Assembly (NCBI GenBank): GCA_022822545.1
Contig: JAJEBE010000057.1
Coordinates: forward strand, 62,001 to 126,000
From: Anaerolineae bacterium
Lineage (GTDB): Bacteria > Chloroflexota > Anaerolineae > Aggregatilineales > Phototrophicaceae
Direction of reading: 5' to 3'
DNA length: 64,000 nt
In this document: positions 1 through 64,000 of the stretch, piece after piece
Numbering within the stretch: the stretch's first letter is position 1
Layout: each line of letters opens with the position of its first letter
The notes under the pieces: model-generated
What the model was told of the DNA's origin: nothing
What the model saw: only the letters and a program-made list of their open reading frames with translations
The model's database searches: none
Position numbers and translations under genes: made by a program

Positions 1-2
1 AT

Positions 3-656
3 ATGTTCATGCCCACCGGCACCATGCAGGCGGCCGGCGCCTCTTACCAATGGACGCGCGACCAACTCTCGCTTTTCGAGAAAGAAACCGCCGAGCGCCT
101 CGGCATCAGCCCTTACGAACTCATCAACCTGGAAATCGCCCAGGTGACGCCGGGCGCGGAAGGGCTCTTCTTCCTGCCGTATTTGCTGGGCGAGCGCAGT
201 CCACGCTGGAATCCCCACGCCCGCGGCGCATTCATCGGCTTGACCATCCGCCATAGCCGCGCCCACATGTACCGCGCCGTGCTCGAAGGCGTGACCATGA
301 ACCTGCGCGTCATCCTCGATGCCTTCCGCGCCCAAGGCACCGAGATCACTCGGATGCGCCTCATCGGCGGCGGCGCCAGCGGACGCGTCTGGAACCAGAT
401 CATGGCCGATATCTACGGCATGCCGGTGCAGCGGCTGGCCATCCTGGAAGAAGCGACTTCGATGGGCGCGGCCCTCGTCGGCGGGGTCGGCGTCGGCCTC
501 TATCCCGGCTTCGAGTTGATCCACCAGATGAACGCGGTCGCCGCGACCCTCATGCCGGACCCGCGAGCCCAAGCGATCTACGAGCGCATGATGCCGATAT
601 TCAATCGCCTCTATGACGCGCTCGAGCCGGTCTATGACGATATCGCCGCGCTTTGA
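3..656 (+). CDS. FGGY-family carbohydrate kinase (xylulokinase-like), 3' part
   Basis: This is the C-terminal 217 codons of an FGGY sugar kinase; the N-terminal half lies before the window. The family phosphorylates pentoses or related polyols with ATP in the cytoplasm. Visible hallmarks are the segment FLPYLLGERSPRWNP, the following G-x-F-I-G-L-T strand, and the FGGY_C signature RLIGGGASGRVWNQIMADI near residues 120-137, which forms part of the nucleotide site, followed by the EEATSMGAAL helix. These resemble xylulokinase more than glycerol kinase, but the sugar-binding N-terminus is not visible, so the substrate is open. The ATG near base 3 is internal and should not be read as the true start. 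It is followed by a short spacer with a palindromic repeat and then by other sugar genes on the same strand. Confidence 0.85.
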   Translation: MFMPTGTMQAAGASYQWTRDQLSLFEKETAERLGISPYELINLEIAQVTPGAEGLFFLPYLLGERSPRWNPHARGAFIGLTIRHSRAHMYRAVLEGVTMNLRVILDAFRAQGTEITRMRLIGGGASGRVWNQIMADIYGMPVQRLAILEEATSMGAALVGGVGVGLYPGFELIHQMNAVAATLMPDPRAQAIYERMMPIFNRLYDALEPVYDDIAAL

Positions 657-699
657 GAGAATGACGCGGTTACAAATAGACGCAAAACAAGTGAAATCT

Positions 700-723
700 G
701 TAGGGGCGAACCTTGGCTCGCCC
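700..723. repeat. GTAGGGGCGA...TCGCCC palindrome
   Basis: Short intergenic hairpin with arms GGGCGA and TCGCCC, a member of the dispersed palindrome family seen throughout the window. It lies between the sugar kinase and the shikimate-dehydrogenase-like gene and could fold in the transcript. Confidence 0.7.
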
Positions 724-797
724 TTCTGCGCCACCACTCATTTAACTCGGCGGTAAAGAAAGCATCACATTCGTGATACCTAGAGAAGCGAGTTCCC

Positions 798-1730
798 TTG
801 CCTTCCAAAACCAAGCTCATCTTCATCGGCGTCTCCACCGGCGGCTCTTCCATCATGAAGATCTTCCCCAAGTGGTCGGATATCCTCGGCATCAATTGCG
901 ACATCGTTGGCATTGACCTGCCCTTGCGCGCGCCGGCGGCATCCTACCGCGGCGTCCTGCAGAGCATCCTCGACGACCCGTCTGTGAAAGGCGCGCTGAT
1001 AACCGCGCACAAGATTGATCTGCTGCAAGCCTGCCGCGATATGTTTGACCGGCTTGATCCCTACGCCGAGATCTGCGATGAAGTTTCTTGCCTGGTCAAG
1101 CGCGAGGGACGACTGCGCGGGTTTGCCAAAGACCCGATTTCATCGGCGCTGGCGCTGGACCACTTCGTCCCGCGCGGTCACTGGAATCAGCCCGACCGCG
1201 ATGCACTCTGCCTCGGCGCGGGCGGGGCGGCCGTCGCCATCAGCGTCTGCCTGGCGCGGGCAGGTTCCGCCGCCGGCTATCCCCGCCGCTTCACACTCGC
1301 CGATGTCCTGCCCGACCGGCTGGACTCGATCCGCCGGATTCACGAGTGGCTGTCCAGCCCGATTCAATTCGAATACCATCTCAGCCGCAGCGCCGCCGAC
1401 AATGACGCCCTGCTTCACGGTCTGCCGGCCGGCTCGCTGGTCATCAACGCTACCGGCTTGGGCAAGGATCGTCCTGGCTCTCCGTTGACAGATGCCGCCC
1501 ATTTTCCGCAACATGGCTTGGTCTGGGAGCTGAACTACCGCGGTCAACGCGACTTCCTGCGAGGAGCGGCGGCGCAGGCGGACGCGCTCGACCTGACTAT
1601 CGAAGACGGCTGGATGTATTTTCTGCGCGGCTGGACCGAAGTCATCGCCGAAATCTTCGACCTCCAACTCGACCAAGACGCCTTCGATCAACTCTCCGCT
1701 GCCGCCGCCGAATTCCGCCGGCCAAGCTAA
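798..1730 (+). CDS. shikimate/quinate dehydrogenase-like oxidoreductase
   Basis: A 310-residue protein of the AroE fold. The N-terminal substrate domain carries ALITAHK, whose Lys72 matches the catalytic lysine of shikimate dehydrogenases. The nucleotide domain has CLGAGGAAVAIS near residue 137, and the conserved NATGLGKDRPGSPL stretch occupies the place of the family's NaTplGm loop. The start is a TTG at 798: an in-frame stop lies shortly upstream and no better start is available. It sits among sugar genes rather than aromatic-biosynthesis genes and is longer than typical AroE (about 270-290), so it may reduce another polyol or quinate-like compound. Family assignment is good; substrate is unknown. 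Confidence 0.72.
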   Translation: MPSKTKLIFIGVSTGGSSIMKIFPKWSDILGINCDIVGIDLPLRAPAASYRGVLQSILDDPSVKGALITAHKIDLLQACRDMFDRLDPYAEICDEVSCLVKREGRLRGFAKDPISSALALDHFVPRGHWNQPDRDALCLGAGGAAVAISVCLARAGSAAGYPRRFTLADVLPDRLDSIRRIHEWLSSPIQFEYHLSRSAADNDALLHGLPAGSLVINATGLGKDRPGSPLTDAAHFPQHGLVWELNYRGQRDFLRGAAAQADALDLTIEDGWMYFLRGWTEVIAEIFDLQLDQDAFDQLSAAAAEFRRPS

Positions 1731-1735
1731 TCTCT

Positions 1736-1892
1736 GTAGAACCAATAAAGTAATGCAAACTTCGCTAAAGCAACGATACTGTAGGGGCGACATACCATGT
1801 CGCCCGAAATCACAAGTCGCAGCCGCAGCGGACGATCAGATTGGTCGTCCCTGCAAGGCTCGCTTTTTCGCATTACTTACTTGCGCTTACTT
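1736..1892. repeat. MITE-like intergenic element, copy 1
   Basis: About 157 bp of non-coding repeat. It begins GTAGAACCAATAAAGTAATG and ends in GCATTACTTACTTGCGCTT, so the two ends are imperfect inverted repeats. Inside is the GTAGGGGCGAC palindrome. Nearly the same sequence recurs at 33806-33987, and its left part at 45976-46045. An open frame running through it into the next gene is not a credible N-terminal extension. Confidence 0.7.
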
Positions 1893-1940
1893 CTGTGGTT
1901 AAATGAAACTATCTCTAGCACATTCGGAGCGAGCATCACC

Positions 1941-2516
1941 ATGACCCTGACCCAGCCCTTTGTCACCGAAGTCGATTTCGCCAGCGGCGTCTTCTCCCCG
2001 CGCCGCGGCGTCTATCAGCGCCGTCTCAGCGATATGATCGGGATGGTCGCTGACCCCGAGGCCGCCGCCCGCATACTCGAGAGCGAAGGCGACCGCCTCA
2101 TCTATGAGGTGCATACGGTTGAGCTGCCGGTCGAGGAAGGCCAGATCCCGCATTGCACCACGCGTATCCTGCCCGGGACCATCGGCGGCGAATGCCACAT
2201 GACCAAAGGCCACTACCACGCCCGCCGCGAACAAGGCGAAGTCTATTTCGGCTTGTCCGGCCGAGGCCTGCTGCTGCTGCAAACTGCTGAGGGCGAAACC
2301 AGCGAACTCGAGATGACCGCCGGCAGCGCCGCCTATGTGCCGCCTTACTGGGCACACCGCACAGTCAACATCGGCGCCGAGGACTTCGTCTTCTTCAGCG
2401 TCTGGGAAGCCCGCGCCGGCCACGATTACGGCACGATCGAGCGCGATGGCTTCCGCAAGCTGGTGGTGCTGCGCGATGGCGAGGCGGTTGTTGTGGATAA
2501 TCCCAAGTACGCTTGA
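1941..2516 (+). CDS. cupin-type glucose-6-phosphate isomerase
   Basis: A 191-residue cupin of the archaeal-type phosphoglucose isomerase family, which interconverts glucose-6-phosphate and fructose-6-phosphate using a bound metal. The metal-binding stretch CHMTKGHYHARREQGEVYFG contains the three histidines/glutamates typical of this family (residues about 82-101). It is followed by the second cupin strand PPYWAHRTVNIG. The ATG at 1941 is chosen because the reading frame further upstream runs through the MITE-like repeat and shows no protein similarity; the chosen start gives the family's usual length of about 190. It is preceded by sugar kinase and dehydrogenase genes, consistent with a carbohydrate-use neighbourhood. 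It is unrelated in fold to classical Pgi. Confidence 0.85.
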   Translation: MTLTQPFVTEVDFASGVFSPRRGVYQRRLSDMIGMVADPEAAARILESEGDRLIYEVHTVELPVEEGQIPHCTTRILPGTIGGECHMTKGHYHARREQGEVYFGLSGRGLLLLQTAEGETSELEMTAGSAAYVPPYWAHRTVNIGAEDFVFFSVWEARAGHDYGTIERDGFRKLVVLRDGEAVVVDNPKYA

Positions 2517-2552
2517 AGCCCGAATCACCCGCCGGCACAGCCATCCCAACCC

Positions 2553-2577
2553 GTAGGGGCGTTTCGCCGAAACGCCT
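2553..2577. repeat. GTAGGGGCG palindrome, variant
   Basis: Hairpin with arms GGCGTTTCG and CGAAACGCC; a sequence variant of the GTAGGGGCGAC family. Confidence 0.6.
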
Positions 2578-2652
2578 GCATACCAACAACCCCGCCCCCA
2601 ATCCGCCAAGAGAGTCATCGCCACAGTATTCAACTCTTGTGAACATTCGTTC

Positions 2653-2681
2653 TTGATCGCCTCTTTATGTCATGCTACACT
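2653..2681 (+). promoter_or_regulatory. sigma70-like promoter
   Basis: TTGATC, 17-base spacer, TACACT. It would start transcription close to the ATG at 2688. It could serve the doubtful small frame, a non-coding transcript, or the sulfatase downstream. Confidence 0.33.
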
Positions 2682-2687
2682 TCTCCT

Positions 2688-3044
2688 ATGGATCACTTCT
2701 CGCAGCCTCTCAATCGCGGCGCCCAGCCCATGCCCTCCGCCGATTCTCGCCTTTATCCCGGCTCTTGCCCCACCGCGCCGGCATACCAAATTCTTACCGA
2801 CGGGTGCCTGCCTTTTGTCCGATCCGCCGAGGAAACCGGTTTCTATGTCCGAAAAATATTTTTCTTTGTCCGAAACGGACAAAGGACAAACTTTAATCAA
2901 ATACTCTCTGGAGAACGTACCGATCTAATTCGAGACTGCACAAGCCACCGCTCGCCCGTACCGGTGGCAGGAAGAGGTGGGCGATTCACGGGCTTTTCAA
3001 GCTCAGTCCCGGCTTTGCCCCAAACCCCTTTGCGCCCTCTGTGA
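2688..3044 (+). CDS. doubtful small open reading frame
   Basis: A 118-codon frame just downstream of a promoter-like sequence. It shows no recognisable domain, has irregular composition and runs through intergenic repeats (the TTGTCCGAAA block and the CTCTGTG repeat), which argues against it being a real gene. In another frame the same DNA encodes MSEKYFSLSETDKGQT, resembling LSEKGFPMSDKRTKS in the HTH protein at 39697, so this region may be the debris of such a gene. Function unknown; listed only because of the promoter. Confidence 0.15.
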   Translation: MDHFSQPLNRGAQPMPSADSRLYPGSCPTAPAYQILTDGCLPFVRSAEETGFYVRKIFFFVRNGQRTNFNQILSGERTDLIRDCTSHRSPVPVAGRGGRFTGFSSSVPALPQTPLRPL

Positions 3045-3058
3045 TCTCTGTGGTTAAA
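3031..3058. repeat. CTCTGTG-type degenerate repeat
   Basis: Two CTCTGTG units followed by GTGGTTAAA, a motif repeated near many genes in this window (7241-7315, 7404-7516, 31209-31280, 41180-41220, 45955-45975). Confidence 0.55.
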
Positions 3059-3077
3059 CACCGCCTAGGAGCCGCCC

Positions 3078-4499
3078 ATGACCCCGCCCAATATCATCCT
3101 CATCATCACCGACCAGCAGCGCTACGATAGTATCAACGCCCTCGGCTTCCCCTACATGGACACACCCAACCTCGACCGCCTTGTCCATGAGGGCGTCAGC
3201 TTCGATAACTGCCACATCACCGCGCCCTCCTGCGCCCCGGCCCGCGCGGGGCTCTTCACCGGCTACTACCCCCACGTCACCGGCATCATGCGCAACGCCG
3301 ACCGCTGGCGGCATTCCTGGGTCGAGGACTTGAACGCGGCCGGCTACCATTGCGTCAACATCGGCAAGATGCACACCAAGCCCTTCGAAACGCCGATGGG
3401 CTTCCACGAGCGCTATGTGGTGGAGAACAAAGACCGCTTCCTCGAAGGTCGCCAGTACATGGACCAGTGGGACAAAGCGCTGGAAGCGCGCGGCTTGGTC
3501 AAGCAGCAGCGCGTCTTATACCGCCAGCGCGAGGACTATCGCGAGCGCATGGGCGCATTTACTTGGGACCTGCCGCCCGAAACCCACTCCGACAATTTCG
3601 TCGGCGGGCTGGCCTGCAGCTGGCTGCGCAACCGTCCCCGACAGCAGCCGCTCTTCCTGCAAATCGGCTTTCCCGGTCCGCATCCGCCTTACGATCCTAC
3701 GCCCGAGGCCGCCGCCGAATACATCGACCGCGATTTGCCCCTGCCCGAAGTGAAACAAGCCGATCTCGACGGGCAGCCGCCGCCCTTCCAGCAACTGCGC
3801 CAGCACAACACCGAGGTCGATCACGATTCCATCGTGCATCAACTTGAGCCGTCGCGCTTGCAGTTGCAACGCCTGCGCGCCTACTACGCCGCCAACGTCA
3901 GCATGATCGACAAGCAGGTAGGCGACATTATGGACGCGCTGGAGCAGCAGGGCTACCTGGAGAACAGCATCGTCATCTTCACCAGCGACCACGGCGACTG
4001 CCTGGGCGACCATGGCCATATCCAGAAGTGGACCATGTACGACATCATCACCCGCGTGCCGGCGATTTTCTGGGCGCCCGGTCGCTTTACCGGCGGGCGG
4101 CGCTTCGCCGAGTTATGCCAGTGGATGGATATCGGCCCCACGATACTCGAAATGGCGGGCATCAAGCCGGCTGAGAACATGCAGGCTCGCTCGCTGCTGC
4201 CCGCGCTGCAGGGCGACGCCTGGAGCGGGCGCGAACTGGTCTTCGCCGAACATCCGCAAGATACCGTCTACGGCGGGCCGCTGATGACCATGGTTCGCGG
4301 CGAGCGCTACAAGCTGGTGCATTTCCTCAATCAGGACTACGGTCAACTCTTCGACCTGGAAGCTGATCCGGGCGAGGAAAACAATCTCTGGGATGATGAG
4401 GCGCTGGCAGAAGTCAAGCGCGAACTGCTGGACGCGCTGCTGAACTGGCGCATCGAGAGCACCGAGCAAACCCGCGACCTCTTTCAGGATCACCGCTGA
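3078..4499 (+). CDS. type I sulfatase (formylglycine-dependent)
   Basis: A 473-residue hydrolase of the alkaline-phosphatase superfamily that removes sulfate esters. Asp12 in NIILIITDQQR supplies metal binding. The sulfatase signature begins at Cys52 (C-A-P-A-R), where Cys52 must be oxidised to formylglycine by a maturase not encoded in this window. TSDHGDCLGDHG near residues 304-315 gives the second metal site. No signal peptide is visible, so it is probably cytoplasmic and acts on imported sulfated sugars or choline-sulfate-like compounds. RBS GGAG lies upstream of the ATG. Its stop overlaps the convergent PfkB kinase by 10 bases. Close to arylsulfatase/choline-sulfatase-type proteins; substrate not determinable. 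Confidence 0.88.
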   Translation: MTPPNIILIITDQQRYDSINALGFPYMDTPNLDRLVHEGVSFDNCHITAPSCAPARAGLFTGYYPHVTGIMRNADRWRHSWVEDLNAAGYHCVNIGKMHTKPFETPMGFHERYVVENKDRFLEGRQYMDQWDKALEARGLVKQQRVLYRQREDYRERMGAFTWDLPPETHSDNFVGGLACSWLRNRPRQQPLFLQIGFPGPHPPYDPTPEAAAEYIDRDLPLPEVKQADLDGQPPPFQQLRQHNTEVDHDSIVHQLEPSRLQLQRLRAYYAANVSMIDKQVGDIMDALEQQGYLENSIVIFTSDHGDCLGDHGHIQKWTMYDIITRVPAIFWAPGRFTGGRRFAELCQWMDIGPTILEMAGIKPAENMQARSLLPALQGDAWSGRELVFAEHPQDTVYGGPLMTMVRGERYKLVHFLNQDYGQLFDLEADPGEENNLWDDEALAEVKRELLDALLNWRIESTEQTRDLFQDHR

Positions 4500-5431
4500 C
4501 GCGCCATGAAACGCTCGACTTCGGCGCGAGTCATCGCCCCCGCCATCGGGCCCTTGGCCGTGACAGCCAGCGCGCCGCAAGCATTCGCCAGCCGCGCCGC
4601 CTCAACAGGAGGCTTGCCCGCGAGCAATTCGCTGAGGAAGCCGGCGTCAAAGCAATCGCCGGCGCCAGTGGGGTCGACTTCGTCCACGCGGTAACCCGGC
4701 GCTTCCACCTGCCCGTCTGCGCTGTAAACGGTGCAGCCGGCCGCCCCGCGCGTGACGACGATGATGCGGTCGGGGCGCTCGGCGAGCAGTATATCCACCG
4801 CTTGATCGAGACTATCGGCGGCGGTAAGTTGCAGCAATTCGGCGGCAGTCGGCAGCAGAATCCCGGCGGCCGACATGAATTCGGCGAAAGCGAGGCGCGC
4901 CGCTTCCGGCGGCAGAAGCTCCGGCCGCAGGTTGGGATCAAAACTGATCAGCGCGCCGGCAGCAACCGCCAGTCGCAGCGCCTCACGGCAGACCTGCAGC
5001 GCCTCAACGCTCATCGACAAGGTCGAGCCCATGACATGAAAGCAGCGGGCGCCCTCAAATAACTCGGGCAGAAGCATGTCCGCGCTGAGCCGCCCGCCCG
5101 CGCCCAGGCTGAAGACGAAGTTCCGCGAGCCATCGGCATTGTAGGCGACGAAGGCGATGCCGGTCGTCTCGTCGGGCAATTGGCGCACGCCCTCCGTCAC
5201 AACGCCATCGACCTCCAGTTGCTTCAGCAGGCATTGGCCGAAGGCATCCGCCCCGACCGCGCCGATAGCGGCCGCTGTCATGCTCAGGCGGGCGGCTTGC
5301 GTCGCGAAGATGAAGGGCGCGCCGCTGGGGTAGGGGCCGGTGAAGGGACCGGGCTGGCTTAGCGGCTGGTCGATGTCAATCCGCATGACCTCGACCAATG
5401 CTTCGCCAATAGTGAGGATGTCGAGGGGCAT
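4490..5431 (-). CDS. PfkB-family carbohydrate kinase
   Basis: A 313-residue ribokinase-fold kinase. The N-terminus ILTIGEALVEVMRID and the C-terminal ATP/catalytic motif EVDPTGAGDCFDAGFLSELL (catalytic Asp of GAGD near residue 255) are diagnostic. Members phosphorylate 2-keto-3-deoxygluconate, fructose or related sugars. The ATG at 5431 is preferred over longer starts because it places the conserved first beta strand at the N-terminus. It lies 16 bases after the stop of the secreted HExxH protein on the same strand and overlaps the end of the sulfatase. With mannonate dehydratase elsewhere in the window (37080), a keto-deoxy-sugar-acid role is possible but not shown. Confidence 0.85.
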   Translation of the reverse strand: MPLDILTIGEALVEVMRIDIDQPLSQPGPFTGPYPSGAPFIFATQAARLSMTAAAIGAVGADAFGQCLLKQLEVDGVVTEGVRQLPDETTGIAFVAYNADGSRNFVFSLGAGGRLSADMLLPELFEGARCFHVMGSTLSMSVEALQVCREALRLAVAAGALISFDPNLRPELLPPEAARLAFAEFMSAAGILLPTAAELLQLTAADSLDQAVDILLAERPDRIIVVTRGAAGCTVYSADGQVEAPGYRVDEVDPTGAGDCFDAGFLSELLAGKPPVEAARLANACGALAVTAKGPMAGAMTRAEVERFMARQR

Positions 5432-5447
5432 GGTCCACGTTCGGTTC

Positions 5448-6596
5448 TTAGATGCCCTGCGAAAGCAGCCAAAAGGCGCGGTCTCGCTGACCGTTGGCGG
5501 CGGCTTGAAAGTCAAACTGGCCGCCGTTATTGAAGTAATGCGCGAGAGCTGCTTCGAGCCACGGGTTGATCGGTCGGCGAGGATTGGCCTCTGTCAACGC
5601 GCCTTCACGCAAGACTTCACAAATGTTTTCCTCAACGGAAAAGCCTTCTACCGTGTCATATCCGCTGGTGGTGAAAAATGATCCCTCCATGATCCTGTTC
5701 ACATGGCAGGCCTCGTGCAGAAGGGTGCCGGCAAGTACAATCGTGGCTTCCCTGGCATGGGGCGGCGCGATGTTGAGGGAGTCCTGCAAAGCAAAAGTGC
5801 CGGGTCCCCAGGGTCCGCCGCGTATTTTCCGTACACCGTTGACGATGTATGCGTACCAATGCGGCACCCTCGCTTTGAGGTACTCGAGCGAGGCGTTGAT
5901 TTGCCGGATGAATGTCTCCGAGCCGTCAATCACAGTTCGTCCATAAGCGACCTGTTTGGGCTGGTCGCATTCAAAACCCTCTTTGATGACTTTATCTCCT
6001 AGCCACTGGTCTAATTCCGTGCTGCAATTCCAGCCCGATTGGCAGCAACTGGACACGAAACCCGTCGGCGCCCCTTGCCCACATTGATTGTATTGGTAGG
6101 CAAAATAGCCGTTTTGCCACTCCTGATCAGTCCTGCAAAGCCAACCGGCGAAGCAGCAGTTGTCGATGAGGCTTGTTTCGCTGGTAGTCGGGGTCATCGG
6201 TTGTGATGATGTCTCCGTGGCACAATGTCCGTTTTGATATGCCCAATACCCGTCTACCCACTGATGGTCTGTGGCGCATTCACGATCAACGAAGCAGCAA
6301 TTGTCTATTTCCGCTGTTGTTTCTGTCTGGGATGTCGCCTGGTCAACGCGGCTGTAATTGACCCAATCCGCCAGCCAGACTTCGTTTCCGTCTCTGTTGA
6401 TCTTCAGCCAGCTGCCGACATGGTCCATGACGTGCAGAATATCGCCCGTCCTAACTGTCGCGGCAATATCGGCATTGAGACTGGGCGCGGCTCTCAAGTT
6501 GAGTCCTCTATTTGCGCGTATAGAATACGGCTGCGCCGAGGCGACAGCGAAGAGAAGAAAACTTGCGATTATGGTTGCAAGATGCTTGATTTTCAC
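5448..6596 (-). CDS. secreted SH3b / Cys-repeat / HExxH putative metallopeptidase
   Basis: A 382-residue secreted protein. A GTG start at 6596 with AAGGAAG eight bases upstream gives a signal peptide ending ASAQ near residue 21. Next is a bacterial SH3 domain (NRGLNLRAAPSLNADI... about 28-85), which often binds cell wall. Three copies of a Cys-rich unit follow, with the pattern NCCF-x4-C-x-T-D-x2-W-x2-G-Y-x-A-Y-Q-x3-C; the third copy is degenerate. The C-terminal domain contains LLHEACHVNRI, an HExxH zinc motif at about residues 294-298, with glutamates downstream (VEGFSVEENICE) as candidate third ligands. I know of no named family for the whole protein. Peptidase activity is inference from the motif. 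Confidence 0.72.
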   Translation of the reverse strand: MKIKHLATIIASFLLFAVASAQPYSIRANRGLNLRAAPSLNADIAATVRTGDILHVMDHVGSWLKINRDGNEVWLADWVNYSRVDQATSQTETTAEIDNCCFVDRECATDHQWVDGYWAYQNGHCATETSSQPMTPTTSETSLIDNCCFAGWLCRTDQEWQNGYFAYQYNQCGQGAPTGFVSSCCQSGWNCSTELDQWLGDKVIKEGFECDQPKQVAYGRTVIDGSETFIRQINASLEYLKARVPHWYAYIVNGVRKIRGGPWGPGTFALQDSLNIAPPHAREATIVLAGTLLHEACHVNRIMEGSFFTTSGYDTVEGFSVEENICEVLREGALTEANPRRPINPWLEAALAHYFNNGGQFDFQAAANGQRDRAFWLLSQGI

Positions 6597-6677
6597 CAAC
6601 AGCTTCCTTATATCGTGAATCGCTTCATGGTGGCGATGATAAGACCGGCAATCATTATACATGCCGAGGGGCATGGC

Positions 6678-7199
6678 TTAATCCCGCGATCCCCGCTGAT
6701 ACAGCGCCGTGGCGTAGAATTCGTAGCTGGCCGCTTGGTCGGGCACATCCACGACATGCACGGTGAAGCGGGCGGGCACGCCGTTTTCCGGGCAATGTTC
6801 TTTGAAGAAGTTCCGATAGGCGCGGGCGTAGGCGGCGCGCAGGCGTTCCAGTTCGGCTTGGTAGCCGGCCGGGTCTAGCTGGGGATTGGGCGCTTTTGGC
6901 TGCGTGCCGAAGGCATGCATCTCGATGAAGTCGATATCAGCGATGGAATCACAGATGCCGGCTTCCCGCAGCCACAATTCCCAGCATTGGAAGACGAGCG
7001 GGATTTCGATCTCTGGCTCCATCGTCGCGACCGTATCGAGCTTGAGGATGCCGCTCGCCGAGAAGCCGCCGGTCAAGCCGGCGAAGCAGATGCGAAGGTC
7101 GCCATCGGGCAGGGTTTCGACGACCATGTTGGAAAGGACCGGCTCATCGCCTTCGTAATAGTAGGTGAGTTTGCCGCGTTTCTTGATGTTGAATGGCAT
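6678..7199 (-). CDS. RidA-like (YjgF/UK114-fold) protein
   Basis: A 173-residue cytoplasmic protein. The middle and C-terminal parts follow the RidA pattern: ICFAGLTGG as the early strand, a helix ending in an A-D-I-D-F-I-E-M-H strand, the helix YARAYRNFFKEH, and PARFTVHVVDVP matching the PARttVevaxLP strand that contributes the substrate arginine. RidA proteins hydrolyse reactive enamines and imines. The N-terminal 25 residues and the length differ from standard RidA of about 130 residues, so this is a divergent member at best. It is followed on the same strand by the secreted HExxH gene, 81 bases away. Confidence 0.45.
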   Translation of the reverse strand: MPFNIKKRGKLTYYYEGDEPVLSNMVVETLPDGDLRICFAGLTGGFSASGILKLDTVATMEPEIEIPLVFQCWELWLREAGICDSIADIDFIEMHAFGTQPKAPNPQLDPAGYQAELERLRAAYARAYRNFFKEHCPENGVPARFTVHVVDVPDQAASYEFYATALYQRGSRD

Positions 7200-7516
7200 G
7201 GTTGCGCCTCGCTCTCGAATGGCGCTTTATAGCATTCATTTAACCACAGAAGTAAGTGCGAGAAAGTCATGCAAATGCTTACCACAGAGAACACAGAGGA
7301 TACACTGAGGACACCGAGTAAATCAATGAAGTGATTGTACGCCAGCGAAAGTTTTCATTTGTTGGATGGCTGCCTACATTGCGACAGTATCGAAACAATA
7401 CAAAACCCTCTGTGCCCTCTGTGTACCCTCATTTTCCTCTGTGGTAAAAGAAAATTTTCTTGAGACGAGATTTGCATAACTTACTTGCAGTTACTGAGAA
7501 CACAGAGGGCACAGAG
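7200..7516. other. 317-base repeat-filled intergenic region
   Basis: No gene seen. It holds CTCTGTG-type repeats in both orientations (ACCACAGAG at 7241-7315, CTCTGTGG at 7404-7450, CACAGAGGGCACAGAG at 7500-7515), which face each other and could pair, plus a MITE-like right-end sequence GCATAACTTACTTG at 7471-7495. It separates the ends of the ABC importer genes from the RidA-like gene. Confidence 0.6.
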
Positions 7517-8389
7517 CTAGCCCTTCAGCGAGCCCGAAAGCAAGCCGCTGATGATGAAGCGCTGGAAGATGAGGGCGAAGGCGATGGGCGGAATCACCGA
7601 AATCACCCCGGCGGTGATGATGCTGACGAAGCTGACATCGACATCGGTGGCGAAGAGGGAGACGACCACCGTGCTGGTGTAGGAGGCGGGGCTTTCCGAA
7701 AGCAGCAGCGCGAAGAGGAACTCGCCCCAGGTGAGCAAGAAGGCGAGAATGCCGGCCGAGGTCAAACCGGGCAGCGAGAGCGGCAAAATGATCTTGTGCA
7801 CCACTTGCAGGCGGCTGCAGCCATCAATGCGCCCGGCGTCTTCCAGTTCCATCGGGATGGTCTTGAAGTAGGATTGCAGCAGCCAGATGACGTAGGGCAG
7901 GATGAATGACAGGTTGATGAAGACCAGCGAAATGATCTTGTCGCTCATGCCGATCTGCTTGGCGACCAGCACGATAGGGATGGCCAGCGAAAGCGCCGGA
8001 ATCAAGCGGCTGGCCAGAATGCCGAAGAGCAGGGTGCTGCGGCCGCGAAAATCCAGGCGCGCCAGCGGATAAGCGGCGTAAGCGCCGGTCAGGACGGCGA
8101 TGGCGGCCACGCTGCCGGCGACGAAGAAGCTGTTGGCGAAGGAGCGCAGGAAGATCCGCGACTGATAGGGCACGCCCGATGCTTCGCCCAGGACCGCTCC
8201 CTCGAAAATCTCGCGGTAGCTGTCGAGCACGATCGGGTTGGGCAGCCATTGCGGCGGCCGGTTCAGCAGTTGACGCTCGTACTGAAAGCTGGAACTGACC
8301 AACCAGAGGAAGGGACCGACCGTGCCCAGCAATACGATGGCGGCCGCGACGTAGATGACGATCAGGCGGATGCGCGCGCGCTGCTTCAC
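7517..8389 (-). CDS. sugar ABC transporter permease, MalG type
   Basis: A 290-residue inner-membrane permease with about six membrane segments. The first is IRLIVIYVAAAIVLLGTVGP. The cytoplasmic EAA loop that contacts the ATPase is seen as ELEDAGRIDGCSRLQVVHKI near residues 187-206. It ends SGLLSGSLKG, typical of MalG-type CUT1 permeases. The start is GTG at 8389, overlapping the stop of the MalF-type permease by one base (TAGTG), so translation is probably coupled. The binding protein and two permeases form a compact minus-strand operon with no ATPase gene. The substrate is not evident. Confidence 0.9.
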   Translation of the reverse strand: MKQRARIRLIVIYVAAAIVLLGTVGPFLWLVSSSFQYERQLLNRPPQWLPNPIVLDSYREIFEGAVLGEASGVPYQSRIFLRSFANSFFVAGSVAAIAVLTGAYAAYPLARLDFRGRSTLLFGILASRLIPALSLAIPIVLVAKQIGMSDKIISLVFINLSFILPYVIWLLQSYFKTIPMELEDAGRIDGCSRLQVVHKIILPLSLPGLTSAGILAFLLTWGEFLFALLLSESPASYTSTVVVSLFATDVDVSFVSIITAGVISVIPPIAFALIFQRFIISGLLSGSLKG

Positions 8390-9294
8390 TATTGCTCCAC
8401 CCCCCTGTCCAGGAAAACGTAAAACAAGATGGCCAGCGCCAGCGTGATGGCGCCGAGGAGCATGGCGACCGAGCTGCCCGCGCCGAAGTCCAGCTTGCGG
8501 AAGGTCTCGGTATAGATTGTCCAGCCCAGCACATTGGTGGAGTCAGCCGGTCCGCCGGCGGTGAGCACGAAGATAATGTCAAAGACTTTGAGGGCGAAAA
8601 TCATCTCGAAGATGATGACGATGCTGAGCATGGGGCGCAGCAGGGGCAGGGTGATGAAGAGGAAGCGCTGCCAGACCCCCGCGCCATCGACAATGGCGGA
8701 TTCGTAAATGTCGCCGGGGATGGTCTGCAAGCCGGATAGCAGCAGCAAGGTCGCCAGCGGGATATGGATCCAGGAATAGGCGATGACTAGCCAGATCATC
8801 ACGCTGGGCATGCTGCCGAGCACATTCTGATATTCAGTGATGATTCCGATTTCGAAAGCGATGGCGTTGACCAAGCCGTATTGAGGATTGAGCAGCCACT
8901 TCCAAAGCAGGGCGTTCACCACCGACGGGATGGCCCAGGGCACCAGGAGCAGCGCTCTTAGCACGCCGCGCCCCGGGAACTTCTCGTTGAGCAGCAGGGA
9001 GATGAGCAGGGCGATGAAGACGATGAGCACCACCGCCAGGATGGCGAAGGTGAAGGTGGTGCGCAGGGGCTCCCAAAAATCGCTGTCGGTGAGCCAGTCG
9101 GTGTAATTCTCCAGGCCGATGAAGCGTTCGCGGCCGGGGCGCTTCAGGTTCCAGTTGTGCAGGCTGAGGAAGACCGCCATAAGAAAAGGCACGAGGATGG
9201 TGGCGGCGATGATCAACACGGCCGGCGCGCTGAAGAGCAGCGCCATCAGGCCTTGTGACATTTCCTTTTGTTCTGTCTCGCGCCTGGTCTGCAC
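8389..9294 (-). CDS. sugar ABC transporter permease, MalF type
   Basis: A 301-residue inner-membrane permease of the CUT1 family. Membrane segments begin at LMALLFSAPAVLIIAATILV. Hallmarks are the periplasmic FIGLENYTDWL segment and the EAA loop DIYESAIVDGAGVWQRFLFI followed by TLPLLRP, which docks to the transport ATPase. It pairs with the MalG-type permease downstream, overlapping by one base, and follows the substrate-binding protein after a 119-base spacer that contains two hairpins. Confidence 0.9.
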   Translation of the reverse strand: MQTRRETEQKEMSQGLMALLFSAPAVLIIAATILVPFLMAVFLSLHNWNLKRPGRERFIGLENYTDWLTDSDFWEPLRTTFTFAILAVVLIVFIALLISLLLNEKFPGRGVLRALLLVPWAIPSVVNALLWKWLLNPQYGLVNAIAFEIGIITEYQNVLGSMPSVMIWLVIAYSWIHIPLATLLLLSGLQTIPGDIYESAIVDGAGVWQRFLFITLPLLRPMLSIVIIFEMIFALKVFDIIFVLTAGGPADSTNVLGWTIYTETFRKLDFGAGSSVAMLLGAITLALAILFYVFLDRGVEQ

Positions 9295-9317
9295 GGCGGT
9301 CTTCCTTAGATGGTGGC

Positions 9318-9342
9318 GGGTCAGTCACCGACTGACCCCTAC
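9318..9342. repeat. perfect hairpin GGGTCAGTC/GACTGACCC
   Basis: A nine-base perfect stem with a three-base loop lies between the binding-protein gene and the MalF-type permease. A second palindrome follows at 9367-9390. Such hairpins between an abundant binding protein and its permeases commonly protect the upstream mRNA or attenuate the downstream genes; here that is inference. Confidence 0.6.
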
Positions 9343-9366
9343 AGATTCACCTGTTGTAATTGGTAT

Positions 9367-9390
9367 AGGGCGACCCGGTGGATCGCCCGC
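9367..9390. repeat. GGGCGACCCGG...TCGCCC palindrome
   Basis: A member of the GTAGGGGCGAC family, with GGGCGA and TCGCCC arms, in the same spacer as the preceding hairpin. Confidence 0.55.
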
Positions 9391-9413
9391 GATTTCTTGC
9401 ATCGATCGGGGGA

Positions 9414-10703
9414 CTAGTAACCCCAATCTTCCTTCAATTCGTTCCATTCCTCAGCCAGCTCGTTGAGGACCTCGCCCTTATCGGCATCGCCGAGGATGGC
9501 GGCTTGCAGCGGACCCCAACTGCCGATCTCCCAATCGGAGAAGAATGGCACAAAGCGGTAGGGACGCGAGATGGCGTATTCGGATTGCTCGCTCAGCAGG
9601 TCGGGATTGATCCAGCCGGAGAGCGAGTTGCGCACATCTTCGTCTTCATAGAGCGGCGCCGGCGAGAAGCCCAGGCCGAATTCCAGCGCCCAGCGCTTGG
9701 GCACGTAGTATTCGCCAGTGGCATCCTTGCCGCCCAGGAATTGCACCAGTTGCCAGGCGGCATCCTTGTCTTCCGCGCCGTTGGTAATCGCGTACAGGCG
9801 GACGTAGCCCCAGGTGCCGCTGCGAACCTCATCGGTGCCGGGCACGAGGGCGTTCTTGATGTCGCCAGCCACATTAGACTGTTCCGGATCGTTCATCGCC
9901 TTGAGCGTGTAGTCGGTCGTGGTCATGAAGGAGGTGGTGCCGGCCGCCATCAACAGCGTGCCGTCATCATCGGTCAGCGAAGCCGGATCGATCAGGCCGG
10001 CGTCCAGGCCTTCCGTCAGCCAATCGAGCGCCTCCCAGGCGGCGCTGCCCTCGAGATGGAACAAGGGGTTGAAGTCCTCGTCGAAGAGACGGCCCCCGCG
10101 CGAGGCGGTCAGCGTCTCCCATTCGCGCAGCAAGTAGTTCTCGCCGCTGCGCAACTGCATCAAAATGGGATAATCCACCACGCCGGCGTCTTTGATCATC
10201 TGGGCTTGTTCCAGCATCTGGTCCCAGGTTTCGGGCGGTCCATCAACGCTGGCCGCTTCCAGATGCGCCGCGTTGTAGGCCATCGTCTGAACGCCGGAAT
10301 AGTAGGGCAGGCCATAGACCTCGCCATCGTAGGACATCTGCTCGATGATGCCCGCGGGCAGATCCGCCAGCAGTTCATCGGCGCCTTCCAAACCGGATAT
10401 CGGCACGATCCAGCCCGCCGATGCCCATTCCGCCAGGTAGCTGTCGCGGACGTAGGCGACATCGAATTCGGTGCCGGCGACGAAGCTGGCGACCATCTTG
10501 TCGCGGTACTCGTTGCTGGGGAAGGGCAAGAAGACAGCCCCATGGCCCGATTGATCGGTAAAGCGGCCCAGGTTCTCGGTCACGACATCAACTTCGTAGG
10601 GCCAGCCAGTGAGCTTCAAGCCATCATCCTGCGCGCTGACGACGGCGCCAACGAGCAAGACCAGAAGGACGAGAAGCGTGAGTAATTTGTGTGAGCGGAG
10701 CAT
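9414..10703 (-). CDS. extracellular sugar-binding protein of ABC importer
   Basis: A 429-residue solute-binding protein (SBP_bac_1 fold). The signal peptide LLTLLVLLVLLVGAVVSAQ is cleaved after about residue 24. Aromatic-rich motifs such as YGLPYYSGVQTMAYN and FHLEGSAAWEALDWL match sugar-binding relatives. RBS GAGGTG lies five bases before the ATG. The two permeases follow downstream. The ligand cannot be read from the sequence. It is transcribed divergently from the response-regulator gene at 10967. Confidence 0.88.
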   Translation of the reverse strand: MLRSHKLLTLLVLLVLLVGAVVSAQDDGLKLTGWPYEVDVVTENLGRFTDQSGHGAVFLPFPSNEYRDKMVASFVAGTEFDVAYVRDSYLAEWASAGWIVPISGLEGADELLADLPAGIIEQMSYDGEVYGLPYYSGVQTMAYNAAHLEAASVDGPPETWDQMLEQAQMIKDAGVVDYPILMQLRSGENYLLREWETLTASRGGRLFDEDFNPLFHLEGSAAWEALDWLTEGLDAGLIDPASLTDDDGTLLMAAGTTSFMTTTDYTLKAMNDPEQSNVAGDIKNALVPGTDEVRSGTWGYVRLYAITNGAEDKDAAWQLVQFLGGKDATGEYYVPKRWALEFGLGFSPAPLYEDEDVRNSLSGWINPDLLSEQSEYAISRPYRFVPFFSDWEIGSWGPLQAAILGDADKGEVLNELAEEWNELKEDWGY

Positions 10704-10966
10704 TTTTCACCTCGATTACTAACAATACGGCGAACGAACTTGTGCAACTTCTAGCGTCAATCGGGGCCTCCCTCCTCCTGATGATAACTCAAGGTGGACA
10801 GATTTGCGTGAATGGCGACGTGGGGATGCTGGTGTGTTGCTGTGACGGTCGCCCGTTTGGAAAGGCGCGCTACTCTTTGATATAGTCTTTTCCACCTGCC
10901 TAAACTCTAACGCGGCGGTACTGGCGTTGGACTGCCATATTCCTGCCATATTAGCTTGATGCTGCG

Positions 10967-12136
10967 ATGACGATCTATAGTGGCGAATTCGAAGATAATA
11001 TCCGCGACTTGTTGAGCAATCTCTACGACTACTTGAAGCTGGTCGAGAATCCGGTGGCGCGGCAACTGGCGGGCGAGCATAGCGGCAAGGAACGCACGGG
11101 GGCGATTCGCGGCGCGGTCCTGGCGGCGATAGAAGACTTGCGGCGGGAAGATGCCGGGGGGCGGACATCGCGGCGGAACCGCCTCTACCACATACTGCTG
11201 CTCCGTTATATCGAGGAGCAGGGCACCAGCGAGGTCCTGCAGCGGCTGGCTTTGAGTGAGCGGCAATATTATCGCGAGCATCAGCGGGCCCTGCAAACGA
11301 TCAGCCGAGTTATCTGGGACAAACATTTTGCTGGCGCGCGCGCTCCCGAAACAACTTCCCTGGTTGATGAACTGGAATACTTGAGCGTCGATCGGGGCCA
11401 GGCCAGCTTTGACGCCGAAACCGAAATCTTGGCGGCGTTGCGCTCGACGGCAGTGATCGCCCGGCAGCGCGAGATCGACATTCGCGTCGACGGGGCCGGC
11501 GCGCCGGTCCATCTGCAAGTGTCGCAGCCGGTCTTCCGTCAGTTGATGATCTATCTGCTGAATGATCTTATGGCTGGGATGCCGCCCGGCGGGCGGATCA
11601 GCATCGCCTTGGCGACGGAACGAGACGAGCCGACGATCGCCTTTTCCGGTTTGGCGGCGGCGCAGGATATTTGGCAGCGGCTTGGCAGCGACCGCACCGC
11701 GCTGGCGCTGATGAAGAGTGTGAATGCGCGCTTGCAATATGAGCCAGGGCCGCCGCGGCTGACGCTGAGATTCCAGCGGAAAGTTCACCGGGTCCTAATC
11801 GTGGACGACAATCCGGACACCATCGCTTTGTTCAAGCGCTATCTGGCCAAGCAGCCCTATCAGCTCTTGGCGGCGCGGGAAGAAGGCGAGGCGCTGAGTA
11901 TCGCGCAGGGCGCGCCGCTCTTATGCGTCATTTTGGATGTGATGCTGCCAGGGGCGGATGGCTGGCAGATCTTGCAGCGCTTCAAAAATCATCCGTCGAC
12001 TGCGGAACTGCCGGTGCTCATTTGCTCCGTGCTGGAAATGGAGGAACTGGCGCTGTCGCTGGGCGCTGACGGCTACCTGAAGAAGCCGCCGGCCCGTGAT
12101 GAACTGCTGGCGACATTGCAGGAGTGGTCGGGATAA
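10967..12136 (+). CDS. response regulator with degenerate kinase-like N-terminus and C-terminal receiver
   Basis: A 389-residue cytoplasmic protein. The C-terminal 115 residues are a CheY-like receiver: VLIVDDNPD near residue 276, phospho-acceptor Asp about 324 in CVILDVMLPGADGW, and the conserved lysine in GYLKKP near 367. The first 120 residues contain a basic helix-turn-helix-like region (RRNRLYHILLLRYIEEQG...LALSERQYYREHQRAL). The middle (about 140-270) looks like an eroded histidine-kinase ATPase domain without clear N, G1 or G2 boxes. A receiver at the C-terminus behind an HTH-like region is the reverse of ordinary regulators. It has no adjacent sensor kinase and is divergent from an ABC importer, which it may control. 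Confidence 0.7.
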   Translation: MTIYSGEFEDNIRDLLSNLYDYLKLVENPVARQLAGEHSGKERTGAIRGAVLAAIEDLRREDAGGRTSRRNRLYHILLLRYIEEQGTSEVLQRLALSERQYYREHQRALQTISRVIWDKHFAGARAPETTSLVDELEYLSVDRGQASFDAETEILAALRSTAVIARQREIDIRVDGAGAPVHLQVSQPVFRQLMIYLLNDLMAGMPPGGRISIALATERDEPTIAFSGLAAAQDIWQRLGSDRTALALMKSVNARLQYEPGPPRLTLRFQRKVHRVLIVDDNPDTIALFKRYLAKQPYQLLAAREEGEALSIAQGAPLLCVILDVMLPGADGWQILQRFKNHPSTAELPVLICSVLEMEELALSLGADGYLKKPPARDELLATLQEWSG

Positions 12137-12212
12137 GTGTTGCAAGTCCAGGCCGCGAAGCAAAAATGCGCCATGTCTTCGGCCGATTGCCTGAGGATAC
12201 GCGGGGCTGTCT

Positions 12213-12920
12213 TTAGCCCTCCAGCAAGAGACCGCTCTTGCGCTCGAAAGAATACAGGCTGCGCGGACGCATCAAGGTCACGGCGCGGTCGTATCCGCCG
12301 AGGGCGCCCCGAGCTTCTCCCAAGGCCTTGTAATAATCCCAATAGCGAAAGCTGGAATAACTCTCCCGCATGAGGGCATGCGTCTTCAAAAGCTTGAGAT
12401 AGTCGTCAAAGACATCGCTGACATCGAGATAGATATCGGCGTTGTACCCTTCCATATCCTCCCAGTTTTCCGAAAAGAGGACGGCTTGCGGCGAATGCGC
12501 CGGGTGTTCGCGTTCGAAGGCGGGTAAGCCGGCGCGGAATAAGGCCTTCATGACCACGTCATGCGTGTTGTTGTGGTCGATGTGGAAGCTGCCCTTCCAA
12601 TGGGTGATGATGAGGGTGGGTCTGTACTTGCGGATGAGATCCGCCATCAGCCAGATTGAGCGATCGTCAACCGGCAATTCGCCATCGCCATAAGGCAGGA
12701 GTTCCATGTTGGCGCCGATAAACTCGGCCGAGGCCTGCGCATCCGCCAGGCGCATCTTGAGATAGTCCTGCGCGCTGAGCGTAGGATGGCCCTTTTCGCC
12801 CGTCGTCGCATGCACGACGGTGATATCCCAACCGGCTTTCTTGTGCTTCAACATGACGGCGCCCGCCATGTTCTCGGCATCGGATATGTGGCCGCCAACG
12901 ACCATCAGGTGTCCGGACAT
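12213..12920 (-). CDS. PIG-L / LmbE-family deacetylase
   Basis: A 235-residue zinc-dependent N-deacetylase-like protein. GGHISDAEN near residues 9-17 takes the place of the family's AHPDDxE metal motif (the first aspartate of DD is Ser here, the second Asp is kept). HIDHNNTH near 113-120 supplies the other metal histidine. Relatives remove acetyl groups from GlcNAc conjugates, as in GlcNAc-PI, MshB and BshB. It is the last gene of a nine-gene minus-strand block with two sugar importers, a NamZ-like muramidase and a tandem GNAT. A deacetylase role in amino-sugar use fits but is inferred. Confidence 0.82.
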   Translation of the reverse strand: MSGHLMVVGGHISDAENMAGAVMLKHKKAGWDITVVHATTGEKGHPTLSAQDYLKMRLADAQASAEFIGANMELLPYGDGELPVDDRSIWLMADLIRKYRPTLIITHWKGSFHIDHNNTHDVVMKALFRAGLPAFEREHPAHSPQAVLFSENWEDMEGYNADIYLDVSDVFDDYLKLLKTHALMRESYSSFRYWDYYKALGEARGALGGYDRAVTLMRPRSLYSFERKSGLLLEG

Positions 12921-12944
12921 ACGTTATTTCTCCTTATCTCTTCT

Positions 12945-13886
12945 CTACAGGTCTTTGCGCATTACAGCGAATTCCCGCCGACGCTCGAAGCCGGCGAGCG
13001 AATACAAGCGGGCCGCGTCCTCATCTGTCCAGAGGAAATAGGCAAAAAAGATATGTTTGGCGCTCATCTGCTCCAGGCACTTGAAGAGCAACATTCTGCC
13101 TATTCCTCGATTGCGACAATCCGGACGAACGCCGAAAGGTCCATAGCGTTCGTTGCGCTGTTGACAGAAGCCCACCACCTCGCCCTTGTCTCGCGCGATC
13201 AGGAAAGCAATGCGATGCGGGCTATCGCCGAAGTATTCGAGCAGGTAACTCTGAGCATGCCGAAACCAGTCCCAGCCGAAGTGCTCGACCAAAAATGGCA
13301 TCAAGTCGGGTATATCGGTGGCTTCAATCGGTCGGATTGTCAGGCCGTCTTCGGCTTCGCTGCGGTCGATGCGGGCTTGGATCTCGGCCGGGATTTGAAA
13401 GCCGCTCAGGTCCGCCCCCATGCTGATCGCCTGATACAAGGTCCTGAAGCCGACGCGTTCTTGCAGGTAGCGGATGGTATCGGGATAGGCCTGTGTGTCT
13501 ATGCCAGGCACAAAATAATTGGGCACATAAGGCGAGATATCAACATTGGTCCGTCCCTCTTCCCGCAGCTTGTCGATGATATGCGTGAAGAGAGCGCTGC
13601 CGATGCCGCGGCCGCGGTAATCGGGATGAACGCCAAAGGCGGTGATCCAGGCTTCAGCCGGGTCCATGCCTTGCAGAAAATAAGGCACTCGCCGCGCCAG
13701 ACAGAGAATGAAACCGACCACGCGCCCGTCCTCGACAGCCACGGGCAGGTAATCGGGGTGGAAGTTGGGATCGAGCAAGACTTGACTGCGGAAGAGGCTG
13801 TCGCTGATGCGATCGCTGGACATGGCGCGCTGCCATACATCCAGCAGTTCAGATTCGTCTTTGCCCCGGAATGATCGGATTTCCAT
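12945..13886 (-). CDS. tandem GNAT N-acetyltransferase
   Basis: A 313-residue protein with two GNAT domains. The acetyl-CoA loop of the first is AFGVHPDYRGRGIGSALFTH near residues 88-107; that of the second is FGVRPDCRNRGIGRMLLFKC near 252-271. Tandem GNATs include mycothiol synthase MshD and many unassigned enzymes. It is sandwiched between a permease gene (9-base gap) and a PIG-L deacetylase (24-base gap), so it is probably co-transcribed. The pairing of a deacetylase and an acetyltransferase suggests swapping of acyl groups on an amino sugar. The substrate is unknown. Confidence 0.82.
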   Translation of the reverse strand: MEIRSFRGKDESELLDVWQRAMSSDRISDSLFRSQVLLDPNFHPDYLPVAVEDGRVVGFILCLARRVPYFLQGMDPAEAWITAFGVHPDYRGRGIGSALFTHIIDKLREEGRTNVDISPYVPNYFVPGIDTQAYPDTIRYLQERVGFRTLYQAISMGADLSGFQIPAEIQARIDRSEAEDGLTIRPIEATDIPDLMPFLVEHFGWDWFRHAQSYLLEYFGDSPHRIAFLIARDKGEVVGFCQQRNERYGPFGVRPDCRNRGIGRMLLFKCLEQMSAKHIFFAYFLWTDEDAARLYSLAGFERRREFAVMRKDL

Positions 13887-13895
13887 AAGCGTCCA

Positions 13896-14735
13896 TTATC
13901 CTTTCAAGCCTGTGAGCGCGATTCCCTTAATGAAATAGCGCTGCAAGAAGATGAATACAAATAACATCGGAATGACGGCGACGGCAGTGCCGGCCATCAG
14001 CAAGTTGGTATTATCGGCATAGAGGCTCTTCATCGAATTGATGCCGAGGGGCAAGGTCATCAGTTCGCGGCTGTTGATGACCAGCAAGGGCCACAGGAAG
14101 GCATTCCAGGAACCGATGAATGTGAAAGTGCCCAGGGTAGCCAAAGCTGGTTTGACCAGCGGTAGGACAATCCGCCAGAAGATTCTTAATTCCGACGCGC
14201 CGTCGATGCGGGCGGCGTCGATCAACTCGTCCGGCAGGCTTACGATGAACTGGCGCATCAAGAAGATGCCGTAAGCGGAGGTGAGCCCGGGCACGACCAG
14301 CCCCTGATAGGTATCGATCCAGCCCAACTGCCGCACGATGAAAAACACCGGGATGAGCGTCACGAAGAAGGGAATCATCATGGTCGCCAATATCAGGTAA
14401 AAGAGGGCTTCCCGGCCCGGAAAGCGGTACTTGGCGAAGGCGAAGCCAGCCAGCGAACTGCTCAGCAGCACCCCGAAAACGATCAAGCCCGAGGTGAAGA
14501 GGCTGTTGAAATAGAGCCGCCCAATGGGAATGGATTCGGTCAAGTCGATGTAGTTGCCGAACTGCGGTTCGGCCGGCAGCCAAACGGGCGGGCGCAGTTG
14601 AATCTCGCCGGCGGTCATCAGCGAGGCGATGATCATCCAAACAAAGGGGAAGACCATGACGAAGGCGCCCCCGAACAAGACCAGATATTTGACGGCCGAG
14701 CCCATTGGTTGCAGCGGAGATGAATGGTCCGACAT
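13896..14735 (-). CDS. sugar ABC transporter permease, MalG type (second system)
   Basis: A 279-residue inner-membrane permease. The first membrane segment is YLVLFGGAFVMVFPFVWMII. The EAA loop is ELIDAARIDGASELRIFWRI (about residues 174-193), followed by VLPLVKPAL. The C-terminus FIKGIALTGLKG is typical of CUT1 MalG-type permeases. It lies 5 bases behind its MalF-type partner and 9 bases ahead of the GNAT gene. Confidence 0.9.
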   Translation of the reverse strand: MSDHSSPLQPMGSAVKYLVLFGGAFVMVFPFVWMIIASLMTAGEIQLRPPVWLPAEPQFGNYIDLTESIPIGRLYFNSLFTSGLIVFGVLLSSSLAGFAFAKYRFPGREALFYLILATMMIPFFVTLIPVFFIVRQLGWIDTYQGLVVPGLTSAYGIFLMRQFIVSLPDELIDAARIDGASELRIFWRIVLPLVKPALATLGTFTFIGSWNAFLWPLLVINSRELMTLPLGINSMKSLYADNTNLLMAGTAVAVIPMLFVFIFLQRYFIKGIALTGLKG

Positions 14736-14740
14736 CGCCC

Positions 14741-15685
14741 TCAGTCCTGGTAAGTGCGGTCTCGCAAGAGGCGGACCTGCACGATGGTGATCAGCATGAT
14801 GATAGCGAAGAGGATGAAGGCCATGGCGGAGGCCCGCCCCATGCGCGAGAATTTGAAGGCGGTATTGTACATGTGCAAGACCACCGTCATCGAACTATTG
14901 GCCGGCGCGCCGCCGGTAGTAGCGAAGACGAGATCAAAGACCTGTAAGGCGCCGATGGTATTGGTAACGACGACAAAGAGCATCACCGGGCGGAGCAAAG
15001 GCAAGGTAATAAAGCGAAACTCCTGCCATTTGCCAGCGCCATCGACCTGCGCCGCATCGTAATAATCTTGCGGGATGCCCTGCAAACCTGCCAGGAAGAT
15101 CACAATATAGTAGCCGACGTACTGGTAGATAGCGATAAAGACGAGCGTCATCAACGCCTGGCTGGGTCCGCTTAAAAATGGCTGGCGCGGCAAGCCAAAG
15201 GCGGTGATGACATTGTTGACGACGCCGTAATTGCGATTGAAGATGAAGGAAAACATCACCGCCAAGGCCAATGGCGCGGTGATGACCGGCATGAAATACA
15301 GCACTCGCCAGACCGTGCGCCCGCGAATGCGGCTGTTGAGCAGAAGCGCGAAGCCCAGTCCCAGCGCGGTATTTGCCCCGACGCCGCCGATCGCGAAAAG
15401 AAATGTGTTGCCCAGGGATTTTAGAAAGACCGGGTCTTTTGTCAGCAGGTAGCTGTAGTTGCTCAAGCCGCGCCAGGGCATCTCGTTGACGGGCGAAAGC
15501 ATGTCCCAGCGGTGCAGGCTCACCCAGCCGGAAAATAGAATCGGCCCCAAGAGGAATACGAGCAGGGCGACGATCGGCGCGGAAACGAAGACGTAAGCCC
15601 AGAGCATGCGCCGCCGCATCAGCGCGCTCTTGGGAATCTCTGGCAGCCACCAGGCGGTCTTCGAGGCGTGGGAGGACATTAGCAT
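14741..15685 (-). CDS. sugar ABC transporter permease, MalF type (second system)
   Basis: A 314-residue inner-membrane permease with the usual long first segment AYVFVSAPIVALLVFLLGP, WRGLSNYSYLL in the external region, and the EAA loop DYYDAAQVDGAGKWQEFRFI with TLPLLRP. The start may be the ATG at 15685 or the one at 15679; neither has a strong ribosome site. It follows the second binding protein after a 123-base spacer and precedes the MalG-type partner by 5 bases. There is no ATPase gene nearby. Confidence 0.9.
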   Translation of the reverse strand: MLMSSHASKTAWWLPEIPKSALMRRRMLWAYVFVSAPIVALLVFLLGPILFSGWVSLHRWDMLSPVNEMPWRGLSNYSYLLTKDPVFLKSLGNTFLFAIGGVGANTALGLGFALLLNSRIRGRTVWRVLYFMPVITAPLALAVMFSFIFNRNYGVVNNVITAFGLPRQPFLSGPSQALMTLVFIAIYQYVGYYIVIFLAGLQGIPQDYYDAAQVDGAGKWQEFRFITLPLLRPVMLFVVVTNTIGALQVFDLVFATTGGAPANSSMTVVLHMYNTAFKFSRMGRASAMAFILFAIIMLITIVQVRLLRDRTYQD

Positions 15686-15808
15686 TCCCGGCCCGGCCCC
15701 TCCCCAAGTAAATGAGGAGGGGCGTCTTCAGGCTTGCTTGGCGTATACGATAGCTGAAATGCGAGCAGGCTTGCCCCAGCCCTCGCTCGGCTTGTGGTTC
15801 TGGAAAGC

Positions 15809-17113
15809 CTATTCCTCAGCCATCATCCTTTGCTCTTCCAAGATGGCATTCGCCTGCATTTCGACCGATGCCAGCGCGTCTTCCGGCGTCGTCATCCCCG
15901 CTAGGACGGCTTCAATCTCGACCTGCAGCAGAGTCTTGATCTCCTGACCGCCGGCGACGATCTGTTCCGGCCGCGCATAAGCGGAGGCGGCGACGAATGC
16001 CGAGACATAATGATCGCTCATGGACTCGGCGAAGGCGGCTTGGTCATGGTCAAAGCTCGGGATGGCGCCGAGCGCGTTGACGAGGAAGTCCCCAATCGCG
16101 GAACCAGCGCCTGCTTCATGCTCGGCATTCATCCAGTGGATGAAGTCCCAGGCGGCCGGTTTGTTGGGCGAATTGGAATCGACGGCGAAGAGCCAGGTAT
16201 AGGCGATGCTCGACGGCGCATCACCGCTCGGTCCCACAGGAATCTCGGCGACGCCGACTTCTGTATCGAAGTCGATGCCTTCGGCCGCGCGCAGCGTCGC
16301 CCGCCACCATGGCGCCATGATCACCATGCCGACAGTGCCGCTGGGGAAATCACCCAAACCGTTGATACTGGGGTCGGTGCCCCCGCTCGCCACCAGATCG
16401 GCGTATAGTTGCAGCGTCTCGATGCCTTGCTCGCTGTTGAATTCCGCAACCGTGCGATCTTCGCTCAGGTAATTGCCGCCGTTCGAGAAGAGAAGGGCGC
16501 TGAAAGGATGCACGATGCCGGAGTCCCACCCGGGCATGACACCCACGCCGACTTGACTGATGGCGCCCGTATCATCAACCTGCGTGATGGCGGCGGCGAT
16601 TTCCTTGAGTTCCTCCCAATTCGCCGGCGGCGCGTCATAACCCGCTTCCGCCAGCAGCCGCTTGTTGTAGACGAGCAGGTAAGGATTGACCTCGGTCGGA
16701 TACCCCCAGGTTTGTCCATCGGGGGTGCTGACGGCGTCGATGGTGCCCTGGGCGACATTCTCGTCAATATAGCTCAGCGAATCCTGGGGCGGCTCGGCCA
16801 GGACGCCGGCGTTGACGAAGTCCGGCAGCCACAGGTGATAGAAGTGGTAGACATCGGCGCTGATGCCGGCGGTGCGGCCGGTAATGATTTTTGTCCGCAA
16901 TTCGCCAAAGTCGACCGTGACCAACTCGACCGCGACATCGGGGTTCTCCGCCATGTAAGCGTCAATGATGGCTTGCTGCGCCGCCAATTGATCTTCCGTG
17001 CCCCAGTGCGTCAGCATCGTCAAGGTAGTGTCTTGCGCCAGCGCGACCGAACTGCACGCGACTAATAATAAGCCGAGCAATGCCAGACAAGAAAGCAATC
17101 GTTTAGGATTCAT
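15809..17113 (-). CDS. extracellular sugar-binding protein (second system)
   Basis: A 434-residue solute-binding protein. The ATG at 17113 follows GGAGGAAG with good spacing and starts MNPKRLLSCLALLGLLLVAC, a lipoprotein-type signal (LLVAC-SS near residue 20), though cleavage after ALAQ is also possible. LTHWGTEDQLAAQQAIIDAY and NPYLLVYNKRLLAEAGYDAPP are typical of CUT1 binding proteins. A weak promoter (TTGAAA, 17 bases, GATTAT) may lie between it and the NamZ-like gene just upstream. Ligand unknown; a muropeptide-derived or other amino sugar is suggested only by neighbours. Confidence 0.87.
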   Translation of the reverse strand: MNPKRLLSCLALLGLLLVACSSVALAQDTTLTMLTHWGTEDQLAAQQAIIDAYMAENPDVAVELVTVDFGELRTKIITGRTAGISADVYHFYHLWLPDFVNAGVLAEPPQDSLSYIDENVAQGTIDAVSTPDGQTWGYPTEVNPYLLVYNKRLLAEAGYDAPPANWEELKEIAAAITQVDDTGAISQVGVGVMPGWDSGIVHPFSALLFSNGGNYLSEDRTVAEFNSEQGIETLQLYADLVASGGTDPSINGLGDFPSGTVGMVIMAPWWRATLRAAEGIDFDTEVGVAEIPVGPSGDAPSSIAYTWLFAVDSNSPNKPAAWDFIHWMNAEHEAGAGSAIGDFLVNALGAIPSFDHDQAAFAESMSDHYVSAFVAASAYARPEQIVAGGQEIKTLLQVEIEAVLAGMTTPEDALASVEMQANAILEEQRMMAEE

Positions 17114-17164
17114 TTTCTTCCTCCATATAATAATCGTGAACAGACCTAAGGCTTTCAACACCGT

Positions 17165-18319
17165 TCAGTATAACATGGTGCGCGCTCTCAGTTGCAAAAA
17201 CTGCGTCAGGCCGGCCCGCCAGCTTTTGATGAGTTCTTCGACAGATTCATCCGCATCGATATGCCGGCGCAAACGGTCGCTGCCCCAGAGCAAGTCGATC
17301 GGACGCCGCCGGCCCGGGACCCAGGGCGAGCGCCAGGCGAAGTCAGCCGGATAGCGGCGCTTCAACGCCTGCAGCGCATGCAGCATCGCGCTGACCGGCC
17401 GAAAGCGGTCGCGGTCGGTCACATAGACATGAACGCCGGCGCAAAGCTCTCCCTCATACTTGCCGAAGGTCGGGACGAAATAGACCGGCCGGAAGCGCGC
17501 GCCGGCCAGCTTCAAATCGTTGAGCCCCTGGGCCAGCGACTCGGCTTCCACCCAGGGCGCGCCGATATACTCGAAGGGCCGGGTTGTGCCCCGCCCTTCG
17601 GACAGGTTGGTGCCTTCGATAAGGCAGGTGCCCGGATAGAGTGTGACGGCGTCCAGCGTCGGCAGGTTGGGCGACGAGGGGATGAAGGGCAAACCGCTCT
17701 GATCGTACCACATGGCGCGCGTCCAGTTTCGCATCGGGATAACTTGCAGATCGCAATCCACCCTTTCATTCAGCAGGCGCGCCAGCTCGCCGATGGTCAT
17801 CCCGTAGCGGACGGGCAGGGGCGCGGGACCGACGAAAGACCTGAAAGCTGGGTCCAGGACGGGCCCCTCGATGACTTCGCCGTTGATCGGCGCCGGCCGA
17901 TCCAGAATGATGACGCTGATGCCAGCGCGCGCCGCCGCCTCCATGACATGCAGCATCGTGGCGACGAAGGTATAGAAACGGACGCCCGCCTCCTGCAAGT
18001 CGATGATGATCATGTCGATATCGCGCAGCATGTCGGCGCTGGGCTTTTGCGTCTGGCCGTACAAACTGTGGACGGGCAGCTTGGTCAGCGGGTCGATGCC
18101 GCTGGCGACTTTGGCGCCCGCTTGCGCATCGCCGCGGATGCCGTGCTCCGGCCCGTACAGGGCGACCAAATTGACCGCGGGATGGCGGTGGAGGCGGTCA
18201 ATGCTGCTGCGCAACTGCCGGTCGACGCTGCTGGGGCAGGCGACCAAACCGACCCGCTTGCCGGCAACAAGATCGGTTGAAGAGTCGAGAAAGGTTTCCA
18301 AGCCCAGTCTTGTGGTCAT
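17165..18319 (-). CDS. NamZ-like exo-beta-N-acetylmuramidase (DUF1343)
   Basis: A 384-residue protein of the DUF1343/NamZ family (glycoside hydrolase 171), whose characterised members remove MurNAc from the non-reducing ends of peptidoglycan fragments. Family landmarks are LVACPSSVDRQLRSSID, NLVALYGPEHGIRGDAQAG (residues about 50-68), VHSLYGQTQKPSADML, IDLQEAGVRFYTFVATMLHV and ILDRPAPINGEVIEGP. YPGTCLIEGTNLSEGRGTTRPFE follows near residues 230-250. Length is normal for the family. No signal peptide is visible, so unlike secreted NamZ it should act inside the cell on imported disaccharides. It lies between two sugar importer gene sets on the same strand. Confidence 0.88.
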   Translation of the reverse strand: MTTRLGLETFLDSSTDLVAGKRVGLVACPSSVDRQLRSSIDRLHRHPAVNLVALYGPEHGIRGDAQAGAKVASGIDPLTKLPVHSLYGQTQKPSADMLRDIDMIIIDLQEAGVRFYTFVATMLHVMEAAARAGISVIILDRPAPINGEVIEGPVLDPAFRSFVGPAPLPVRYGMTIGELARLLNERVDCDLQVIPMRNWTRAMWYDQSGLPFIPSSPNLPTLDAVTLYPGTCLIEGTNLSEGRGTTRPFEYIGAPWVEAESLAQGLNDLKLAGARFRPVYFVPTFGKYEGELCAGVHVYVTDRDRFRPVSAMLHALQALKRRYPADFAWRSPWVPGRRRPIDLLWGSDRLRRHIDADESVEELIKSWRAGLTQFLQLRARTMLY

Positions 18320-18347
18320 GAGATTTTCCCGACGACTTGCAGCGTGC

Positions 18348-19184
18348 TCAGGCTTTTACGCCGCCTTCGAGCAAGCCGTTGACGAAGAAGCGCCCGATGA
18401 GGACGAAAAGCAAAATGATAGGCAGTGTGGTCGCGCCAGCCCCCGCCAGCAGGAGACCCCAGTCAATGACGTACTGGCCGATTATGCCGGCCAAGCCGAC
18501 GGGAAGTGTGCGGTTGGCATCGCTGATGATGAGGACGGAGGCGAACATGTACTCGGTCCAGGAAGTGACAAAAGCGAAGATGGCGACGCTGGCGACCCCG
18601 GGCGATGCCAGCGGCAGCACCACCCGCAGCAGCGTTTGCAGCCAGGAAGCGCCATCGAGACTGGCCGCCTCTTCCAGCTCGAAGGGGATGGAGGCGAAGA
18701 AGGCTTTGAGCAGCCAAACGGAAAATGGCGCCGCGAATGTGACGTTTATGATGACAAGCGCCAGCTGTGTATCAAGCAGATTCAAGCTGCTTAGCATCAC
18801 GTAGAGCGGGATGAGCAGAAGGGAACCTGGAAAAATATAAGCAAGCAAGATTAGCCGATAAATCGTCTTGCGCCCGGGGAATGGCAAACGGTACAAGCCA
18901 TAAGCGGCCGAAGTAGACAGGACAACTGTGATCACCATCGTGGCGAAGCTGACGACCGCGCTGTTCGTCAGATAAATTGGATAATCCGACGAGGAGAGCA
19001 GGTTGGCGTAATGCCCGAACGTGACCGACTCGGGGAAAAGCGTCGGCCACTGCGCGACGATTTCGGTAGATACCTTCAGCGACGAGCTATAGATCCAGTA
19101 GAAGGGCGCGATGATAAGGAACATCACCAGGATCACCAGCAGGTAACGGATGGCGCGGCCTCGCTTGCCCTCGTTCATCGCCAT
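18348..19184 (-). CDS. sugar ABC transporter permease, MalG type (third system)
   Basis: A 278-residue inner-membrane permease. The first membrane segment is IRYLLVILVMFLIIAPFYWI. The EAA loop is ELEEAASLDGASWLQTLLRV (about residues 172-191), then VLPLASPG. The C-terminus FVNGLLEGGVKA fits CUT1 MalG-type permeases. Its start overlaps the end of its MalF-type partner by 10 bases, implying translational coupling. The NamZ-like gene follows 28 bases downstream, so the muramidase is probably made with this importer. Confidence 0.9.
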   Translation of the reverse strand: MAMNEGKRGRAIRYLLVILVMFLIIAPFYWIYSSSLKVSTEIVAQWPTLFPESVTFGHYANLLSSSDYPIYLTNSAVVSFATMVITVVLSTSAAYGLYRLPFPGRKTIYRLILLAYIFPGSLLLIPLYVMLSSLNLLDTQLALVIINVTFAAPFSVWLLKAFFASIPFELEEAASLDGASWLQTLLRVVLPLASPGVASVAIFAFVTSWTEYMFASVLIISDANRTLPVGLAGIIGQYVIDWGLLLAGAGATTLPIILLFVLIGRFFVNGLLEGGVKA

Positions 19185-20098
19185 TCCTCGTCGTCTTCTT
19201 CGGAGCGTGGCGCGAGGAAATAGATGAAGGCGATTGTGAAGATAGTCACTGCGACCGCCATTAAAACCGCCGCCGCCGCCGCCCGTCCCAAGCGATACTG
19301 AAGAAAAGCCATGTCGTAAATTAACACGGGCATGGTTAAGGTCGCGCGAGAAGGTCCGCCGCCGGTGACTAGGTAGATGACATCAAAAATGTTGACCGAC
19401 CAGAGCGTGCCAACCAATCCCATAACAAAGAGCACAGGTTTCAAGCCGGGAATCGTGATATTTACGAAACGCTTCCAGGCATTAGCGCCATCAACAGCGG
19501 CGGCATCATAGAGATCCTTCGAAATGCCTTGCATGCCGGCGAGAATGATGATGGTCAGCAGCGGAAAGAAACGCCAGGAATTGATCCCGACAAGCGACGC
19601 CATGGCCGTATTGCCAGTGCTGAAAAACCCAACCTGCTCCTGAATCAATCCGAGTCGGAGCAAGATCATATTGACGACGCCGCCCGATGTGCCCAGCATC
19701 CACTTCCAGACGATGACAGCGACGACTGCTGGCACGATCCAAGGCAGGATGACCCAGGTGCGCGCCAACGCTCGACCTTGGAAAGGCAGATTCAAGACGA
19801 GCGCGGCGACGAATGCCAAGACGGTTTGCAGCAGACCGTTGCCCAGCACCCAAACCACGCTGCGCCCCATTGAGGGCCAGAAGGTGCGGGAGTTCAGGAC
19901 ACGCTGATAATTATCCAGGCCAACAAATTCGCCGCCGGTGCCGATGACGCCGACATCGAGAAAACTTAAGCGGATCAGCGAGAAGATGGGGTAGGCGATG
20001 GTGGCGACCAGCCATATCACGAGCGGCGCGACCATGAAAATGCCCAATAAAGCGCGCCGCCGCCTTTCGTCTCGCTTTGGTTTTACGGTATTGGACAC
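19175..20098 (-). CDS. sugar ABC transporter permease, MalF type (third system)
   Basis: A 307-residue inner-membrane permease. The first segment is LLGIFMVAPLVIWLVATIAYP, then FVGLDNYQRVL, and the EAA loop DLYDAAAVDGANAWKRFVNI followed by TIPGLKP. It overlaps the MalG-type partner by 10 bases and follows the third binding protein after a 112-base spacer. The importer again lacks an ATPase gene, so a shared MsmK/UgpC-like ATPase elsewhere is expected. Confidence 0.9.
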   Translation of the reverse strand: MSNTVKPKRDERRRRALLGIFMVAPLVIWLVATIAYPIFSLIRLSFLDVGVIGTGGEFVGLDNYQRVLNSRTFWPSMGRSVVWVLGNGLLQTVLAFVAALVLNLPFQGRALARTWVILPWIVPAVVAVIVWKWMLGTSGGVVNMILLRLGLIQEQVGFFSTGNTAMASLVGINSWRFFPLLTIIILAGMQGISKDLYDAAAVDGANAWKRFVNITIPGLKPVLFVMGLVGTLWSVNIFDVIYLVTGGGPSRATLTMPVLIYDMAFLQYRLGRAAAAAVLMAVAVTIFTIAFIYFLAPRSEEDDEEWR

Positions 20099-20210
20099 TA
20101 GCGCTTTCGGCCGATTAGGCGCTGCCTTATTCAGGTGTTCCGATAAAGGTTAGGTTCTTCCCCGGCGCGAAGCGCGTGGCCGCGCGCCGAGGAAACTGAC
20201 ATTTGCCGTG

Positions 20211-21500
20211 CTATTCGATCGCTTCCATCATCAGGTATTCACCTTCTTCGGCAGCTTCAACAGCGCCCATGCCATCCACTACAACCAACTGCCCCACCTG
20301 GCTCAGCAAGTTTTGAGCGGAAATGCGGGCGATGCTGGGGAAGGTCTGGCCGCCAGTGAAGCCGAAGAGCCGGCCCGAACGCGAATAATCGAGGACGGTC
20401 TCGAGCTGGTCACGATACTTGACCACCAGCGGATCACTCCAATACGATTCCGATTCAAAGCCGGATTCGGTGATGGGCAAGAACAAGCCCGGTTCCATAT
20501 TGAGGAACAGGCCGTAGTTTTCGGGCTGGAAGATGAAACGGAGAAACTCGTAAGCCGCTTCTTGCTTGGCAGCGTCGTCGGTCAGGATCATCGCGGCATT
20601 GACGTAGGAGATCGTCCCGGGGTCTTCGACGCCTTCGTCAACGGGCATGGGCATGACGCCGAGGTTCGCCGGGTCCCCGCCATTGGCTTCGTAGGAGCGC
20701 AAAAAGGCGAACTGATTGACCATCGCGCAAGTACCGCTGCCCAGGCAGACTTCCGCCTCGCCCCAAGCCCAACTCGGGCTGTCCGGCGGCGAGTATTGGC
20801 TGAGCCGCGAATAGAAGTCGAGCGCGCGTACGGTTTGATCGTTGTTGAAGCGCAGGCTGCCATCGTCATTGTATAGATCGGATGCGCCGGCGTTGATCAT
20901 GAAGTTATAAACAACCTGATCTGTGTAGAGATTGCGATTGGCGGGCAAGCCGATGCCATAGCGGCCATCGCTGGTCAAGGCTTCGACCGCGCTCGCCCAT
21001 TCATCCCAAGTGGCCGGCTCTTCGATTCCAGCTTCTTCAAGATCATCAACGTTGTACCAGATGGCATGCGCCATATTCCAGAGCGGAATAGCCCAGACGT
21101 GACCATCGGAGGTGTAAGGCTCAATGCCGACATCGAGATAACCGTGCGTCTCGTCAATTTCGGCGACGAAGTCGTCCACCGCCTGCACCGCGCCCAATTC
21201 ACGGATGATCGGCGTGAAGTCGGGGATGGCGAAGAGGATGTCAGGGGCGTTGCCGGCGACGACGGAGGCAGGCGCTTTGGTGTAGATTTCGCCCCAGCTT
21301 TGGACATCCTGGCTGACAACGATGCCCGGATTGGCGGCGTTGAATTCGTCGATCAATCCTTGGACCCGCTCAACGCGCTGCGGCGGCTGCTCCATGTGCC
21401 AGATAACGATTTCAACGGCGTCTTGCGCTTGCGCCATGCCAAGCGACAGGATTGCGACTGGAAGAAGAACCAAAAGCGTACGAGCATATTTGTTGAGCAT
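20211..21500 (-). CDS. extracellular sugar-binding protein (third system)
   Basis: A 429-residue solute-binding protein with signal peptide ARTLLVLLPVAILSLGMAQAQ (about residues 6-26). It starts at an ATG behind GGGAGG with ideal spacing. Landmarks are EIVIWHMEQPPQRVERVQGL, GHVWAIPLWNMAHAIWYN and TISYVNAAMILTDDAAKQEA. It is first in the nine-gene minus-strand block and has a promoter-like sequence at 21573-21601. It heads the importer adjacent to the NamZ-like muramidase, so MurNAc-containing saccharides are candidate ligands (inference). Confidence 0.88.
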   Translation of the reverse strand: MLNKYARTLLVLLPVAILSLGMAQAQDAVEIVIWHMEQPPQRVERVQGLIDEFNAANPGIVVSQDVQSWGEIYTKAPASVVAGNAPDILFAIPDFTPIIRELGAVQAVDDFVAEIDETHGYLDVGIEPYTSDGHVWAIPLWNMAHAIWYNVDDLEEAGIEEPATWDEWASAVEALTSDGRYGIGLPANRNLYTDQVVYNFMINAGASDLYNDDGSLRFNNDQTVRALDFYSRLSQYSPPDSPSWAWGEAEVCLGSGTCAMVNQFAFLRSYEANGGDPANLGVMPMPVDEGVEDPGTISYVNAAMILTDDAAKQEAAYEFLRFIFQPENYGLFLNMEPGLFLPITESGFESESYWSDPLVVKYRDQLETVLDYSRSGRLFGFTGGQTFPSIARISAQNLLSQVGQLVVVDGMGAVEAAEEGEYLMMEAIE

Positions 21501-21572
21501 ATTGCCTCCCTGAAGTATAGATAATCAAATGCTGAGATGGGTAAAGTTGCGCTGACTGCGCGCATTCACGAT

Positions 21573-21601
21573 ACTATAGTGCAGGCGTTCTGGATTTGCA
21601 A
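21573..21601 (-). promoter_or_regulatory. sigma70-like promoter for the amino-sugar importer block
   Basis: Reading the minus strand: TTGCAA, 17-base spacer, TATAGT. It leaves a leader of about 65 bases before the binding-protein ATG at 21500 and is oriented away from the Gfo/Idh gene. Confidence 0.45.
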
Positions 21602-21717
21602 CTTGCTCCGCGGGAACCGCATTTGTCGTTTCAGAGTGGATTTGCAATACTCTGTGGCGCCCGGGTGACGACTGTGTTTGCCGGTCCGCGATCCAATAGA
21701 TGCGGAAGGATGACTGG

Positions 21718-22725
21718 ATGAGCTTAAGTATCGGCATTCTAGGCGCCGGCCTGATGGGCGAGTGGCATGCGCTGCGCTGGCAGCGGCTGCCGGTGAAGAT
21801 CGCCGGCTTCTACGATGTATCGCCCGAGAATGCAGCCGTGCTGGCGGGAAAATTTGCCGCTCAGCCCTTCGCGTCCCTGGAAGCTCTGGTTCAGGCGGCG
21901 GATGTCGTGCAGATTTGCACGCCATCTGTTTTTCACCTGGAAGCGGTAGAAATTGCCGCCGCAAACGGCAAAGACATTTTCTGCGAGAAGCCGCTTGCGC
22001 GCCGCTCCCATGATGCGGAACGCATTATTAAGGTGGCGGAGGAAGCGGGTCTGCGTTTGTACGTCGGGCAGGTCTTGCGCTTCTTCCATCAATATCGGCG
22101 GACGAAGCAGGCGATTGACGCGGGTGAAATCGGCGCGCCGCGGTTGATTCGGGCCATACGCGCGGCCGGCCATGCGGCGGAACTGGGCAATCGACGTTGG
22201 TTCGCTGATGTCGAGATGACGGGCGGCGTAGCCTTCGAAGTCAGCCTGCACGATATCGACTTCGCCTGCTGGTCTATGGGGCCTGTGAAACGAGTCTTGG
22301 CGCGTGGCTTGAGTTATCGCGACGATTTGCCGATCCTGGCTGACCACATGCTCCTGACGATGGAGTTCGCTGCTGGAGGTGTTGGTCATATCGAAGGCAA
22401 CTGGATGGTAACAGACGGGACCTTCAGGCAGCAGTTTGAAGTGGTCGGCGACAAGGGACGAATCGACTACGACAGCGCGCCGTCAGAGGCGCTCTACATT
22501 AGCTTGCGCGAAGAACCCAACCCCTTTCAACTGCCGGAAGAAACCATGCACGAAGACGATGACCCATACCTGCTCCAACTGCGTCATTTTCTGGCGGCCT
22601 TGCAAGATGACAAACCCTTCCTGATAGACCCGCGCGACGCTCTCCATGCCGTGCAAGTAGCCGAAGCGGCAACAGAGTCCATGCGGACAGGCGTCGCTGT
22701 CGATCTTCCAGGAGTCCAGATTTGA
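21718..22725 (+). CDS. Gfo/Idh/MocA-family oxidoreductase
   Basis: A 335-residue NAD(P)-dependent sugar dehydrogenase-like enzyme. The Rossmann motif SIGILGAGLMGEWHA is at the N-terminus. The conserved CEKPLARR (residues about 89-96) gives the catalytic lysine, and EVSLHDIDFACW carries the active-site histidine near 178. The ATG at 21718 is chosen because GGAAGGA lies upstream and the Rossmann strand begins at once. It is divergent from the amino-sugar importer block and overlaps the next gene by 4 bases. Its substrate is likely a sugar, cyclitol or sugar acid; it cannot be named. Confidence 0.87.
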   Translation: MSLSIGILGAGLMGEWHALRWQRLPVKIAGFYDVSPENAAVLAGKFAAQPFASLEALVQAADVVQICTPSVFHLEAVEIAAANGKDIFCEKPLARRSHDAERIIKVAEEAGLRLYVGQVLRFFHQYRRTKQAIDAGEIGAPRLIRAIRAAGHAAELGNRRWFADVEMTGGVAFEVSLHDIDFACWSMGPVKRVLARGLSYRDDLPILADHMLLTMEFAAGGVGHIEGNWMVTDGTFRQQFEVVGDKGRIDYDSAPSEALYISLREEPNPFQLPEETMHEDDDPYLLQLRHFLAALQDDKPFLIDPRDALHAVQVAEAATESMRTGVAVDLPGVQI

Positions 22726-23594
22726 AACTGTTGTTAGTGGGTTCTGACATGACGAAGGCGGCCGCGTACAGGCGCGCGGCTGATACCCTCGGCGATTGCG
22801 AGATCGTAGGGCAGGTTGCAGCCGGCGAATTGTCGCGGCGAAGCGCGCTGCCTGCTGCCCTGACTGGCAATGTTCACGGCGTGATCGCGCTGGAGCGAAT
22901 CAGCGATCAGATGATCGACATGCTGATTAAGGAGAACGCGAGAACGCTGTATGATCCCCCCATATTTGATTCAGCGGCGCGCTTGCTCGAAATGGCGGAC
23001 CGCGCGGCGCGGAATAATCTGTGGATCTTGCCGGTGCTGCCCCTGCGCCTTTTGCCCGTGGCGCAGCGGATTCAAGAGCAAGTGACGGCGGGCGTACTCG
23101 GGCAACTGCTCTACTTGAAGCTGACGTACAGCGAACGACTGCCGGCAGGTGTTTCCACACCGTCAGGCGCGCTGGCCAAACGCGGATGCGGCGCCTTGGA
23201 CCTGCTGCGCTGGCTGCTTGGCGGCGAGATCGCAGACCTGCAAGTCGCGCGCGGAAGCCTGGCGCCTGGTTTTGAAGATGTCGCCATCCTGTCGGTTGCG
23301 CTCGCAGACAAGACCTATGCGACGCTGGACGTCAGTTGGTCGCTTCCGCATGGCTACCCCAAGACAGCGTCAATCACTATTGAAATTGGCGGAACGAGTG
23401 GCAGCATCCGCTCAGATGCCTTGAATCAAAACGCGCAGCTATACACGCGCCAGTCCTCGAGGTCGCTTAATTGGGGAAGCGATTGGCATGTGGAGGCATT
23501 GCGTTCTCTGAAGACCTTAGCGACCAGCGACGCCCCGCCGTCCGCGCTTGAGGATTTGGCTTGGGCGCAGACACAAGTTGAAAAACTGGCTTGA
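22722..23594 (+). CDS. degenerate Gfo/Idh-like protein
   Basis: A 290-residue protein starting at TTG 22722, overlapping the preceding stop (TTGA). The C-terminal half resembles Gfo/Idh proteins (GVLGQLLYLKLTYSERLP, GCGALDLLRWLLGGEIADLQ, then a beta-sheet region), but the N-terminal Rossmann part LLLVGSDMTKAAAYRRAADT lacks GxGxxG and no E-K-P motif is present. It is therefore unlikely to be an active dehydrogenase by the usual mechanism. It may be a partner subunit of the enzyme encoded just before it. Function unknown. Confidence 0.6.
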   Translation: MKLLLVGSDMTKAAAYRRAADTLGDCEIVGQVAAGELSRRSALPAALTGNVHGVIALERISDQMIDMLIKENARTLYDPPIFDSAARLLEMADRAARNNLWILPVLPLRLLPVAQRIQEQVTAGVLGQLLYLKLTYSERLPAGVSTPSGALAKRGCGALDLLRWLLGGEIADLQVARGSLAPGFEDVAILSVALADKTYATLDVSWSLPHGYPKTASITIEIGGTSGSIRSDALNQNAQLYTRQSSRSLNWGSDWHVEALRSLKTLATSDAPPSALEDLAWAQTQVEKLA

Positions 23595-23900
23595 CCTGGC
23601 CTTCACTGGGTGTCCATGCGCGCCAGTCGCCCGCCTGCAACATCCACTGTATTTCATTTGTCGCATGACTTACTTGGTCTTACTCTTTTGTCCGTTGTGG
23701 TGAAAATAATTTGGAGCGATTGCTCTGACAGGGAAAAATTCGACAAATCACGGACGATGTGCAACAATCCTTGCTGGCGTCGCATACCCTGCTCGAATAA
23801 GAGGCGGTTCTCGACGCGGCTGCGCAAAAGACATTTCTTTTTTGCTTTGAGAATAGCTTTACCGTCTGTCTGACGTCTGCCGTGACGAGGAGATGCTGTT
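23595..23900. other. 306-base intergenic region
   Basis: No convincing gene. It contains an isolated right end of the MITE-like element at 23661-23684 (TCGCATGACTTACTTGGTCT) but no matching left end. The remainder shows no clear repeat or terminator. Confidence 0.5.
23661..23684. repeat. MITE-like element, right end only
   Basis: Matches the right terminal repeat of the element at 33806-33987 over about 20 bases (GCATGACTTACTTGGTCTT). A solitary remnant. Confidence 0.5.
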
Positions 23901-24908
23901 GTGAAGTTATGCGTTATTGAGGGTGACGGCATCGGCCGCGAGGTCGTTCCGGCCGCTGTTTGCGTCTTGCGCCAAGTCCTGCCTCAAATTGAAGTCCTTC
24001 CCGCCGAAGCCGGCTGGGATAAATTCCAGGAAACGGGCGACGCCCTCCCCGCCGAGACCATCGAAATCGCCAATGAGGCCGGCGCTGTCTTGTTCGGCGC
24101 TTGCAGTTCGCCATCATATCCGGTGCCCGGTTATTCCTCGCCTATCGTCAAGCTGCGCCGCGCGATGGAGACCTACGCCAACCTGCGCCCGACCCGCTTC
24201 CTGCCTGTGCCCACCGCCCGCGAGGGCGTCGACCTCGTTGTCGTGCGAGAGAATACCGAAGACCTCTATATCGGCGACGAAACCACCGCCGATGCCGGCG
24301 ATACCGGCACCGCCACCAAGCGCATCACCCGCTACGCCACCGAGCGCATCACGCATACCGCCTTCCGCCTCGCCCTGAACGAAGGCCGCCGCCGCGTCAC
24401 CATCGTCCACAAAGGCAACGTCCTGCCCCAAACCGACGGCCTCTTCCGCCGCGTCGCCTACGAAGTCGCCAAGGATTATCCCGAAATTGAAACCGACGAA
24501 TTCCTGGTGGATACCGCCGCCTACTGGATGGTCAAAGAGCCGGCCCGCTTCGATATCGTCCTGACGCCCAACCTCTATGGCGATATCCTCTCCGATATGG
24601 CGGCCGCTTGGGGCGGCGGCTTGGGCTTGGCGCCCGCGCTCAACCTGGGCGATGATGTGGCTGTCGCTGAACCAGTGCACGGCTCCGCCCCCGATATCGC
24701 CGGCCAGGGCATCGCCAACCCCACCGCCGTCATCCTCAGCGCGTCCATGCTCGTGCGGCACCACTGGAAGCAGCCCGCCATCGCCGACCGCATCGACGCC
24801 GCCGTCAAGGCCGCCCTCAGCCGCGGCGACTACACCGCCGATATCCTCGGCGTGGACGGCATGAGCACGGACGACTTCGCCGATATCATCTGCGATCAGC
24901 TGGGCTAG
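23901..24908 (+). CDS. isocitrate/isopropylmalate-family dehydrogenase
   Basis: A 335-residue NAD(P)-dependent beta-decarboxylating dehydrogenase. It starts at GTG 23901 behind GAGGAG. Landmarks: EGDGIGREVVPAA; the substrate arginines in RRAMETYANLRPTR (about 86-99) and RENTEDLYIG (about 114-123); VHKGNVLPQTDGLF with the catalytic lysine near 172; and the metal aspartates in NLYGDILSDMAAAWGGGLG near 213-231. The TEDLY sequence is closer to NAD-isocitrate, homoisocitrate or tartrate dehydrogenases than to LeuB, so the exact substrate is open. The last 33 codons are repeated at 25423-25521. Confidence 0.87.
   Translation: MKLCVIEGDGIGREVVPAAVCVLRQVLPQIEVLPAEAGWDKFQETGDALPAETIEIANEAGAVLFGACSSPSYPVPGYSSPIVKLRRAMETYANLRPTRFLPVPTAREGVDLVVVRENTEDLYIGDETTADAGDTGTATKRITRYATERITHTAFRLALNEGRRRVTIVHKGNVLPQTDGLFRRVAYEVAKDYPEIETDEFLVDTAAYWMVKEPARFDIVLTPNLYGDILSDMAAAWGGGLGLAPALNLGDDVAVAEPVHGSAPDIAGQGIANPTAVILSASMLVRHHWKQPAIADRIDAAVKAALSRGDYTADILGVDGMSTDDFADIICDQLG
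24810..24908 (+). repeat. direct repeat copy A: 3' end of the dehydrogenase gene
   Basis: The final 33 codons, including the stop, of the dehydrogenase. They match 25423-25521 in 95 of 99 bases. The differences are CTG/TTG, GGC/GGT and TAG/TGA, so the encoded peptide is identical. Confidence 0.95.
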
Positions 24909-25097
24909 CGGGGGAAGAAAAACGGGCGACTCCATCATGGAATCGCTCATTTTGAACTTTTATGCTTTGGCTGCGAGATCAACACCGAGATGCGCGCCGA
25001 AGATGTCGCTGGATGACTTGCTGGCTTATCTGGGCGAAGACGACGAAGCGGAGTCTCGCGCGCTAGCGGTTAGCGGCAACCGCTATTGGCGCTTCTT

Positions 25098-25133
25098 TCA
25101 TGTTGCCCGAAGGGTATCGAGCAGGAAACTCAT
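25098..25133 (-). pseudogene. vapC: vapC toxin stub (truncated after seven codons)
   Basis: Directly overlapping the antitoxin stop (ATGA) is an ATG reading MSFLLDT, the classic start of a PIN-domain VapC toxin (the aspartate being the first metal ligand). It then runs into unrelated LRAT and a stop. No remaining PIN-domain residues were found downstream toward 24909. The toxin gene was apparently deleted. Confidence 0.65.
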
Positions 25134-25360
25134 TCCATATAGTCGGCGAAGTCTTCCAGCGGATCATCAAAGTCGTCGGACATCCATACCTGACCGCGGG
25201 CGCTTCCAGCTTTGCGCGGTTTCTTCGCCCGTATCGGCGTCGGAACGAGCCTTACCGCCCAGCCATTCTCGGCGGTGATGACGACCATTTTGCCTCTATG
25301 CGCATCCGAAAGCAGTTCGTTCAGGCTGTTTTGCGCGCTCTTGACGGTGTAGGTTTCCAT
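25130..25360 (-). CDS. vapB: Phd/YefM-type antitoxin (VapB), orphan
   Basis: A 76-residue antitoxin. METYTVKSAQNSLNELLSDA is the N-terminal dimerisation and DNA-binding part of Phd/YefM proteins. VWMSDDFDDPLEDFADYME is the C-terminal acidic tail that neutralises PIN toxins. It normally represses its own operon and binds VapC. Here the toxin is reduced to a seven-codon stub overlapping by four bases, so the antitoxin is an orphan. The whole module sits between two copies of the dehydrogenase 3' end, which suggests arrival by recombination at that gene. Confidence 0.82.
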   Translation of the reverse strand: METYTVKSAQNSLNELLSDAHRGKMVVITAENGWAVRLVPTPIRAKKPRKAGSARGQVWMSDDFDDPLEDFADYME

Positions 25361-25422
25361 CTTTCGTTCCCCATGCGATGTTCATCCACAGTGTAACAGT
25401 TCTAATCGGATAGTCAATGACC

Positions 25423-25521
25423 GCCGCCCTCAGCCGCGGCGACTACACCGCCGATATCCTCGGCGTGGACGGCATGAGCACGGACGACTTCGCCGATATC
25501 ATCTGCGATCAGTTGGGTTGA
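25423..25521 (+). pseudogene. duplicated 3' fragment of the dehydrogenase gene
   Basis: A 33-codon in-frame fragment ending in TGA that encodes the same last 32 residues as the intact gene at 23901. It has no start or upstream part. With copy A it brackets a 514-base segment holding the vapB gene and vapC stub. Confidence 0.9.
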
Positions 25522-25573
25522 TGCCGTGCCTTAATTCGTGGCTTTGGATCGCAGGTGACGCCGCCGCTCTGTG

Positions 25574-27046
25574 TTAGTCGCAGCCCTCGCAATCCCCGCC
25601 ATAGTTGTCGCTGTAACGGTTGCCGTCCTGCTCAACAACATTATCCCGGTCACTGAAAATGCCGCCGCCGTCGGTCGCTCTATTCCCGCGGAATTCACTG
25701 TCCCTTACCGTGAGCATGCCCCCGTTGATGATCGCGCCGCCGAGGTCGCCGGCTCTGTTGCCGCTGAAAACGCTGTCGCTTACCTCTACTACGCCGGAAG
25801 CGAATATCGCGCCGCCGCGAAGCCTGGCGGTATTGCCGCTGAAGACGCTGTCCGCCGCGCTGACCAGGCCGCCCGCCCAATTGAATGTGCCGATGGCGCC
25901 GCCGCTGTCGCTTGCCGTATTGCCGCTGAGGACGCTGCCCGTCATGCGCAGTGTGCCAGCCGATGTGTGAATCGCGCCGCCTTGTACGGCGCTGTTGTCC
26001 CTGAATTCGCTGTCGGAGACGGTGAACTGCCCCCATAGTTCAACCGCGCCGCCCGATCCAGCCGTATTCCCGCTGAATTCGCTGCCGGTCACTGTTACGG
26101 CGCTCATCCCGCTCTCAATCGCTCCGCCGCTGCCGTTGGCTGACGCGTTGTTGATGAACTGACTATCGGTGATTTCGACAGTGCCGTGGTCGAGCAGGGC
26201 GCCGCCGCCAAAGTCGGCCGCATTGCTGCGGAATGTCGATTCAGTGATGGTGATCTCGCCGCCCAGCGAACTGGCGATTGCGCCGCCATGGCCAACGAAA
26301 AAGATCGGATCCACCGCAATTCGCAGATCGCTGTCGTCGTCTGAATCTTGCATCTCGGCCAAGATTGTTTCCAGGAGCGCCATGTTGATTCTGGCAGTAT
26401 TGTCCGCGAAATCGCTCGCCATGATTGTCAACGCGCCACCGTCCCAGTTGAAGATTGCGCCGCCGCCGTTGGCCGCGTTGCCGCTGAATTCGCTCTCGCT
26501 GATCGTGACTGCGCCGACGCTAGCGATCGCGCCGCCGAACTCGGCTTGGTTTTGGCTAAATTGACTCTCAGAAACGCTGAGCGCACCCAGATTACAGATT
26601 GCGCCGCCGGCCGACCATTCGCCGTCCTTCCACTCGATGCAAGCCCGCGCGCCTTCTGTCGCTTGTCCGTCTCGCAGCGTCAGGCTATCAATGCTCAGAT
26701 CACCATCCTCAGCCACGAAGAAGATGCGAAAACGCTGATCACCGCTTATGGTGAAACCGCCGCCCGTGATGGCGATGGGCGACGTAATTGTCGGCAGTTC
26801 CGCCGCCAGGGCGATATCGGCTGTCAGTTCAATGCGGTCCGCGCCGCTGCCAGCCGGGCAGCCGCCGATGGCGCGATCCTGATTGGCGGATTCAATGGCC
26901 TGCGCGAGCGCGCAGTCGTCTCCAACTGTGATGCTCGCCGCGTTGACCAGCGAAACATGTATCCCGCCCACAATCAGCAGCAAAATGAAGGCGCCAATCC
27001 TTCGTGCGTCGCATAAGGTCGGAAGATGACACTTGCCATATAACAT
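25574..27046 (-). CDS. secreted beta-helix repeat protein (polymorphic outer-membrane-protein-like repeats)
   Basis: A 490-residue exported protein. The ATG at 27046 follows GGAG with good spacing. The hydrophobic stretch IGAFILLLIVGGIHVSLVNA is a signal peptide. The body consists of about 12 imperfect repeats built around SxFSGNxAxxxGGAI (for example SEFSGNAANGGGAIFN and SVFSGNTARLRGGAIFA), which fold as a right-handed parallel beta-helix as in Chlamydia-type Pmp and adhesin-like proteins. The C-terminus NYGGDCEGCD has a Cys pair but no clear sorting signal. Probably surface-located or secreted; adhesion or glycan binding is possible. It is divergent from the malic enzyme gene. Confidence 0.82.
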   Translation of the reverse strand: MLYGKCHLPTLCDARRIGAFILLLIVGGIHVSLVNAASITVGDDCALAQAIESANQDRAIGGCPAGSGADRIELTADIALAAELPTITSPIAITGGGFTISGDQRFRIFFVAEDGDLSIDSLTLRDGQATEGARACIEWKDGEWSAGGAICNLGALSVSESQFSQNQAEFGGAIASVGAVTISESEFSGNAANGGGAIFNWDGGALTIMASDFADNTARINMALLETILAEMQDSDDDSDLRIAVDPIFFVGHGGAIASSLGGEITITESTFRSNAADFGGGALLDHGTVEITDSQFINNASANGSGGAIESGMSAVTVTGSEFSGNTAGSGGAVELWGQFTVSDSEFRDNSAVQGGAIHTSAGTLRMTGSVLSGNTASDSGGAIGTFNWAGGLVSAADSVFSGNTARLRGGAIFASGVVEVSDSVFSGNRAGDLGGAIINGGMLTVRDSEFRGNRATDGGGIFSDRDNVVEQDGNRYSDNYGGDCEGCD

Positions 27047-27200
27047 GCTCGCAACTCCATGATGGTATGCTTTGCCCGCCAAAATAGCCTAACGCGGTAT
27101 CGCGAATTGTCAAACCGCTCCCTGACTTTTCCGGCGGCTACCCTGCGAGACTCGGTGTACAATAAGCAGAATCGGGCGAACCCGAAGGAGATGACCCATT

Positions 27201-29456
<2,256 letters not shown>

Positions 29457-29477
29457 GTCGATTTACCTCCAGAAAAT

Positions 29478-29503
29478 GTAGGGGCGACCTATCAGGTCGC
29501 CCG
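29478..29503. repeat. GTAGGGGCGACCTATCAGGTCGCCC palindrome
   Basis: A strong hairpin just after the malic enzyme gene, with arms GGGCGACC and GGTCGCCC. It may act as an mRNA 3' stem; there is no T-run. CACAAAGATACAGAGG repeat sequence follows. Confidence 0.7.
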
Positions 29504-29732
29504 CGAATTTCGCCACAAAGATACAGAGGATTCGTCGAGACGGCTTTAGGATCGCTCCTAGGTCTTGTCGATAATGCGTTTGGCACACCTTCTAGGTCTC
29601 CAATTGCCCAGCGCCCCTAAATTCATTTTATAACTACGATTCTAACGATAATCATACACCTATCGTTTGGCGATTAAGGATAACCTATGCTAGAATTGCT
29701 CATGAGGCGAAGAAAAAGCAAAGGAATATGGC

Positions 29733-30284
29733 ATGTCCGCTAGCGACTACGACATATTAAAGCAGAAACTAGACGAGATTATTCTTACGTCCGAGCGCTT
29801 TCCCGAAGGCGTCCGCGAGCTTATTCGCCAATCGCTCGTTGAAGCGCTCCTTAAAGAGGGCAGTCCGGACTTGGCGGCATCGGCGGATGAACAGCAGGCA
29901 CCAGCTTCTTCGGCTCGAGTGGATGCTGAGGACACATCAATTATAGATCGCGAGTCGGCTTCAGCATTCTCCCGCTATCTTGAGCAGTATAAGGGCGTAA
30001 AGCTCAATGACATGGAGTTCTGCGCCGTAGTTGCCCGGTTCTTCACTCGTGACATTTCACCTGATAAGCGAGTTGAATTCATCAATCCCGACCTTCTTAT
30101 GGCTGCGGTCCGAATCACTGACAGGCCTAAACGGCCGGCGAATCCCGCTACTACGCTGAACAATGCGAAGAATCTGGGAGAATATCTGGAAACCGTTGGA
30201 AAAGGTGTTTACGGTGTTTCTGAGAAAGGTATAGAGATGTTGGACAAGAAGCTAGGCAAGATTACGCAAATTAGCCCTAAGTAA
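29733..30284 (+). CDS. hypothetical protein, AT-richer, winged-helix-like C-terminus
   Basis: A 183-residue soluble protein; not recognised. Residues 1-50 are helical and charged, 50-70 are a low-complexity linker, and the rest begins SAFSRYLEQYKGVKLNDMEF. The C-terminal part NNAKNLGEYLETVGKGVYGV-SEKG resembles the last helix and wing of a winged-helix domain. RBS AAAGGA lies before the ATG, and a weak promoter (TTGGCG, 18, TAGAAT near 29667-29696) precedes it. Codon use and base composition are less GC-rich than the flanking genes, hinting at recent acquisition together with the next gene. Confidence 0.6.
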   Translation: MSASDYDILKQKLDEIILTSERFPEGVRELIRQSLVEALLKEGSPDLAASADEQQAPASSARVDAEDTSIIDRESASAFSRYLEQYKGVKLNDMEFCAVVARFFTRDISPDKRVEFINPDLLMAAVRITDRPKRPANPATTLNNAKNLGEYLETVGKGVYGVSEKGIEMLDKKLGKITQISPK

Positions 30285-30646
30285 CCTAGCTTGGTCTTGA
30301 CACAACTGTTGAAGATATGCATAATAGTATTATCTGTCGCTATAAGTCTGATTGAGTTAGGATTTTGGTCAACTGACAGATTTAGTGCAAGAGGCGAAAG
30401 TAGTACGACAGGAGGTGAAAAATGAAGCAATAATGAAGCAATAGTGACACGAGGTGGCGTTTCCGGGTGAGTTACGCAAGGAGTATGACCCTGTTAATGA
30501 ACGGCAAATTACGAATGCATAAAAGAGTACATCCGCGTGTAGCGCGGCAGGAGAAAAGAGAAATGTCTGGCAAGAGCAGAAATGAAACAATGCCAAAAAC
30601 CCACAATAAAGCAATTCGTGCGGAAGCACGGAAGGAGAATTTAGCA
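30285..30646. other. 362-base AT-rich leader region
   Basis: Contains a good promoter (30297-30325) and a strong ribosome site AGGAGG at about 30412 followed by two very short frames, each reading M-K-Q-stop and overlapping as TAATG (about 30422-30446). A second possible start for the downstream gene lies at 30563 behind GGAG. No other gene seen. Confidence 0.5.
30297..30325 (+). promoter_or_regulatory. sigma70 promoter
   Basis: TTGACA, 17-base spacer, CATAAT. It precedes the winged-helix gene at 30647, giving a leader of about 310 bases. Confidence 0.52.
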
Positions 30647-30964
30647 ATGTCTAACAAAACCAGAAACAGCAGTAAAGTACAGCAACTTGAAGACGGGAAA
30701 TACCAGTTAGTTCCGCCGACGGAATGCGATGAATCCTATACGGACCAGGTCCTAAAGCTACTTGAGTTCGCATATCCAAAGTCGATAAAAGTCCAACAAT
30801 TGAAGGGCATGACCGCCTACCAGAATATCACGCAGTTTAGAACAAGTGTAATCCATAAGTTGCACGATCAAGGTTTAGTGCTCTATGACGCTGAGACTTG
30901 TGAAGTCTCGATTACGCCTCTCGGAAGGTATTATGTCTACGAACGACGGCTAATAATTTACTGA
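30647..30964 (+). CDS. small winged-helix-like protein
   Basis: A 105-residue basic protein; family not recognised. Residues about 28-105 (DQVLKLLEFAYPKSIKVQQL...ITQFRTSVIHKLHDQGLVLY...VSITPLGRYYV) have the helix-helix-helix-wing pattern of a winged-helix DNA-binding domain. The ATG at 30647 has AAGGAG nine bases upstream. An alternative ATG at 30563, also behind GGAG, would add 28 residues, MSGKSRNET..., which resemble the MSNKTRNSS start and suggest a small duplication of the start region. It follows another unknown gene ending in a similar fold. Likely a small DNA-binding regulator. Confidence 0.6.
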   Translation: MSNKTRNSSKVQQLEDGKYQLVPPTECDESYTDQVLKLLEFAYPKSIKVQQLKGMTAYQNITQFRTSVIHKLHDQGLVLYDAETCEVSITPLGRYYVYERRLIIY

Positions 30965-31314
30965 TAGTTGGGCACTCACAGCCTATTCTTGAGAAGTAAT
31001 CCGCAACGCATAGGCGCAAGGTACCATGACTATCTTATCAAAGACCGTCATCGGTATCCTTGGTGCCTTTGCAATCAGTTCCGTCTATATAAGCCGCTAC
31101 GTTGCTTCCGCAACCATCCAGTCGCCCATCATCCACCATTCCATGCCACCCTCATCCCAACCCCGCACCCCAAAATCCCCACGCCATTCGCCGCCGCCCC
31201 CCCAATCATCCTCTGCGCCTCTGTGCCTCTGTGGCGAAAAATCTTTGAGTCCTTTGTGCCCTTCGTGTCTTTGTGGTTACAATCACGCCACAATCAATCA
31301 GCAAGGTCCGCCCC
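30965..31314. other. 350-base intergenic region
   Basis: Holds a weak open frame from ATG 31026 whose first 25 residues are hydrophobic but which then runs into proline-rich and repeat-derived sequence, so it is not called. CTCTGTG-type repeats fill 31209-31280, immediately upstream of the CDF transporter gene. Confidence 0.5.
31209..31280. repeat. CTCTGTG-type degenerate repeat
   Basis: Units CTCTGCG, CTCTGTG, CTCTGTGG and later CTTTGTG, CTTCGTG and CTTTGTGG in a row, ending 34 bases before the CDF start codon. Transcription of that gene must pass or begin within it. Confidence 0.55.
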
Positions 31315-32301
31315 ATGGCCCACTCACACGACCACAGCCACCACCACAGCAGCAACCCCCTCGTCAAAATCGCCGCCGCCCTGCACCTGCCCGGCTTCAC
31401 CCACGACCACAGCCACCACGACCTCGCCGCCGACCGCGCCTTCCTCGATAATCGCCTCGCCGTCCGCACCGTCTGGATCGCCCTCATCGCCCTCGGCGCC
31501 ACCACCGCCCTGCAAATCGTCATCTACCTGGCCAGCAACAGCGTCGCCCTCCTCGCCGATACCGTGCACAACCTCGGCGACGCCCTCAACTCGATCCCGC
31601 TGCTCTTCGCCTTCTACATCGCCCGCCGCGCCGCCAACAAGCGCTATACCTACGGCTACGGCCGCCTAGAAGATATCGCCGGCGTCTTCATCGTCATCTC
31701 CATCGGTTTCAGCGCCGCCTACATCCTCTACGAATCGATTCAGCGCCTGCTCAACCCGCTGCCGCTGGAAAACCTGGAGTGGATCGCCCTGGCTTCGCTG
31801 GTGGGTTTCGTCGGCAACGAACTGGTCGCCGTCATGCAGATTCGCGTCGGCCGGCGCATCGGCTCGGACGCCATGATCGCCGATGGGCAGCACGCGCTTA
31901 TCGATGGCTTGACCTCGCTGGCGGTGCTCATCGCTGTTATCGGCACGCTGATCGGACTGCCCATCCTCGATCCCATCATCGGCGTCGTCATCGCCCTGGC
32001 CATCGTCGGCATCACCTGGAACGCCATCAAGGCGATCTGGTATCGCATGATGGACGCGGTCGATCCCCATCTTGTCGAGCACGTCGAGGCGCATGTGCTG
32101 GAATTGGACGGCGTGCTGGCGATTGAGACCCTGCGGCTGCGCTGGGTCGGGCATCGCATGTACGGCGTGATGAAAGTCGCCCTGCCCGCCGAAACCACGC
32201 TGGAAGCGAGCGGAGAAATCGTCCGCGCCATTCAGCGCGAAGCCAGCCAGGTCGTCCCGCAACTGGAAGAATTGACGGTCCAACTCATGACGACCGACTA
32301 G
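31315..32301 (+). CDS. cation diffusion facilitator (zinc/cobalt-type efflux)
   Basis: A 328-residue inner-membrane metal exporter. The His-rich N-terminus HSHDHSHHHSS is a metal-binding tail. Six membrane segments follow. The transport-site motifs are LLADTVHNLGDAL (HxxxD in the second segment, about residue 86) and ADGQHALIDGLTSL (about 196). The C-terminal cytoplasmic domain (VDPHLVEHVEAHVLELDGV...) matches the CDF dimerisation domain. The ATG at 31315 is chosen because it places the His-rich tail at the start. Probable substrates are Zn2+, Co2+ or Cd2+. Confidence 0.92.
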   Translation: MAHSHDHSHHHSSNPLVKIAAALHLPGFTHDHSHHDLAADRAFLDNRLAVRTVWIALIALGATTALQIVIYLASNSVALLADTVHNLGDALNSIPLLFAFYIARRAANKRYTYGYGRLEDIAGVFIVISIGFSAAYILYESIQRLLNPLPLENLEWIALASLVGFVGNELVAVMQIRVGRRIGSDAMIADGQHALIDGLTSLAVLIAVIGTLIGLPILDPIIGVVIALAIVGITWNAIKAIWYRMMDAVDPHLVEHVEAHVLELDGVLAIETLRLRWVGHRMYGVMKVALPAETTLEASGEIVRAIQREASQVVPQLEELTVQLMTTD

Positions 32302-32665
32302 CGGAAAAATCTCAAGTGAATCCTGCGAATAACAGTCCCGCTAGGAAAGCTCCCCTTCCTTGATGCTTCGCTGAGGAGCGGGCATGTTTGAGAAAGTGGA
32401 GTCTTCGGGCGACTGGTCAGCCGCTGGCTGCCCCCTGCAATTGTCAATTTTTTGGATTACGGTAGGGGCGACCCGGTGGGTCGCCCGAACTTTAGAGAAC
32501 TTTAGAGCGCAATTTATCGAGCCTGGGCTCGCAATCTAGCGTGACGCTTAGGTGTCCGCTCCTCAGCTGATGCTTCGGGATGCTCGCCATAGAGATGGTG
32601 GGTAGGGTCGGGGGATGGGGTCGAAAAAAGCCAATTCGCAACGTTCATCGTGGATTTTGAACCAC
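32302..32665. other. 364-base intergenic region
   Basis: Contains a GTAGGGGCGACCCGG palindrome (32461-32486) and an 11-base inverted repeat CTGAGGAGCGG (32371) / CCGCTCCTCAG (32556) about 175 bases apart. No gene seen. Confidence 0.5.
32461..32486. repeat. GTAGGGGCGACCCGG...GTCGCCC palindrome
   Basis: Hairpin with arms GGGCGACCC and GGGTCGCCC. The same version occurs at 38351-38376. Confidence 0.7.
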
Positions 32666-33781
32666 CTAGCTTTCAATAATACGCATGTCCATCTCGCTCT
32701 CGAGGAAAGCGCCCAACAACGCCGCTTCCGCCTCCAGCAGCGTCATTTCCTCCGCGCTCAGGCTCTCGTAGGGCTCGACGACCAAGCGAATAGCCGCCCG
32801 CCGTTTCTCCAGCTTCCAATGCGCTTTCGCTTCGCCGTCGATGGCGACGCAGGCACGGATCAAACCGCCGCCGGGATGAACCTGCTTGACATAAGCATCC
32901 GCCACCATGAAGGCGCGGCTCACATAGCCGAGCAGATAATTGTCGTAGCGCGGCAGAAAGCGTACGACAGCTTCGGGGCGTGCCGCGTCAAGCTGTTCAA
33001 GCTGTGTCTTGAGCATCTGCGCCTCGCCATCCGGGATCGCCACTGTGACGCAGTCAGCGGCGATAGCCCCCCAGGCCGCTTTGACCTGCGCCGCGCTCAA
33101 GCCGGACCAACGCGCGAAGTCCGCCGCGCTCGCCGGCGCATAAGCCTCGAGGTAGCGGCGCGCGAAAAGGGCCAGCGGCTCTTCTGGCATCGCTTCCGCT
33201 GTGTCAGCGGGCAACCAATCATCCAGCAGCGCGTATGTCAGATCGCCGTCGATTTCCGGCCCCAGGCAAACGAGCCCGCGCAAAGCGGCGAAGCGAACAA
33301 GATGATGGATCGCTTGTCCCTTGACCGGGATGCCGCGCCCGCCCAGCCTTTCCGCCAGCGCGGAGCGACTTAAGAGACCGTCATGCTCGAGGATCGCTTC
33401 TATCTCCCTCAGCGCTCGCTCGCGTGCCTCTTCCGTCAAACCAAGCTGCTCGTAACGCCGTCTCGTGCCGCGGATGGCGCCGGGCCCGCAAAGCGCCAGC
33501 TGCCAGCGGATATCTTCCGCCGCGACCAGATGCAGCGTGCCGCGCAGGCTCCAGGTCAAGATGAAGGCGCGTTCCACCTCGCGCGCCCGAATGACATCCG
33601 CCTGGGTGATGCCGCGCGCGCGAGCAGCGATGGCCAATTGCGCCGAGGGCCACTCTTGCGCTTGCAGGGCGCAAAGCCGCCGGACGACTTCCGCCGCTGA
33701 AGACGAGCGAGAATTTTCGGACAGGGACTGATTTTGAAGACGCAGTCGGCGCAGTTGAAGAGAAGACAAGGCAATTGACAT
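32666..33781 (-). CDS. AlkZ-like winged-helix DNA-binding protein (HTH_42)
   Basis: A 371-residue cytoplasmic protein of the HTH_42 / AlkZ-like family, with tandem winged-helix domains, in which AlkZ-type members are DNA glycosylases for crosslinks. Visible features: AAEVVRRLCALQAQEWPSAQLAIAAR (about 28-53) with the QxQ-like motif, TWSLRGTLHLVAAEDIRW, and the C-terminal LPRYDNYLLGY...GLIRACVAIDGE (about 285-330). The ATG at 33781 is favoured because the upstream extension has no family similarity. It is close to a MITE-like repeat at 33806. Repair activity is family knowledge, not demonstrated here. Confidence 0.85.
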   Translation of the reverse strand: MSIALSSLQLRRLRLQNQSLSENSRSSSAAEVVRRLCALQAQEWPSAQLAIAARARGITQADVIRAREVERAFILTWSLRGTLHLVAAEDIRWQLALCGPGAIRGTRRRYEQLGLTEEARERALREIEAILEHDGLLSRSALAERLGGRGIPVKGQAIHHLVRFAALRGLVCLGPEIDGDLTYALLDDWLPADTAEAMPEEPLALFARRYLEAYAPASAADFARWSGLSAAQVKAAWGAIAADCVTVAIPDGEAQMLKTQLEQLDAARPEAVVRFLPRYDNYLLGYVSRAFMVADAYVKQVHPGGGLIRACVAIDGEAKAHWKLEKRRAAIRLVVEPYESLSAEEMTLLEAEAALLGAFLESEMDMRIIES

Positions 33782-33805
33782 GGATGTACTCCATACCGGC
33801 GATTT

Positions 33806-33987
33806 AAGTAGAACCAATAAAGTAATGCAAATTTCGCTAAAGCAACGATCTGTAGGGGCGACATACCATGTCGCCCGAAATCACAAGTCGCAGCCGCAGC
33901 GGGCGATCAGATTGGGCGCGTAGACACAGCCCGCCGGTCGTCCCTACAAAGCTCGCTTTTTCGCATGACTTACTTGGTCTTGCTTAG
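33806..33987. repeat. MITE-like intergenic element, copy 2
   Basis: A 182-bp element with left end AAGTAGAACCAATAAAG and right end GCATGACTTACTTGGTCTTG, which are imperfect inverted repeats of each other. Internal sequence pairs GTAGGGGCGAC with GTCGTCCCTAC, so most of the element can fold as one hairpin. It is nearly identical over its left 110 bases to 1736-1850. No coding content. Confidence 0.75.
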
Positions 33988-34069
33988 AATGCGACAGCGG
34001 CGGACACTATAGCATCATTATGGAAAAAAGAGCGGCATTCTGATAGTGTCGGCGTCCAGGATGAATGCT

Positions 34070-34483
34070 ATGAGAATTCTACCCTCTGCCTGGCTGGCGA
34101 TTGCATTGAGCCTGCTCCTGCTAAGCGGCTGCCGCGCCGATCCGCCGCGCATCGCCCTGGCTGACCTGGACTTTGGCCTGGCGGATGCCGGCAGCGGCGA
34201 AAAACTGTTCAACCAGTCTAATAACGAGGCCCCGGCCTGCTCCGCCTGTCACTCGCTCGCGGGCGAAAGCAGCGGCATCGGCAATTCGCTGGCGGGCATA
34301 GCGGCGCTGGCCGGCGGGCGCGTCCCCGGGCAATCGGCGGAAGAATACTTGTATTGGAGCATCCTGCGGCCCGGCCAATATCTGCTCGCCGGTTACTCGA
34401 ATTTGATGTACAGCCGTTACGAAGAGGGGCTGGAGCCGGCTGATCTGGCCGATCTGATTGCCTTTCTGCTGACTCTGGATTAG
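34070..34483 (+). CDS. monohaem cytochrome c lipoprotein
   Basis: A 137-residue exported cytochrome. The N-terminus is a lipoprotein signal with lipobox LLSGC, Cys21 being the lipid anchor. The haem attachment site CSACH is at residues 57-61. The likely distal Met is in YSNLMYSRY near residue 115. The ATG at 34070 follows AGGA at a good distance; a GTG at 34046 is the alternative. It probably carries electrons at the outer face of the membrane. It lies between two MITE-like repeats, with no oxidase genes next to it, so its redox partner is unknown. Confidence 0.85.
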   Translation: MRILPSAWLAIALSLLLLSGCRADPPRIALADLDFGLADAGSGEKLFNQSNNEAPACSACHSLAGESSGIGNSLAGIAALAGGRVPGQSAEEYLYWSILRPGQYLLAGYSNLMYSRYEEGLEPADLADLIAFLLTLD

Positions 34484-34487
34484 ATTT

Positions 34488-34675
34488 AAGTAGATCAAAG
34501 AAAGTAATGCGAATGCACAGGTACTATTCGCCAAGGGCGAACGCAACGGGTCAGCCGCCCGCTGATCCCTACGACCTCATAATTTAGGTGAAAATGTAGG
34601 GGCGACCTATCAGGTCGCCCGTCTAGGCCATACACTGCAGATCACTTTTCGGCATGACTAATTTGGTTCTACTTT
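34488..34675. repeat. MITE-like intergenic element, copy 3 (divergent interior)
   Basis: About 188 bp with left end AAGTAGATCAAAGAAAGTAA and right end GCATGACTAATTTGGTTCTA, good inverted repeats of one another. The interior differs from copies 1 and 2 and contains a GTAGGGGCGACC palindrome at 34596-34621. It directly follows the cytochrome c stop. Confidence 0.7.
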
Positions 34676-34719
34676 GAAGTTCGAGGCATTAAGAAACTAG
34701 TCGCTTGTCGGAGGCTGTC

Positions 34720-35232
34720 ATGGATCTGAGTTCAGCCGGTGGCGCATTGCTCATCACCGTACTGCGCCTGCTGCATATCGTCGGCGGCTTGATCTGGGTT
34801 GGCGCGGCCGTCGTCCTGTCCTTTTACATTGAGCCTGCCCTGGAGAAAGCCGGCGCCGATGGAGGGCGCATCTTGCGGGGACTTTATAGCGAGACAAGTT
34901 TTCCCAGCCTGCTTCCTGTATCGGCGCTGGTGACCACCGTGGCCGGTCTACTCTTGTACGGCATGATGTCCTATCACGAAACCCTGGGCAGCAGCATGGG
35001 CCTGGCTTTGACGCTGGGCGCGCTCCTGGGCTTGCTGGCCTTCGCCCATGGCTTCTTCGCCGTTTGGCGCCCGGCGGCGGCCTACTCCGCGCTGGCTGAC
35101 TCGGACGCGGACCAGGCTGCGGCGCTTCAAGGCAAACTGCGGCGGAACGGTCGCGTCAGCATGTGGCTGGCTTTAGCCTCGCTGGCGCTGATGGCCGGCG
35201 CTCGTTATATCGGGCCCGTATTGAGCTTGTAG
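34720..35232 (+). CDS. four-helix integral membrane protein (DUF2269/CopD-like)
   Basis: A 170-residue membrane protein with four predicted helices: ITVLRLLHIVGGLIWVGAAV, LPVSALVTTVAGLLLYG, LALTLGALLGLLAFAHGFF and MWLALASLALMAGARY. The H-I-V-G-G-L-I-W-V-G pattern in helix one is shared with DUF2269 and copper-resistance D-domain proteins, some of which bind haem or copper. The start at ATG 34720 is supported by GGAGG five bases upstream. It follows a cytochrome c gene, so a redox-linked role is conceivable but unproven. Confidence 0.65.
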   Translation: MDLSSAGGALLITVLRLLHIVGGLIWVGAAVVLSFYIEPALEKAGADGGRILRGLYSETSFPSLLPVSALVTTVAGLLLYGMMSYHETLGSSMGLALTLGALLGLLAFAHGFFAVWRPAAAYSALADSDADQAAALQGKLRRNGRVSMWLALASLALMAGARYIGPVLSL

Positions 35233-35286
35233 CGGCGAGATGCCCTCCCGTCCACCCGCGACCACTCCCTCCTAAACCAATAACGC

Positions 35287-35316
35287 TTGAGCAAACCAGC
35301 GCCCCCTGTGTATATT
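35287..35316 (+). promoter_or_regulatory. sigma70-like promoter for murJ
   Basis: TTGAGC, 18-base spacer, TATATT, ending 44 bases before the murJ ATG. Confidence 0.42.
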
Positions 35317-35360
35317 GAGGGGCAGCGCCACACTCGACGCCTTGAGCGAAACACAACCGG

Positions 35361-37055
35361 ATGACCGCGGAGCAGCCAATCGCCATCAGCGACCCCGATC
35401 TGCATGAGGCCTTGCCGGGCGAGCAGGAGACCACCAATGCCCGCGTCGCCGGCGCCAGCGGCATCCTCGCGCTTGGCAATATCTGCAGCCGCCTCCTCGG
35501 CTTGACGCGGGAAATCGTGCTCACATTCCTCTTCGGCGCGACCGGCGCGGTCGACGCCCTGCAAGTCGCCATCATCGTGCCCAAAGCCATCTACGATCTG
35601 CTGATCGGCGGCCACATCAACGGCGCCATCGTACCGGTGTTCAGCGATGTCATCACCCTGCGCGGCAAAGACGAATTGTGGCGGGTCGTATCCGCTTTGG
35701 TCAGCCTGGTCATCGCCGCCCTGGCGGTGCTGGTCATACTCATCGAGGTCTTCGCGCCGCAGGTTGTGCCCCTGGTCGCGCCGGGCGCCGACTTGGCGAC
35801 GCGCCGCCTGGCGATTCAACTGCTGCGCTTGACGGCGCCATCCCTGCTCTTCCTGAGTCTGTTCGCCGTCTTCAGCGGCGCCCTTTTCGCGCTGCGCTCA
35901 TTCACCCTGCCAGCCTTCGCCGGCGTCGTCTTTAACGGCTGCATCGTGCTGGTCACGCTGGCGCTGGCGCCGCCGGTGGCTTGGCAGCCGACGCTGGCAG
36001 CGCGCGTCGAAGTCTTCCCCTTCCTGCTGGCGAGGCCAGCCGCCGGCATCATGGTCGTGGCTCTGGGCTGGCTGACAGGCGCCGCCGCGCAGATGATCTT
36101 GCAGATGCCCGGCCTGCGTTTGCGCCGGCTCCGGCTCAGCTTCAACTGGCGACATCCAGCGCTGAAGAGCATCGCGCTGCTCTACCTGCCGGTCATGTTT
36201 TCGCTGAGCATGGATACGCTGATTATCCGCCCCTTCAGCTACCGCCTGGCAAGCCTGACCGGCGATGGCGGGATCGCGATCATGAACTGGGCCACCACCC
36301 TGGTTCAGTTCCCGCAAGGCCTGGTCGCCACCGCCATCAGCATCGCCATTTTGCCCACCCTGGCCCGGCAATCGGCCGAGATGACAGCGGGGGCCCGGCG
36401 CGCCTTCAAAGATACGCTGGGGCTGGGCTTGCGCTTGGCGACCACGCTGATCTTGCCCGCGGCGACCGGCCTCTTTGTGCTGGCGACCCCCATCATCGCG
36501 CTGCTCTTTGAGAATGGCGCTTTCCTGGCGGCGGATACGGAAGTCACGGCGGTGGCGCTGCGGCTCTATCTGATCGGCTTGCCCTTCGCCGCCATCGATC
36601 TGCTGCTGGTCTACGCCTTTTACGCCCGCAAAGATACGCTGACGCCGGCGCTGATCGGCATCATCAGCCTGCTTTCTTATATGGGCGCTGCCTTGCTGCT
36701 TTTCGAACGCTATGGCTTGTTCAGCCTGATGGTCGCCGATAGCGTCAAGCATTTTGTGCATGCCGCCATCAGCGCGGTCCTTTTGTGGCGGCGGCTGGGC
36801 GGCTTCGGCGCGCAACGGCTGCGGCGCACCATGTTCAAGTCGGCGCTGGCATCGCTTGTCATGGCGGCGATCGCCCAACTCACGCTGCCCTCTATTACGG
36901 GCTGGATCGGCGCTGCTACTGTCTTTGAAGAACTGCTGCTGGTAAGCGTCTGCGCCCTGCTCTACGGCGCTGTCTTCGTCTTGGCGGCGCGCTGGCTCAA
37001 GCTGCATGAATTGTCCTGGCTGCTGAAACTGCTCCGGCAACGGCTGAGGAGCTAG
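35361..37055 (+). CDS. murJ: lipid II flippase MurJ (MviN)
   Basis: A 564-residue inner-membrane protein of the MOP superfamily that flips lipid II during peptidoglycan synthesis. About 14 membrane segments are visible. N-terminal landmarks are GILALGNICSRLLGLTREIVL and the VDALQVAIIVPKAIYDLLIGG loop. A later one is NWATTLVQFPQGLVATAISIAILPTLARQS near residues 310-340, characteristic of MurJ. The N-terminus has about 30 extra charged residues. Its stop is 24 bases from the end of the convergent mannonate dehydratase gene. Presence of MurJ implies the organism makes peptidoglycan or retains its flippase. Confidence 0.92.
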   Translation: MTAEQPIAISDPDLHEALPGEQETTNARVAGASGILALGNICSRLLGLTREIVLTFLFGATGAVDALQVAIIVPKAIYDLLIGGHINGAIVPVFSDVITLRGKDELWRVVSALVSLVIAALAVLVILIEVFAPQVVPLVAPGADLATRRLAIQLLRLTAPSLLFLSLFAVFSGALFALRSFTLPAFAGVVFNGCIVLVTLALAPPVAWQPTLAARVEVFPFLLARPAAGIMVVALGWLTGAAAQMILQMPGLRLRRLRLSFNWRHPALKSIALLYLPVMFSLSMDTLIIRPFSYRLASLTGDGGIAIMNWATTLVQFPQGLVATAISIAILPTLARQSAEMTAGARRAFKDTLGLGLRLATTLILPAATGLFVLATPIIALLFENGAFLAADTEVTAVALRLYLIGLPFAAIDLLLVYAFYARKDTLTPALIGIISLLSYMGAALLLFERYGLFSLMVADSVKHFVHAAISAVLLWRRLGGFGAQRLRRTMFKSALASLVMAAIAQLTLPSITGWIGAATVFEELLLVSVCALLYGAVFVLAARWLKLHELSWLLKLLRQRLRS

Positions 37056-37079
37056 CGCTTCCCCAAGATGGTCTGACGC

Positions 37080-38129
37080 TCAAGCCAGCTTCTTGACCGC
37101 CTCGACCAGCGCCATGATATAACCGGTGGAATAGGCATGACCGCGATGCCGCCAATCGCTGTCGTCCAGCATCTCCGGCACATGATCATCAATGATGAAG
37201 CCGTCAAAGCCGACCTCGCGCAGCGTCTTTATCGCCGCCACCACATCGACATTGCCTTCGCCGGGGAAGCATTCCTGGAAGCGCGGCACGCAACCTTGCA
37301 CATCGCGAAAGTGAACGTAGAAGATTTTCCCGCGCGCGCCGAAATAACGGATGGCGTCCAGCACGCCCTCGTTGTTGGAGCGGCCGGCGTAGACCATCTC
37401 CGAGAAGCAGCCCATGCAGAAATCCAGGCCGTGATTGGGGCTGGGCGCCGCCTCCAGAGCCCGCTTGAAATTCTCCGGTTTGTAGAAGACGCGGGCGATG
37501 CCGCCCAGCGAGGGCACCGGCGGATCGTCAGGGTGCAGCGCGATCTTGACGCCGGCTTCTTCGGCAACCGGCAGGACCGCTCGCATGAACGCGACATAGT
37601 TCTCAAACATCTCCTCTTCGCTGTAATCGCGGTCTTCCGCTTCCGGCACATCGACGATGCCCGTGACCACCTCGCCCGCCAGCGCCCGTTCCATATCAAA
37701 GGCGGTGACGATCACGCCGCCGCGGCCCGTCTGCGCGGGCGTCCGCCAGACCAGGTTCGGCATCCAGTTCAGACCGAGGATGGGGATGCCCGCCTCGCCC
37801 ATGTTGCGCAGCGTCGTCTGATAATTGTCGATTTGCTCGTCTCGCCGCGGTCCGTTGAGCATGGCCTGCCGGATAAAAGCCGCCGGCACATTTTCTATCG
37901 CTTCCAGTTCCAGCTCGTAGTCGTTGACGCGCTGCTTCAGGCGCTTGAGGTCAGCCAGTTCCCAGTAGCCCTTGTCGTCGGGCAGGTCGTCCGAGGTCGG
38001 GATGAGGTCGATGCCCTTGCCGATCATGTTGAATTGCACGCCGCCGACGCCCAACTGCCGGGCGAAGGTCAGATAATCGTGGCTGGCCGAGGCATGTTGC
38101 CCCAGCGCGACTCGCATTTCTTTGGTCAT
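37080..38129 (-). CDS. uxuA: mannonate dehydratase-family TIM-barrel enzyme
   Basis: A 349-residue enzyme. Family members dehydrate D-mannonate to 2-keto-3-deoxygluconate using Fe/Mn in the cytoplasm. Landmarks include AIENVPAAFIRQAMLNGPRRDEQIDNY (replacing the family's VNVHExIKxG region), NWMPNLVWRT, VKIALHPDDPPVPSLGGI near residues 198-215, GLDFCMGCFSEM, FYVHFRDVQG and IIDDHVPEM near 318. The ATG at 38129 follows GGAGAG. Metal ligand residues are consistent, but divergence from E. coli UxuA leaves the exact substrate uncertain. The PfkB kinase at 4490 could act on its product. Confidence 0.82.
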   Translation of the reverse strand: MTKEMRVALGQHASASHDYLTFARQLGVGGVQFNMIGKGIDLIPTSDDLPDDKGYWELADLKRLKQRVNDYELELEAIENVPAAFIRQAMLNGPRRDEQIDNYQTTLRNMGEAGIPILGLNWMPNLVWRTPAQTGRGGVIVTAFDMERALAGEVVTGIVDVPEAEDRDYSEEEMFENYVAFMRAVLPVAEEAGVKIALHPDDPPVPSLGGIARVFYKPENFKRALEAAPSPNHGLDFCMGCFSEMVYAGRSNNEGVLDAIRYFGARGKIFYVHFRDVQGCVPRFQECFPGEGNVDVVAAIKTLREVGFDGFIIDDHVPEMLDDSDWRHRGHAYSTGYIMALVEAVKKLA

Positions 38130-38350
38130 GAATATGCTCTCCAAGTTTCGAATGGTCGAGGCAATGTCTATAGTGTAGCGCACAACCGCTCAGCGACAGC
38201 ATCAAACCCCGCGCCGGCATCGTCGAGCATGAGCTGTTTATTGGGACGGCAAACGCTATGGTGGTTGCGGGGGGGTGGGTGACGTGAGGCATCTTCACAA
38301 GTCTTAGACACTGCCCACCTGACCTACAATCTTATCTCGTCCCACAAATC

Positions 38351-38376
38351 GTAGGGGCGACCCGGTGGGTCGCCCG
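38351..38376. repeat. GTAGGGGCGACCCGG...GTCGCCC palindrome
   Basis: Identical in design to 32461-32486. It lies between the mannonate dehydratase promoter region and the end of the pentapeptide-repeat gene. Confidence 0.7.
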
Positions 38377-38385
38377 CGACCTTCT

Positions 38386-39540
38386 CTACTTTAGTGTACG
38401 TATTCTCTCTATACGTTTCAGAGTCTCCGCAAATCGTGGATCTGACGGAACTACAAATCGTTGAAGCTCAAAGATATCCATGTCATCCGTAAAGTATGTC
38501 CCATCTGGTAAACGTGCTCCCACAAAGTTCGTAACGCTAAGTACAGATGTTGTTATTTCAGATTTTATGTCTCCAGACACATTTGATATCCAACTCTCAA
38601 TCTCGAAAGTCCAGAATCTTAACTTCACGTCCTGCAGATACGCGCCGTATAGATCGGCATTCTCGAGGTTCGTTCCCATCAGGTTTGCCTTTCTTAGGTC
38701 AGCGTATCTCAATATAGCGCCCTTCATATTTGCTTTCTCGAAGTCTATTGCGCGTAGATCGACACGCGCCAGATTGGCTCGTTCCCAAATGGCCGACTTC
38801 GCCTCTTCTACGTTGACGAGATTTGCGCTGAGCAAGTTCGCGCCGGTGAAATCGGTTTCCCACAGACAAGCCCCTTGCAAGTTTGCCAACTTCAGATCTG
38901 CATCCCTAAGAACTACATCTAGCAAGTTTGTATGTGAAAAGTCTGTCTTAACGCCAGATATATTCTCCATGTTGGCTCCTGGCAAACCCGCATGCTGCAA
39001 TTTGGCAAACGACAGGTCTGCTCCGGACAACTCAGCATCTTTCAGCAAAGTTTTGCTGAGGTCAGCATCGCTTAGTATTGCACCGGCCAAACATGCTTCA
39101 GTCAAGTTTGCCTTGCTAAGCATTGCGCCGAAGAGTCTTGCACCGCTAAAATTCGCGTTCTCTAGCCTAGCTTGGGCCAACTTTGCTCCATCCAGATCCG
39201 CACCTTTCAACAGTCCATCCTCGCCACGCAGCCAACCCTCGCGATCCATCCACTCTACCGCCGAAATCGCAATATCATGCGACCGGCTGCCGGCTTCACG
39301 TATGAGACGTTGCTGTATATTCGCTCGTTCACGATACGCGTACCAGCGATTGATGATGAAAACGGTCGCCACGATGCCCATGCCCTCAGTAAACAGATTC
39401 ATGCGATAGTCGACGTTATCGGCTCCAAACCACCCAGCACCTATGAGAACGCTGATTACAAGCACGACAGCGCCGCTCAGAATCTCATAGAAAAGTCTGT
39501 ATTTCTTGTGTACCGCCCGAATCTCTTCCCGCCGACTCAT
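38386..39540 (-). CDS. membrane-anchored pentapeptide-repeat protein
   Basis: A 384-residue protein. Two membrane helices are near the N-terminus (LFYEILSGAVVLVISVLIGAG and the stretch around MGIVATVFIINRWY). A cytoplasmic right-handed quadrilateral beta-helix follows, made of some 30 A(D/N)LXX pentapeptides (about residues 115-310, e.g. ADLDGAKLAQARLENANFSG). The C-terminal 70 residues are non-repetitive. The start at 39540 (MSRREE) is chosen because the longer frame adds a Cys-rich unlikely segment; AAGGA is unusually close to it. The gene is more AT-rich than its neighbours, suggesting transfer. Function unknown; the family ranges from gyrase mimics to scaffolds. Confidence 0.78.
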   Translation of the reverse strand: MSRREEIRAVHKKYRLFYEILSGAVVLVISVLIGAGWFGADNVDYRMNLFTEGMGIVATVFIINRWYAYRERANIQQRLIREAGSRSHDIAISAVEWMDREGWLRGEDGLLKGADLDGAKLAQARLENANFSGARLFGAMLSKANLTEACLAGAILSDADLSKTLLKDAELSGADLSFAKLQHAGLPGANMENISGVKTDFSHTNLLDVVLRDADLKLANLQGACLWETDFTGANLLSANLVNVEEAKSAIWERANLARVDLRAIDFEKANMKGAILRYADLRKANLMGTNLENADLYGAYLQDVKLRFWTFEIESWISNVSGDIKSEITTSVLSVTNFVGARLPDGTYFTDDMDIFELQRFVVPSDPRFAETLKRIERIRTLK

Positions 39541-39636
39541 TCCTTCAACCCAGCCTCTCAACCTGCCAACGAATAAACATCCCCAGCATATCACATCCCC
39601 TCGGCATCCCCGCCGCTTCAAAATCGACACATTTAC

Positions 39637-39666
39637 TTGACTCCATAAGAACATCTGTGCTACAAT
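39637..39666 (+). promoter_or_regulatory. sigma70-like promoter
   Basis: TTGACT, 18-base spacer, TACAAT, ending 30 bases before the ATG of the HTH protein gene, which also has GGAGG upstream. Confidence 0.5.
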
Positions 39667-39696
39667 GTCCCCAAACCCAGCGAATGGAGGACCACC

Positions 39697-40344
39697 ATGC
39701 CCAAAACCAGAAACTTCTCAGCCCGTGAAAAACGCGACGCCATGGACCTGCTCCAAATTCATGGCGACATCAGTACCGTCCACCTGCTTACCGGCATCAA
39801 TCAGCGTACCCTTCGCCGCTGGCGCAAAAAGCTGCGCCGGCAAAATGCGACTTTGTCCGAAAAGGGTTTTCCCATGTCCGACAAACGGACAAAGTCAGCT
39901 AATCCCCCAACCATAAAACAACAAAATGGCAATCTAATGCCTACGCCCGGCGCCTCCAACCAACCGCCGGCAACCGCCAATGCCGCAAGCCAGGACTCCA
40001 AGAAAGCCGAAGACGACTTGAAACGCCTGCATTACATCCGCGATCAACTCTTGCAGTTCTCCTGTAAACTCGCCGGCGACCTCGATCCGGATGACCCCGA
40101 TGTCAATCTCCGCACCATGTCCCTCGCGCGTACCCTCGATCGCGTCTACTGGCTCGACCAAAACCTCTACGATGACGAAGACGAAGCCGCGCCCCCTAAC
40201 CGCATAGAATACGTCTACGAGGAGCAGGCGAACGAAGATCCCCCTTGGCACAGCGCATCGGAAGAAGAGCCGCGCCCCAATCCCTCCAACCCCAAATCTT
40301 CGCCCGCCGAAGATGATCAACCCAACCGAATCGTATTTGACTAG
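39697..40344 (+). CDS. HTH protein with charged low-complexity tail
   Basis: A 215-residue protein. Residues 5-48 form a helix-turn-helix like those of transposases and phage terminase small subunits (REKRDAMDLLQIHGDISTVH...INQRTLRRWRKKL). A disordered linker (about 50-100) follows, then a helical stretch LKRLHYIRDQLLQFSCKLAG...LARTLDRVYWLDQNLYDD, then an acidic Pro-rich tail. No catalytic domain is present, so it is not a transposase by itself, and no other phage genes adjoin it. The linker DNA contains TTTGTCCGAAAA and CGGACAAAG motifs that also occur in non-coding DNA at 2813-2890. It is probably a lineage-specific DNA-binding protein. Confidence 0.65.
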   Translation: MPKTRNFSAREKRDAMDLLQIHGDISTVHLLTGINQRTLRRWRKKLRRQNATLSEKGFPMSDKRTKSANPPTIKQQNGNLMPTPGASNQPPATANAASQDSKKAEDDLKRLHYIRDQLLQFSCKLAGDLDPDDPDVNLRTMSLARTLDRVYWLDQNLYDDEDEAAPPNRIEYVYEEQANEDPPWHSASEEEPRPNPSNPKSSPAEDDQPNRIVFD

Positions 40345-40472
40345 CGGAACAATGCCCGCGCCCTGCCCCTGGCAAGCCGCCTCCCGCGCCGACGGCGATT
40401 AACCCGATGATTCCCTCGCTGTACTCGGCCCGCTCGGTGGTAAAATCTCCAAAACGTCAAAAGGAGCCGCGC

Positions 40473-40934
40473 ATGACCAACCAACCCAACTGGCGCGATA
40501 ACGGCGTCCGCATCGTCCGTAGCAACGAGCTCGATAGCAACACCCCGCAGACGCCGGGCATGAGCCGCGCCGCCGCCATCAACCACGCCAAAGCCGGCGC
40601 GGACAAACTCTGGGCCGGCACGGTCAATATCCAGCCCGACGCCAAAACCGGCGCCCACCACCACGGCGAGCTCGAAAGCGTCATCTATGTCCTGCGCGGG
40701 CGCGCCCGCATGCGCTGGGGCGATAACCTGGAATTCGTCGCCGAAGCCGCCGCCGGCGATTTCATCTACGTGCCCCCCTTCGTGCCCCACCAGGAAATCA
40801 ACGCCGACCCGGAGCAGCCGCTGGAGTGCATCCTCGTCCGCAGCGACCAGGAAGCCATCGTCGTCAATCTCGATATCGAGCCGGCCGAGTCACCCGAGAC
40901 CATCTGGATCGGCCCCAACCACCCAGAGCAGTAG
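40473..40934 (+). CDS. single-domain cupin protein
   Basis: A 153-residue cupin with metal-site histidines: cupin motif 1 GAHHHGELESVIYVLRGRARM (about residues 55-75) and motif 2 GDFIYVPPFVPHQEIN (about 95-110). The ATG at 40473 follows AAGGAG. Such proteins are isomerases, dioxygenases or sugar binders, and the reaction cannot be inferred. It is isolated between an HTH gene and the convergent P450. Confidence 0.85.
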   Translation: MTNQPNWRDNGVRIVRSNELDSNTPQTPGMSRAAAINHAKAGADKLWAGTVNIQPDAKTGAHHHGELESVIYVLRGRARMRWGDNLEFVAEAAAGDFIYVPPFVPHQEINADPEQPLECILVRSDQEAIVVNLDIEPAESPETIWIGPNHPEQ

Positions 40935-41274
40935 GGTGGTTCTACCGGCTTTTGCTCCGATGATTCGCAACGCCGAAAAGCGTCAAAATTACCTGGTAAC
41001 TTGTGACGGATTATGGTAATTTCTGCGTACATTATGCTCAATCTCTCGACGAGTCACCCCTCTCCGTTGATACGGGGAGGGGCCGGGAGAGGGGTTGAAA
41101 ACCGGCCCCCTCCTCAGCCGGTGATTCGGGAAGGGGCCGGCGGCAGGGTAGCAAAACGTGGTCGCGCCTCGCCCCAATCGCCTCTGCGGCCTCTGGCTTT
41201 TCTCTGTGTACTCTGTGTAAAAGCGTCACATACCCGCCCATCCCCCAAACCCGCCACGGGGGCAAGCGCTACCG
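40935..41274. other. 340-base intergenic region between convergent genes
   Basis: Contains GC-rich inverted motifs (GGGAGGGGCCGGGAGAGGGG near 41083 and CCGGCCCCCTCCTC near 41102) that could form terminator-like stems for both flanking genes, and a CTCTGTG-type repeat at 41180-41220. No gene seen. Confidence 0.5.
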
Positions 41275-42510
41275 CTACCATGTCACCCGCAGCGAGACAG
41301 GACCGCGAAACGAGATATTGCGCGTGTACTCGATCGCTTGCCCGGGCGTCAGCCGCAGGCCAGGCAGTTCGCGACACAGCGTCTCCAGCAATACGGCCAT
41401 CTCCAGCCGGGCCAGCGGCGCGCCGACGCAGTAGTGAATGCCGTAGCCGAAAGCCAGTTGCTCCTTGAGATTGCCGCGCTCGAACAAGATCTCGTCCGGC
41501 TCGGGGAAGACCGCCTCATCGCGATTGGCGGAGTTGAGCATCAGCAGCAGGTTCGCCCCCGCCGGGATGTCGACGCCGTTGATCGCGCTCGCCGCGACCG
41601 CCAGCCGCCGCCAGGCGCAGACCGACGGATCGTAGCGCATCATCTCTTCCAGCGCCCGCGGGATGCGCTCCGGCGCCGCGCAAAGCGCCTCCCAATGCTC
41701 GCGCCGCGTCAGCAGGTGCAGCAGGGCATTGTTGATCTGGGCGGTGGTCGTCTCGTGCCCGGCCACCAGCAGCGTGATCATGCAGCTGGCGATTTCGTTC
41801 AGCGTCAGCACGGCGTCATCGCCGTCTCTCATGCGAATCAAGTCGCTGGTCAAGTCGTCTTGCGGCGCTCGCTCCTTCTCCGCCACGAGCGCAACGACAT
41901 AGCGCCAGAAGGGCAGGAGATGCCGCGTCATGGCGATTTGCTCGTCGGCGCTCGGCCGACCGTAATAGAGCTTGATGCGGTTGCCGGCCCAGGCCTTCAC
42001 CTTCGGCACATCGCCAGCCGGCACGCCGAGGACGTGAAATAGCACATAAGCCGGATACTCGTAGGTCAGCGCCGCCGCGATATCGACCGGCCCCTTATCG
42101 CGGATCCGGCGGACGCCCCGCTCGGCGATGGCGCGGATGGCCGGCGCGAAGCTCTTCATGCGCCGCGGCGTGAACAGGCGGTTGACCAGGGCGCGGATCC
42201 GCGTGTGGCTCGGCGGCACATTGTTCGACAAGACCGGCTCCGGCCTGTAGTCGCCGACGGCGAGCATCTGCCGGACGGCGTCGGAGAAGGGTACGATGGG
42301 GCTGATGGTGTTGGCGGCGGTGTAGGTTTCGTGGTCGCGGAAGATGGCCTTGACGTCCTCGTAGCGCGTGACGACCCAGTAGCCGATGGCCGGGCTGTAG
42401 AAGACCGGCTGTTCGCGGCGGGCGACGGCGAGCAGAGGGAAGGGGTCGCGCAGGTCGAGGGGGTCGAAGTCGGCGCTGAAATTCGTGATGGGGCAATGAC
42501 TTTGGTTCAT
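41275..42510 (-). CDS. cytochrome P450
   Basis: A 411-residue soluble bacterial-type P450 monooxygenase. The I-helix oxygen motif is AGHETTT (about residues 246-252), the K-helix ExxR is in ALEEMMRYD, and the haem loop FGYGIHYCVG has the thiolate ligand Cys361. It lacks a membrane anchor. No ferredoxin or reductase gene adjoins it, so redox partners are elsewhere. The substrate is not evident; such CYPs oxidise fatty acids, terpenoids or natural products. Confidence 0.95.
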   Translation of the reverse strand: MNQSHCPITNFSADFDPLDLRDPFPLLAVARREQPVFYSPAIGYWVVTRYEDVKAIFRDHETYTAANTISPIVPFSDAVRQMLAVGDYRPEPVLSNNVPPSHTRIRALVNRLFTPRRMKSFAPAIRAIAERGVRRIRDKGPVDIAAALTYEYPAYVLFHVLGVPAGDVPKVKAWAGNRIKLYYGRPSADEQIAMTRHLLPFWRYVVALVAEKERAPQDDLTSDLIRMRDGDDAVLTLNEIASCMITLLVAGHETTTAQINNALLHLLTRREHWEALCAAPERIPRALEEMMRYDPSVCAWRRLAVAASAINGVDIPAGANLLLMLNSANRDEAVFPEPDEILFERGNLKEQLAFGYGIHYCVGAPLARLEMAVLLETLCRELPGLRLTPGQAIEYTRNISFRGPVSLRVTW

Positions 42511-42614
42511 CTTGGCGGCGCAATCCGTATCCGTCTAGTCAGGGAAAACAGACTATACCGAATTGAATCGCTAAAGGCATTGAGAAAGCAGTGGGTCAAG
42601 GCTCGCGGCGCGCG

Positions 42615-42950
42615 CTATTCATCCGCCTCTAGCGCCAATTGACGAATCTCCGCGGCGCTGATGTCGGTGTCATCGGTCTTGGAATAGATGGTGAGCAGGG
42701 TGACGCGGTCGCTGAACTGCGCGTAGTAGATGACGCGGAAGCCGCCGCTCTTGCCTCGCTGAGCCGCCCGGTTGGGCAGACGTACTTTGTAGACGGCGTA
42801 GCCGACGCGCGGGATGCGTTGGCCGGGGCGCTGATCCCGTTCAAGCTGGTCAATCAGGCTATCGACTGTATCAATGGTCTTGGGATACTTGCGCTCGAGC
42901 CGCTCAAGCTTCTTGTCAAAAAGTGGATGATAGCTAACCGTGGTTGGCAT
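42615..42950 (-). CDS. RelE/ParE-family toxin
   Basis: A 111-residue protein of the RelE/ParE fold, whose members are ribosome-dependent mRNases or gyrase poisons. It has the N-terminal FDKKLERLERKYPKTIDTVD helix pair and the strands YAVYKVRLPNRAAQRGKSGGFRVIYYA with conserved basic residues, then LLTIYSKTDDTDISAAEI. The ATG at 42950 overlaps the end of the antitoxin by 17 bases. It is the second gene of the pair, as is usual for RelBE-like systems. Confidence 0.75.
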   Translation of the reverse strand: MPTTVSYHPLFDKKLERLERKYPKTIDTVDSLIDQLERDQRPGQRIPRVGYAVYKVRLPNRAAQRGKSGGFRVIYYAQFSDRVTLLTIYSKTDDTDISAAEIRQLALEADE

Positions 42951-43140
42951 CGTCGTAAATTCTTCGACGCATCGCTTCAAGACCCTCGCGCGCTGGTATC
43001 CCTTCTACACCTGCAAGCGTATCGCGAAGGGCGACGCGCAAGTCTTCGAGCAGTTCTTCTTTCGTCGGCTCGCGGTCGTCATCTTCCGCGAGGGCTGGCG
43101 GCGCTTGGGGCAAAGTCGGGTTCGGTTTGCCGGGATTCAT
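42934..43140 (-). CDS. antitoxin partner of the RelE-like toxin
   Basis: A 68-residue acidic protein. The N-terminal 20 residues are Pro-rich, followed by the helical TKEELLEDLRVALRDTLAGV and PAREGLEAMRRRI. This resembles small antitoxins of RelE-type pairs in which the second half wraps the toxin. The assignment rests mainly on the 17-base overlap with the toxin gene and on size. Expected to repress its own operon. Confidence 0.65.
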   Translation of the reverse strand: MNPGKPNPTLPQAPPALAEDDDREPTKEELLEDLRVALRDTLAGVEGIPAREGLEAMRRRIYDDANHG

Positions 43141-43256
43141 AGTTTGCCTCCGGAATCGTCCTTATCCATTGTAACTGAAACGGGCCGGGCTATTCAATAA
43201 TACGGCGAGATTCGTTATGATAAGCGCCATTATCCGGCTGCGGCTGGGGGGCGAAC

Positions 43257-44267
43257 ATGACAATCAAACTGGGCATCATCGGCGCGGGGCGCATCGGCCG
43301 CGTCCACGCGGATACGCTGAGGACTCGCGTCCCCGGCGCGGAGGCGCTCGCCATCGCTGATATCTACGAAGCCTCCGCGAGATCGGCCGCCGCGGACTTT
43401 GGCATCCCCGATTACAGTGTCGACCCCGCCGAAATCATCCACAGCGGCGACATCGAGGCGGTTGTCATCTGCTCTTCCACCGATACGCACTGCCACTTCA
43501 TCAGCGAGGCCGCGCGCGCCGGCAAAAATATCTTCTGCGAGAAGCCGATCGCCTTCGACCTGGCGGAGATTGACGCGGCGCTGGCCGCCGTCGTCGAGGC
43601 GGGTGTACAGCTGCAGATCGGCTTCAACCGCCGCTTCGACAGCAATCACGCTCGCATCAAAAGCGCCATCGACGGCGGCGAGATCGGCCAGCCGCATACG
43701 CTGACGATCATCAGCCGCGATCCGGCGCCGCCGCCGATCGACTACATCAAGGTCTCCGGCGGCTTGATGATGGATATGATGATCCACGACTTTGATATGT
43801 GCCGTTTCCTGCTGGGCGAGGTCGAGGAGATCTTTGCGCTGGCCGATGTGATGGTCGACCCCGCCATTGGAGAAGCGGGCGACATCGACACGGCCAAGGT
43901 GATGCTGCGCTTCGAGAACGGCGCGATAGGCACGATCGAGAACAGCCGGCAGGCGGTCTACGGCTACGACCAGCGGGTGGAAGTCTTCGGCAGCGGCGGC
44001 GCCGTCAGCAGCGGCAACTGGCATCCCAACGCCGTCACGGTCAGCGATGCCGCAAGCGTCCGCCGGGACTTGCCGCTGAACTTCTTCATGGAGCGCTACA
44101 TGGACAGCTACGCCGCCGAGATGATGGCCTTCGTCGAGGCGATACGGGCGGGCGAGACGGTGCCGGTGGTCGGCAACGACGGGCGCGCGCCGGTGCTGAT
44201 GGCAATGGCGGGCATGCGCTCCATCGCCGAGAAGCGTCCGGTTCGGCTTGATGAGGTGGAGGCGTGA
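43257..44267 (+). CDS. iolG: myo-inositol 2-dehydrogenase
   Basis: A 336-residue Gfo/Idh enzyme that oxidises myo-inositol to scyllo-inosose with NAD+, the first step of inositol catabolism. It has LGIIGAGRIGRVHADTL (Rossmann), FCEKPIAFD (catalytic lysine near 97), GFNRRFD, ISRDPAPPP near 150 and SGGLMMDMMIHDFDMCRFLLG (catalytic Asp/His near 172-176). These closely match IolG rather than other Gfo/Idh proteins. It heads the iol operon: iolG, iolC, DinB-like, iolB, ATPase, DUF4435, iolD, all on the plus strand. iolE and iolA are not in this window. Confidence 0.92.
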   Translation: MTIKLGIIGAGRIGRVHADTLRTRVPGAEALAIADIYEASARSAAADFGIPDYSVDPAEIIHSGDIEAVVICSSTDTHCHFISEAARAGKNIFCEKPIAFDLAEIDAALAAVVEAGVQLQIGFNRRFDSNHARIKSAIDGGEIGQPHTLTIISRDPAPPPIDYIKVSGGLMMDMMIHDFDMCRFLLGEVEEIFALADVMVDPAIGEAGDIDTAKVMLRFENGAIGTIENSRQAVYGYDQRVEVFGSGGAVSSGNWHPNAVTVSDAASVRRDLPLNFFMERYMDSYAAEMMAFVEAIRAGETVPVVGNDGRAPVLMAMAGMRSIAEKRPVRLDEVEA

Positions 44268-44406
44268 CGATGTGGAAATGTCGCTTTTCCAACCCCACCC
44301 CGAGGCATCAGGGAGGGGCATTCAGTCACCGAACGCGGTGTGGTAATAGCGCAAGCAAGTCTCCTCCATTGCAATGGGGGAGATTTAGAGGGGGTTGGAG
44401 CCAGCC

Positions 44407-45420
44407 ATGAGCAAAACATACGACTCCCTGCACATGGGGCGCAGCTCCATCGACCTCTACTCCAACGACATCGGCGCGCCTTTCGTCGAGATCGAATCGT
44501 ACGCCGCTTATGTCGGCGGATCGCCGACGAATATCAGCGTCGGCGGGAAGCGGCTGGGATTGAAGACGGCGCTGCTCACCGCTGTCGGCGCTGACCCGGT
44601 GGGCGACTTCATCTTGCACTTTCTAAATAATGAGGGCGTGGAGACGCGCTACATCCCGCGCAAGCCCGAGCACCGCACCTCGGCCGCTGTCCTTGGCATC
44701 GAGCCGCCCGACAAATTCCCGCTGGTCTTTTACCGCGATAATTGCGCCGATATCAACTTGAATATCGATGATGTGCTGGCGGCGCCGGTGGGAGATTGCC
44801 AGGTCTTTCAATTCGCCGGCACCAACTTGAGCCGGGAGCCGAGCCGCAGCGCCACGCTGTTCGCGGCGGAGCAGGCGCGCGCGGCCGACGCGACCGTCGT
44901 CTTCGATGTCGATTTCCGGCCCGACCAATGGCATGATGTGCGCGCTTTTGGCGTGGTGGCGCGGGGGGCGCTGCGGCTGGTCGATGTCGTCATCGGCACG
45001 GAGGACGAGATCAACGCCGCCATGCTCAGCGACGCCTCGCAGATGGAAGTCACGCATTCGCAAGTCTCCGATACCAAAGTGGCGGGCGATACGCGGGGCG
45101 CTATCGAGTATATGCTGGGCATGGGGCCGAAGGCGGTGATCGAGAAGATCGGACCGGAAGGGGCGCGCATCCACCTGCGCGGCGGCGAGGTCATCGACGC
45201 GCCCGGCTTCCCGGTGGAAGTCACAAATATCCTGGGCGCGGGCGATGCCTTCGGCGGCGGCTTCATCTATGGGCTGGTCAAAGGCTGGGGCTGGTATAAA
45301 GCGGCGCGGCTGGGCAATGCCTGCGGCGCCATCGTCGTCACTGAGCACGGCTGCGCCAACTTCATGCCGACTATGGACGAGGTCGAAGCTTTCGTCGCGC
45401 CCTACGGCGGCTTGGATTAA
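44407..45420 (+). CDS. iolC: 5-dehydro-2-deoxygluconokinase
   Basis: A 337-residue PfkB-family kinase. The N-terminus HMGRSSIDLYSNDIGAPF and VGGSPTNISVGGKRLGLKTA (about 34-55) are characteristic of IolC. VTNILGAGDAFGGGFIYG near residue 275 contains the catalytic aspartate. IolC phosphorylates 5-dehydro-2-deoxy-D-gluconate in the inositol pathway. GGAG lies six bases before the ATG. The 139-base gap after iolG contains GC-rich repeats and may hold an internal promoter or processing site. Confidence 0.93.
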   Translation: MSKTYDSLHMGRSSIDLYSNDIGAPFVEIESYAAYVGGSPTNISVGGKRLGLKTALLTAVGADPVGDFILHFLNNEGVETRYIPRKPEHRTSAAVLGIEPPDKFPLVFYRDNCADINLNIDDVLAAPVGDCQVFQFAGTNLSREPSRSATLFAAEQARAADATVVFDVDFRPDQWHDVRAFGVVARGALRLVDVVIGTEDEINAAMLSDASQMEVTHSQVSDTKVAGDTRGAIEYMLGMGPKAVIEKIGPEGARIHLRGGEVIDAPGFPVEVTNILGAGDAFGGGFIYGLVKGWGWYKAARLGNACGAIVVTEHGCANFMPTMDEVEAFVAPYGGLD

Positions 45421-45432
45421 CTGAGGAGAGAC

Positions 45433-45951
45433 ATGGTTACTGAAACGAACGAAGAGGGCTGGATCACTTATATGAGCGGCGATGACCTGCTGGAGCGGGC
45501 CCGCGCCGAACGCGCCGAGCTGGAAGCGCTCTGGCTGGGCCTGGACAATGCCGAGATGACCCGCCGGCCCGGACCGCATCCGGAGTGGTCGGTCAAGGAC
45601 ATCATCGCCCATATCACCTGGTGGGAGCAAACGGCGACCAACTGGGTCTCGCGGGCTTTGACCGGCGAACTGCTGGCGCGCACGGAGACGCCGGACGAGA
45701 TCAACGCCCGCGTCTTCGCCGACAATTGCGACCTGCCGCTGAATACCGTGCTGGAGATGTTCGAGGCCAGCTTCCCGCTGCTGGAAGCGCTGATCAACCG
45801 CCTCAGCGATGAGGAAATCAACGATGCCGAGGTCTGCGATATTCGCGGGATGCCACTGCTTTATTTTCTGGTGGGCAATACCTTCGCCCATTACGCCGAT
45901 CATGTGGACGATTTGAAGGCTTATGCAAACCGCGTCAAAGGCGCGTCTTGA
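45433..45951 (+). CDS. DinB/ClbS-like four-helix protein
   Basis: A 172-residue protein of the DinB/YfiT superfamily, four-helix bundles with three metal-binding histidines. HITWWEQTATNWV (about 55-67) and FAHYADHVDDLKAY (about 151-164) supply the histidines. GPHPEWSVKDIIAHI and MPLLYFLVGN resemble ClbS/DfsB proteins and mycothiol/bacillithiol-type transferases. It lies in the iol operon, 12 bases after iolC, behind GAGGAG. It is not a known inositol enzyme; a detoxifying or thiol-transfer role is possible. Confidence 0.75.
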   Translation: MVTETNEEGWITYMSGDDLLERARAERAELEALWLGLDNAEMTRRPGPHPEWSVKDIIAHITWWEQTATNWVSRALTGELLARTETPDEINARVFADNCDLPLNTVLEMFEASFPLLEALINRLSDEEINDAEVCDIRGMPLLYFLVGNTFAHYADHVDDLKAYANRVKGAS

Positions 45952-45975
45952 TGGATTAATCACAGAGGTACAGAG

Positions 45976-46045
45976 GTAGAACTAATAAAGTAATGCAAAT
46001 TTCGCTAAAGCAACGATCTGTAGGGGCGACATACCATGTCGCCCG
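45976..46045. repeat. MITE-like element, left half only
   Basis: Seventy bases matching the left half of copy 2 (GTAGAACTAATAAAGTAATG ... GTAGGGGCGACATACC). It stops just before the iolB ribosome site GAGGTG, so the iolB leader is partly element-derived. A CACAGAGGTACAGAGG repeat precedes it. Confidence 0.65.
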
Positions 46046-46066
46046 CCGAAGAATCGAGGTGCTGGA

Positions 46067-46948
46067 ATGAAATACACAGCGGAAACCATGCTGATTAAAT
46101 CGAAGGACAGCGGCGAATCAGGCATCTTCGCCGAGGTCAGCGCCGGGCAGGCGGGCTGGGATTATCTCAACATGGCGGCCATGCGCCTGCGCCGGGGCGA
46201 GAGCTTCAGCGTGGAGACGCGCGAGCACGAAAACGCCACCATCATCCTGGGCGGGACCTGCGATATCGTCACGTCTGACGGCGAGTTCCTGAATGTGGGG
46301 CGGCGGCCCGATGTCTTCAGCGGCATGCCTTACGCGCTGTATATGTCGCGGCGCAAGCGATTCGAGATCAAGGCGACCAGCGACAAACTGGAATTCGCCT
46401 CTTGCTGGGTGCCGACCGATCAGGATTTTCCCACGCAACTGGTGAGGCCTGCTGATAGCGAGATTGAACTGCGCGGCGGCGGCAACGCTTCGCGGCAGAT
46501 CAACGGCATCCTCCCGCCCGGCTTCCACTGCCATCGCATCGTGGCGGTCGAGGTCTATACGCCCTCGGGCAACTGGTCGAGCTATCCGCCGCACAAACAC
46601 GATGTGCACCGCGAGGACGCCGACGGCAACCTGCTGGAAGCCGACCTGGAAGAGATCTACTTCTACAAGATCGATCATCCCGGCGGTTATGCGTATCAGC
46701 GCGTCTACAATGACGACCGCAGCATCGACGGCGTGATGATGGCGGGGAATCACGATACGGTGTTGGTGCCGGAGGGTTATCATCCGGTGGTCAGCGCGCA
46801 TGGCTATACGACCTATTATCTGAACTTCCTGGCGGGCAGCGCGCAGTCGCTGGCGAACAGCGATGATCCGGCGTATGAGTGGGTGAAGGGGACCTGGACG
46901 TTCGTGGATCCGCGCTTGCCGATTGTGCATTATGGGATGGAGGGGTAG
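46067..46948 (+). CDS. iolB: 5-deoxy-glucuronate isomerase
   Basis: A 293-residue bicupin enzyme converting 5-deoxyglucuronate to 5-dehydro-2-deoxygluconate. The motif SSYPPHKHDVH (about residues 175-185) gives metal histidines. EEIYFYKIDHPGGYAYQRVYND and DTVLVPEGYHPVVSAHGYTTYYLN are strongly conserved IolB blocks. RBS GAGGTG is upstream. The last codons (GGATGGAGGGG) double as the ribosome site of the ATPase gene that begins five bases after its stop. Confidence 0.95.
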   Translation: MKYTAETMLIKSKDSGESGIFAEVSAGQAGWDYLNMAAMRLRRGESFSVETREHENATIILGGTCDIVTSDGEFLNVGRRPDVFSGMPYALYMSRRKRFEIKATSDKLEFASCWVPTDQDFPTQLVRPADSEIELRGGGNASRQINGILPPGFHCHRIVAVEVYTPSGNWSSYPPHKHDVHREDADGNLLEADLEEIYFYKIDHPGGYAYQRVYNDDRSIDGVMMAGNHDTVLVPEGYHPVVSAHGYTTYYLNFLAGSAQSLANSDDPAYEWVKGTWTFVDPRLPIVHYGMEG

Positions 46949-46953
46949 GGCGG

Positions 46954-48162
46954 ATGCGGATTACGAAGATCTCTGTGAAGGGGCTGTTCGGCTATCTCGA
47001 CCACGAGATTCCGTTGAATCAGGAGTCTCGGATTACGATTATTCACGGTCCGAATGGGGTTGGGAAGACTGTGTTGATGCGGATGGTGCATAGTTTGTTT
47101 AACTTTGAGTATGAGTTTCTTGGCAAGATACCCTTTGGCTCCCTTACGGTCGAATTCGACAATCGTACGGGAATTCATGTAGCCAACGTAGAATCACACT
47201 CAAGGCTACTTATCGGAAAGGGGGATTTGTCGTTTCCTAGTGAAGATTTGAAGTCGTTTCTTAGTGAAGACGTGAAATTTAGGAATTCGTTTCCTTTTCC
47301 TATTGAAAACTGGGAATTTATGGTAACTCCAACAGACGACACAGTCTTTATGCTACGGACCAGTGTTGATAAGTATGAGGAACTGCTACCCATTGCTGCG
47401 GAAGTCCTTGGCAGCGGGTATATCCATTTTGAAGCGGGTACGAATTCATATTGGTTGGAAATCTTCTCAGACGACCGATCCGTAGAAGATCAACTTGCGG
47501 AAGAGGATCCTAGAATACTTGACAAAATGCTCACAGTGATTGATTTACTAGAAACTTACCCTGAAATACATAATGAAGTTTATGGCGAGATGCCTGATTG
47601 GTTTGCGCGTATAAGGCAGGATATTAAACTATGGCTTATTGATACTAGAAGACTGGTGAGCGACGTTGTCGATATTGGCGCATTGAAGGAGCATTACTTC
47701 TATGACGCTTACAGTGTCTACGCTATTCCAACAATTGAGTCCGCAACTATGGAAATTTATTCAAAAATCGCGGATTCGTCGAGGCTGCATAACGAGCGGC
47801 AATTATTTGAGCAAATCATCAATGAGCGACTACTGTTCAAGTCTGTAGCGATAGGTGATGAAGGATTAATCATTTTCAACGAAGATGGCGACGGATTGCT
47901 CTCTTGTAACTTATCGTCCGGTGAGCAACAGCTTCTCATTCTGTACTACCAACTCCTCTTTGAAACAGAGCCCGAGACACTCGTCATGATCGACGAACCC
48001 GAACTCTCGATGAACGTCGTTTGGCAGCGCAACTTCTTGAAAGACTTGCAGCGCATCATTGAACTCCGCAAGTTCGACGTCCTCATCGCCACGCACTCGC
48101 CACAGATCATCCATGATAAGTGGGATTGGATGGTGCCTTTGGGCGAAAAGGTGGATGATTGA
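46954..48162 (+). CDS. AriA-like ABC-type ATPase (PARIS-like defence)
   Basis: A 402-residue soluble ATPase of the AAA_15/AAA_21 (OLD/SMC-like) type. Walker A is HGPNGVGKT (31-39), the ABC signature is LSSGEQQ (320-326), Walker B is LVMIDEPELS (343-352), and the H-loop is ATHSP (379-383). Between them lies a 280-residue helical insertion. This layout and size, with a DUF4435 gene right after it, match AriA of PARIS, where AriA holds AriB inactive until a phage anti-restriction protein is sensed. The ATG is 5 bases past iolB. The middle is AT-rich: bases 47281-47340 are 23/60 GC against 44/60 in iolB 46141-46200, a sign of transfer. Other OLD-like systems are possible. Confidence 0.78.
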   Translation: MRITKISVKGLFGYLDHEIPLNQESRITIIHGPNGVGKTVLMRMVHSLFNFEYEFLGKIPFGSLTVEFDNRTGIHVANVESHSRLLIGKGDLSFPSEDLKSFLSEDVKFRNSFPFPIENWEFMVTPTDDTVFMLRTSVDKYEELLPIAAEVLGSGYIHFEAGTNSYWLEIFSDDRSVEDQLAEEDPRILDKMLTVIDLLETYPEIHNEVYGEMPDWFARIRQDIKLWLIDTRRLVSDVVDIGALKEHYFYDAYSVYAIPTIESATMEIYSKIADSSRLHNERQLFEQIINERLLFKSVAIGDEGLIIFNEDGDGLLSCNLSSGEQQLLILYYQLLFETEPETLVMIDEPELSMNVVWQRNFLKDLQRIIELRKFDVLIATHSPQIIHDKWDWMVPLGEKVDD

Positions 48163-48164
48163 CG

Positions 48165-49064
48165 ATGGAGTTGATGCAGCCCAGCGAATACGTCTCGGAG
48201 TTCATCTTGACGCGAAACAGGGACAAAACCAAGTCATTCGTGTTGGTCGAAGGCACAACCGACCGCGCGTTGTGGGCGGAGTACGCCGCCGACAACTGCC
48301 ATCTTCGCCCAGCTAAGGGCAAAGACATCATCATTGACGTACTCAATACGCCATTCCTGCGCGGACTACAAGGCATCGCAGGTATCATTGATTCAGATTA
48401 CTGGCTCATCACCAAAGCGGACGAACTTAGCACGGAGAATCTACTCTACGATGATTGCTGCTCGGACATGGAATCACTTCTGCTCAATTCGGACGCGCTC
48501 AAGAAAGTCTTGCGGCATTCCATCAATATTGATGACACGGAACAGATTCATCAATTTGCTGACAGACTGAAAGCAGAGGCGCAGCGCCTCGCAATCGAGT
48601 TTGGCTACTTTCGCTTGCTCAATCACTTGAAGGATTATGGTCTTCGCTGCAACGCGATTCGATTTGAAGACGTTATTGATTGCGCTGCCTTGGAACTTGA
48701 CAGAGTAATGGTCGCCAGCAAATTGTCGGGCGACAAGCCCGGGCTCACTGGCGAAGACTTGTTGCGGCAAGTCGACGAACTGAAAGATACATATTCGCCG
48801 GATGATGCCCGGCTCTGCCGCGGCAAAGATGTGGTCGCCATCATGGCGCATATCCTGCCGGCGCTCTTCAAAACCGAATTCGGCGCGGAATTGGATGAAG
48901 TTGGCTCAAGCCACATTACCGGTAAGGCTTTGGCTAAAGACTTGCGCATGGCTTATGAGTTTGGATACTTTATAGAGACTTCTTTGTTCGCTTGTATTAG
49001 GCGCTGGGAATGTGAAAATATTCCTTTTCGCATAATCAAAGAATCGCCTTATGAAAGGACATAG
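48165..49064 (+). CDS. AriB-like DUF4435 TOPRIM protein (PARIS-like defence)
   Basis: A 299-residue DUF4435 protein. It shows the TOPRIM nuclease signature: FVLVEGTTDR with the catalytic Glu near 29, and GIIDSDYW with the D-x-D pair near 76 and 78. SDMESLLLNSDAL near 100 is typical of DUF4435. In PARIS the released AriB nuclease cuts host tRNA-Lys and causes abortive infection. The ATG at 48165 is 2 bases after the ATPase stop (a TTG at 48159 would overlap it by four). Its last codons form the iolD ribosome site. The pairing with an AriA-like ATPase supports the call; no experiment does. Confidence 0.78.
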   Translation: MELMQPSEYVSEFILTRNRDKTKSFVLVEGTTDRALWAEYAADNCHLRPAKGKDIIIDVLNTPFLRGLQGIAGIIDSDYWLITKADELSTENLLYDDCCSDMESLLLNSDALKKVLRHSINIDDTEQIHQFADRLKAEAQRLAIEFGYFRLLNHLKDYGLRCNAIRFEDVIDCAALELDRVMVASKLSGDKPGLTGEDLLRQVDELKDTYSPDDARLCRGKDVVAIMAHILPALFKTEFGAELDEVGSSHITGKALAKDLRMAYEFGYFIETSLFACIRRWECENIPFRIIKESPYERT

Positions 49065-49068
49065 CAGC

Positions 49069-50931
49069 ATGAAAACCCAACGCCTCACCATGTCCCAAGC
49101 GCTGGTCAAATACCTCGCCGCGCAGCACGTCGCCCGCGACGGACAGGAAAACCGCTTCTTCGCCGGCATGTGGGGCATCTTCGGCCACGGCAATGTCGCC
49201 GGCGTCGGTCAGGCGCTGGAGCAATACGCGCCCGAACTGCGCTACTACCAATGCCGCAACGAGCAGGCGCAAGTCCTGACTGCGGTGGCTTATGCCAAGC
49301 ATCGCAACCGGCTGGCGGCTTTCGCTTGCGCCTCGTCCATTGGTCCGGGCGCGTCCAACATGATCACTGGCGCGGCGGTGGCGACGGTCAATCGCATCCC
49401 CGTCCTGATCTTGCCCGGCGATATCTTCGCCGAGCGCATCCAGGCGCCCGTCTTGCAGCAGGTGGAAAGCGAGCACAGTCAGGATTTCAGCGTCAACGAT
49501 TGCTTCAAGCCGGTCTCGCGTTATTGGGATCGCATCAATCGGCCCGAGCAGATCATCACGGCTTTGCCGGAAGCGATGCGCGTGCTGACATCGCCGGCTG
49601 ATACCGGCGCGGTCACGCTCAGCTTGCCGCAGGATATCCAGGCTTACGCTTATGATTATCCGGCTGACATGTTCGAGAAGCGCGTCTGGCAGATCCCGCG
49701 CAATCGGCCGGATGTCGCGGCGGTTCAGCGGGCGGCGCAATGGATCCGCGAGAGCGAGCAGCCCATCATCGTGGCTGGCGGCGGCGTCCATTACAGCGAT
49801 GCCCACGACGCCCTGGAAGCCTTCACGGCGCGGACCGGCATCCCCGTCACCGAAACGCAGGCGGGCAAGGGCGCGCTGCTCTATGACAATCCGGTCAACC
49901 TGGGCGCGGCCGGCGTGACCGGCACGGAAGGCGCCATCGCGCTGATGAGCGAAGCCGACCTCGTCATCGGCATCGGCACACGCTACAGCGATTTCACCAG
50001 CGCCTCCAACACCGCCTTCGCTCGTGAAGGCGCGCGCTTCATCAATATCAATGTCGCCGAGTTTGATGCCTACAAGAACAGCGCCTTGCCTCTGGTCGGC
50101 GATGCCCGCGTCACGCTGGAAGAACTGTCGGCGGCGCTTTCGGGCTATGCCGTCGCCGATGATTACCGCGCGCGCGTCCACGCTTGCAACCGGGCTTGGG
50201 ATGCCGAGGTCCATCGCATTTACAACCTGGAGCACGAGCCGATGCTCAGCCAGGGCGAGGTCATCGGCATGGTCAATACCCTGTCTGGCGCGGGCGATAC
50301 GGTGCTCTGCGCGGCCGGCAGCATGCCCGGCGACCTGCACAAGCTCTGGCGCACGCGCAACCGCAAGGGCTATCACCTCGAATACGGCTATTCGACCATG
50401 GGTTACGAGATCGCCGGCGGCTTGGGCGTCAAGCTGGCGGAGCCGGAGCGCGAGGTCTGGGTGCTGGTGGGCGATGGCTCTTTCTTGATGATGCACACCG
50501 AGATCGTGACGATGGTGCAAGAGGGCATCAAGGTGAATATCATCGTGGTTGATAATCACGGCTTCGCCAGCATCGGCGCCTTGTCGAAGAGCGTCGGCAG
50601 CGATGGCTTCGGCACCAAGTATCGCTATCGCAGCGACTCGGGCCAGCTCGATGGCGAGACCTTGCCCATCGATTTCGCCAAGAATTGCGAGAGCCTGGGC
50701 GCCCGCGTCATCCGCGCGCGCGACCGCGAGGAATTCTCCCGCGCTATGGCAGAGGCGAAAGCGCATCAGGGCGGGCCGGTCTGCATTGTCACCGAGGTCG
50801 ACCGGCGGCAGCGCGTCCCGGGTTACGGCTCCTGGTGGGATGTGCCGGTGGCGGAAGTCTCGGAGATGGAGGCGGTGCAAGCCGCCCGCGCCGATTATGA
50901 GGCGAACAAAGGGCGCGAAACCTACTATTAG
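49069..50931 (+). CDS. iolD: 3D-(3,5/4)-trihydroxycyclohexane-1,2-dione hydrolase
   Basis: A 620-residue thiamine-diphosphate enzyme that opens the ring of the diketone formed in inositol breakdown. The N-terminus TQRLTMSQALVKYLAAQ is typical. CRNEQAQVLTAVAYAK carries the catalytic Glu near residue 65. The ThDP-binding motif is VGDGSFLMMHTEIVTMVQEG...VVDNHG (about 466-500). The start at 49069 is preferred over 49051, which would overlap the DUF4435 gene, because it matches the family N-terminus. It is the last gene of the interrupted iol operon. Confidence 0.95.
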   Translation: MKTQRLTMSQALVKYLAAQHVARDGQENRFFAGMWGIFGHGNVAGVGQALEQYAPELRYYQCRNEQAQVLTAVAYAKHRNRLAAFACASSIGPGASNMITGAAVATVNRIPVLILPGDIFAERIQAPVLQQVESEHSQDFSVNDCFKPVSRYWDRINRPEQIITALPEAMRVLTSPADTGAVTLSLPQDIQAYAYDYPADMFEKRVWQIPRNRPDVAAVQRAAQWIRESEQPIIVAGGGVHYSDAHDALEAFTARTGIPVTETQAGKGALLYDNPVNLGAAGVTGTEGAIALMSEADLVIGIGTRYSDFTSASNTAFAREGARFININVAEFDAYKNSALPLVGDARVTLEELSAALSGYAVADDYRARVHACNRAWDAEVHRIYNLEHEPMLSQGEVIGMVNTLSGAGDTVLCAAGSMPGDLHKLWRTRNRKGYHLEYGYSTMGYEIAGGLGVKLAEPEREVWVLVGDGSFLMMHTEIVTMVQEGIKVNIIVVDNHGFASIGALSKSVGSDGFGTKYRYRSDSGQLDGETLPIDFAKNCESLGARVIRARDREEFSRAMAEAKAHQGGPVCIVTEVDRRQRVPGYGSWWDVPVAEVSEMEAVQAARADYEANKGRETYY

Positions 50932-51004
50932 GCCAATCATACGCCCGCCGTTGCATGGAAGGGGGCGCCACGAAGAGCCGCTTTATGAATGGTTACCCGC
51001 CGCC

Positions 51005-52237
51005 TTATCCGCTCAGCGAATCTTGCCCGGCGCTCAACCAATCCAACGTGAAGCGGGCGAAAACGATACCGCCTTGGTTCCCCCGCTCATACAGCAGACC
51101 AATGCGCATATCGTCCAGCACGGTCAAGTCGCCATAAGCCGACGGGCCGCTGTCAACCAACTTCGCCACCGGCCAAGTCCGCCCTTCGTCATAGCTTAAG
51201 CGCACGGTCATCTTTTCCCGCGCCCTTTGGCTGGCCGGATTGGAAAAAAGGATGCGGCTCTTGTTCCCGTATTCAGCTTCGTCGCTCCAGGTATAGCGCT
51301 GGATGCTGCCTTGCACGATCGGGTCGGGCAGCCCCTCGTCATCTCTATGAGTTGCCGCCATCAAGATATTGCCGTCTTCGTCGAACTGATGGATCATCAC
51401 CCCGCGCCAATGGACTCCGGCGCCGGCAGCCCCGGTATTGTTCCTGAAGTTCACCATGATATCGCCCGATTCCAGCTCGACCGCCATCGCTTCACTGCTG
51501 CCGAGGACAGCGCTGACTCCGCCAATAGTCCAGCTCCGCCCGTGATCCTCGCTCCAATAGGCATAATTTTGCCCGTGGCGGACTGACCGGTCCCCTTTGG
51601 TCAATTTAGCGCAATAGAATAAGCGTCCGCGCGTCGCCGGGCTGTTGCGCAGGCCCCCGCGCAACTGGATGCCATGTCCAGTCGCCGGGAAGTTCATGCG
51701 CCAGTCTTCCGGGTGCTGGTAGCGCTCCGCTGCATCGGCGTAAACAGCTGTATAAGTTGGCTTCAATGGCTTGTGCACCTCCGTCGTAATGTCGCGTTCA
51801 TTCACCCAACTGCGTCCGTGATCAAAGCTCTCGATGCTGCAAGCCCGCCGAACCCCGCTGCCGCCCGTGATGAATTGCTCGCCGAATTCCGTCTTGTTGT
51901 AAATGATGATGGCCCGCCCCTGCGCATTATCGGGATCCATCATATCCAGCGCCGGCGCCGGATTCTGCGCCACATGCTCTGTGCCGTCAGGCAAGATGTT
52001 GCGCGCAATGGTGAAAACACCGCCCCAAGTCCTGCCTCTGTCTTGGCTGATTTTGCCGACGACGCGGATGATGCCGTTATGATCGCCGCAATTCGCCAGG
52101 CGCCCCTCCGCCACCGCCAGCAAATTCCCATTGCCCAGGCGAATGATGCTGGGAATACGGTAGCAGGCGTAGCCTTCGCGGCCGTTGACGAAGACCGGCT
52201 GCAACGAGAAATCAGCGTCGTTTTGGGGCTGGGACAT
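51005..52237 (-). CDS. sialidase (exo-alpha-sialidase, BNR repeats)
   Basis: A 410-residue six-bladed propeller hydrolase of the GH33 type. It has the RIP motif YRIPSIIRL (about 26-34), an early arginine/aspartate cluster AEGRLANCGDHNG, and four Asp-boxes: SQDRGRTW, SFDHGRSW, SEDHGRSW and SYDEGRTW. Sialidases free sialic acid from glycans. No signal peptide is visible, so it may act on imported sialosides. It lies 3 bases behind a second sialidase-like gene and is the last of a five-gene minus-strand set with a Dpp/Opp-type importer. Confidence 0.88.
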   Translation of the reverse strand: MSQPQNDADFSLQPVFVNGREGYACYRIPSIIRLGNGNLLAVAEGRLANCGDHNGIIRVVGKISQDRGRTWGGVFTIARNILPDGTEHVAQNPAPALDMMDPDNAQGRAIIIYNKTEFGEQFITGGSGVRRACSIESFDHGRSWVNERDITTEVHKPLKPTYTAVYADAAERYQHPEDWRMNFPATGHGIQLRGGLRNSPATRGRLFYCAKLTKGDRSVRHGQNYAYWSEDHGRSWTIGGVSAVLGSSEAMAVELESGDIMVNFRNNTGAAGAGVHWRGVMIHQFDEDGNILMAATHRDDEGLPDPIVQGSIQRYTWSDEAEYGNKSRILFSNPASQRAREKMTVRLSYDEGRTWPVAKLVDSGPSAYGDLTVLDDMRIGLLYERGNQGGIVFARFTLDWLSAGQDSLSG

Positions 52238-52240
52238 AAT

Positions 52241-53332
52241 TCAATATCCTCCCGCCGCGTCGTTTCGCTTGGCGTCCATCTCCGCCAGCGTCAGCCGCAC
52301 GCTCATGATGTAAGGCGGCTCGTTCAGCGTCCAATGCCCATAAGTCGTCGTCACAAAGGTCCCGTCCGGCAGCGCTTCCAACCCGGGATAAGCGCAGTCG
52401 CCGAAAATGAAATCGCCGCGCTCGCTGCGGCCATGGTTCCGCATCAGCCGAATCTTGTACTGCCCCGCGCGCCCCTGCTCAATATCCTCGAAGCTCCCGA
52501 CCCAAGCTACCCAATCCGCCATCCAAGGGCTGCTCTTCGCTTCATCGCGGAAGGTGATGAAGAGACGGCCGTCCGGCGCGTATTTGCCCACATGGCGGTC
52601 TCCTGTCAACGTCGCCGGCAGCTCGGTCGGCTCCGTCCAGCTTTCGCCTTCGTCAGCCGAAAAAATCGCAAAAGAATTGAACTGGCGGCTGTTTTCACGC
52701 AAGAGAACCGCGATGCGCCCGCCATCGGGCGAGCGTATCCAACCCGGCTCGCAGAGGTCAGCCTCCTCATGTTGCGCGATCGCTTCCGGCTGGCTCCAGC
52801 TAAGACCGCCGTCGCTGGAGATTGTCTTGTAGACCTTAAAAGGGCGCTCGGTGAGGCCTTTGTTCCGCAGGAAGCGGCCGTCATCGTGAAATAGCGCCAT
52901 GTAATCGCCGTTTTTGAGCCGGTCCAGGCAAGACATCGTCACCACCCCGCCAAAATCGCCAATTGCCTCAAGCGGGGACCAAGTCGCTCCGTCATCTTCC
53001 GAGACCGCCATCCGGATCGGATACAAGCCGGAAAACAGAATCAACCGCTTGACGCCTTCTTTGTCGATTACCCGATGTATCGTTGGCACCTCCAGCGAGG
53101 TCGACCAATTATCCGGCGTCGGCAGGCGCTCGCTCCAGGTCAGCCCGCCGTCATCGCTGCGTTTCAAGAGAATCTGCCCCTTGCCATGGCCGATAGGGTA
53201 GGTGGCGTACATCGTTCGGTTGTCTTCGAGCAGCACAGTGGTGACATGCCCGAGATATTGTTCCGGGCTTCGATCCACCAAAACCTGCCGCTCGCTTTCA
53301 TCCGCCAGGTCGATCAAGGGAATGCTCATCAT
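52241..53332 (-). CDS. sialidase-family propeller protein
   Basis: A 363-residue BNR/Asp-box protein. Asp-boxes: SDDGGLTW, SEDDGATW, SSDGGLSW and SADEGESW. The N-terminus PLIDLADESERQVLVDRSPEQYLGH lacks the standard YRIP motif of GH33, so it may be a sialidase-like enzyme of different specificity or a binding protein. The start at 53332 is supported by AAGGA six bases upstream; a longer frame covers the intergenic region. No signal peptide is seen. It is translated just before the typical sialidase (3-base gap) and 29 bases after the permease gene. Confidence 0.8.
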   Translation of the reverse strand: MMSIPLIDLADESERQVLVDRSPEQYLGHVTTVLLEDNRTMYATYPIGHGKGQILLKRSDDGGLTWSERLPTPDNWSTSLEVPTIHRVIDKEGVKRLILFSGLYPIRMAVSEDDGATWSPLEAIGDFGGVVTMSCLDRLKNGDYMALFHDDGRFLRNKGLTERPFKVYKTISSDGGLSWSQPEAIAQHEEADLCEPGWIRSPDGGRIAVLLRENSRQFNSFAIFSADEGESWTEPTELPATLTGDRHVGKYAPDGRLFITFRDEAKSSPWMADWVAWVGSFEDIEQGRAGQYKIRLMRNHGRSERGDFIFGDCAYPGLEALPDGTFVTTTYGHWTLNEPPYIMSVRLTLAEMDAKRNDAAGGY

Positions 53333-53361
53333 CTTCTGTCCTTCGTATTGGCTAAGTTTGC

Positions 53362-54279
53362 CTAAAGGCTCATGCGCGGGTCCAAGGCGTCGCGCAAGCC
53401 ATCGCCGATGAAGTTGATGCTTAAGACTGTAATCGCAATCATAAAACCAGGCGGCAGCCACAAATGCGGAAACTGCTCCAGCAAGGTTAGCTGCCGCGCG
53501 CTGTTGAGCATATTGCCCCAACTCGGCGTCGGCGGCTGTACCCCCAGCCCGAGGAAGCTCAAGCCCGCTTCAATCAGAATCGCGCTGGCTGTGCCCAAGG
53601 TCGCCACAACAATCAGATAGGGAACCACATTCGGCAGAATATGGCGCAAGATAATCCGCGGCGCTGGCGTGCCCATGCTGCGCGCTGCTTCTATGAACTC
53701 CATCTCCCTCAATTGCAACACTTGCCCGCGAACCAAGCGGCAAGTCCCGGGCCAGCCCAACAAGCCGATGACGAGCATGGCGTTGTAGATGCTCGGCCCC
53801 ACAAAAGACACCACGGTGATGATGATGATCAAGCCGGGAAAACTCATCACCGTGTCTGTGAAACGCATGATCAGCGAATCGGTAAAGCCCCCGTAATAGC
53901 CGGCGATGGCGCCCAATATGGTGCCGATGACGATGTAAATCGATACCGATACAACTCCGACCGACAGCGAAATCCGGCTGGCGTAGGCCAAGCGCGCCCA
54001 CATATCGCGCCCGGCTTTGTCTGTGCCTAGCACATAAACCTCATTCGGCGGCTCTTTGGTATCGCGCATGTTGACGCGCAGCGGGTCGTGACTCGTGATC
54101 AAAGGCGCAAAAACGGCGATGCCGACCAAAATGAACAGAGCCGCCGCGCCCAGCAGCGCCAGCCGATGACGCCGGTAACGCCGCCAGAAACGCGATTGGA
54201 AAAACCGGCCGCCTTCGACTTCTCCATCAAGAGATTTTGGGCTTGAGCCAAGTCCCTTATGCTCGTCGCGCATGGTCAA
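53362..54279 (-). CDS. Dpp/Opp-type ABC permease, DppC subunit
   Basis: A 305-residue inner-membrane permease. N-terminal RFWRRYRRHRLALLGAAALFILVGIAV includes the OppC_N segment; the EAA loop is EFIEAARSMGTPAPRIILRHILPN (about 192-215); C-terminal FIGDGLRDALDPRMSL is typical of DppC. It pairs with the DppB-type gene 13 bases upstream. The importer has no DppD/DppF ATPases here. Relatives carry peptides, but related systems also import sialic acid (SatABCD). Confidence 0.92.
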   Translation of the reverse strand: MTMRDEHKGLGSSPKSLDGEVEGGRFFQSRFWRRYRRHRLALLGAAALFILVGIAVFAPLITSHDPLRVNMRDTKEPPNEVYVLGTDKAGRDMWARLAYASRISLSVGVVSVSIYIVIGTILGAIAGYYGGFTDSLIMRFTDTVMSFPGLIIIITVVSFVGPSIYNAMLVIGLLGWPGTCRLVRGQVLQLREMEFIEAARSMGTPAPRIILRHILPNVVPYLIVVATLGTASAILIEAGLSFLGLGVQPPTPSWGNMLNSARQLTLLEQFPHLWLPPGFMIAITVLSINFIGDGLRDALDPRMSL

Positions 54280-54292
54280 TTCTCACAAAGGC

Positions 54293-55255
54293 TCATTCGG
54301 CATAGCGAATCCGCGGATCAGCATAAGCGTAGAAAATATCGGTGATCAGGTTTGCCGCCAACACCAGTATCGCCGTGATGAGCAGCAGACTCATGATTTG
54401 CGGGTAATCGCGGTCGGTTATGGAGTCGATCGCCAGCTTGCCGATGCCGGGCCAATTGAAGATCGTTTCGATGATGACGGAGCCGCCAAATAAGCCGGGC
54501 AATCGCAAGCCAAGCACCGTGATCAACGGAATGAGCGCGTTCCGCAGCGCATGAACCGATAAGATCCGCCGCTGCTGCAAACCCTTGGCTCGCGCCGTCG
54601 TCACGTAATCCTGATCTAGCACTTCGAGCAAACTCGTGCGGGCGAAGCGCATCAATGAAGCCATGTTGGCGAAGCCGAGCACGGTCGCCGGCAATAGCAA
54701 ATGATGCAACAAATCCAATGTATAAGGCAATTCCGAGCGCAGGCTGACCATGCCAAAAGGCGGCAAAATATCCAGCTTTAGCGCAAAGACATAAATACCG
54801 GCCAACGCTAGGAAAAAATTCGGTACCGAAATGCCGGCGAAGGCGCCTAAAGTGAGGGCGTAATCCAGCTTCGAATACTGCTTCAATGCCGAAATCAAAC
54901 CCAAAGGGATGCCGATAAGAACCGATATCGCCAAGGAGGACACGGTCAATATGAGCGTGGGACCCAGCCGCTCTTGGATGCGCTGCATCACCGGCACACT
55001 ATGCACAAAAGAATAACCCATATTGCCTTGCATAGCCTCTCGCAGCCAGATGACATAGCGCACAAAAAATGGCTGATTCAAACCAAGATTCTCGCGCAAC
55101 ACTTCCAACTCGCCGGGGGCGATTGGCGCCGCTGGGTCAATCATGGCAATGATGGGATCGCCAGGAGCCAGGTTGATGAGCATGAAGTCGATCAGCGTTA
55201 TTCCGAATAGAATTGGAATCGCTAGAACGAGCCGGCGAATGATGTATTTCGACAT
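54293..55255 (-). CDS. Dpp/Opp-type ABC permease, DppB subunit
   Basis: A 320-residue inner-membrane permease. It starts MSKYIIRRLVLAIPILFGIT, with the family's INLAPGDPIIAMI near residue 28, LGLNQPFFVRYVIWL near 57, the EAA loop DYVTTARAKGLQQRRILSVHALRNA (about 214-238), and C-terminal DPRIRY. It is the partner of the DppC-type permease and follows the binding protein after a 161-base gap. Confidence 0.92.
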   Translation of the reverse strand: MSKYIIRRLVLAIPILFGITLIDFMLINLAPGDPIIAMIDPAAPIAPGELEVLRENLGLNQPFFVRYVIWLREAMQGNMGYSFVHSVPVMQRIQERLGPTLILTVSSLAISVLIGIPLGLISALKQYSKLDYALTLGAFAGISVPNFFLALAGIYVFALKLDILPPFGMVSLRSELPYTLDLLHHLLLPATVLGFANMASLMRFARTSLLEVLDQDYVTTARAKGLQQRRILSVHALRNALIPLITVLGLRLPGLFGGSVIIETIFNWPGIGKLAIDSITDRDYPQIMSLLLITAILVLAANLITDIFYAYADPRIRYAE

Positions 55256-55416
55256 TGTCGCTTGCTGCTATTGTTGATCACGCAAGGGATTCGACATACT
55301 GTCCAAGCGCGCCTCGCGTTCGCCATCAACCTTGTGCCGGAGGCGTGCAAGGCAAGTTAAAGAGCCAGCCCGAATTTGGTCCCGGGATGGCTCTTTCGCG
55401 ATTGGCCCTTAGCGCT

Positions 55417-57036
55417 CTATTCCGCCAGCCACCAGGTCTCGATCGCGTTGTAATTCGGCAAGTGGCCGAAATACTGCGGCGTCGCATTGCGGAGCTTGGA
55501 CGTCAAGACCCAGGCGCGATTGCCCAAACGGATCGGGATCATCGCCGCCTCGTCATCCAGGATGCCCTGAAGTTCTTGATAAAGCGCGATGCGAGTGTCG
55601 CGATCCGGCTCGATACGCCCCTGCGCCAAGATTTCATCGACGCGCTCATGGCTGAGTTGCGTGAAATTGAAGCCGCCCTCGGCCAGCGTATAACCCGATT
55701 TGTAATAGATCGTGACCGAATCCGGATCCGGTCCAAAGGCATTGCAGATCGCTACCAGATCGAAGTCCATCTGCGTCAGCACCACATCGTTGTAATTCGT
55801 GCGATCACCCGCGCCGCGCAGTTCAATATTCAAACCGACATCCGTCAGGAACTGCACGATGAACAGCAGATCGTTGGCTGGCTCCTCGCCGCCAAAGACG
55901 TAATCGATGACGCGATCGGCCTCCCAATCGCCGTCGGCAATCGCTTCCGCTATTAGTTCACGCGCCTTGTCCGGATTGAAGGAATAATCCAGTTCATGCG
56001 GATTCGGCTTGAGAAATTCCTGACCCAGGTGGTGATAGAAGGGCTCCGCCAGTTGACTTCCCAGGAAGAGTTCATCGGTAATTGTCTGACGGTCGATGGC
56101 GAAGGAGATGGCTTGACGCACCTTCTTGGGAATGCGGGTCGTATTGGCGGATACGTTGCAGAATACGTTGCTCTTCTGCCAGAAGATCTGGAAGTCCGGG
56201 TTATCGAGGAAGCGCGGCAGATCGTCAGCGCCGACGTGCTGCGTCATGTCGATGTCACCGGTTTCCAAACCGGCCGGTACTGTGGAGCTATCGGGGAAGA
56301 ACATATTGATGCCTTCAATGTGCGGCGCGCCCCGGAAGTAATTCTCGTTGCGCTCAAAGCGAATGAGTTGGTCGAGATTCGCTTCCGCCACTTTGAATGG
56401 ACCTGTGCCAATCGGGCTCTCGGTGAAGAACTTATGGCCTGAAAGATCGGCATAGGCCACATCGCCCAAGACATGCTCCGGCAATATGCTGATGTAGCTC
56501 AAGGTATCGAGCAGGGTGACAGCCGCCTGGTTCACGCTGATGCTGACCGTATGGTCATCGATCGCTTGCAGGCCGGCAATGTTATCGGCGTCTCCCGCGA
56601 CAAAGTCCTCAAGCCCGGCAAGGTCTTGCAGAGAATTGCCCCAGAAGGTCGTATTGTCGGGGTGGACGGCGATGGTCAAGGTAAACACGACATCATCAGC
56701 GGTGAAGGGCTCGCCATCGTGCCAGACGACATCATCGCGCAGGTGGAAGGTGAAGGTCTGCGCATCTTCCGAAACTTCCCAGGAATTCGCCAATACCGGA
56801 ATTGGGTCGACAAAGAAGCCGATGTCGTAAGCGAGCAGCGTGTTGTATATGAAGCGCATAATATCCGATTGAACGCCCTGGACGCCGTTCAGCGGATCCA
56901 TGCTGCGAGGTGTCTGGCTATAAGCATAGTTGAGTATGCCGCCGTCCCTGGGTTCCTGGGCGCTGGCGGCGCCAGCCACAAGCGCGGCAAGCAGGGCAAG
57001 AATGAACGTTGCATGAACAAGCTTGATGCGAAACAT
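55417..57036 (-). CDS. oligopeptide/dipeptide-type solute-binding protein (SBP_bac_5)
   Basis: A 539-residue extracellular binding protein. The signal peptide KLVHATFILALLAALVAGAASAQ ends near residue 27. GGILNYAYSQTPRSMDPLNG, DAQTFTFHLRDDVVWHDGEPFTADDV and PIGTGPFKV are the standard SBP_bac_5 blocks. The ATG at 57036 follows GGGAG. It heads the set with DppB, DppC and two sialidases, implying that sialylated oligosaccharides, glycopeptides or free sialic acid may be the cargo (inference). It is divergent from the PhyH gene. Confidence 0.92.
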   Translation of the reverse strand: MFRIKLVHATFILALLAALVAGAASAQEPRDGGILNYAYSQTPRSMDPLNGVQGVQSDIMRFIYNTLLAYDIGFFVDPIPVLANSWEVSEDAQTFTFHLRDDVVWHDGEPFTADDVVFTLTIAVHPDNTTFWGNSLQDLAGLEDFVAGDADNIAGLQAIDDHTVSISVNQAAVTLLDTLSYISILPEHVLGDVAYADLSGHKFFTESPIGTGPFKVAEANLDQLIRFERNENYFRGAPHIEGINMFFPDSSTVPAGLETGDIDMTQHVGADDLPRFLDNPDFQIFWQKSNVFCNVSANTTRIPKKVRQAISFAIDRQTITDELFLGSQLAEPFYHHLGQEFLKPNPHELDYSFNPDKARELIAEAIADGDWEADRVIDYVFGGEEPANDLLFIVQFLTDVGLNIELRGAGDRTNYNDVVLTQMDFDLVAICNAFGPDPDSVTIYYKSGYTLAEGGFNFTQLSHERVDEILAQGRIEPDRDTRIALYQELQGILDDEAAMIPIRLGNRAWVLTSKLRNATPQYFGHLPNYNAIETWWLAE

Positions 57037-57281
57037 TGTCGTTCTCCCGGTAAACTTGTATAGAATTGCCATAGGTTTTATGCGCAACCCTTCTATTCAG
57101 CCTCCTTTTCTCTGGCTGCGCATGTCTTCCTGTACGGTGGCGAATACTGTAACGCAACTTGGCGCGGGCCACAACCAATTCCTCAGGCTCCGCGCCGCAA
57201 ACCTTGTCAAGCAAAATCCGGGCATAAGGTTTATACTCACTGGCGAAAGTCTCTCGCAACAGGCAGCCGGGAGGAAAACTC

Positions 57282-58127
57282 ATGCGCGTGCTTTCCCAAG
57301 CCGATATGAACTTCTGGCGGGAAAATGGCTACGTCATCGTGCGGAAAGCCGTAGCACAAGAAAATGTCGATGCGGTCGTCGATACGATCTGGCGGTTTAT
57401 GGAGATGGATCGCGACGATCCCGAGAGTTGGTATCACGCGCCGCAAGGCGAATTCGGCATGGCCGAGTTGAGCCGTTCGGGCATGGTCGAGCTTTATCAT
57501 CATCAATCGCTCTGGGATAATCGGCAGCACCCGCGTGTCTACGGCGCCTTCGTTGATATCTGGGAGACGGAAAAGCTCTGGGTGACCATCGACCGGGTCA
57601 ACCTCAATCCTCCGGCGCGGGCCGATTGGGATTTTCAGGGCTTCGTCCATTGGGATATTGACACGTCGCTGCGTCCGCTGCCTGTCGGCGTGCAAGGCGT
57701 GCTCGCGCTGGTCGATGTGGAGGCGGGCGAGGGCGGCTTGCAGGTCCTGCCTGGTTTCCATCGCTTGTTCGACGACTGGGTCAAGACGCAGCCCGCTGAT
57801 CGCGACCCCTGGAAACCGGATATTTCCGGATTTGAGTTGGTCGGGGTGGAGATGCGGGCGGGGGATCTTGTCATTTGGAATAGCATGCTGCCGCACGGCA
57901 CCTCGCGCAACAGCTCCGACAAACCGCGGCTCGCCCAGTATATTTCGATGTTTCCGGCGCCGGAGGACGAAGCGCTGCGTCAGGAACGCGTCAACTCCTG
58001 GCGCGAGCGGACACCGCGAACAGGTCCCGCTTTTCCGGGCGATCCGCGGCGTTGGGAAATCGAGCATGGCGTCACCGCCGAACTGACGCCGCTGGGCGAG
58101 AAGCTGCTCGGTTTGGAAGATTGGTGA
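57282..58127 (+). CDS. phytanoyl-CoA dioxygenase-family oxygenase
   Basis: A 281-residue Fe(II)/2-oxoglutarate-dependent oxygenase of the PhyH family. The metal triad appears as HWDID (His and Asp near 126-128) and LPHGTSRNSSDKPR (distal His near 206, with the 2-oxoglutarate-binding Arg after it). GEGGLQVLPGFHR is a further family block. It starts a plus-strand set of six genes and could hydroxylate a compound degraded by the following enzymes. The substrate is unknown. Confidence 0.87.
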   Translation: MRVLSQADMNFWRENGYVIVRKAVAQENVDAVVDTIWRFMEMDRDDPESWYHAPQGEFGMAELSRSGMVELYHHQSLWDNRQHPRVYGAFVDIWETEKLWVTIDRVNLNPPARADWDFQGFVHWDIDTSLRPLPVGVQGVLALVDVEAGEGGLQVLPGFHRLFDDWVKTQPADRDPWKPDISGFELVGVEMRAGDLVIWNSMLPHGTSRNSSDKPRLAQYISMFPAPEDEALRQERVNSWRERTPRTGPAFPGDPRRWEIEHGVTAELTPLGEKLLGLEDW

Positions 58128-58157
58128 TCTTCACCGTCGCGCTTTGAAAGGAGCGAA

Positions 58158-59321
58158 ATGAGCAAGACACTCAAAGTCGGCCTCATCGGCTGCGGCAATG
58201 TCGTCAACTATGGCCATCGCCCGGCGCTGACTGGGCTGCCGGGTGTCGAACTGGTCGCCCTGGCTGATATCACACTGGCCCGCCGCGCCATCGGGGCAGA
58301 CTGGTTTAATCTCAATGACGGGCAGTTGTATGCCGATTATCATGATCTGCTCGGCATCGACGAGATTGAGGCGGTGGTCATCGCCGTGCCGCAGAAGTTC
58401 CGTCCGCCCATCGTCCTCGATGCCTTCGCTGCGGGAAAACATGTGCTCAGCGAAAAGCCGATCAGCAATGTCCCGGCGCTGGCCGACCAACTTGTTCGCG
58501 CCGCGGCTGAGGCGGACCTGAAGATGGCGATGGTGCACAATTATCACTTCCTGCCCGAATTCCGCGGCATCAAGCGGCTGCTTGACCAAGGCCTGATCGG
58601 CGATATCCGCGTCGCCATGCTGCACTTCCTGGGCGTCATTGATTATCCGGGCGCGGCTGAATATCAAGCCGATTGGCGGCATACGCTGGCGGCGGGCGGC
58701 GGCGTGCTGATGGATATGATCCACGCCGTCTACCTGGCGGAGTGGCTGGTCGGGGCTGAGGCGCAGCAGGTCATGGCATTCGTCGACGCGCCGGAATACG
58801 CTCAGCGGAAGCCTGTCATCGAGGATCTGGCGCTGCTGCAAATCGCCTTCCCGAATGCTTACGCCGCCATCCACATGGGCTGGGGCGAAGGGGTCGGCGG
58901 CGCTGATATCAGCGGGAGCGACGGCCAAATCCGTCTGCGTTACAAGCAGTATCAATCGGGTGGCTTCAATCAGCCGATTGAACTTTACAGCGTCGACAGC
59001 GACTGGCAGCGCACTGACCACGCCATCGCCAATCTCGAGGAACATCTGGACAATACCGCCCGCTCTTTCACCGAGCTCTGGGCCGACTTCCGCGATGCCA
59101 TCCGCCATGACCGCGAGCCAATCGCCCCGGCCGCCGCCGGCGCCCGCGCCCTGCAGATCGTGCTCGGCGCTTACGCGTCGGCCGTCACCGGGCGGGTCGT
59201 CAGCCTGCCTTTGGACGAGGCCAGTCCGGTCTATCAGAAGGGCATCGCGGGTATCGTTGAATTGGACGCCTGGGCCGATAGCAAGACAAAAGCGGCCGGT
59301 CTCTTCGGCCTGCGCGATTGA
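58158..59321 (+). CDS. Gfo/Idh/MocA-family oxidoreductase
   Basis: A 387-residue enzyme. It has the Rossmann motif VGLIGCGNVVNYGHRPAL at the start, SEKPISNVPALAD with catalytic Lys near 99, and GGGVLMDMIHAVYLAEWL with His near 196. The C-terminus is about 40 residues longer than usual. It is 30 bases after the PhyH gene and 7 bases before the glutamine-synthetase-like gene, so these three are probably one operon. Likely substrate: a sugar or cyclitol derivative. Confidence 0.88.
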   Translation: MSKTLKVGLIGCGNVVNYGHRPALTGLPGVELVALADITLARRAIGADWFNLNDGQLYADYHDLLGIDEIEAVVIAVPQKFRPPIVLDAFAAGKHVLSEKPISNVPALADQLVRAAAEADLKMAMVHNYHFLPEFRGIKRLLDQGLIGDIRVAMLHFLGVIDYPGAAEYQADWRHTLAAGGGVLMDMIHAVYLAEWLVGAEAQQVMAFVDAPEYAQRKPVIEDLALLQIAFPNAYAAIHMGWGEGVGGADISGSDGQIRLRYKQYQSGGFNQPIELYSVDSDWQRTDHAIANLEEHLDNTARSFTELWADFRDAIRHDREPIAPAAAGARALQIVLGAYASAVTGRVVSLPLDEASPVYQKGIAGIVELDAWADSKTKAAGLFGLRD

Positions 59322-59328
59322 GGCAGCG

Positions 59329-60708
59329 ATGAAGAAACCACGCGGGATCTTGACCCTGGACGAACTTTCGCGCCTGGTAGATGCGGGCGAAATCGAAACT
59401 GTCATCATCGCCTTCAGCGATCATTACGGACGGTTGCTGGGCAAGCGCCTTGATGCCGACTTCTTCCTGGCGGAGGCGGCGCAGCACGGTACGCATGCCT
59501 GCAACTATTTGCTCACTACCGATATGGAAATGGAACCCGTGCCCGGTTATGACTTCGCCAACTGGGAACTGGGCTACGGCGACTTCCACCTCGCGCCCGA
59601 TATGAACACGCTGCGTCAGGCGAGCTGGCTGACCAAGACCGCTATCGTGCTTTGTGATATCGAGAATGAAAACTCGCAGGAGCCGGTCGCGGTATCGCCG
59701 CGGGCCATCCTGCGCCGGCAGTTGCTCGCGGCGGCCGACCTGGGTTATAGCGTCTACGCGGCTTCGGAATTGGAATACTACCTCTACCGCGATTCTTACC
59801 GCGAAGCGCAGGCGCGCGGCTATGCCGATCTTGAGCCGATGGGCTGGTATCTTGAAGATTATCACCTGCTGCAAGGCAGTCGCGAGGAAAGCTTCACCGC
59901 CGCTGCCCGCCGCCACCTCAAGCATTCCGGCATTCCGGTCGAAAGCAGCAAAGGCGAATGGGGCTTGGGCCAGCACGAAATCAACATCCGTTACGCCGAT
60001 CTGCTGAGCATGGCCGACCGTCATGCGCTGATGAAGCACTGCCTTAAGGAGATCGCCGATGCGCAGGGCGGCAGCGTCACCTTCATGGCGAAGCCCCAGG
60101 CCGGGCAAGCCGGCTCGAGCTGTCACATTCATCTCAGCTTGTTTAGTGGGGCGGAGAACGCCTTCGCCGGAGAGCAGGAACTGGGACCGGTCGCCGGCTC
60201 CGATATCTTCCGTTATTTCCTCGGCGGCTGGATGGCGCGCCTGCAAGATATGATGGTCTTCTACGCGCCGACGATCAATTCCTACAAACGTTATGAAGAC
60301 GGCTCCTGGGCGCCGACGCGCATCGCCTGGAGCTACGACAACCGCACGGCCGGCTTCCGCGTAGTGGGCCGCGGCGATAGCCTGCGCATTGAATGCCGCG
60401 TCCCCGGCGCCGATTGCAATCCTTACCTGGCTTATGCCGCCGCGCTGGCCTCGGGCTTAAATGGCATCCGCAATCGCATCGAGCCGCCCGATATTTTTGA
60501 GGGCGATATCTACGCCGCCCGCCACTTGCCGCGCGTGCCTTATACTTTGGAGGGGGCGACCGACAACTTCGAGAGCAGCGACTTCGCGCGTGAAACCTTC
60601 GGCGTCGATGTCGTTAAGCATTACAGTCACTTTTTCCGCACGGAGATTAAAAGCTTCCGCGGCGCCGTCACCGACTGGGAACGGGTACGTTACTTCGAGC
60701 GGATTTGA
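59329..60708 (+). CDS. glutamine synthetase-family amide ligase
   Basis: A 459-residue ATP-dependent gamma-glutamyl ligase-like enzyme. Landmarks: ELEYYLYRDSYREA with catalytic-metal Glu near 146, SSKGEWGLGQHEINIRYAD near 205-223, AKPQAGQAGSSCHIHLSL near 255-272, and NRTAGFRVVGRGDSLRIECR (phosphate/substrate Arg, near 341-360). It lacks the adenylylation loop of GlnA and resembles GlnA-like enzymes such as PuuA or glutamate-ethanolamine/polyamine ligases. The ATG at 59329 is the first sensible start after the Gfo/Idh stop. The amine acceptor is unknown. Confidence 0.87.
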   Translation: MKKPRGILTLDELSRLVDAGEIETVIIAFSDHYGRLLGKRLDADFFLAEAAQHGTHACNYLLTTDMEMEPVPGYDFANWELGYGDFHLAPDMNTLRQASWLTKTAIVLCDIENENSQEPVAVSPRAILRRQLLAAADLGYSVYAASELEYYLYRDSYREAQARGYADLEPMGWYLEDYHLLQGSREESFTAAARRHLKHSGIPVESSKGEWGLGQHEINIRYADLLSMADRHALMKHCLKEIADAQGGSVTFMAKPQAGQAGSSCHIHLSLFSGAENAFAGEQELGPVAGSDIFRYFLGGWMARLQDMMVFYAPTINSYKRYEDGSWAPTRIAWSYDNRTAGFRVVGRGDSLRIECRVPGADCNPYLAYAAALASGLNGIRNRIEPPDIFEGDIYAARHLPRVPYTLEGATDNFESSDFARETFGVDVVKHYSHFFRTEIKSFRGAVTDWERVRYFERI

Positions 60709-60737
60709 TGACGGGCCTTCCGCGCTTCGTATATTTG

Positions 60738-60762
60738 CAGGGGCGACCTACCAACTCGCCCG
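60738..60762. repeat. CAGGGGCGACC...CTCGCCC palindrome
   Basis: A degenerate member of the GTAGGGGCGAC family between the amide ligase and SDR genes. Confidence 0.5.
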
Positions 60763-60796
60763 CATTTCACCAGCATTTCAATGGAAGAGGATCCCC

Positions 60797-61570
60797 ATGC
60801 GACTCAAAGATAAAGTAGCGCTCATCACCGGCGCCGGCAGCGGCATCGGCTTTGAGACCGCGCAAGTCTTCGCCAAGGAAGGCGCGGCCATCGTCGCCGT
60901 CGACATCAACGATGACGGCGGCATGGCCTGCGTGGCAGAAATCAACAGTGGTGGCGGTTCAGCAGTTTATGTCCGCGCTGATGTGTCGCGCGCTGTGGAT
61001 TGCTACAACATGATTGCCGTAGCCGAAGCGACCTACGGCAAGTTGGACATCCTCTTCAACAACGCTGGCATCAGCCACGCCGCCGATGATGACGCCGTCA
61101 AGACCAGCGAAGCCGTCTGGGATATGACCATGGCGGTCAATGTGAAGGGCGTCTTCCTCGGTTGCAAATACGGCATCCCCGCCCTGCAGCGGGCCGGCGG
61201 CGGCAGCATCATCAACACGGCCTCCTTCGTCGCCGTCCTGGGCGCCGCCACGCCCCAGTTGGCTTATACCGCCAGCAAGGGCGCGGTGCTGGCCATGTCG
61301 CGCGAGCTCGCCGTCATCCACGCGCGGGAGAATATCCGCGTCAACGCCCTTTGCCCCGGCCCGCTGCGCACCGAACTGCTGATGAAGTATCTCAATACCG
61401 AGGAGAAGAAGCGCCGCCGCCTGGTCCATATCCCCATGGGGCGCTTCGGCGAAGCGCAGGAAATCGCCAAAGCCGCCCTATACCTGGCCTCGGAGGAATC
61501 CTCCTTTGTCACCGGCAGTACCTTCCTCGTCGATGGCGGCATCACCGCTGCCTATGTCACGCCGGAATGA
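60797..61570 (+). CDS. short-chain dehydrogenase/reductase
   Basis: A 257-residue classical SDR. The cofactor motif ALITGAGSGIGFETA is at residues 8-22, with VDIND favouring NAD. NNAG is near 86. The catalytic Ser is in INTASF and the catalytic Tyr/Lys in YTASKGAVLAMSREL (Tyr near 154). LCPGPLRTELL and FVTGSTFLVDGG close the fold. The ATG at 60797 fits the SDR N-terminus. The substrate is not evident. Confidence 0.92.
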   Translation: MRLKDKVALITGAGSGIGFETAQVFAKEGAAIVAVDINDDGGMACVAEINSGGGSAVYVRADVSRAVDCYNMIAVAEATYGKLDILFNNAGISHAADDDAVKTSEAVWDMTMAVNVKGVFLGCKYGIPALQRAGGGSIINTASFVAVLGAATPQLAYTASKGAVLAMSRELAVIHARENIRVNALCPGPLRTELLMKYLNTEEKKRRRLVHIPMGRFGEAQEIAKAALYLASEESSFVTGSTFLVDGGITAAYVTPE

Positions 61571-61646
61571 CAGGGGCCGCGGCCTCCCGTATAATGTCTG
61601 GCAATTGCCGCGGAGCAGGCCGCGAAGTTGAAAGGGGAGCGCGTAT

Positions 61647-63266
61647 ATGCTTAATGGTCTCATGATGGACTACCCGCTGACGCTGGACACGATCGTCGAA
61701 CATGCCAGGCGCATGACGCCGCGGAAGACGATCAAGACCAAACTGCCCGATGGCGATTGGCACGAATACAGCTACGCCGATTTATATCGCCGCGTCAAAA
61801 AGCTGGGCAACGCGCTGGCTGCGCTCGGCGTGGAACCCGGCGACCGCGTCGGGACCTTCGCCTGGAACAATTACCAGCACCTCGAATTTTACTTCGGCAT
61901 CCCCGGCGCCGGCGCGGTCGTCCACACGCTCAACATCCGGCTCTCGCCCGAACAACTCAAGTTCATCATCGACCACGCCGAAGACAAGGTCATCTTCGTC
62001 GATGGCACGCTCCTGCCGCTTATTGAGCCAATCGCGGCGCAGTTGCAAACCGTCGAACATTTCGTGCTCTTCAACGCGGACAAGAGTCAAGAAGTCAACC
62101 TGCCCAACGCGCTTCACTACGAAGATCTGATGGCGGCGGCCAGCGATGACTTCGAGTGGCGCTGCGCCGACGAAAACATGGCGATGGGCTTGTGTTACAC
62201 CAGCGGCACCACCGGCATGCCCAAGGGCGTCCTCTATAGCCACCGCTCTATGATGCTGCACACGCTCGGCGTCTTGCAGGCGGCGGCGCTGGGACCCACC
62301 GAAGCCGATGTCGTCCTGGCCGTCGTGCCGCAATTCCACGCCATGTGCTGGGGCTTGCCCTATGCCTGCGCCTGGGTCGGCTCGACCATCATCATGCCCG
62401 GTCCACACCTGAAACCGGCGCCCCTCGCCGAGATGATCGAGAGCGAGCGCGTCAGCATCGCGGCCGGCGTGCCCACTATATGGAATGGCTTGTACCACGA
62501 ACTGCGGCAGAACCCGCGCGATATCTCCTCCATCACCGAGCTTGTCGTCGGCGGCTCCGCCATGCCCCGCGGCTTGATCGAAGCTTATGAGCGCGACTTC
62601 CATGTCAATGTCGTGCATGCCTGGGGCATGACCGAGATGTCGCCTATCGGCAGCGTTTCCAAGCTGCAGACGCGGCATCATGACCTCGACCAAGAAGGGC
62701 GTTGGGATATCAAGGCGAAGCAGGGTTACTTCGTGCCCGGCGTCGATGCGCGCATCGTCGGCGACGACGGGGCTGAACTGCCCTGGGACGGCGAGACCAT
62801 GGGCGAGCTGCAAGTTCGCGGTCCCTGGGTCGCGGCTCAATACTACAAGATCGAGCGCGACCGGGAGCATTTCACCGCCGATGGCTGGTTCCGCACCGGC
62901 GATGTCGTCACCATCGACGGGGACGGCTTCATGACCATCACCGACCGCAGCAAAGACCTGGTCAAAAGCGGCGGCGAATGGATCTCATCGGTCGATATGG
63001 AAAATATGCTGATCTCGCATCCCGATGTGCTGGAAGCGGCCGTCATCGCCATACCGGATGAAACCTGGGGCGAGCGCCCGCTGGCGGTCCTGGTGCCGCT
63101 GGAAGGCGCTTATGACCCGGGGGCGCTGAATGCCTGGCTGCTGGAGCATTTCCCCAAGTTCTGGCTGCCCGATCGTTATGTCGTCGTCGATGAAATCCCC
63201 AAGACGGGCGTCGGCAAAATGGATAAAAAAGTGCTGCGGCAATGGTACGCGCATGGGAAGTTGTAG
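61647..63266 (+). CDS. acyl-CoA synthetase (AMP-forming, fatty-acid-CoA ligase type)
   Basis: A 539-residue member of the ANL superfamily. The P-loop is [19 protein letters not shown] (about 185-203). [25 protein letters not shown] near 325, the hinge region [32 protein letters not shown] (about 412-443) and [14 protein letters not shown] with the catalytic lysine near 525 are all intact. It resembles medium/long-chain acyl-CoA ligases (AlkK/FadD-like). RBS AGGGGAG lies upstream. It follows the SDR by 76 bases. Confidence 0.93.
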
Positions 63267-63275
63267 AGACGCACC

Positions 63276-63341
63276 GTAGGGGCGACTTACCAAGTCGCCC
63301 ATGCCCGTCAAATGGCGGGCGACCAGATTGGTTGCCCCTAC
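63276..63341. repeat. double GTAGGGGCGAC / GTTGCCCCTAC hairpin
   Basis: A 66-base element whose outer ends pair (GTAGGGGC with GCCCCTAC) and which contains two inner GGGCGAC/GTCGCCC arms. It is the most complete example here of the palindrome without MITE ends. Confidence 0.7.
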
Positions 63342-63372
63342 ACACATTGGTCTTTGAAAATATGAGGGCATT

Positions 63373-64000
63373 ATGAAAATCACAGGCATCCGCTCGATTC
63401 TCTTCGAACATAAGATGGCGCGCCCGATCGGCGATGCCAACAACCCGCGCGGCCGCGACCTCAATGCCGGGCTGGCAATCTTCCTCGACGCTGACAACGG
63501 TCTCACCGGCGTGGGGCTTGGCAACCCATCGCTGCAAGCCGATATTCACGCCATGGCGCAGAATCTGCTTGTCGGGCGGGACCCGCGCGGCGTCGTCGGT
63601 TTGTGGGGGCGCATGGCCGCTTTCGCCTTCAAAGGCGGCAACCGCGGCGCCATCACCGATGTCATCGGCGCCCTCGATGTCGCCCTCTGGGACCTCAAAG
63701 CCAAAGCCAACGACGAACCGCTCTGGAAGACGCTGGGCGCTTCCAGCCGGGCCGTCAAAGCTTACGCCAGCGGCATCGACCTGTGTCTCGATGACGAGGG
63801 AATCCGCGCCTTCTATGAGCGCCAGGCGGCCCGCGGAATCTGCATCGGCAAGCTCAAAGTCGGCTTGGATCGCGAAGGCGACTTGCGGCGCATCGGCATC
63901 ATGAAGGAGGCGCTGGCGACTTCCGGACGCGAACCCATCCTGCTCATCGACTCCAACGAATACTGGTCGCCCAAGCAAGCGATTCAGCACATCCGTTATT
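63373..64000 (+). CDS. mandelate racemase/muconate lactonizing enzyme family protein, 5' part
   Basis: The first 209 codons of an enolase-superfamily enzyme, cut by the window end. The N-terminal capping domain runs to about residue 125 (ITDVIGALDVALWDLKAKAN is a family block). The barrel then shows GKLKVGLD, the K-x-K catalytic motif near 159-161, and LLIDSNEYW with the first metal aspartate near 193. Members racemise, cycloisomerise or dehydrate acid sugars. Metal ligands two and three lie outside the window. Together with other sugar-acid enzymes here an acid-sugar dehydratase is plausible. Confidence 0.85.
   Translation, partial: MKITGIRSILFEHKMARPIGDANNPRGRDLNAGLAIFLDADNGLTGVGLGNPSLQADIHAMAQNLLVGRDPRGVVGLWGRMAAFAFKGGNRGAITDVIGALDVALWDLKAKANDEPLWKTLGASSRAVKAYASGIDLCLDDEGIRAFYERQAARGICIGKLKVGLDREGDLRRIGIMKEALATSGREPILLIDSNEYWSPKQAIQHIRY

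Follow-up and report, generated by a model that had tools for sequence, protein, structure and literature searches.

The window analysed here, a stretch of 64,000 nucleotides from an Anaerolineae bacterium (contig JAJEBE010000057.1), contains an ABC-type ATPase gene followed by a gene for a DUF4435 protein, both inserted co-directionally between iolB and iolD of an inositol catabolic operon (Table 1). The 402-residue ATPase displays all of the motifs read in it by the initial annotation, namely a Walker A GPNGVGKT (K38), the signature LSSGEQQ (320-326), a Walker B DEPE (D347/E348) and a THSP loop (380-383); K38, D347 and E348 are invariant in a 57-row alignment of the ATPases. The gap of 2 bp between the two genes was verified, as were the TOPRIM residues of the DUF4435 partner, E29 and the DxD motif D76/D78, which are invariant in a 59-row alignment. 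Only 5 bp separate the iolB stop from the ariA start and 4 bp the ariB stop from the start of iolD, for which an alternative upstream ATG occurs at 49051. The pair, with a GC content of 0.42-0.50, is AT-richer than its 2-kb flanks (0.61 and 0.64). The attribution of the surrounding genes to inositol catabolism is well founded, since IolG, IolC, IolB and IolD each score above their own NCBIfam equivalog cut-off. Divergently to iolG, a RelE-type toxin gene (PF06296, 8.1e-7; 42615-42980, minus strand) is accompanied by a gene for a 68-residue acidic partner (42934-43140, minus strand), and related pairs occur at the same place in several members of the genus (clusters c14 and c11).

Table 1. Genes and features of the inositol operon and of the iolB-iolD gap (the slot) in the window.
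Feature	Position	Strand	Remarks
iolG	43257..44267	+	iolG-iolC gap is the site of a type IIG-like gene in relatives
iolC	44395..45420	+	TIGR04382, 384.6 bits (cut-off 300; tested from 44410)
DinB-like/DUF1706 gene	45433..45951	+	between iolC and iolB
iolB	46067..46948	+	left border of the slot; TIGR04378, 315 bits (cut-off 205)
ariA	46954..48162	+	AriA-like ABC-type ATPase, 402 aa, putative sensor of the PARIS-family pair; ATG at 46954, stop at 48162
AriA hypervariable middle	47128..47796	+	about residues 59-281 (approximate, alignment boundaries)
ariB	48165..49064	+	AriB-like DUF4435/TOPRIM nuclease, 299 aa, presumed effector (E29, D76, D78); ATG at 48165, stop at 49064
iolD	49069..50931	+	right border of the slot; TIGR04377, 916 bits (cut-off 715)

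The trigger of PARIS systems is a phage protein, for instance Ocr, and their AriB nuclease cleaves host tRNA. The rule for their detection, as given in the accessible text of PMC9122126, combines at least 32 bits for AAA_15, at least 27 bits for AAA_21 and at least 27 bits for DUF4435 in neighbouring genes. The adjacent genes of the window reach 58.9, 58.9 and 32.9 bits, respectively, and a search with PARIS profiles gave AriA and AriB as the best PADLOC models for the ATPase (6.8e-23) and its partner (1.8e-9). Fold comparison placed both proteins nearest to AriA and AriB, respectively, the AriA fold being associated with the ATPase motifs and the AriB fold with the TOPRIM catalytic residues, and no non-defence family is nearer by profile or by fold. 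The gene order and domain content of PARIS, initially recognized from the sequence, are thus confirmed, and so is the divergent character of the system, the identity over the structural alignments being about 20% for AriA and 10% for AriB; no AriB homologue was found in the PDB by sequence, profile searches included. In the PARIS system described by Rousset et al. 2022 (PMC9122126; structures 8ux9 and 8v45-8v49), AriB is sequestered by an AriA hexamer, according to the accessible part of PMC12409363. The window pair shares with it the succession of two adjacent genes, an ABC ATPase and then a DUF4435/TOPRIM protein, the matching folds and the conserved acidic residues of the TOPRIM domain, E26 of PARIS AriB presumably corresponding to E29, as judged from its position in the motif. 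It differs by a shorter AriA (402 versus 464 residues) with a hypervariable middle, and by its chromosomal location, within a slot of a catabolic operon, the known system being carried by a P4-like satellite.

When 101 genomes were searched with the AriB-like protein of the window as a query, 26 match rows were obtained, corresponding to 25 loci, window included, since two rows are fragments of a single gene whose frame is broken into two pieces in G008. The matches belong to 23 genomes, i.e., 22 of the 34 genomes of the window's genus and G054, from another genus of the same family; G016 and G023 harbour two loci each. At all 25 loci an ATPase gene lies directly upstream of ariB, at a distance of -23 to +61 nt, so that the pairing is kept among relatives and is more than a chance association. 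Nineteen loci are located between iolB and iolD, or adjoin whichever of the two the contig shows, three (G004, G018 and G024) immediately precede a second Gfo/Idh/MocA gene within that neighbourhood, two (G023:C96 and G016:C112) are found beside a PfkB-family sugar kinase, and that of G054 directly precedes iolD, iolB and iolC being inverted. All of the 11 named relatives are Chloroflexi or Anaerolineae MAGs, in agreement with the Chloroflexota origin judged probable in the initial annotation, and some of their isolate codes are, we assume, those of marine sponge studies. A chimeric assembly is unsupported as the origin of the arrangement, because independent MAGs of several named projects show the latter as well. 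The DUF4435 model exceeds its cut-off at only nine of the 25 loci; most relatives would therefore fail the published rule as written, and current detection undercounts such systems. Viral contigs, scanned once with the AriB alignment at limited sensitivity, yielded 67 pattern stretches and no relative. In G023:C96 (L043, 4492-5870), a DNA methylase gene (N6_N4_Mtase, 3.9e-41) and a gene of 173 residues without family match directly precede the second ariA-ariB pair and the PfkB-family kinase, forming another restriction-modification/PARIS neighbourhood beside a sugar gene. Further ATPase-DUF4435 pairs of the family occur in L045 (6886-9269; G024:C16), L139 (2561-4962; G049:C21) and L140 (3334-5356; G133), the first two of them outside catabolic operons.

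Orthologues of IolD, taken at 78% identity or more, are present in 29 of the 34 genomes of the genus, the other five possessing a paralogue of about 46% identity or none. With G003, G004 and G028 left out for contig breaks at or inside iolD, the slot is readable in 26 genomes, upstream of iolD or, in the case of G022, downstream of iolB, and defence genes occupy it in 25 of them. The ariA-ariB pair is found in 18 genomes (G000, G001, G002, G006, G008, G009, G012-G017, G019, G021, G022, G029, G030 and G032), the pair together with a TdeIII restriction-modification system in G023, and TdeIII in G018, G024, G025 and G027, the slots of the last two being cut by a contig edge beyond which a pair is possible. 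The slot of G011 contains a 922-residue type IIG-like methylase, that of G026 only seven codons resembling the 3' end of ariB at a contig edge, and that of G033, with 135 bp, is empty. The TdeIII endonuclease (PF09520, 2.5e-68) and its methylase (PADLOC MTase_II, 1.7e-165) are clearly assigned, the type IIG-like label being a weak one (N6_Mtase 8.8e-8, PADLOC IIG 3.4e-6). As nearly all readable slots hold a divergent version of PARIS or restriction-modification genes, the operon seems to be a holder of interchangeable defences, and the iolB-iolD gap is a defence hotspot in the window's genus. Accordingly, the placement of the pair in a metabolic operon rather than in a defence island stands for its first part; the opposition to a defence island does not, the gap itself being a hotspot shared with restriction-modification genes. 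Upstream of the pair of G006 (L042, 1-192), the end of a transposase-like frame, of the IS3 type by eye, replaces iolB.

Defence genes are also distributed beyond the slot. Type IIG-like genes occur in or at the iolG-iolC gap of nine genomes, with both neighbours seen in G005, G008, G012, G016, G020 and G027 and one in G010, G018 and G024, and another is located behind iolD in G001; in total, 29 of the 34 genomes carry one or more defence or type IIG-like genes in the iol operon. Other type IIG-like copies belong to an amidohydrolase/CN-hydrolase/aldehyde dehydrogenase cluster (G015 and G030, that of G023 adjoining an amidohydrolase only) or to a PhyH/FAD-oxidoreductase cluster (G006 and G024), the neighbour families being those of Pfam runs on G030 and G006 only. 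The G007 copy has divergent neighbours and the TdeIII copy G001:C9 lies outside any operon; such copies argue against a strict operon rule for the placement of defence genes. In two genomes, very long genes of about 1600 residues or more occur on the opposite strand behind iolD (L083, 6959-11749; L084, 8820-13799), and a related fragment of 263 residues in L028 resembles a secreted repeat protein.

The turnover of the pair was assessed in the 18 genomes that have a complete iolD and carry the pair in the slot. Mantel correlations were r = -0.01 (p = 0.54) between IolD and AriB and 0.10 (p = 0.16) between IolD and the AriA core, and r = 0.49 (p = 0.0005, n = 15 genomes) between IolD and IolB; the independence of IolD and AriB was found again with 19 genomes (171 pairs, G054 left out). 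In all of the 14 genome pairs with IolD identities of at least 0.94 (94-98%), AriB is only 0.29-0.58 identical, e.g., 39% between G013 and the window at 98% identity for IolD. G014 and G009 exhibit 0.93 identity for the AriA core, 0.88 for the middle and 0.77 for AriB, at 0.84 for IolD. Since AriB identity is unlinked to IolD identity, the alleles have been replaced, not inherited along with the operon. As to a homologous exchange through the flanks, identity near the slot gives mixed signals: compared with the remainder of the gene, the initial 60 nt of iolD are less alike in some comparisons (G000-G013, 0.88 versus 0.94; G000-G029, 0.82 versus 0.91; G013-G014, 0.77 versus 0.91) and more alike in others (G030-G015, 0.98 versus 0.92; G032-G009, 0.95 versus 0.90; G009-G017, 0.95 versus 0.91), with no gradient of identity toward the slot in the genus mean. 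Within the pair, the AriA core correlates with AriB (r = 0.29, p = 0.016) and the AriA middle does not (r = -0.05; 18 slot genomes in both cases), which is suggestive of shuffling among these few genomes.

The middle region, located between the conserved halves of the ATPase, accounts for a third to a half of AriA and has the lowest GC content of the pair (0.42). Among 139 distinct sequences, the frequency of the modal residue is 0.28 in the middle, versus 0.82 in the N-terminal and 0.75 in the C-terminal part. Compared with the window copy in steps of 20 residues, the eight closest relatives show identities of 0.88-0.96 at residues 1-40 and 341-400, falling to 0.03-0.12 over most of 81-200 and to 0.07-0.09 at 241-280; residues 201-240 stand out as islands with values of 0.38 and 0.27. 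When the 139 sequences were compared pairwise, leaving out pairs with less than 70% shared core columns, all 59 pairs with a core identity of at least 0.85 had middles that could be recognised as related; at core identities of 0.70-0.80 the median identity of the middle was about 27%, and the relationship could still be recognised in 2359 of 4625 pairs. A swap of the middle as a domain was rejected on these grounds: it decays with the core yet stays recognisable, which corresponds to fast divergence and not to replacement by unrelated domains. Because the triggers of the published system bind AriA, according to the accessible text of PMC12409363, a fast-changing sensor surface would be the natural reading of this region. 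A trigger different from that of the known PARIS, as supposed in the initial annotation, may be suggested by the hypervariable middle, the one feature pointing to it.

With respect to expression, the iolB-ariA gap measures 2-6 bp in eight of the 16 readable junctions, window included, which speaks for read-through and coupled translation. Five junctions possess a spacer of 40-51 bp with a TATAAT-like motif (L029, L031, L032, L035 and L036; TATAAT in three, TATACT in one and TACAAT in one); the corresponding AriA proteins are of 453-471 residues and an own promoter is possible. The other three exhibit a spacer of 67-91 bp with a GC-rich inverted repeat, CCCCTCTCCC...GGGAGAGGGG in G032 and G013 (L021, 7105; L033, 10520), with a related one in G019 and none in the window. 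Alleles with spacers may thus have a promoter or a processing site of their own, and alleles may differ in their dependence on the operon. A promoter and terminator scan of the window gave no terminator-like site between the genes and two promoter-like sites, neither of them on the plus strand; these counts lie below those of shuffled sequences and are hence uninformative. The pair in the slot is probably co-transcribed with the iol genes.

Taken together, we consider it probable that the pair is a divergent PARIS system residing in a genus-specific, exchangeable slot of the iol operon, with AriA as the sensor, AriB as the effector, and expression by read-through. By analogy with the E. coli PARIS, the ATPase AriA would hold the TOPRIM nuclease AriB inactive until a phage protein is recognized via the fast-changing middle of AriA; the released AriB would then shut down translation, presumably by tRNA cleavage, and the infected cell would be sacrificed. 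The cassettes found at the slot, i.e., PARIS alleles, TdeIII and the type IIG-like methylase, replace one another independently of the history of the operon, and would be expressed most simply by read-through with the iol genes. A reading to which we give somewhat less than an even chance is that the gap is merely a permissive landing site for PARIS, devoid of any functional or expression link to inositol use. The type IIG-like copies of other clusters, that of G007 with its divergent neighbours, the possible own promoters of some alleles and the PARIS-like pairs of G024:C16 and G049:C21 all agree with it; the gaps of 2-6 bp at half of the junctions, however, are too short to accommodate a promoter.

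Much less probable is that the ATPase-TOPRIM pair represents another OLD- or PtuA-like branch of defence systems, with a DNA-cutting effector instead of that of PARIS. The window AriA belongs to the same ATPase superfamily as PtuA of Septu and retrons, whose PADLOC models come close behind (5.7e-18 versus 6.8e-23), but fold and profile scores are lower for PtuA than for AriA. A Septu or retron PtuAB system needs an HNH PtuB beside PtuA, and the neighbours here are the DUF4435 gene and iolB; an OLD- or Gabija-type system needs ATPase and TOPRIM in one polypeptide, and here they are encoded by two separate ORFs.

The gap was also read outside the genus, at 31 iolD loci, plus G054 fetched because of its pair, from 52 genomes of the family with an IolD match. 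iolB precedes iolD at 23 of the 31 loci, with a spacing of 12-120 bp at 13, 216-261 bp at three, 453-501 bp at two and 701-798 bp at five of them, i.e., within 501 bp at 18 of 23. At the five loci with the widest spacing, which belong to another genus, the gap contains an ordinary non-defence gene of the metallo-hydrolase type (225-254 residues; Lactamase_B_3, 6.1e-40 for the one tested), and no AriA or AriB match occurs at any of the 31 loci. The slot is therefore a feature of the genus, even though the gap tolerates genes in another genus too, and the pair was rejected as a conserved component of the inositol operon. That the pair should serve inositol catabolism itself, as a functional or regulatory component with an AriA/AriB-like architecture, as its tight co-directional placement and the pair directly upstream of iolD in G054 might suggest, is very improbable in view of its absence from these loci, its replacement by restriction-modification genes in the genus, the independence of its alleles from IolD and the two further pairs beside a sugar kinase elsewhere in the genome.

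Most descriptions of defence hotspots concern prophages, satellites and islands. Restriction-modification genes are also known as insertions in operon-like clusters, with defence genes inside host operons just as in the iol slot; a single gap filled throughout a lineage with several defence types unrelated to one another was not found in the literature surveyed. The P2/P4 hotspots similarly offer, in the accessible text of PMC9122126, one fixed place to exchangeable defence systems, PARIS among them. The iol slot differs from these hotspots by its borders, which are housekeeping catabolic genes, by its co-directional cargo, which fits from stop to start, and by the genes seen in it, which include one IS-like transposase fragment (G006) but none of phage or satellite origin. 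A survey covering mainly open-access journal articles revealed no earlier description of such a slot for defence genes in an inositol operon; PMC12445080, which names iolD together with phage defence, deals in its accessible part with co-regulation by NolR, not with gene neighbourhood.

The divergent PARIS system of the slot owes its novelty to its setting: new here is that a catabolic operon holds, throughout the genus, a slot for exchangeable defence genes. A wider idea, which we regard as tentative and rather unlikely, is that in this Chloroflexota lineage catabolic operons are standing immune docking sites, whose cassettes would be swapped between strains at fixed gaps of the inositol operon and co-transcribed with it, coupling immunity to nutrient supply, and in which the sensor region of AriA would diversify independently of AriB in the manner of a swappable receptor. 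Should it hold, cells would be best defended when they feed and grow. A housekeeping catabolic operon in which a single, exactly defined gap is filled with interchangeable defence cassettes throughout a genus predicts a metabolically controlled immunity, and the 18 or more natural PARIS alleles, which combine a conserved ATPase core with strongly differing sensor regions, offer a test bed for recognition by AriA.
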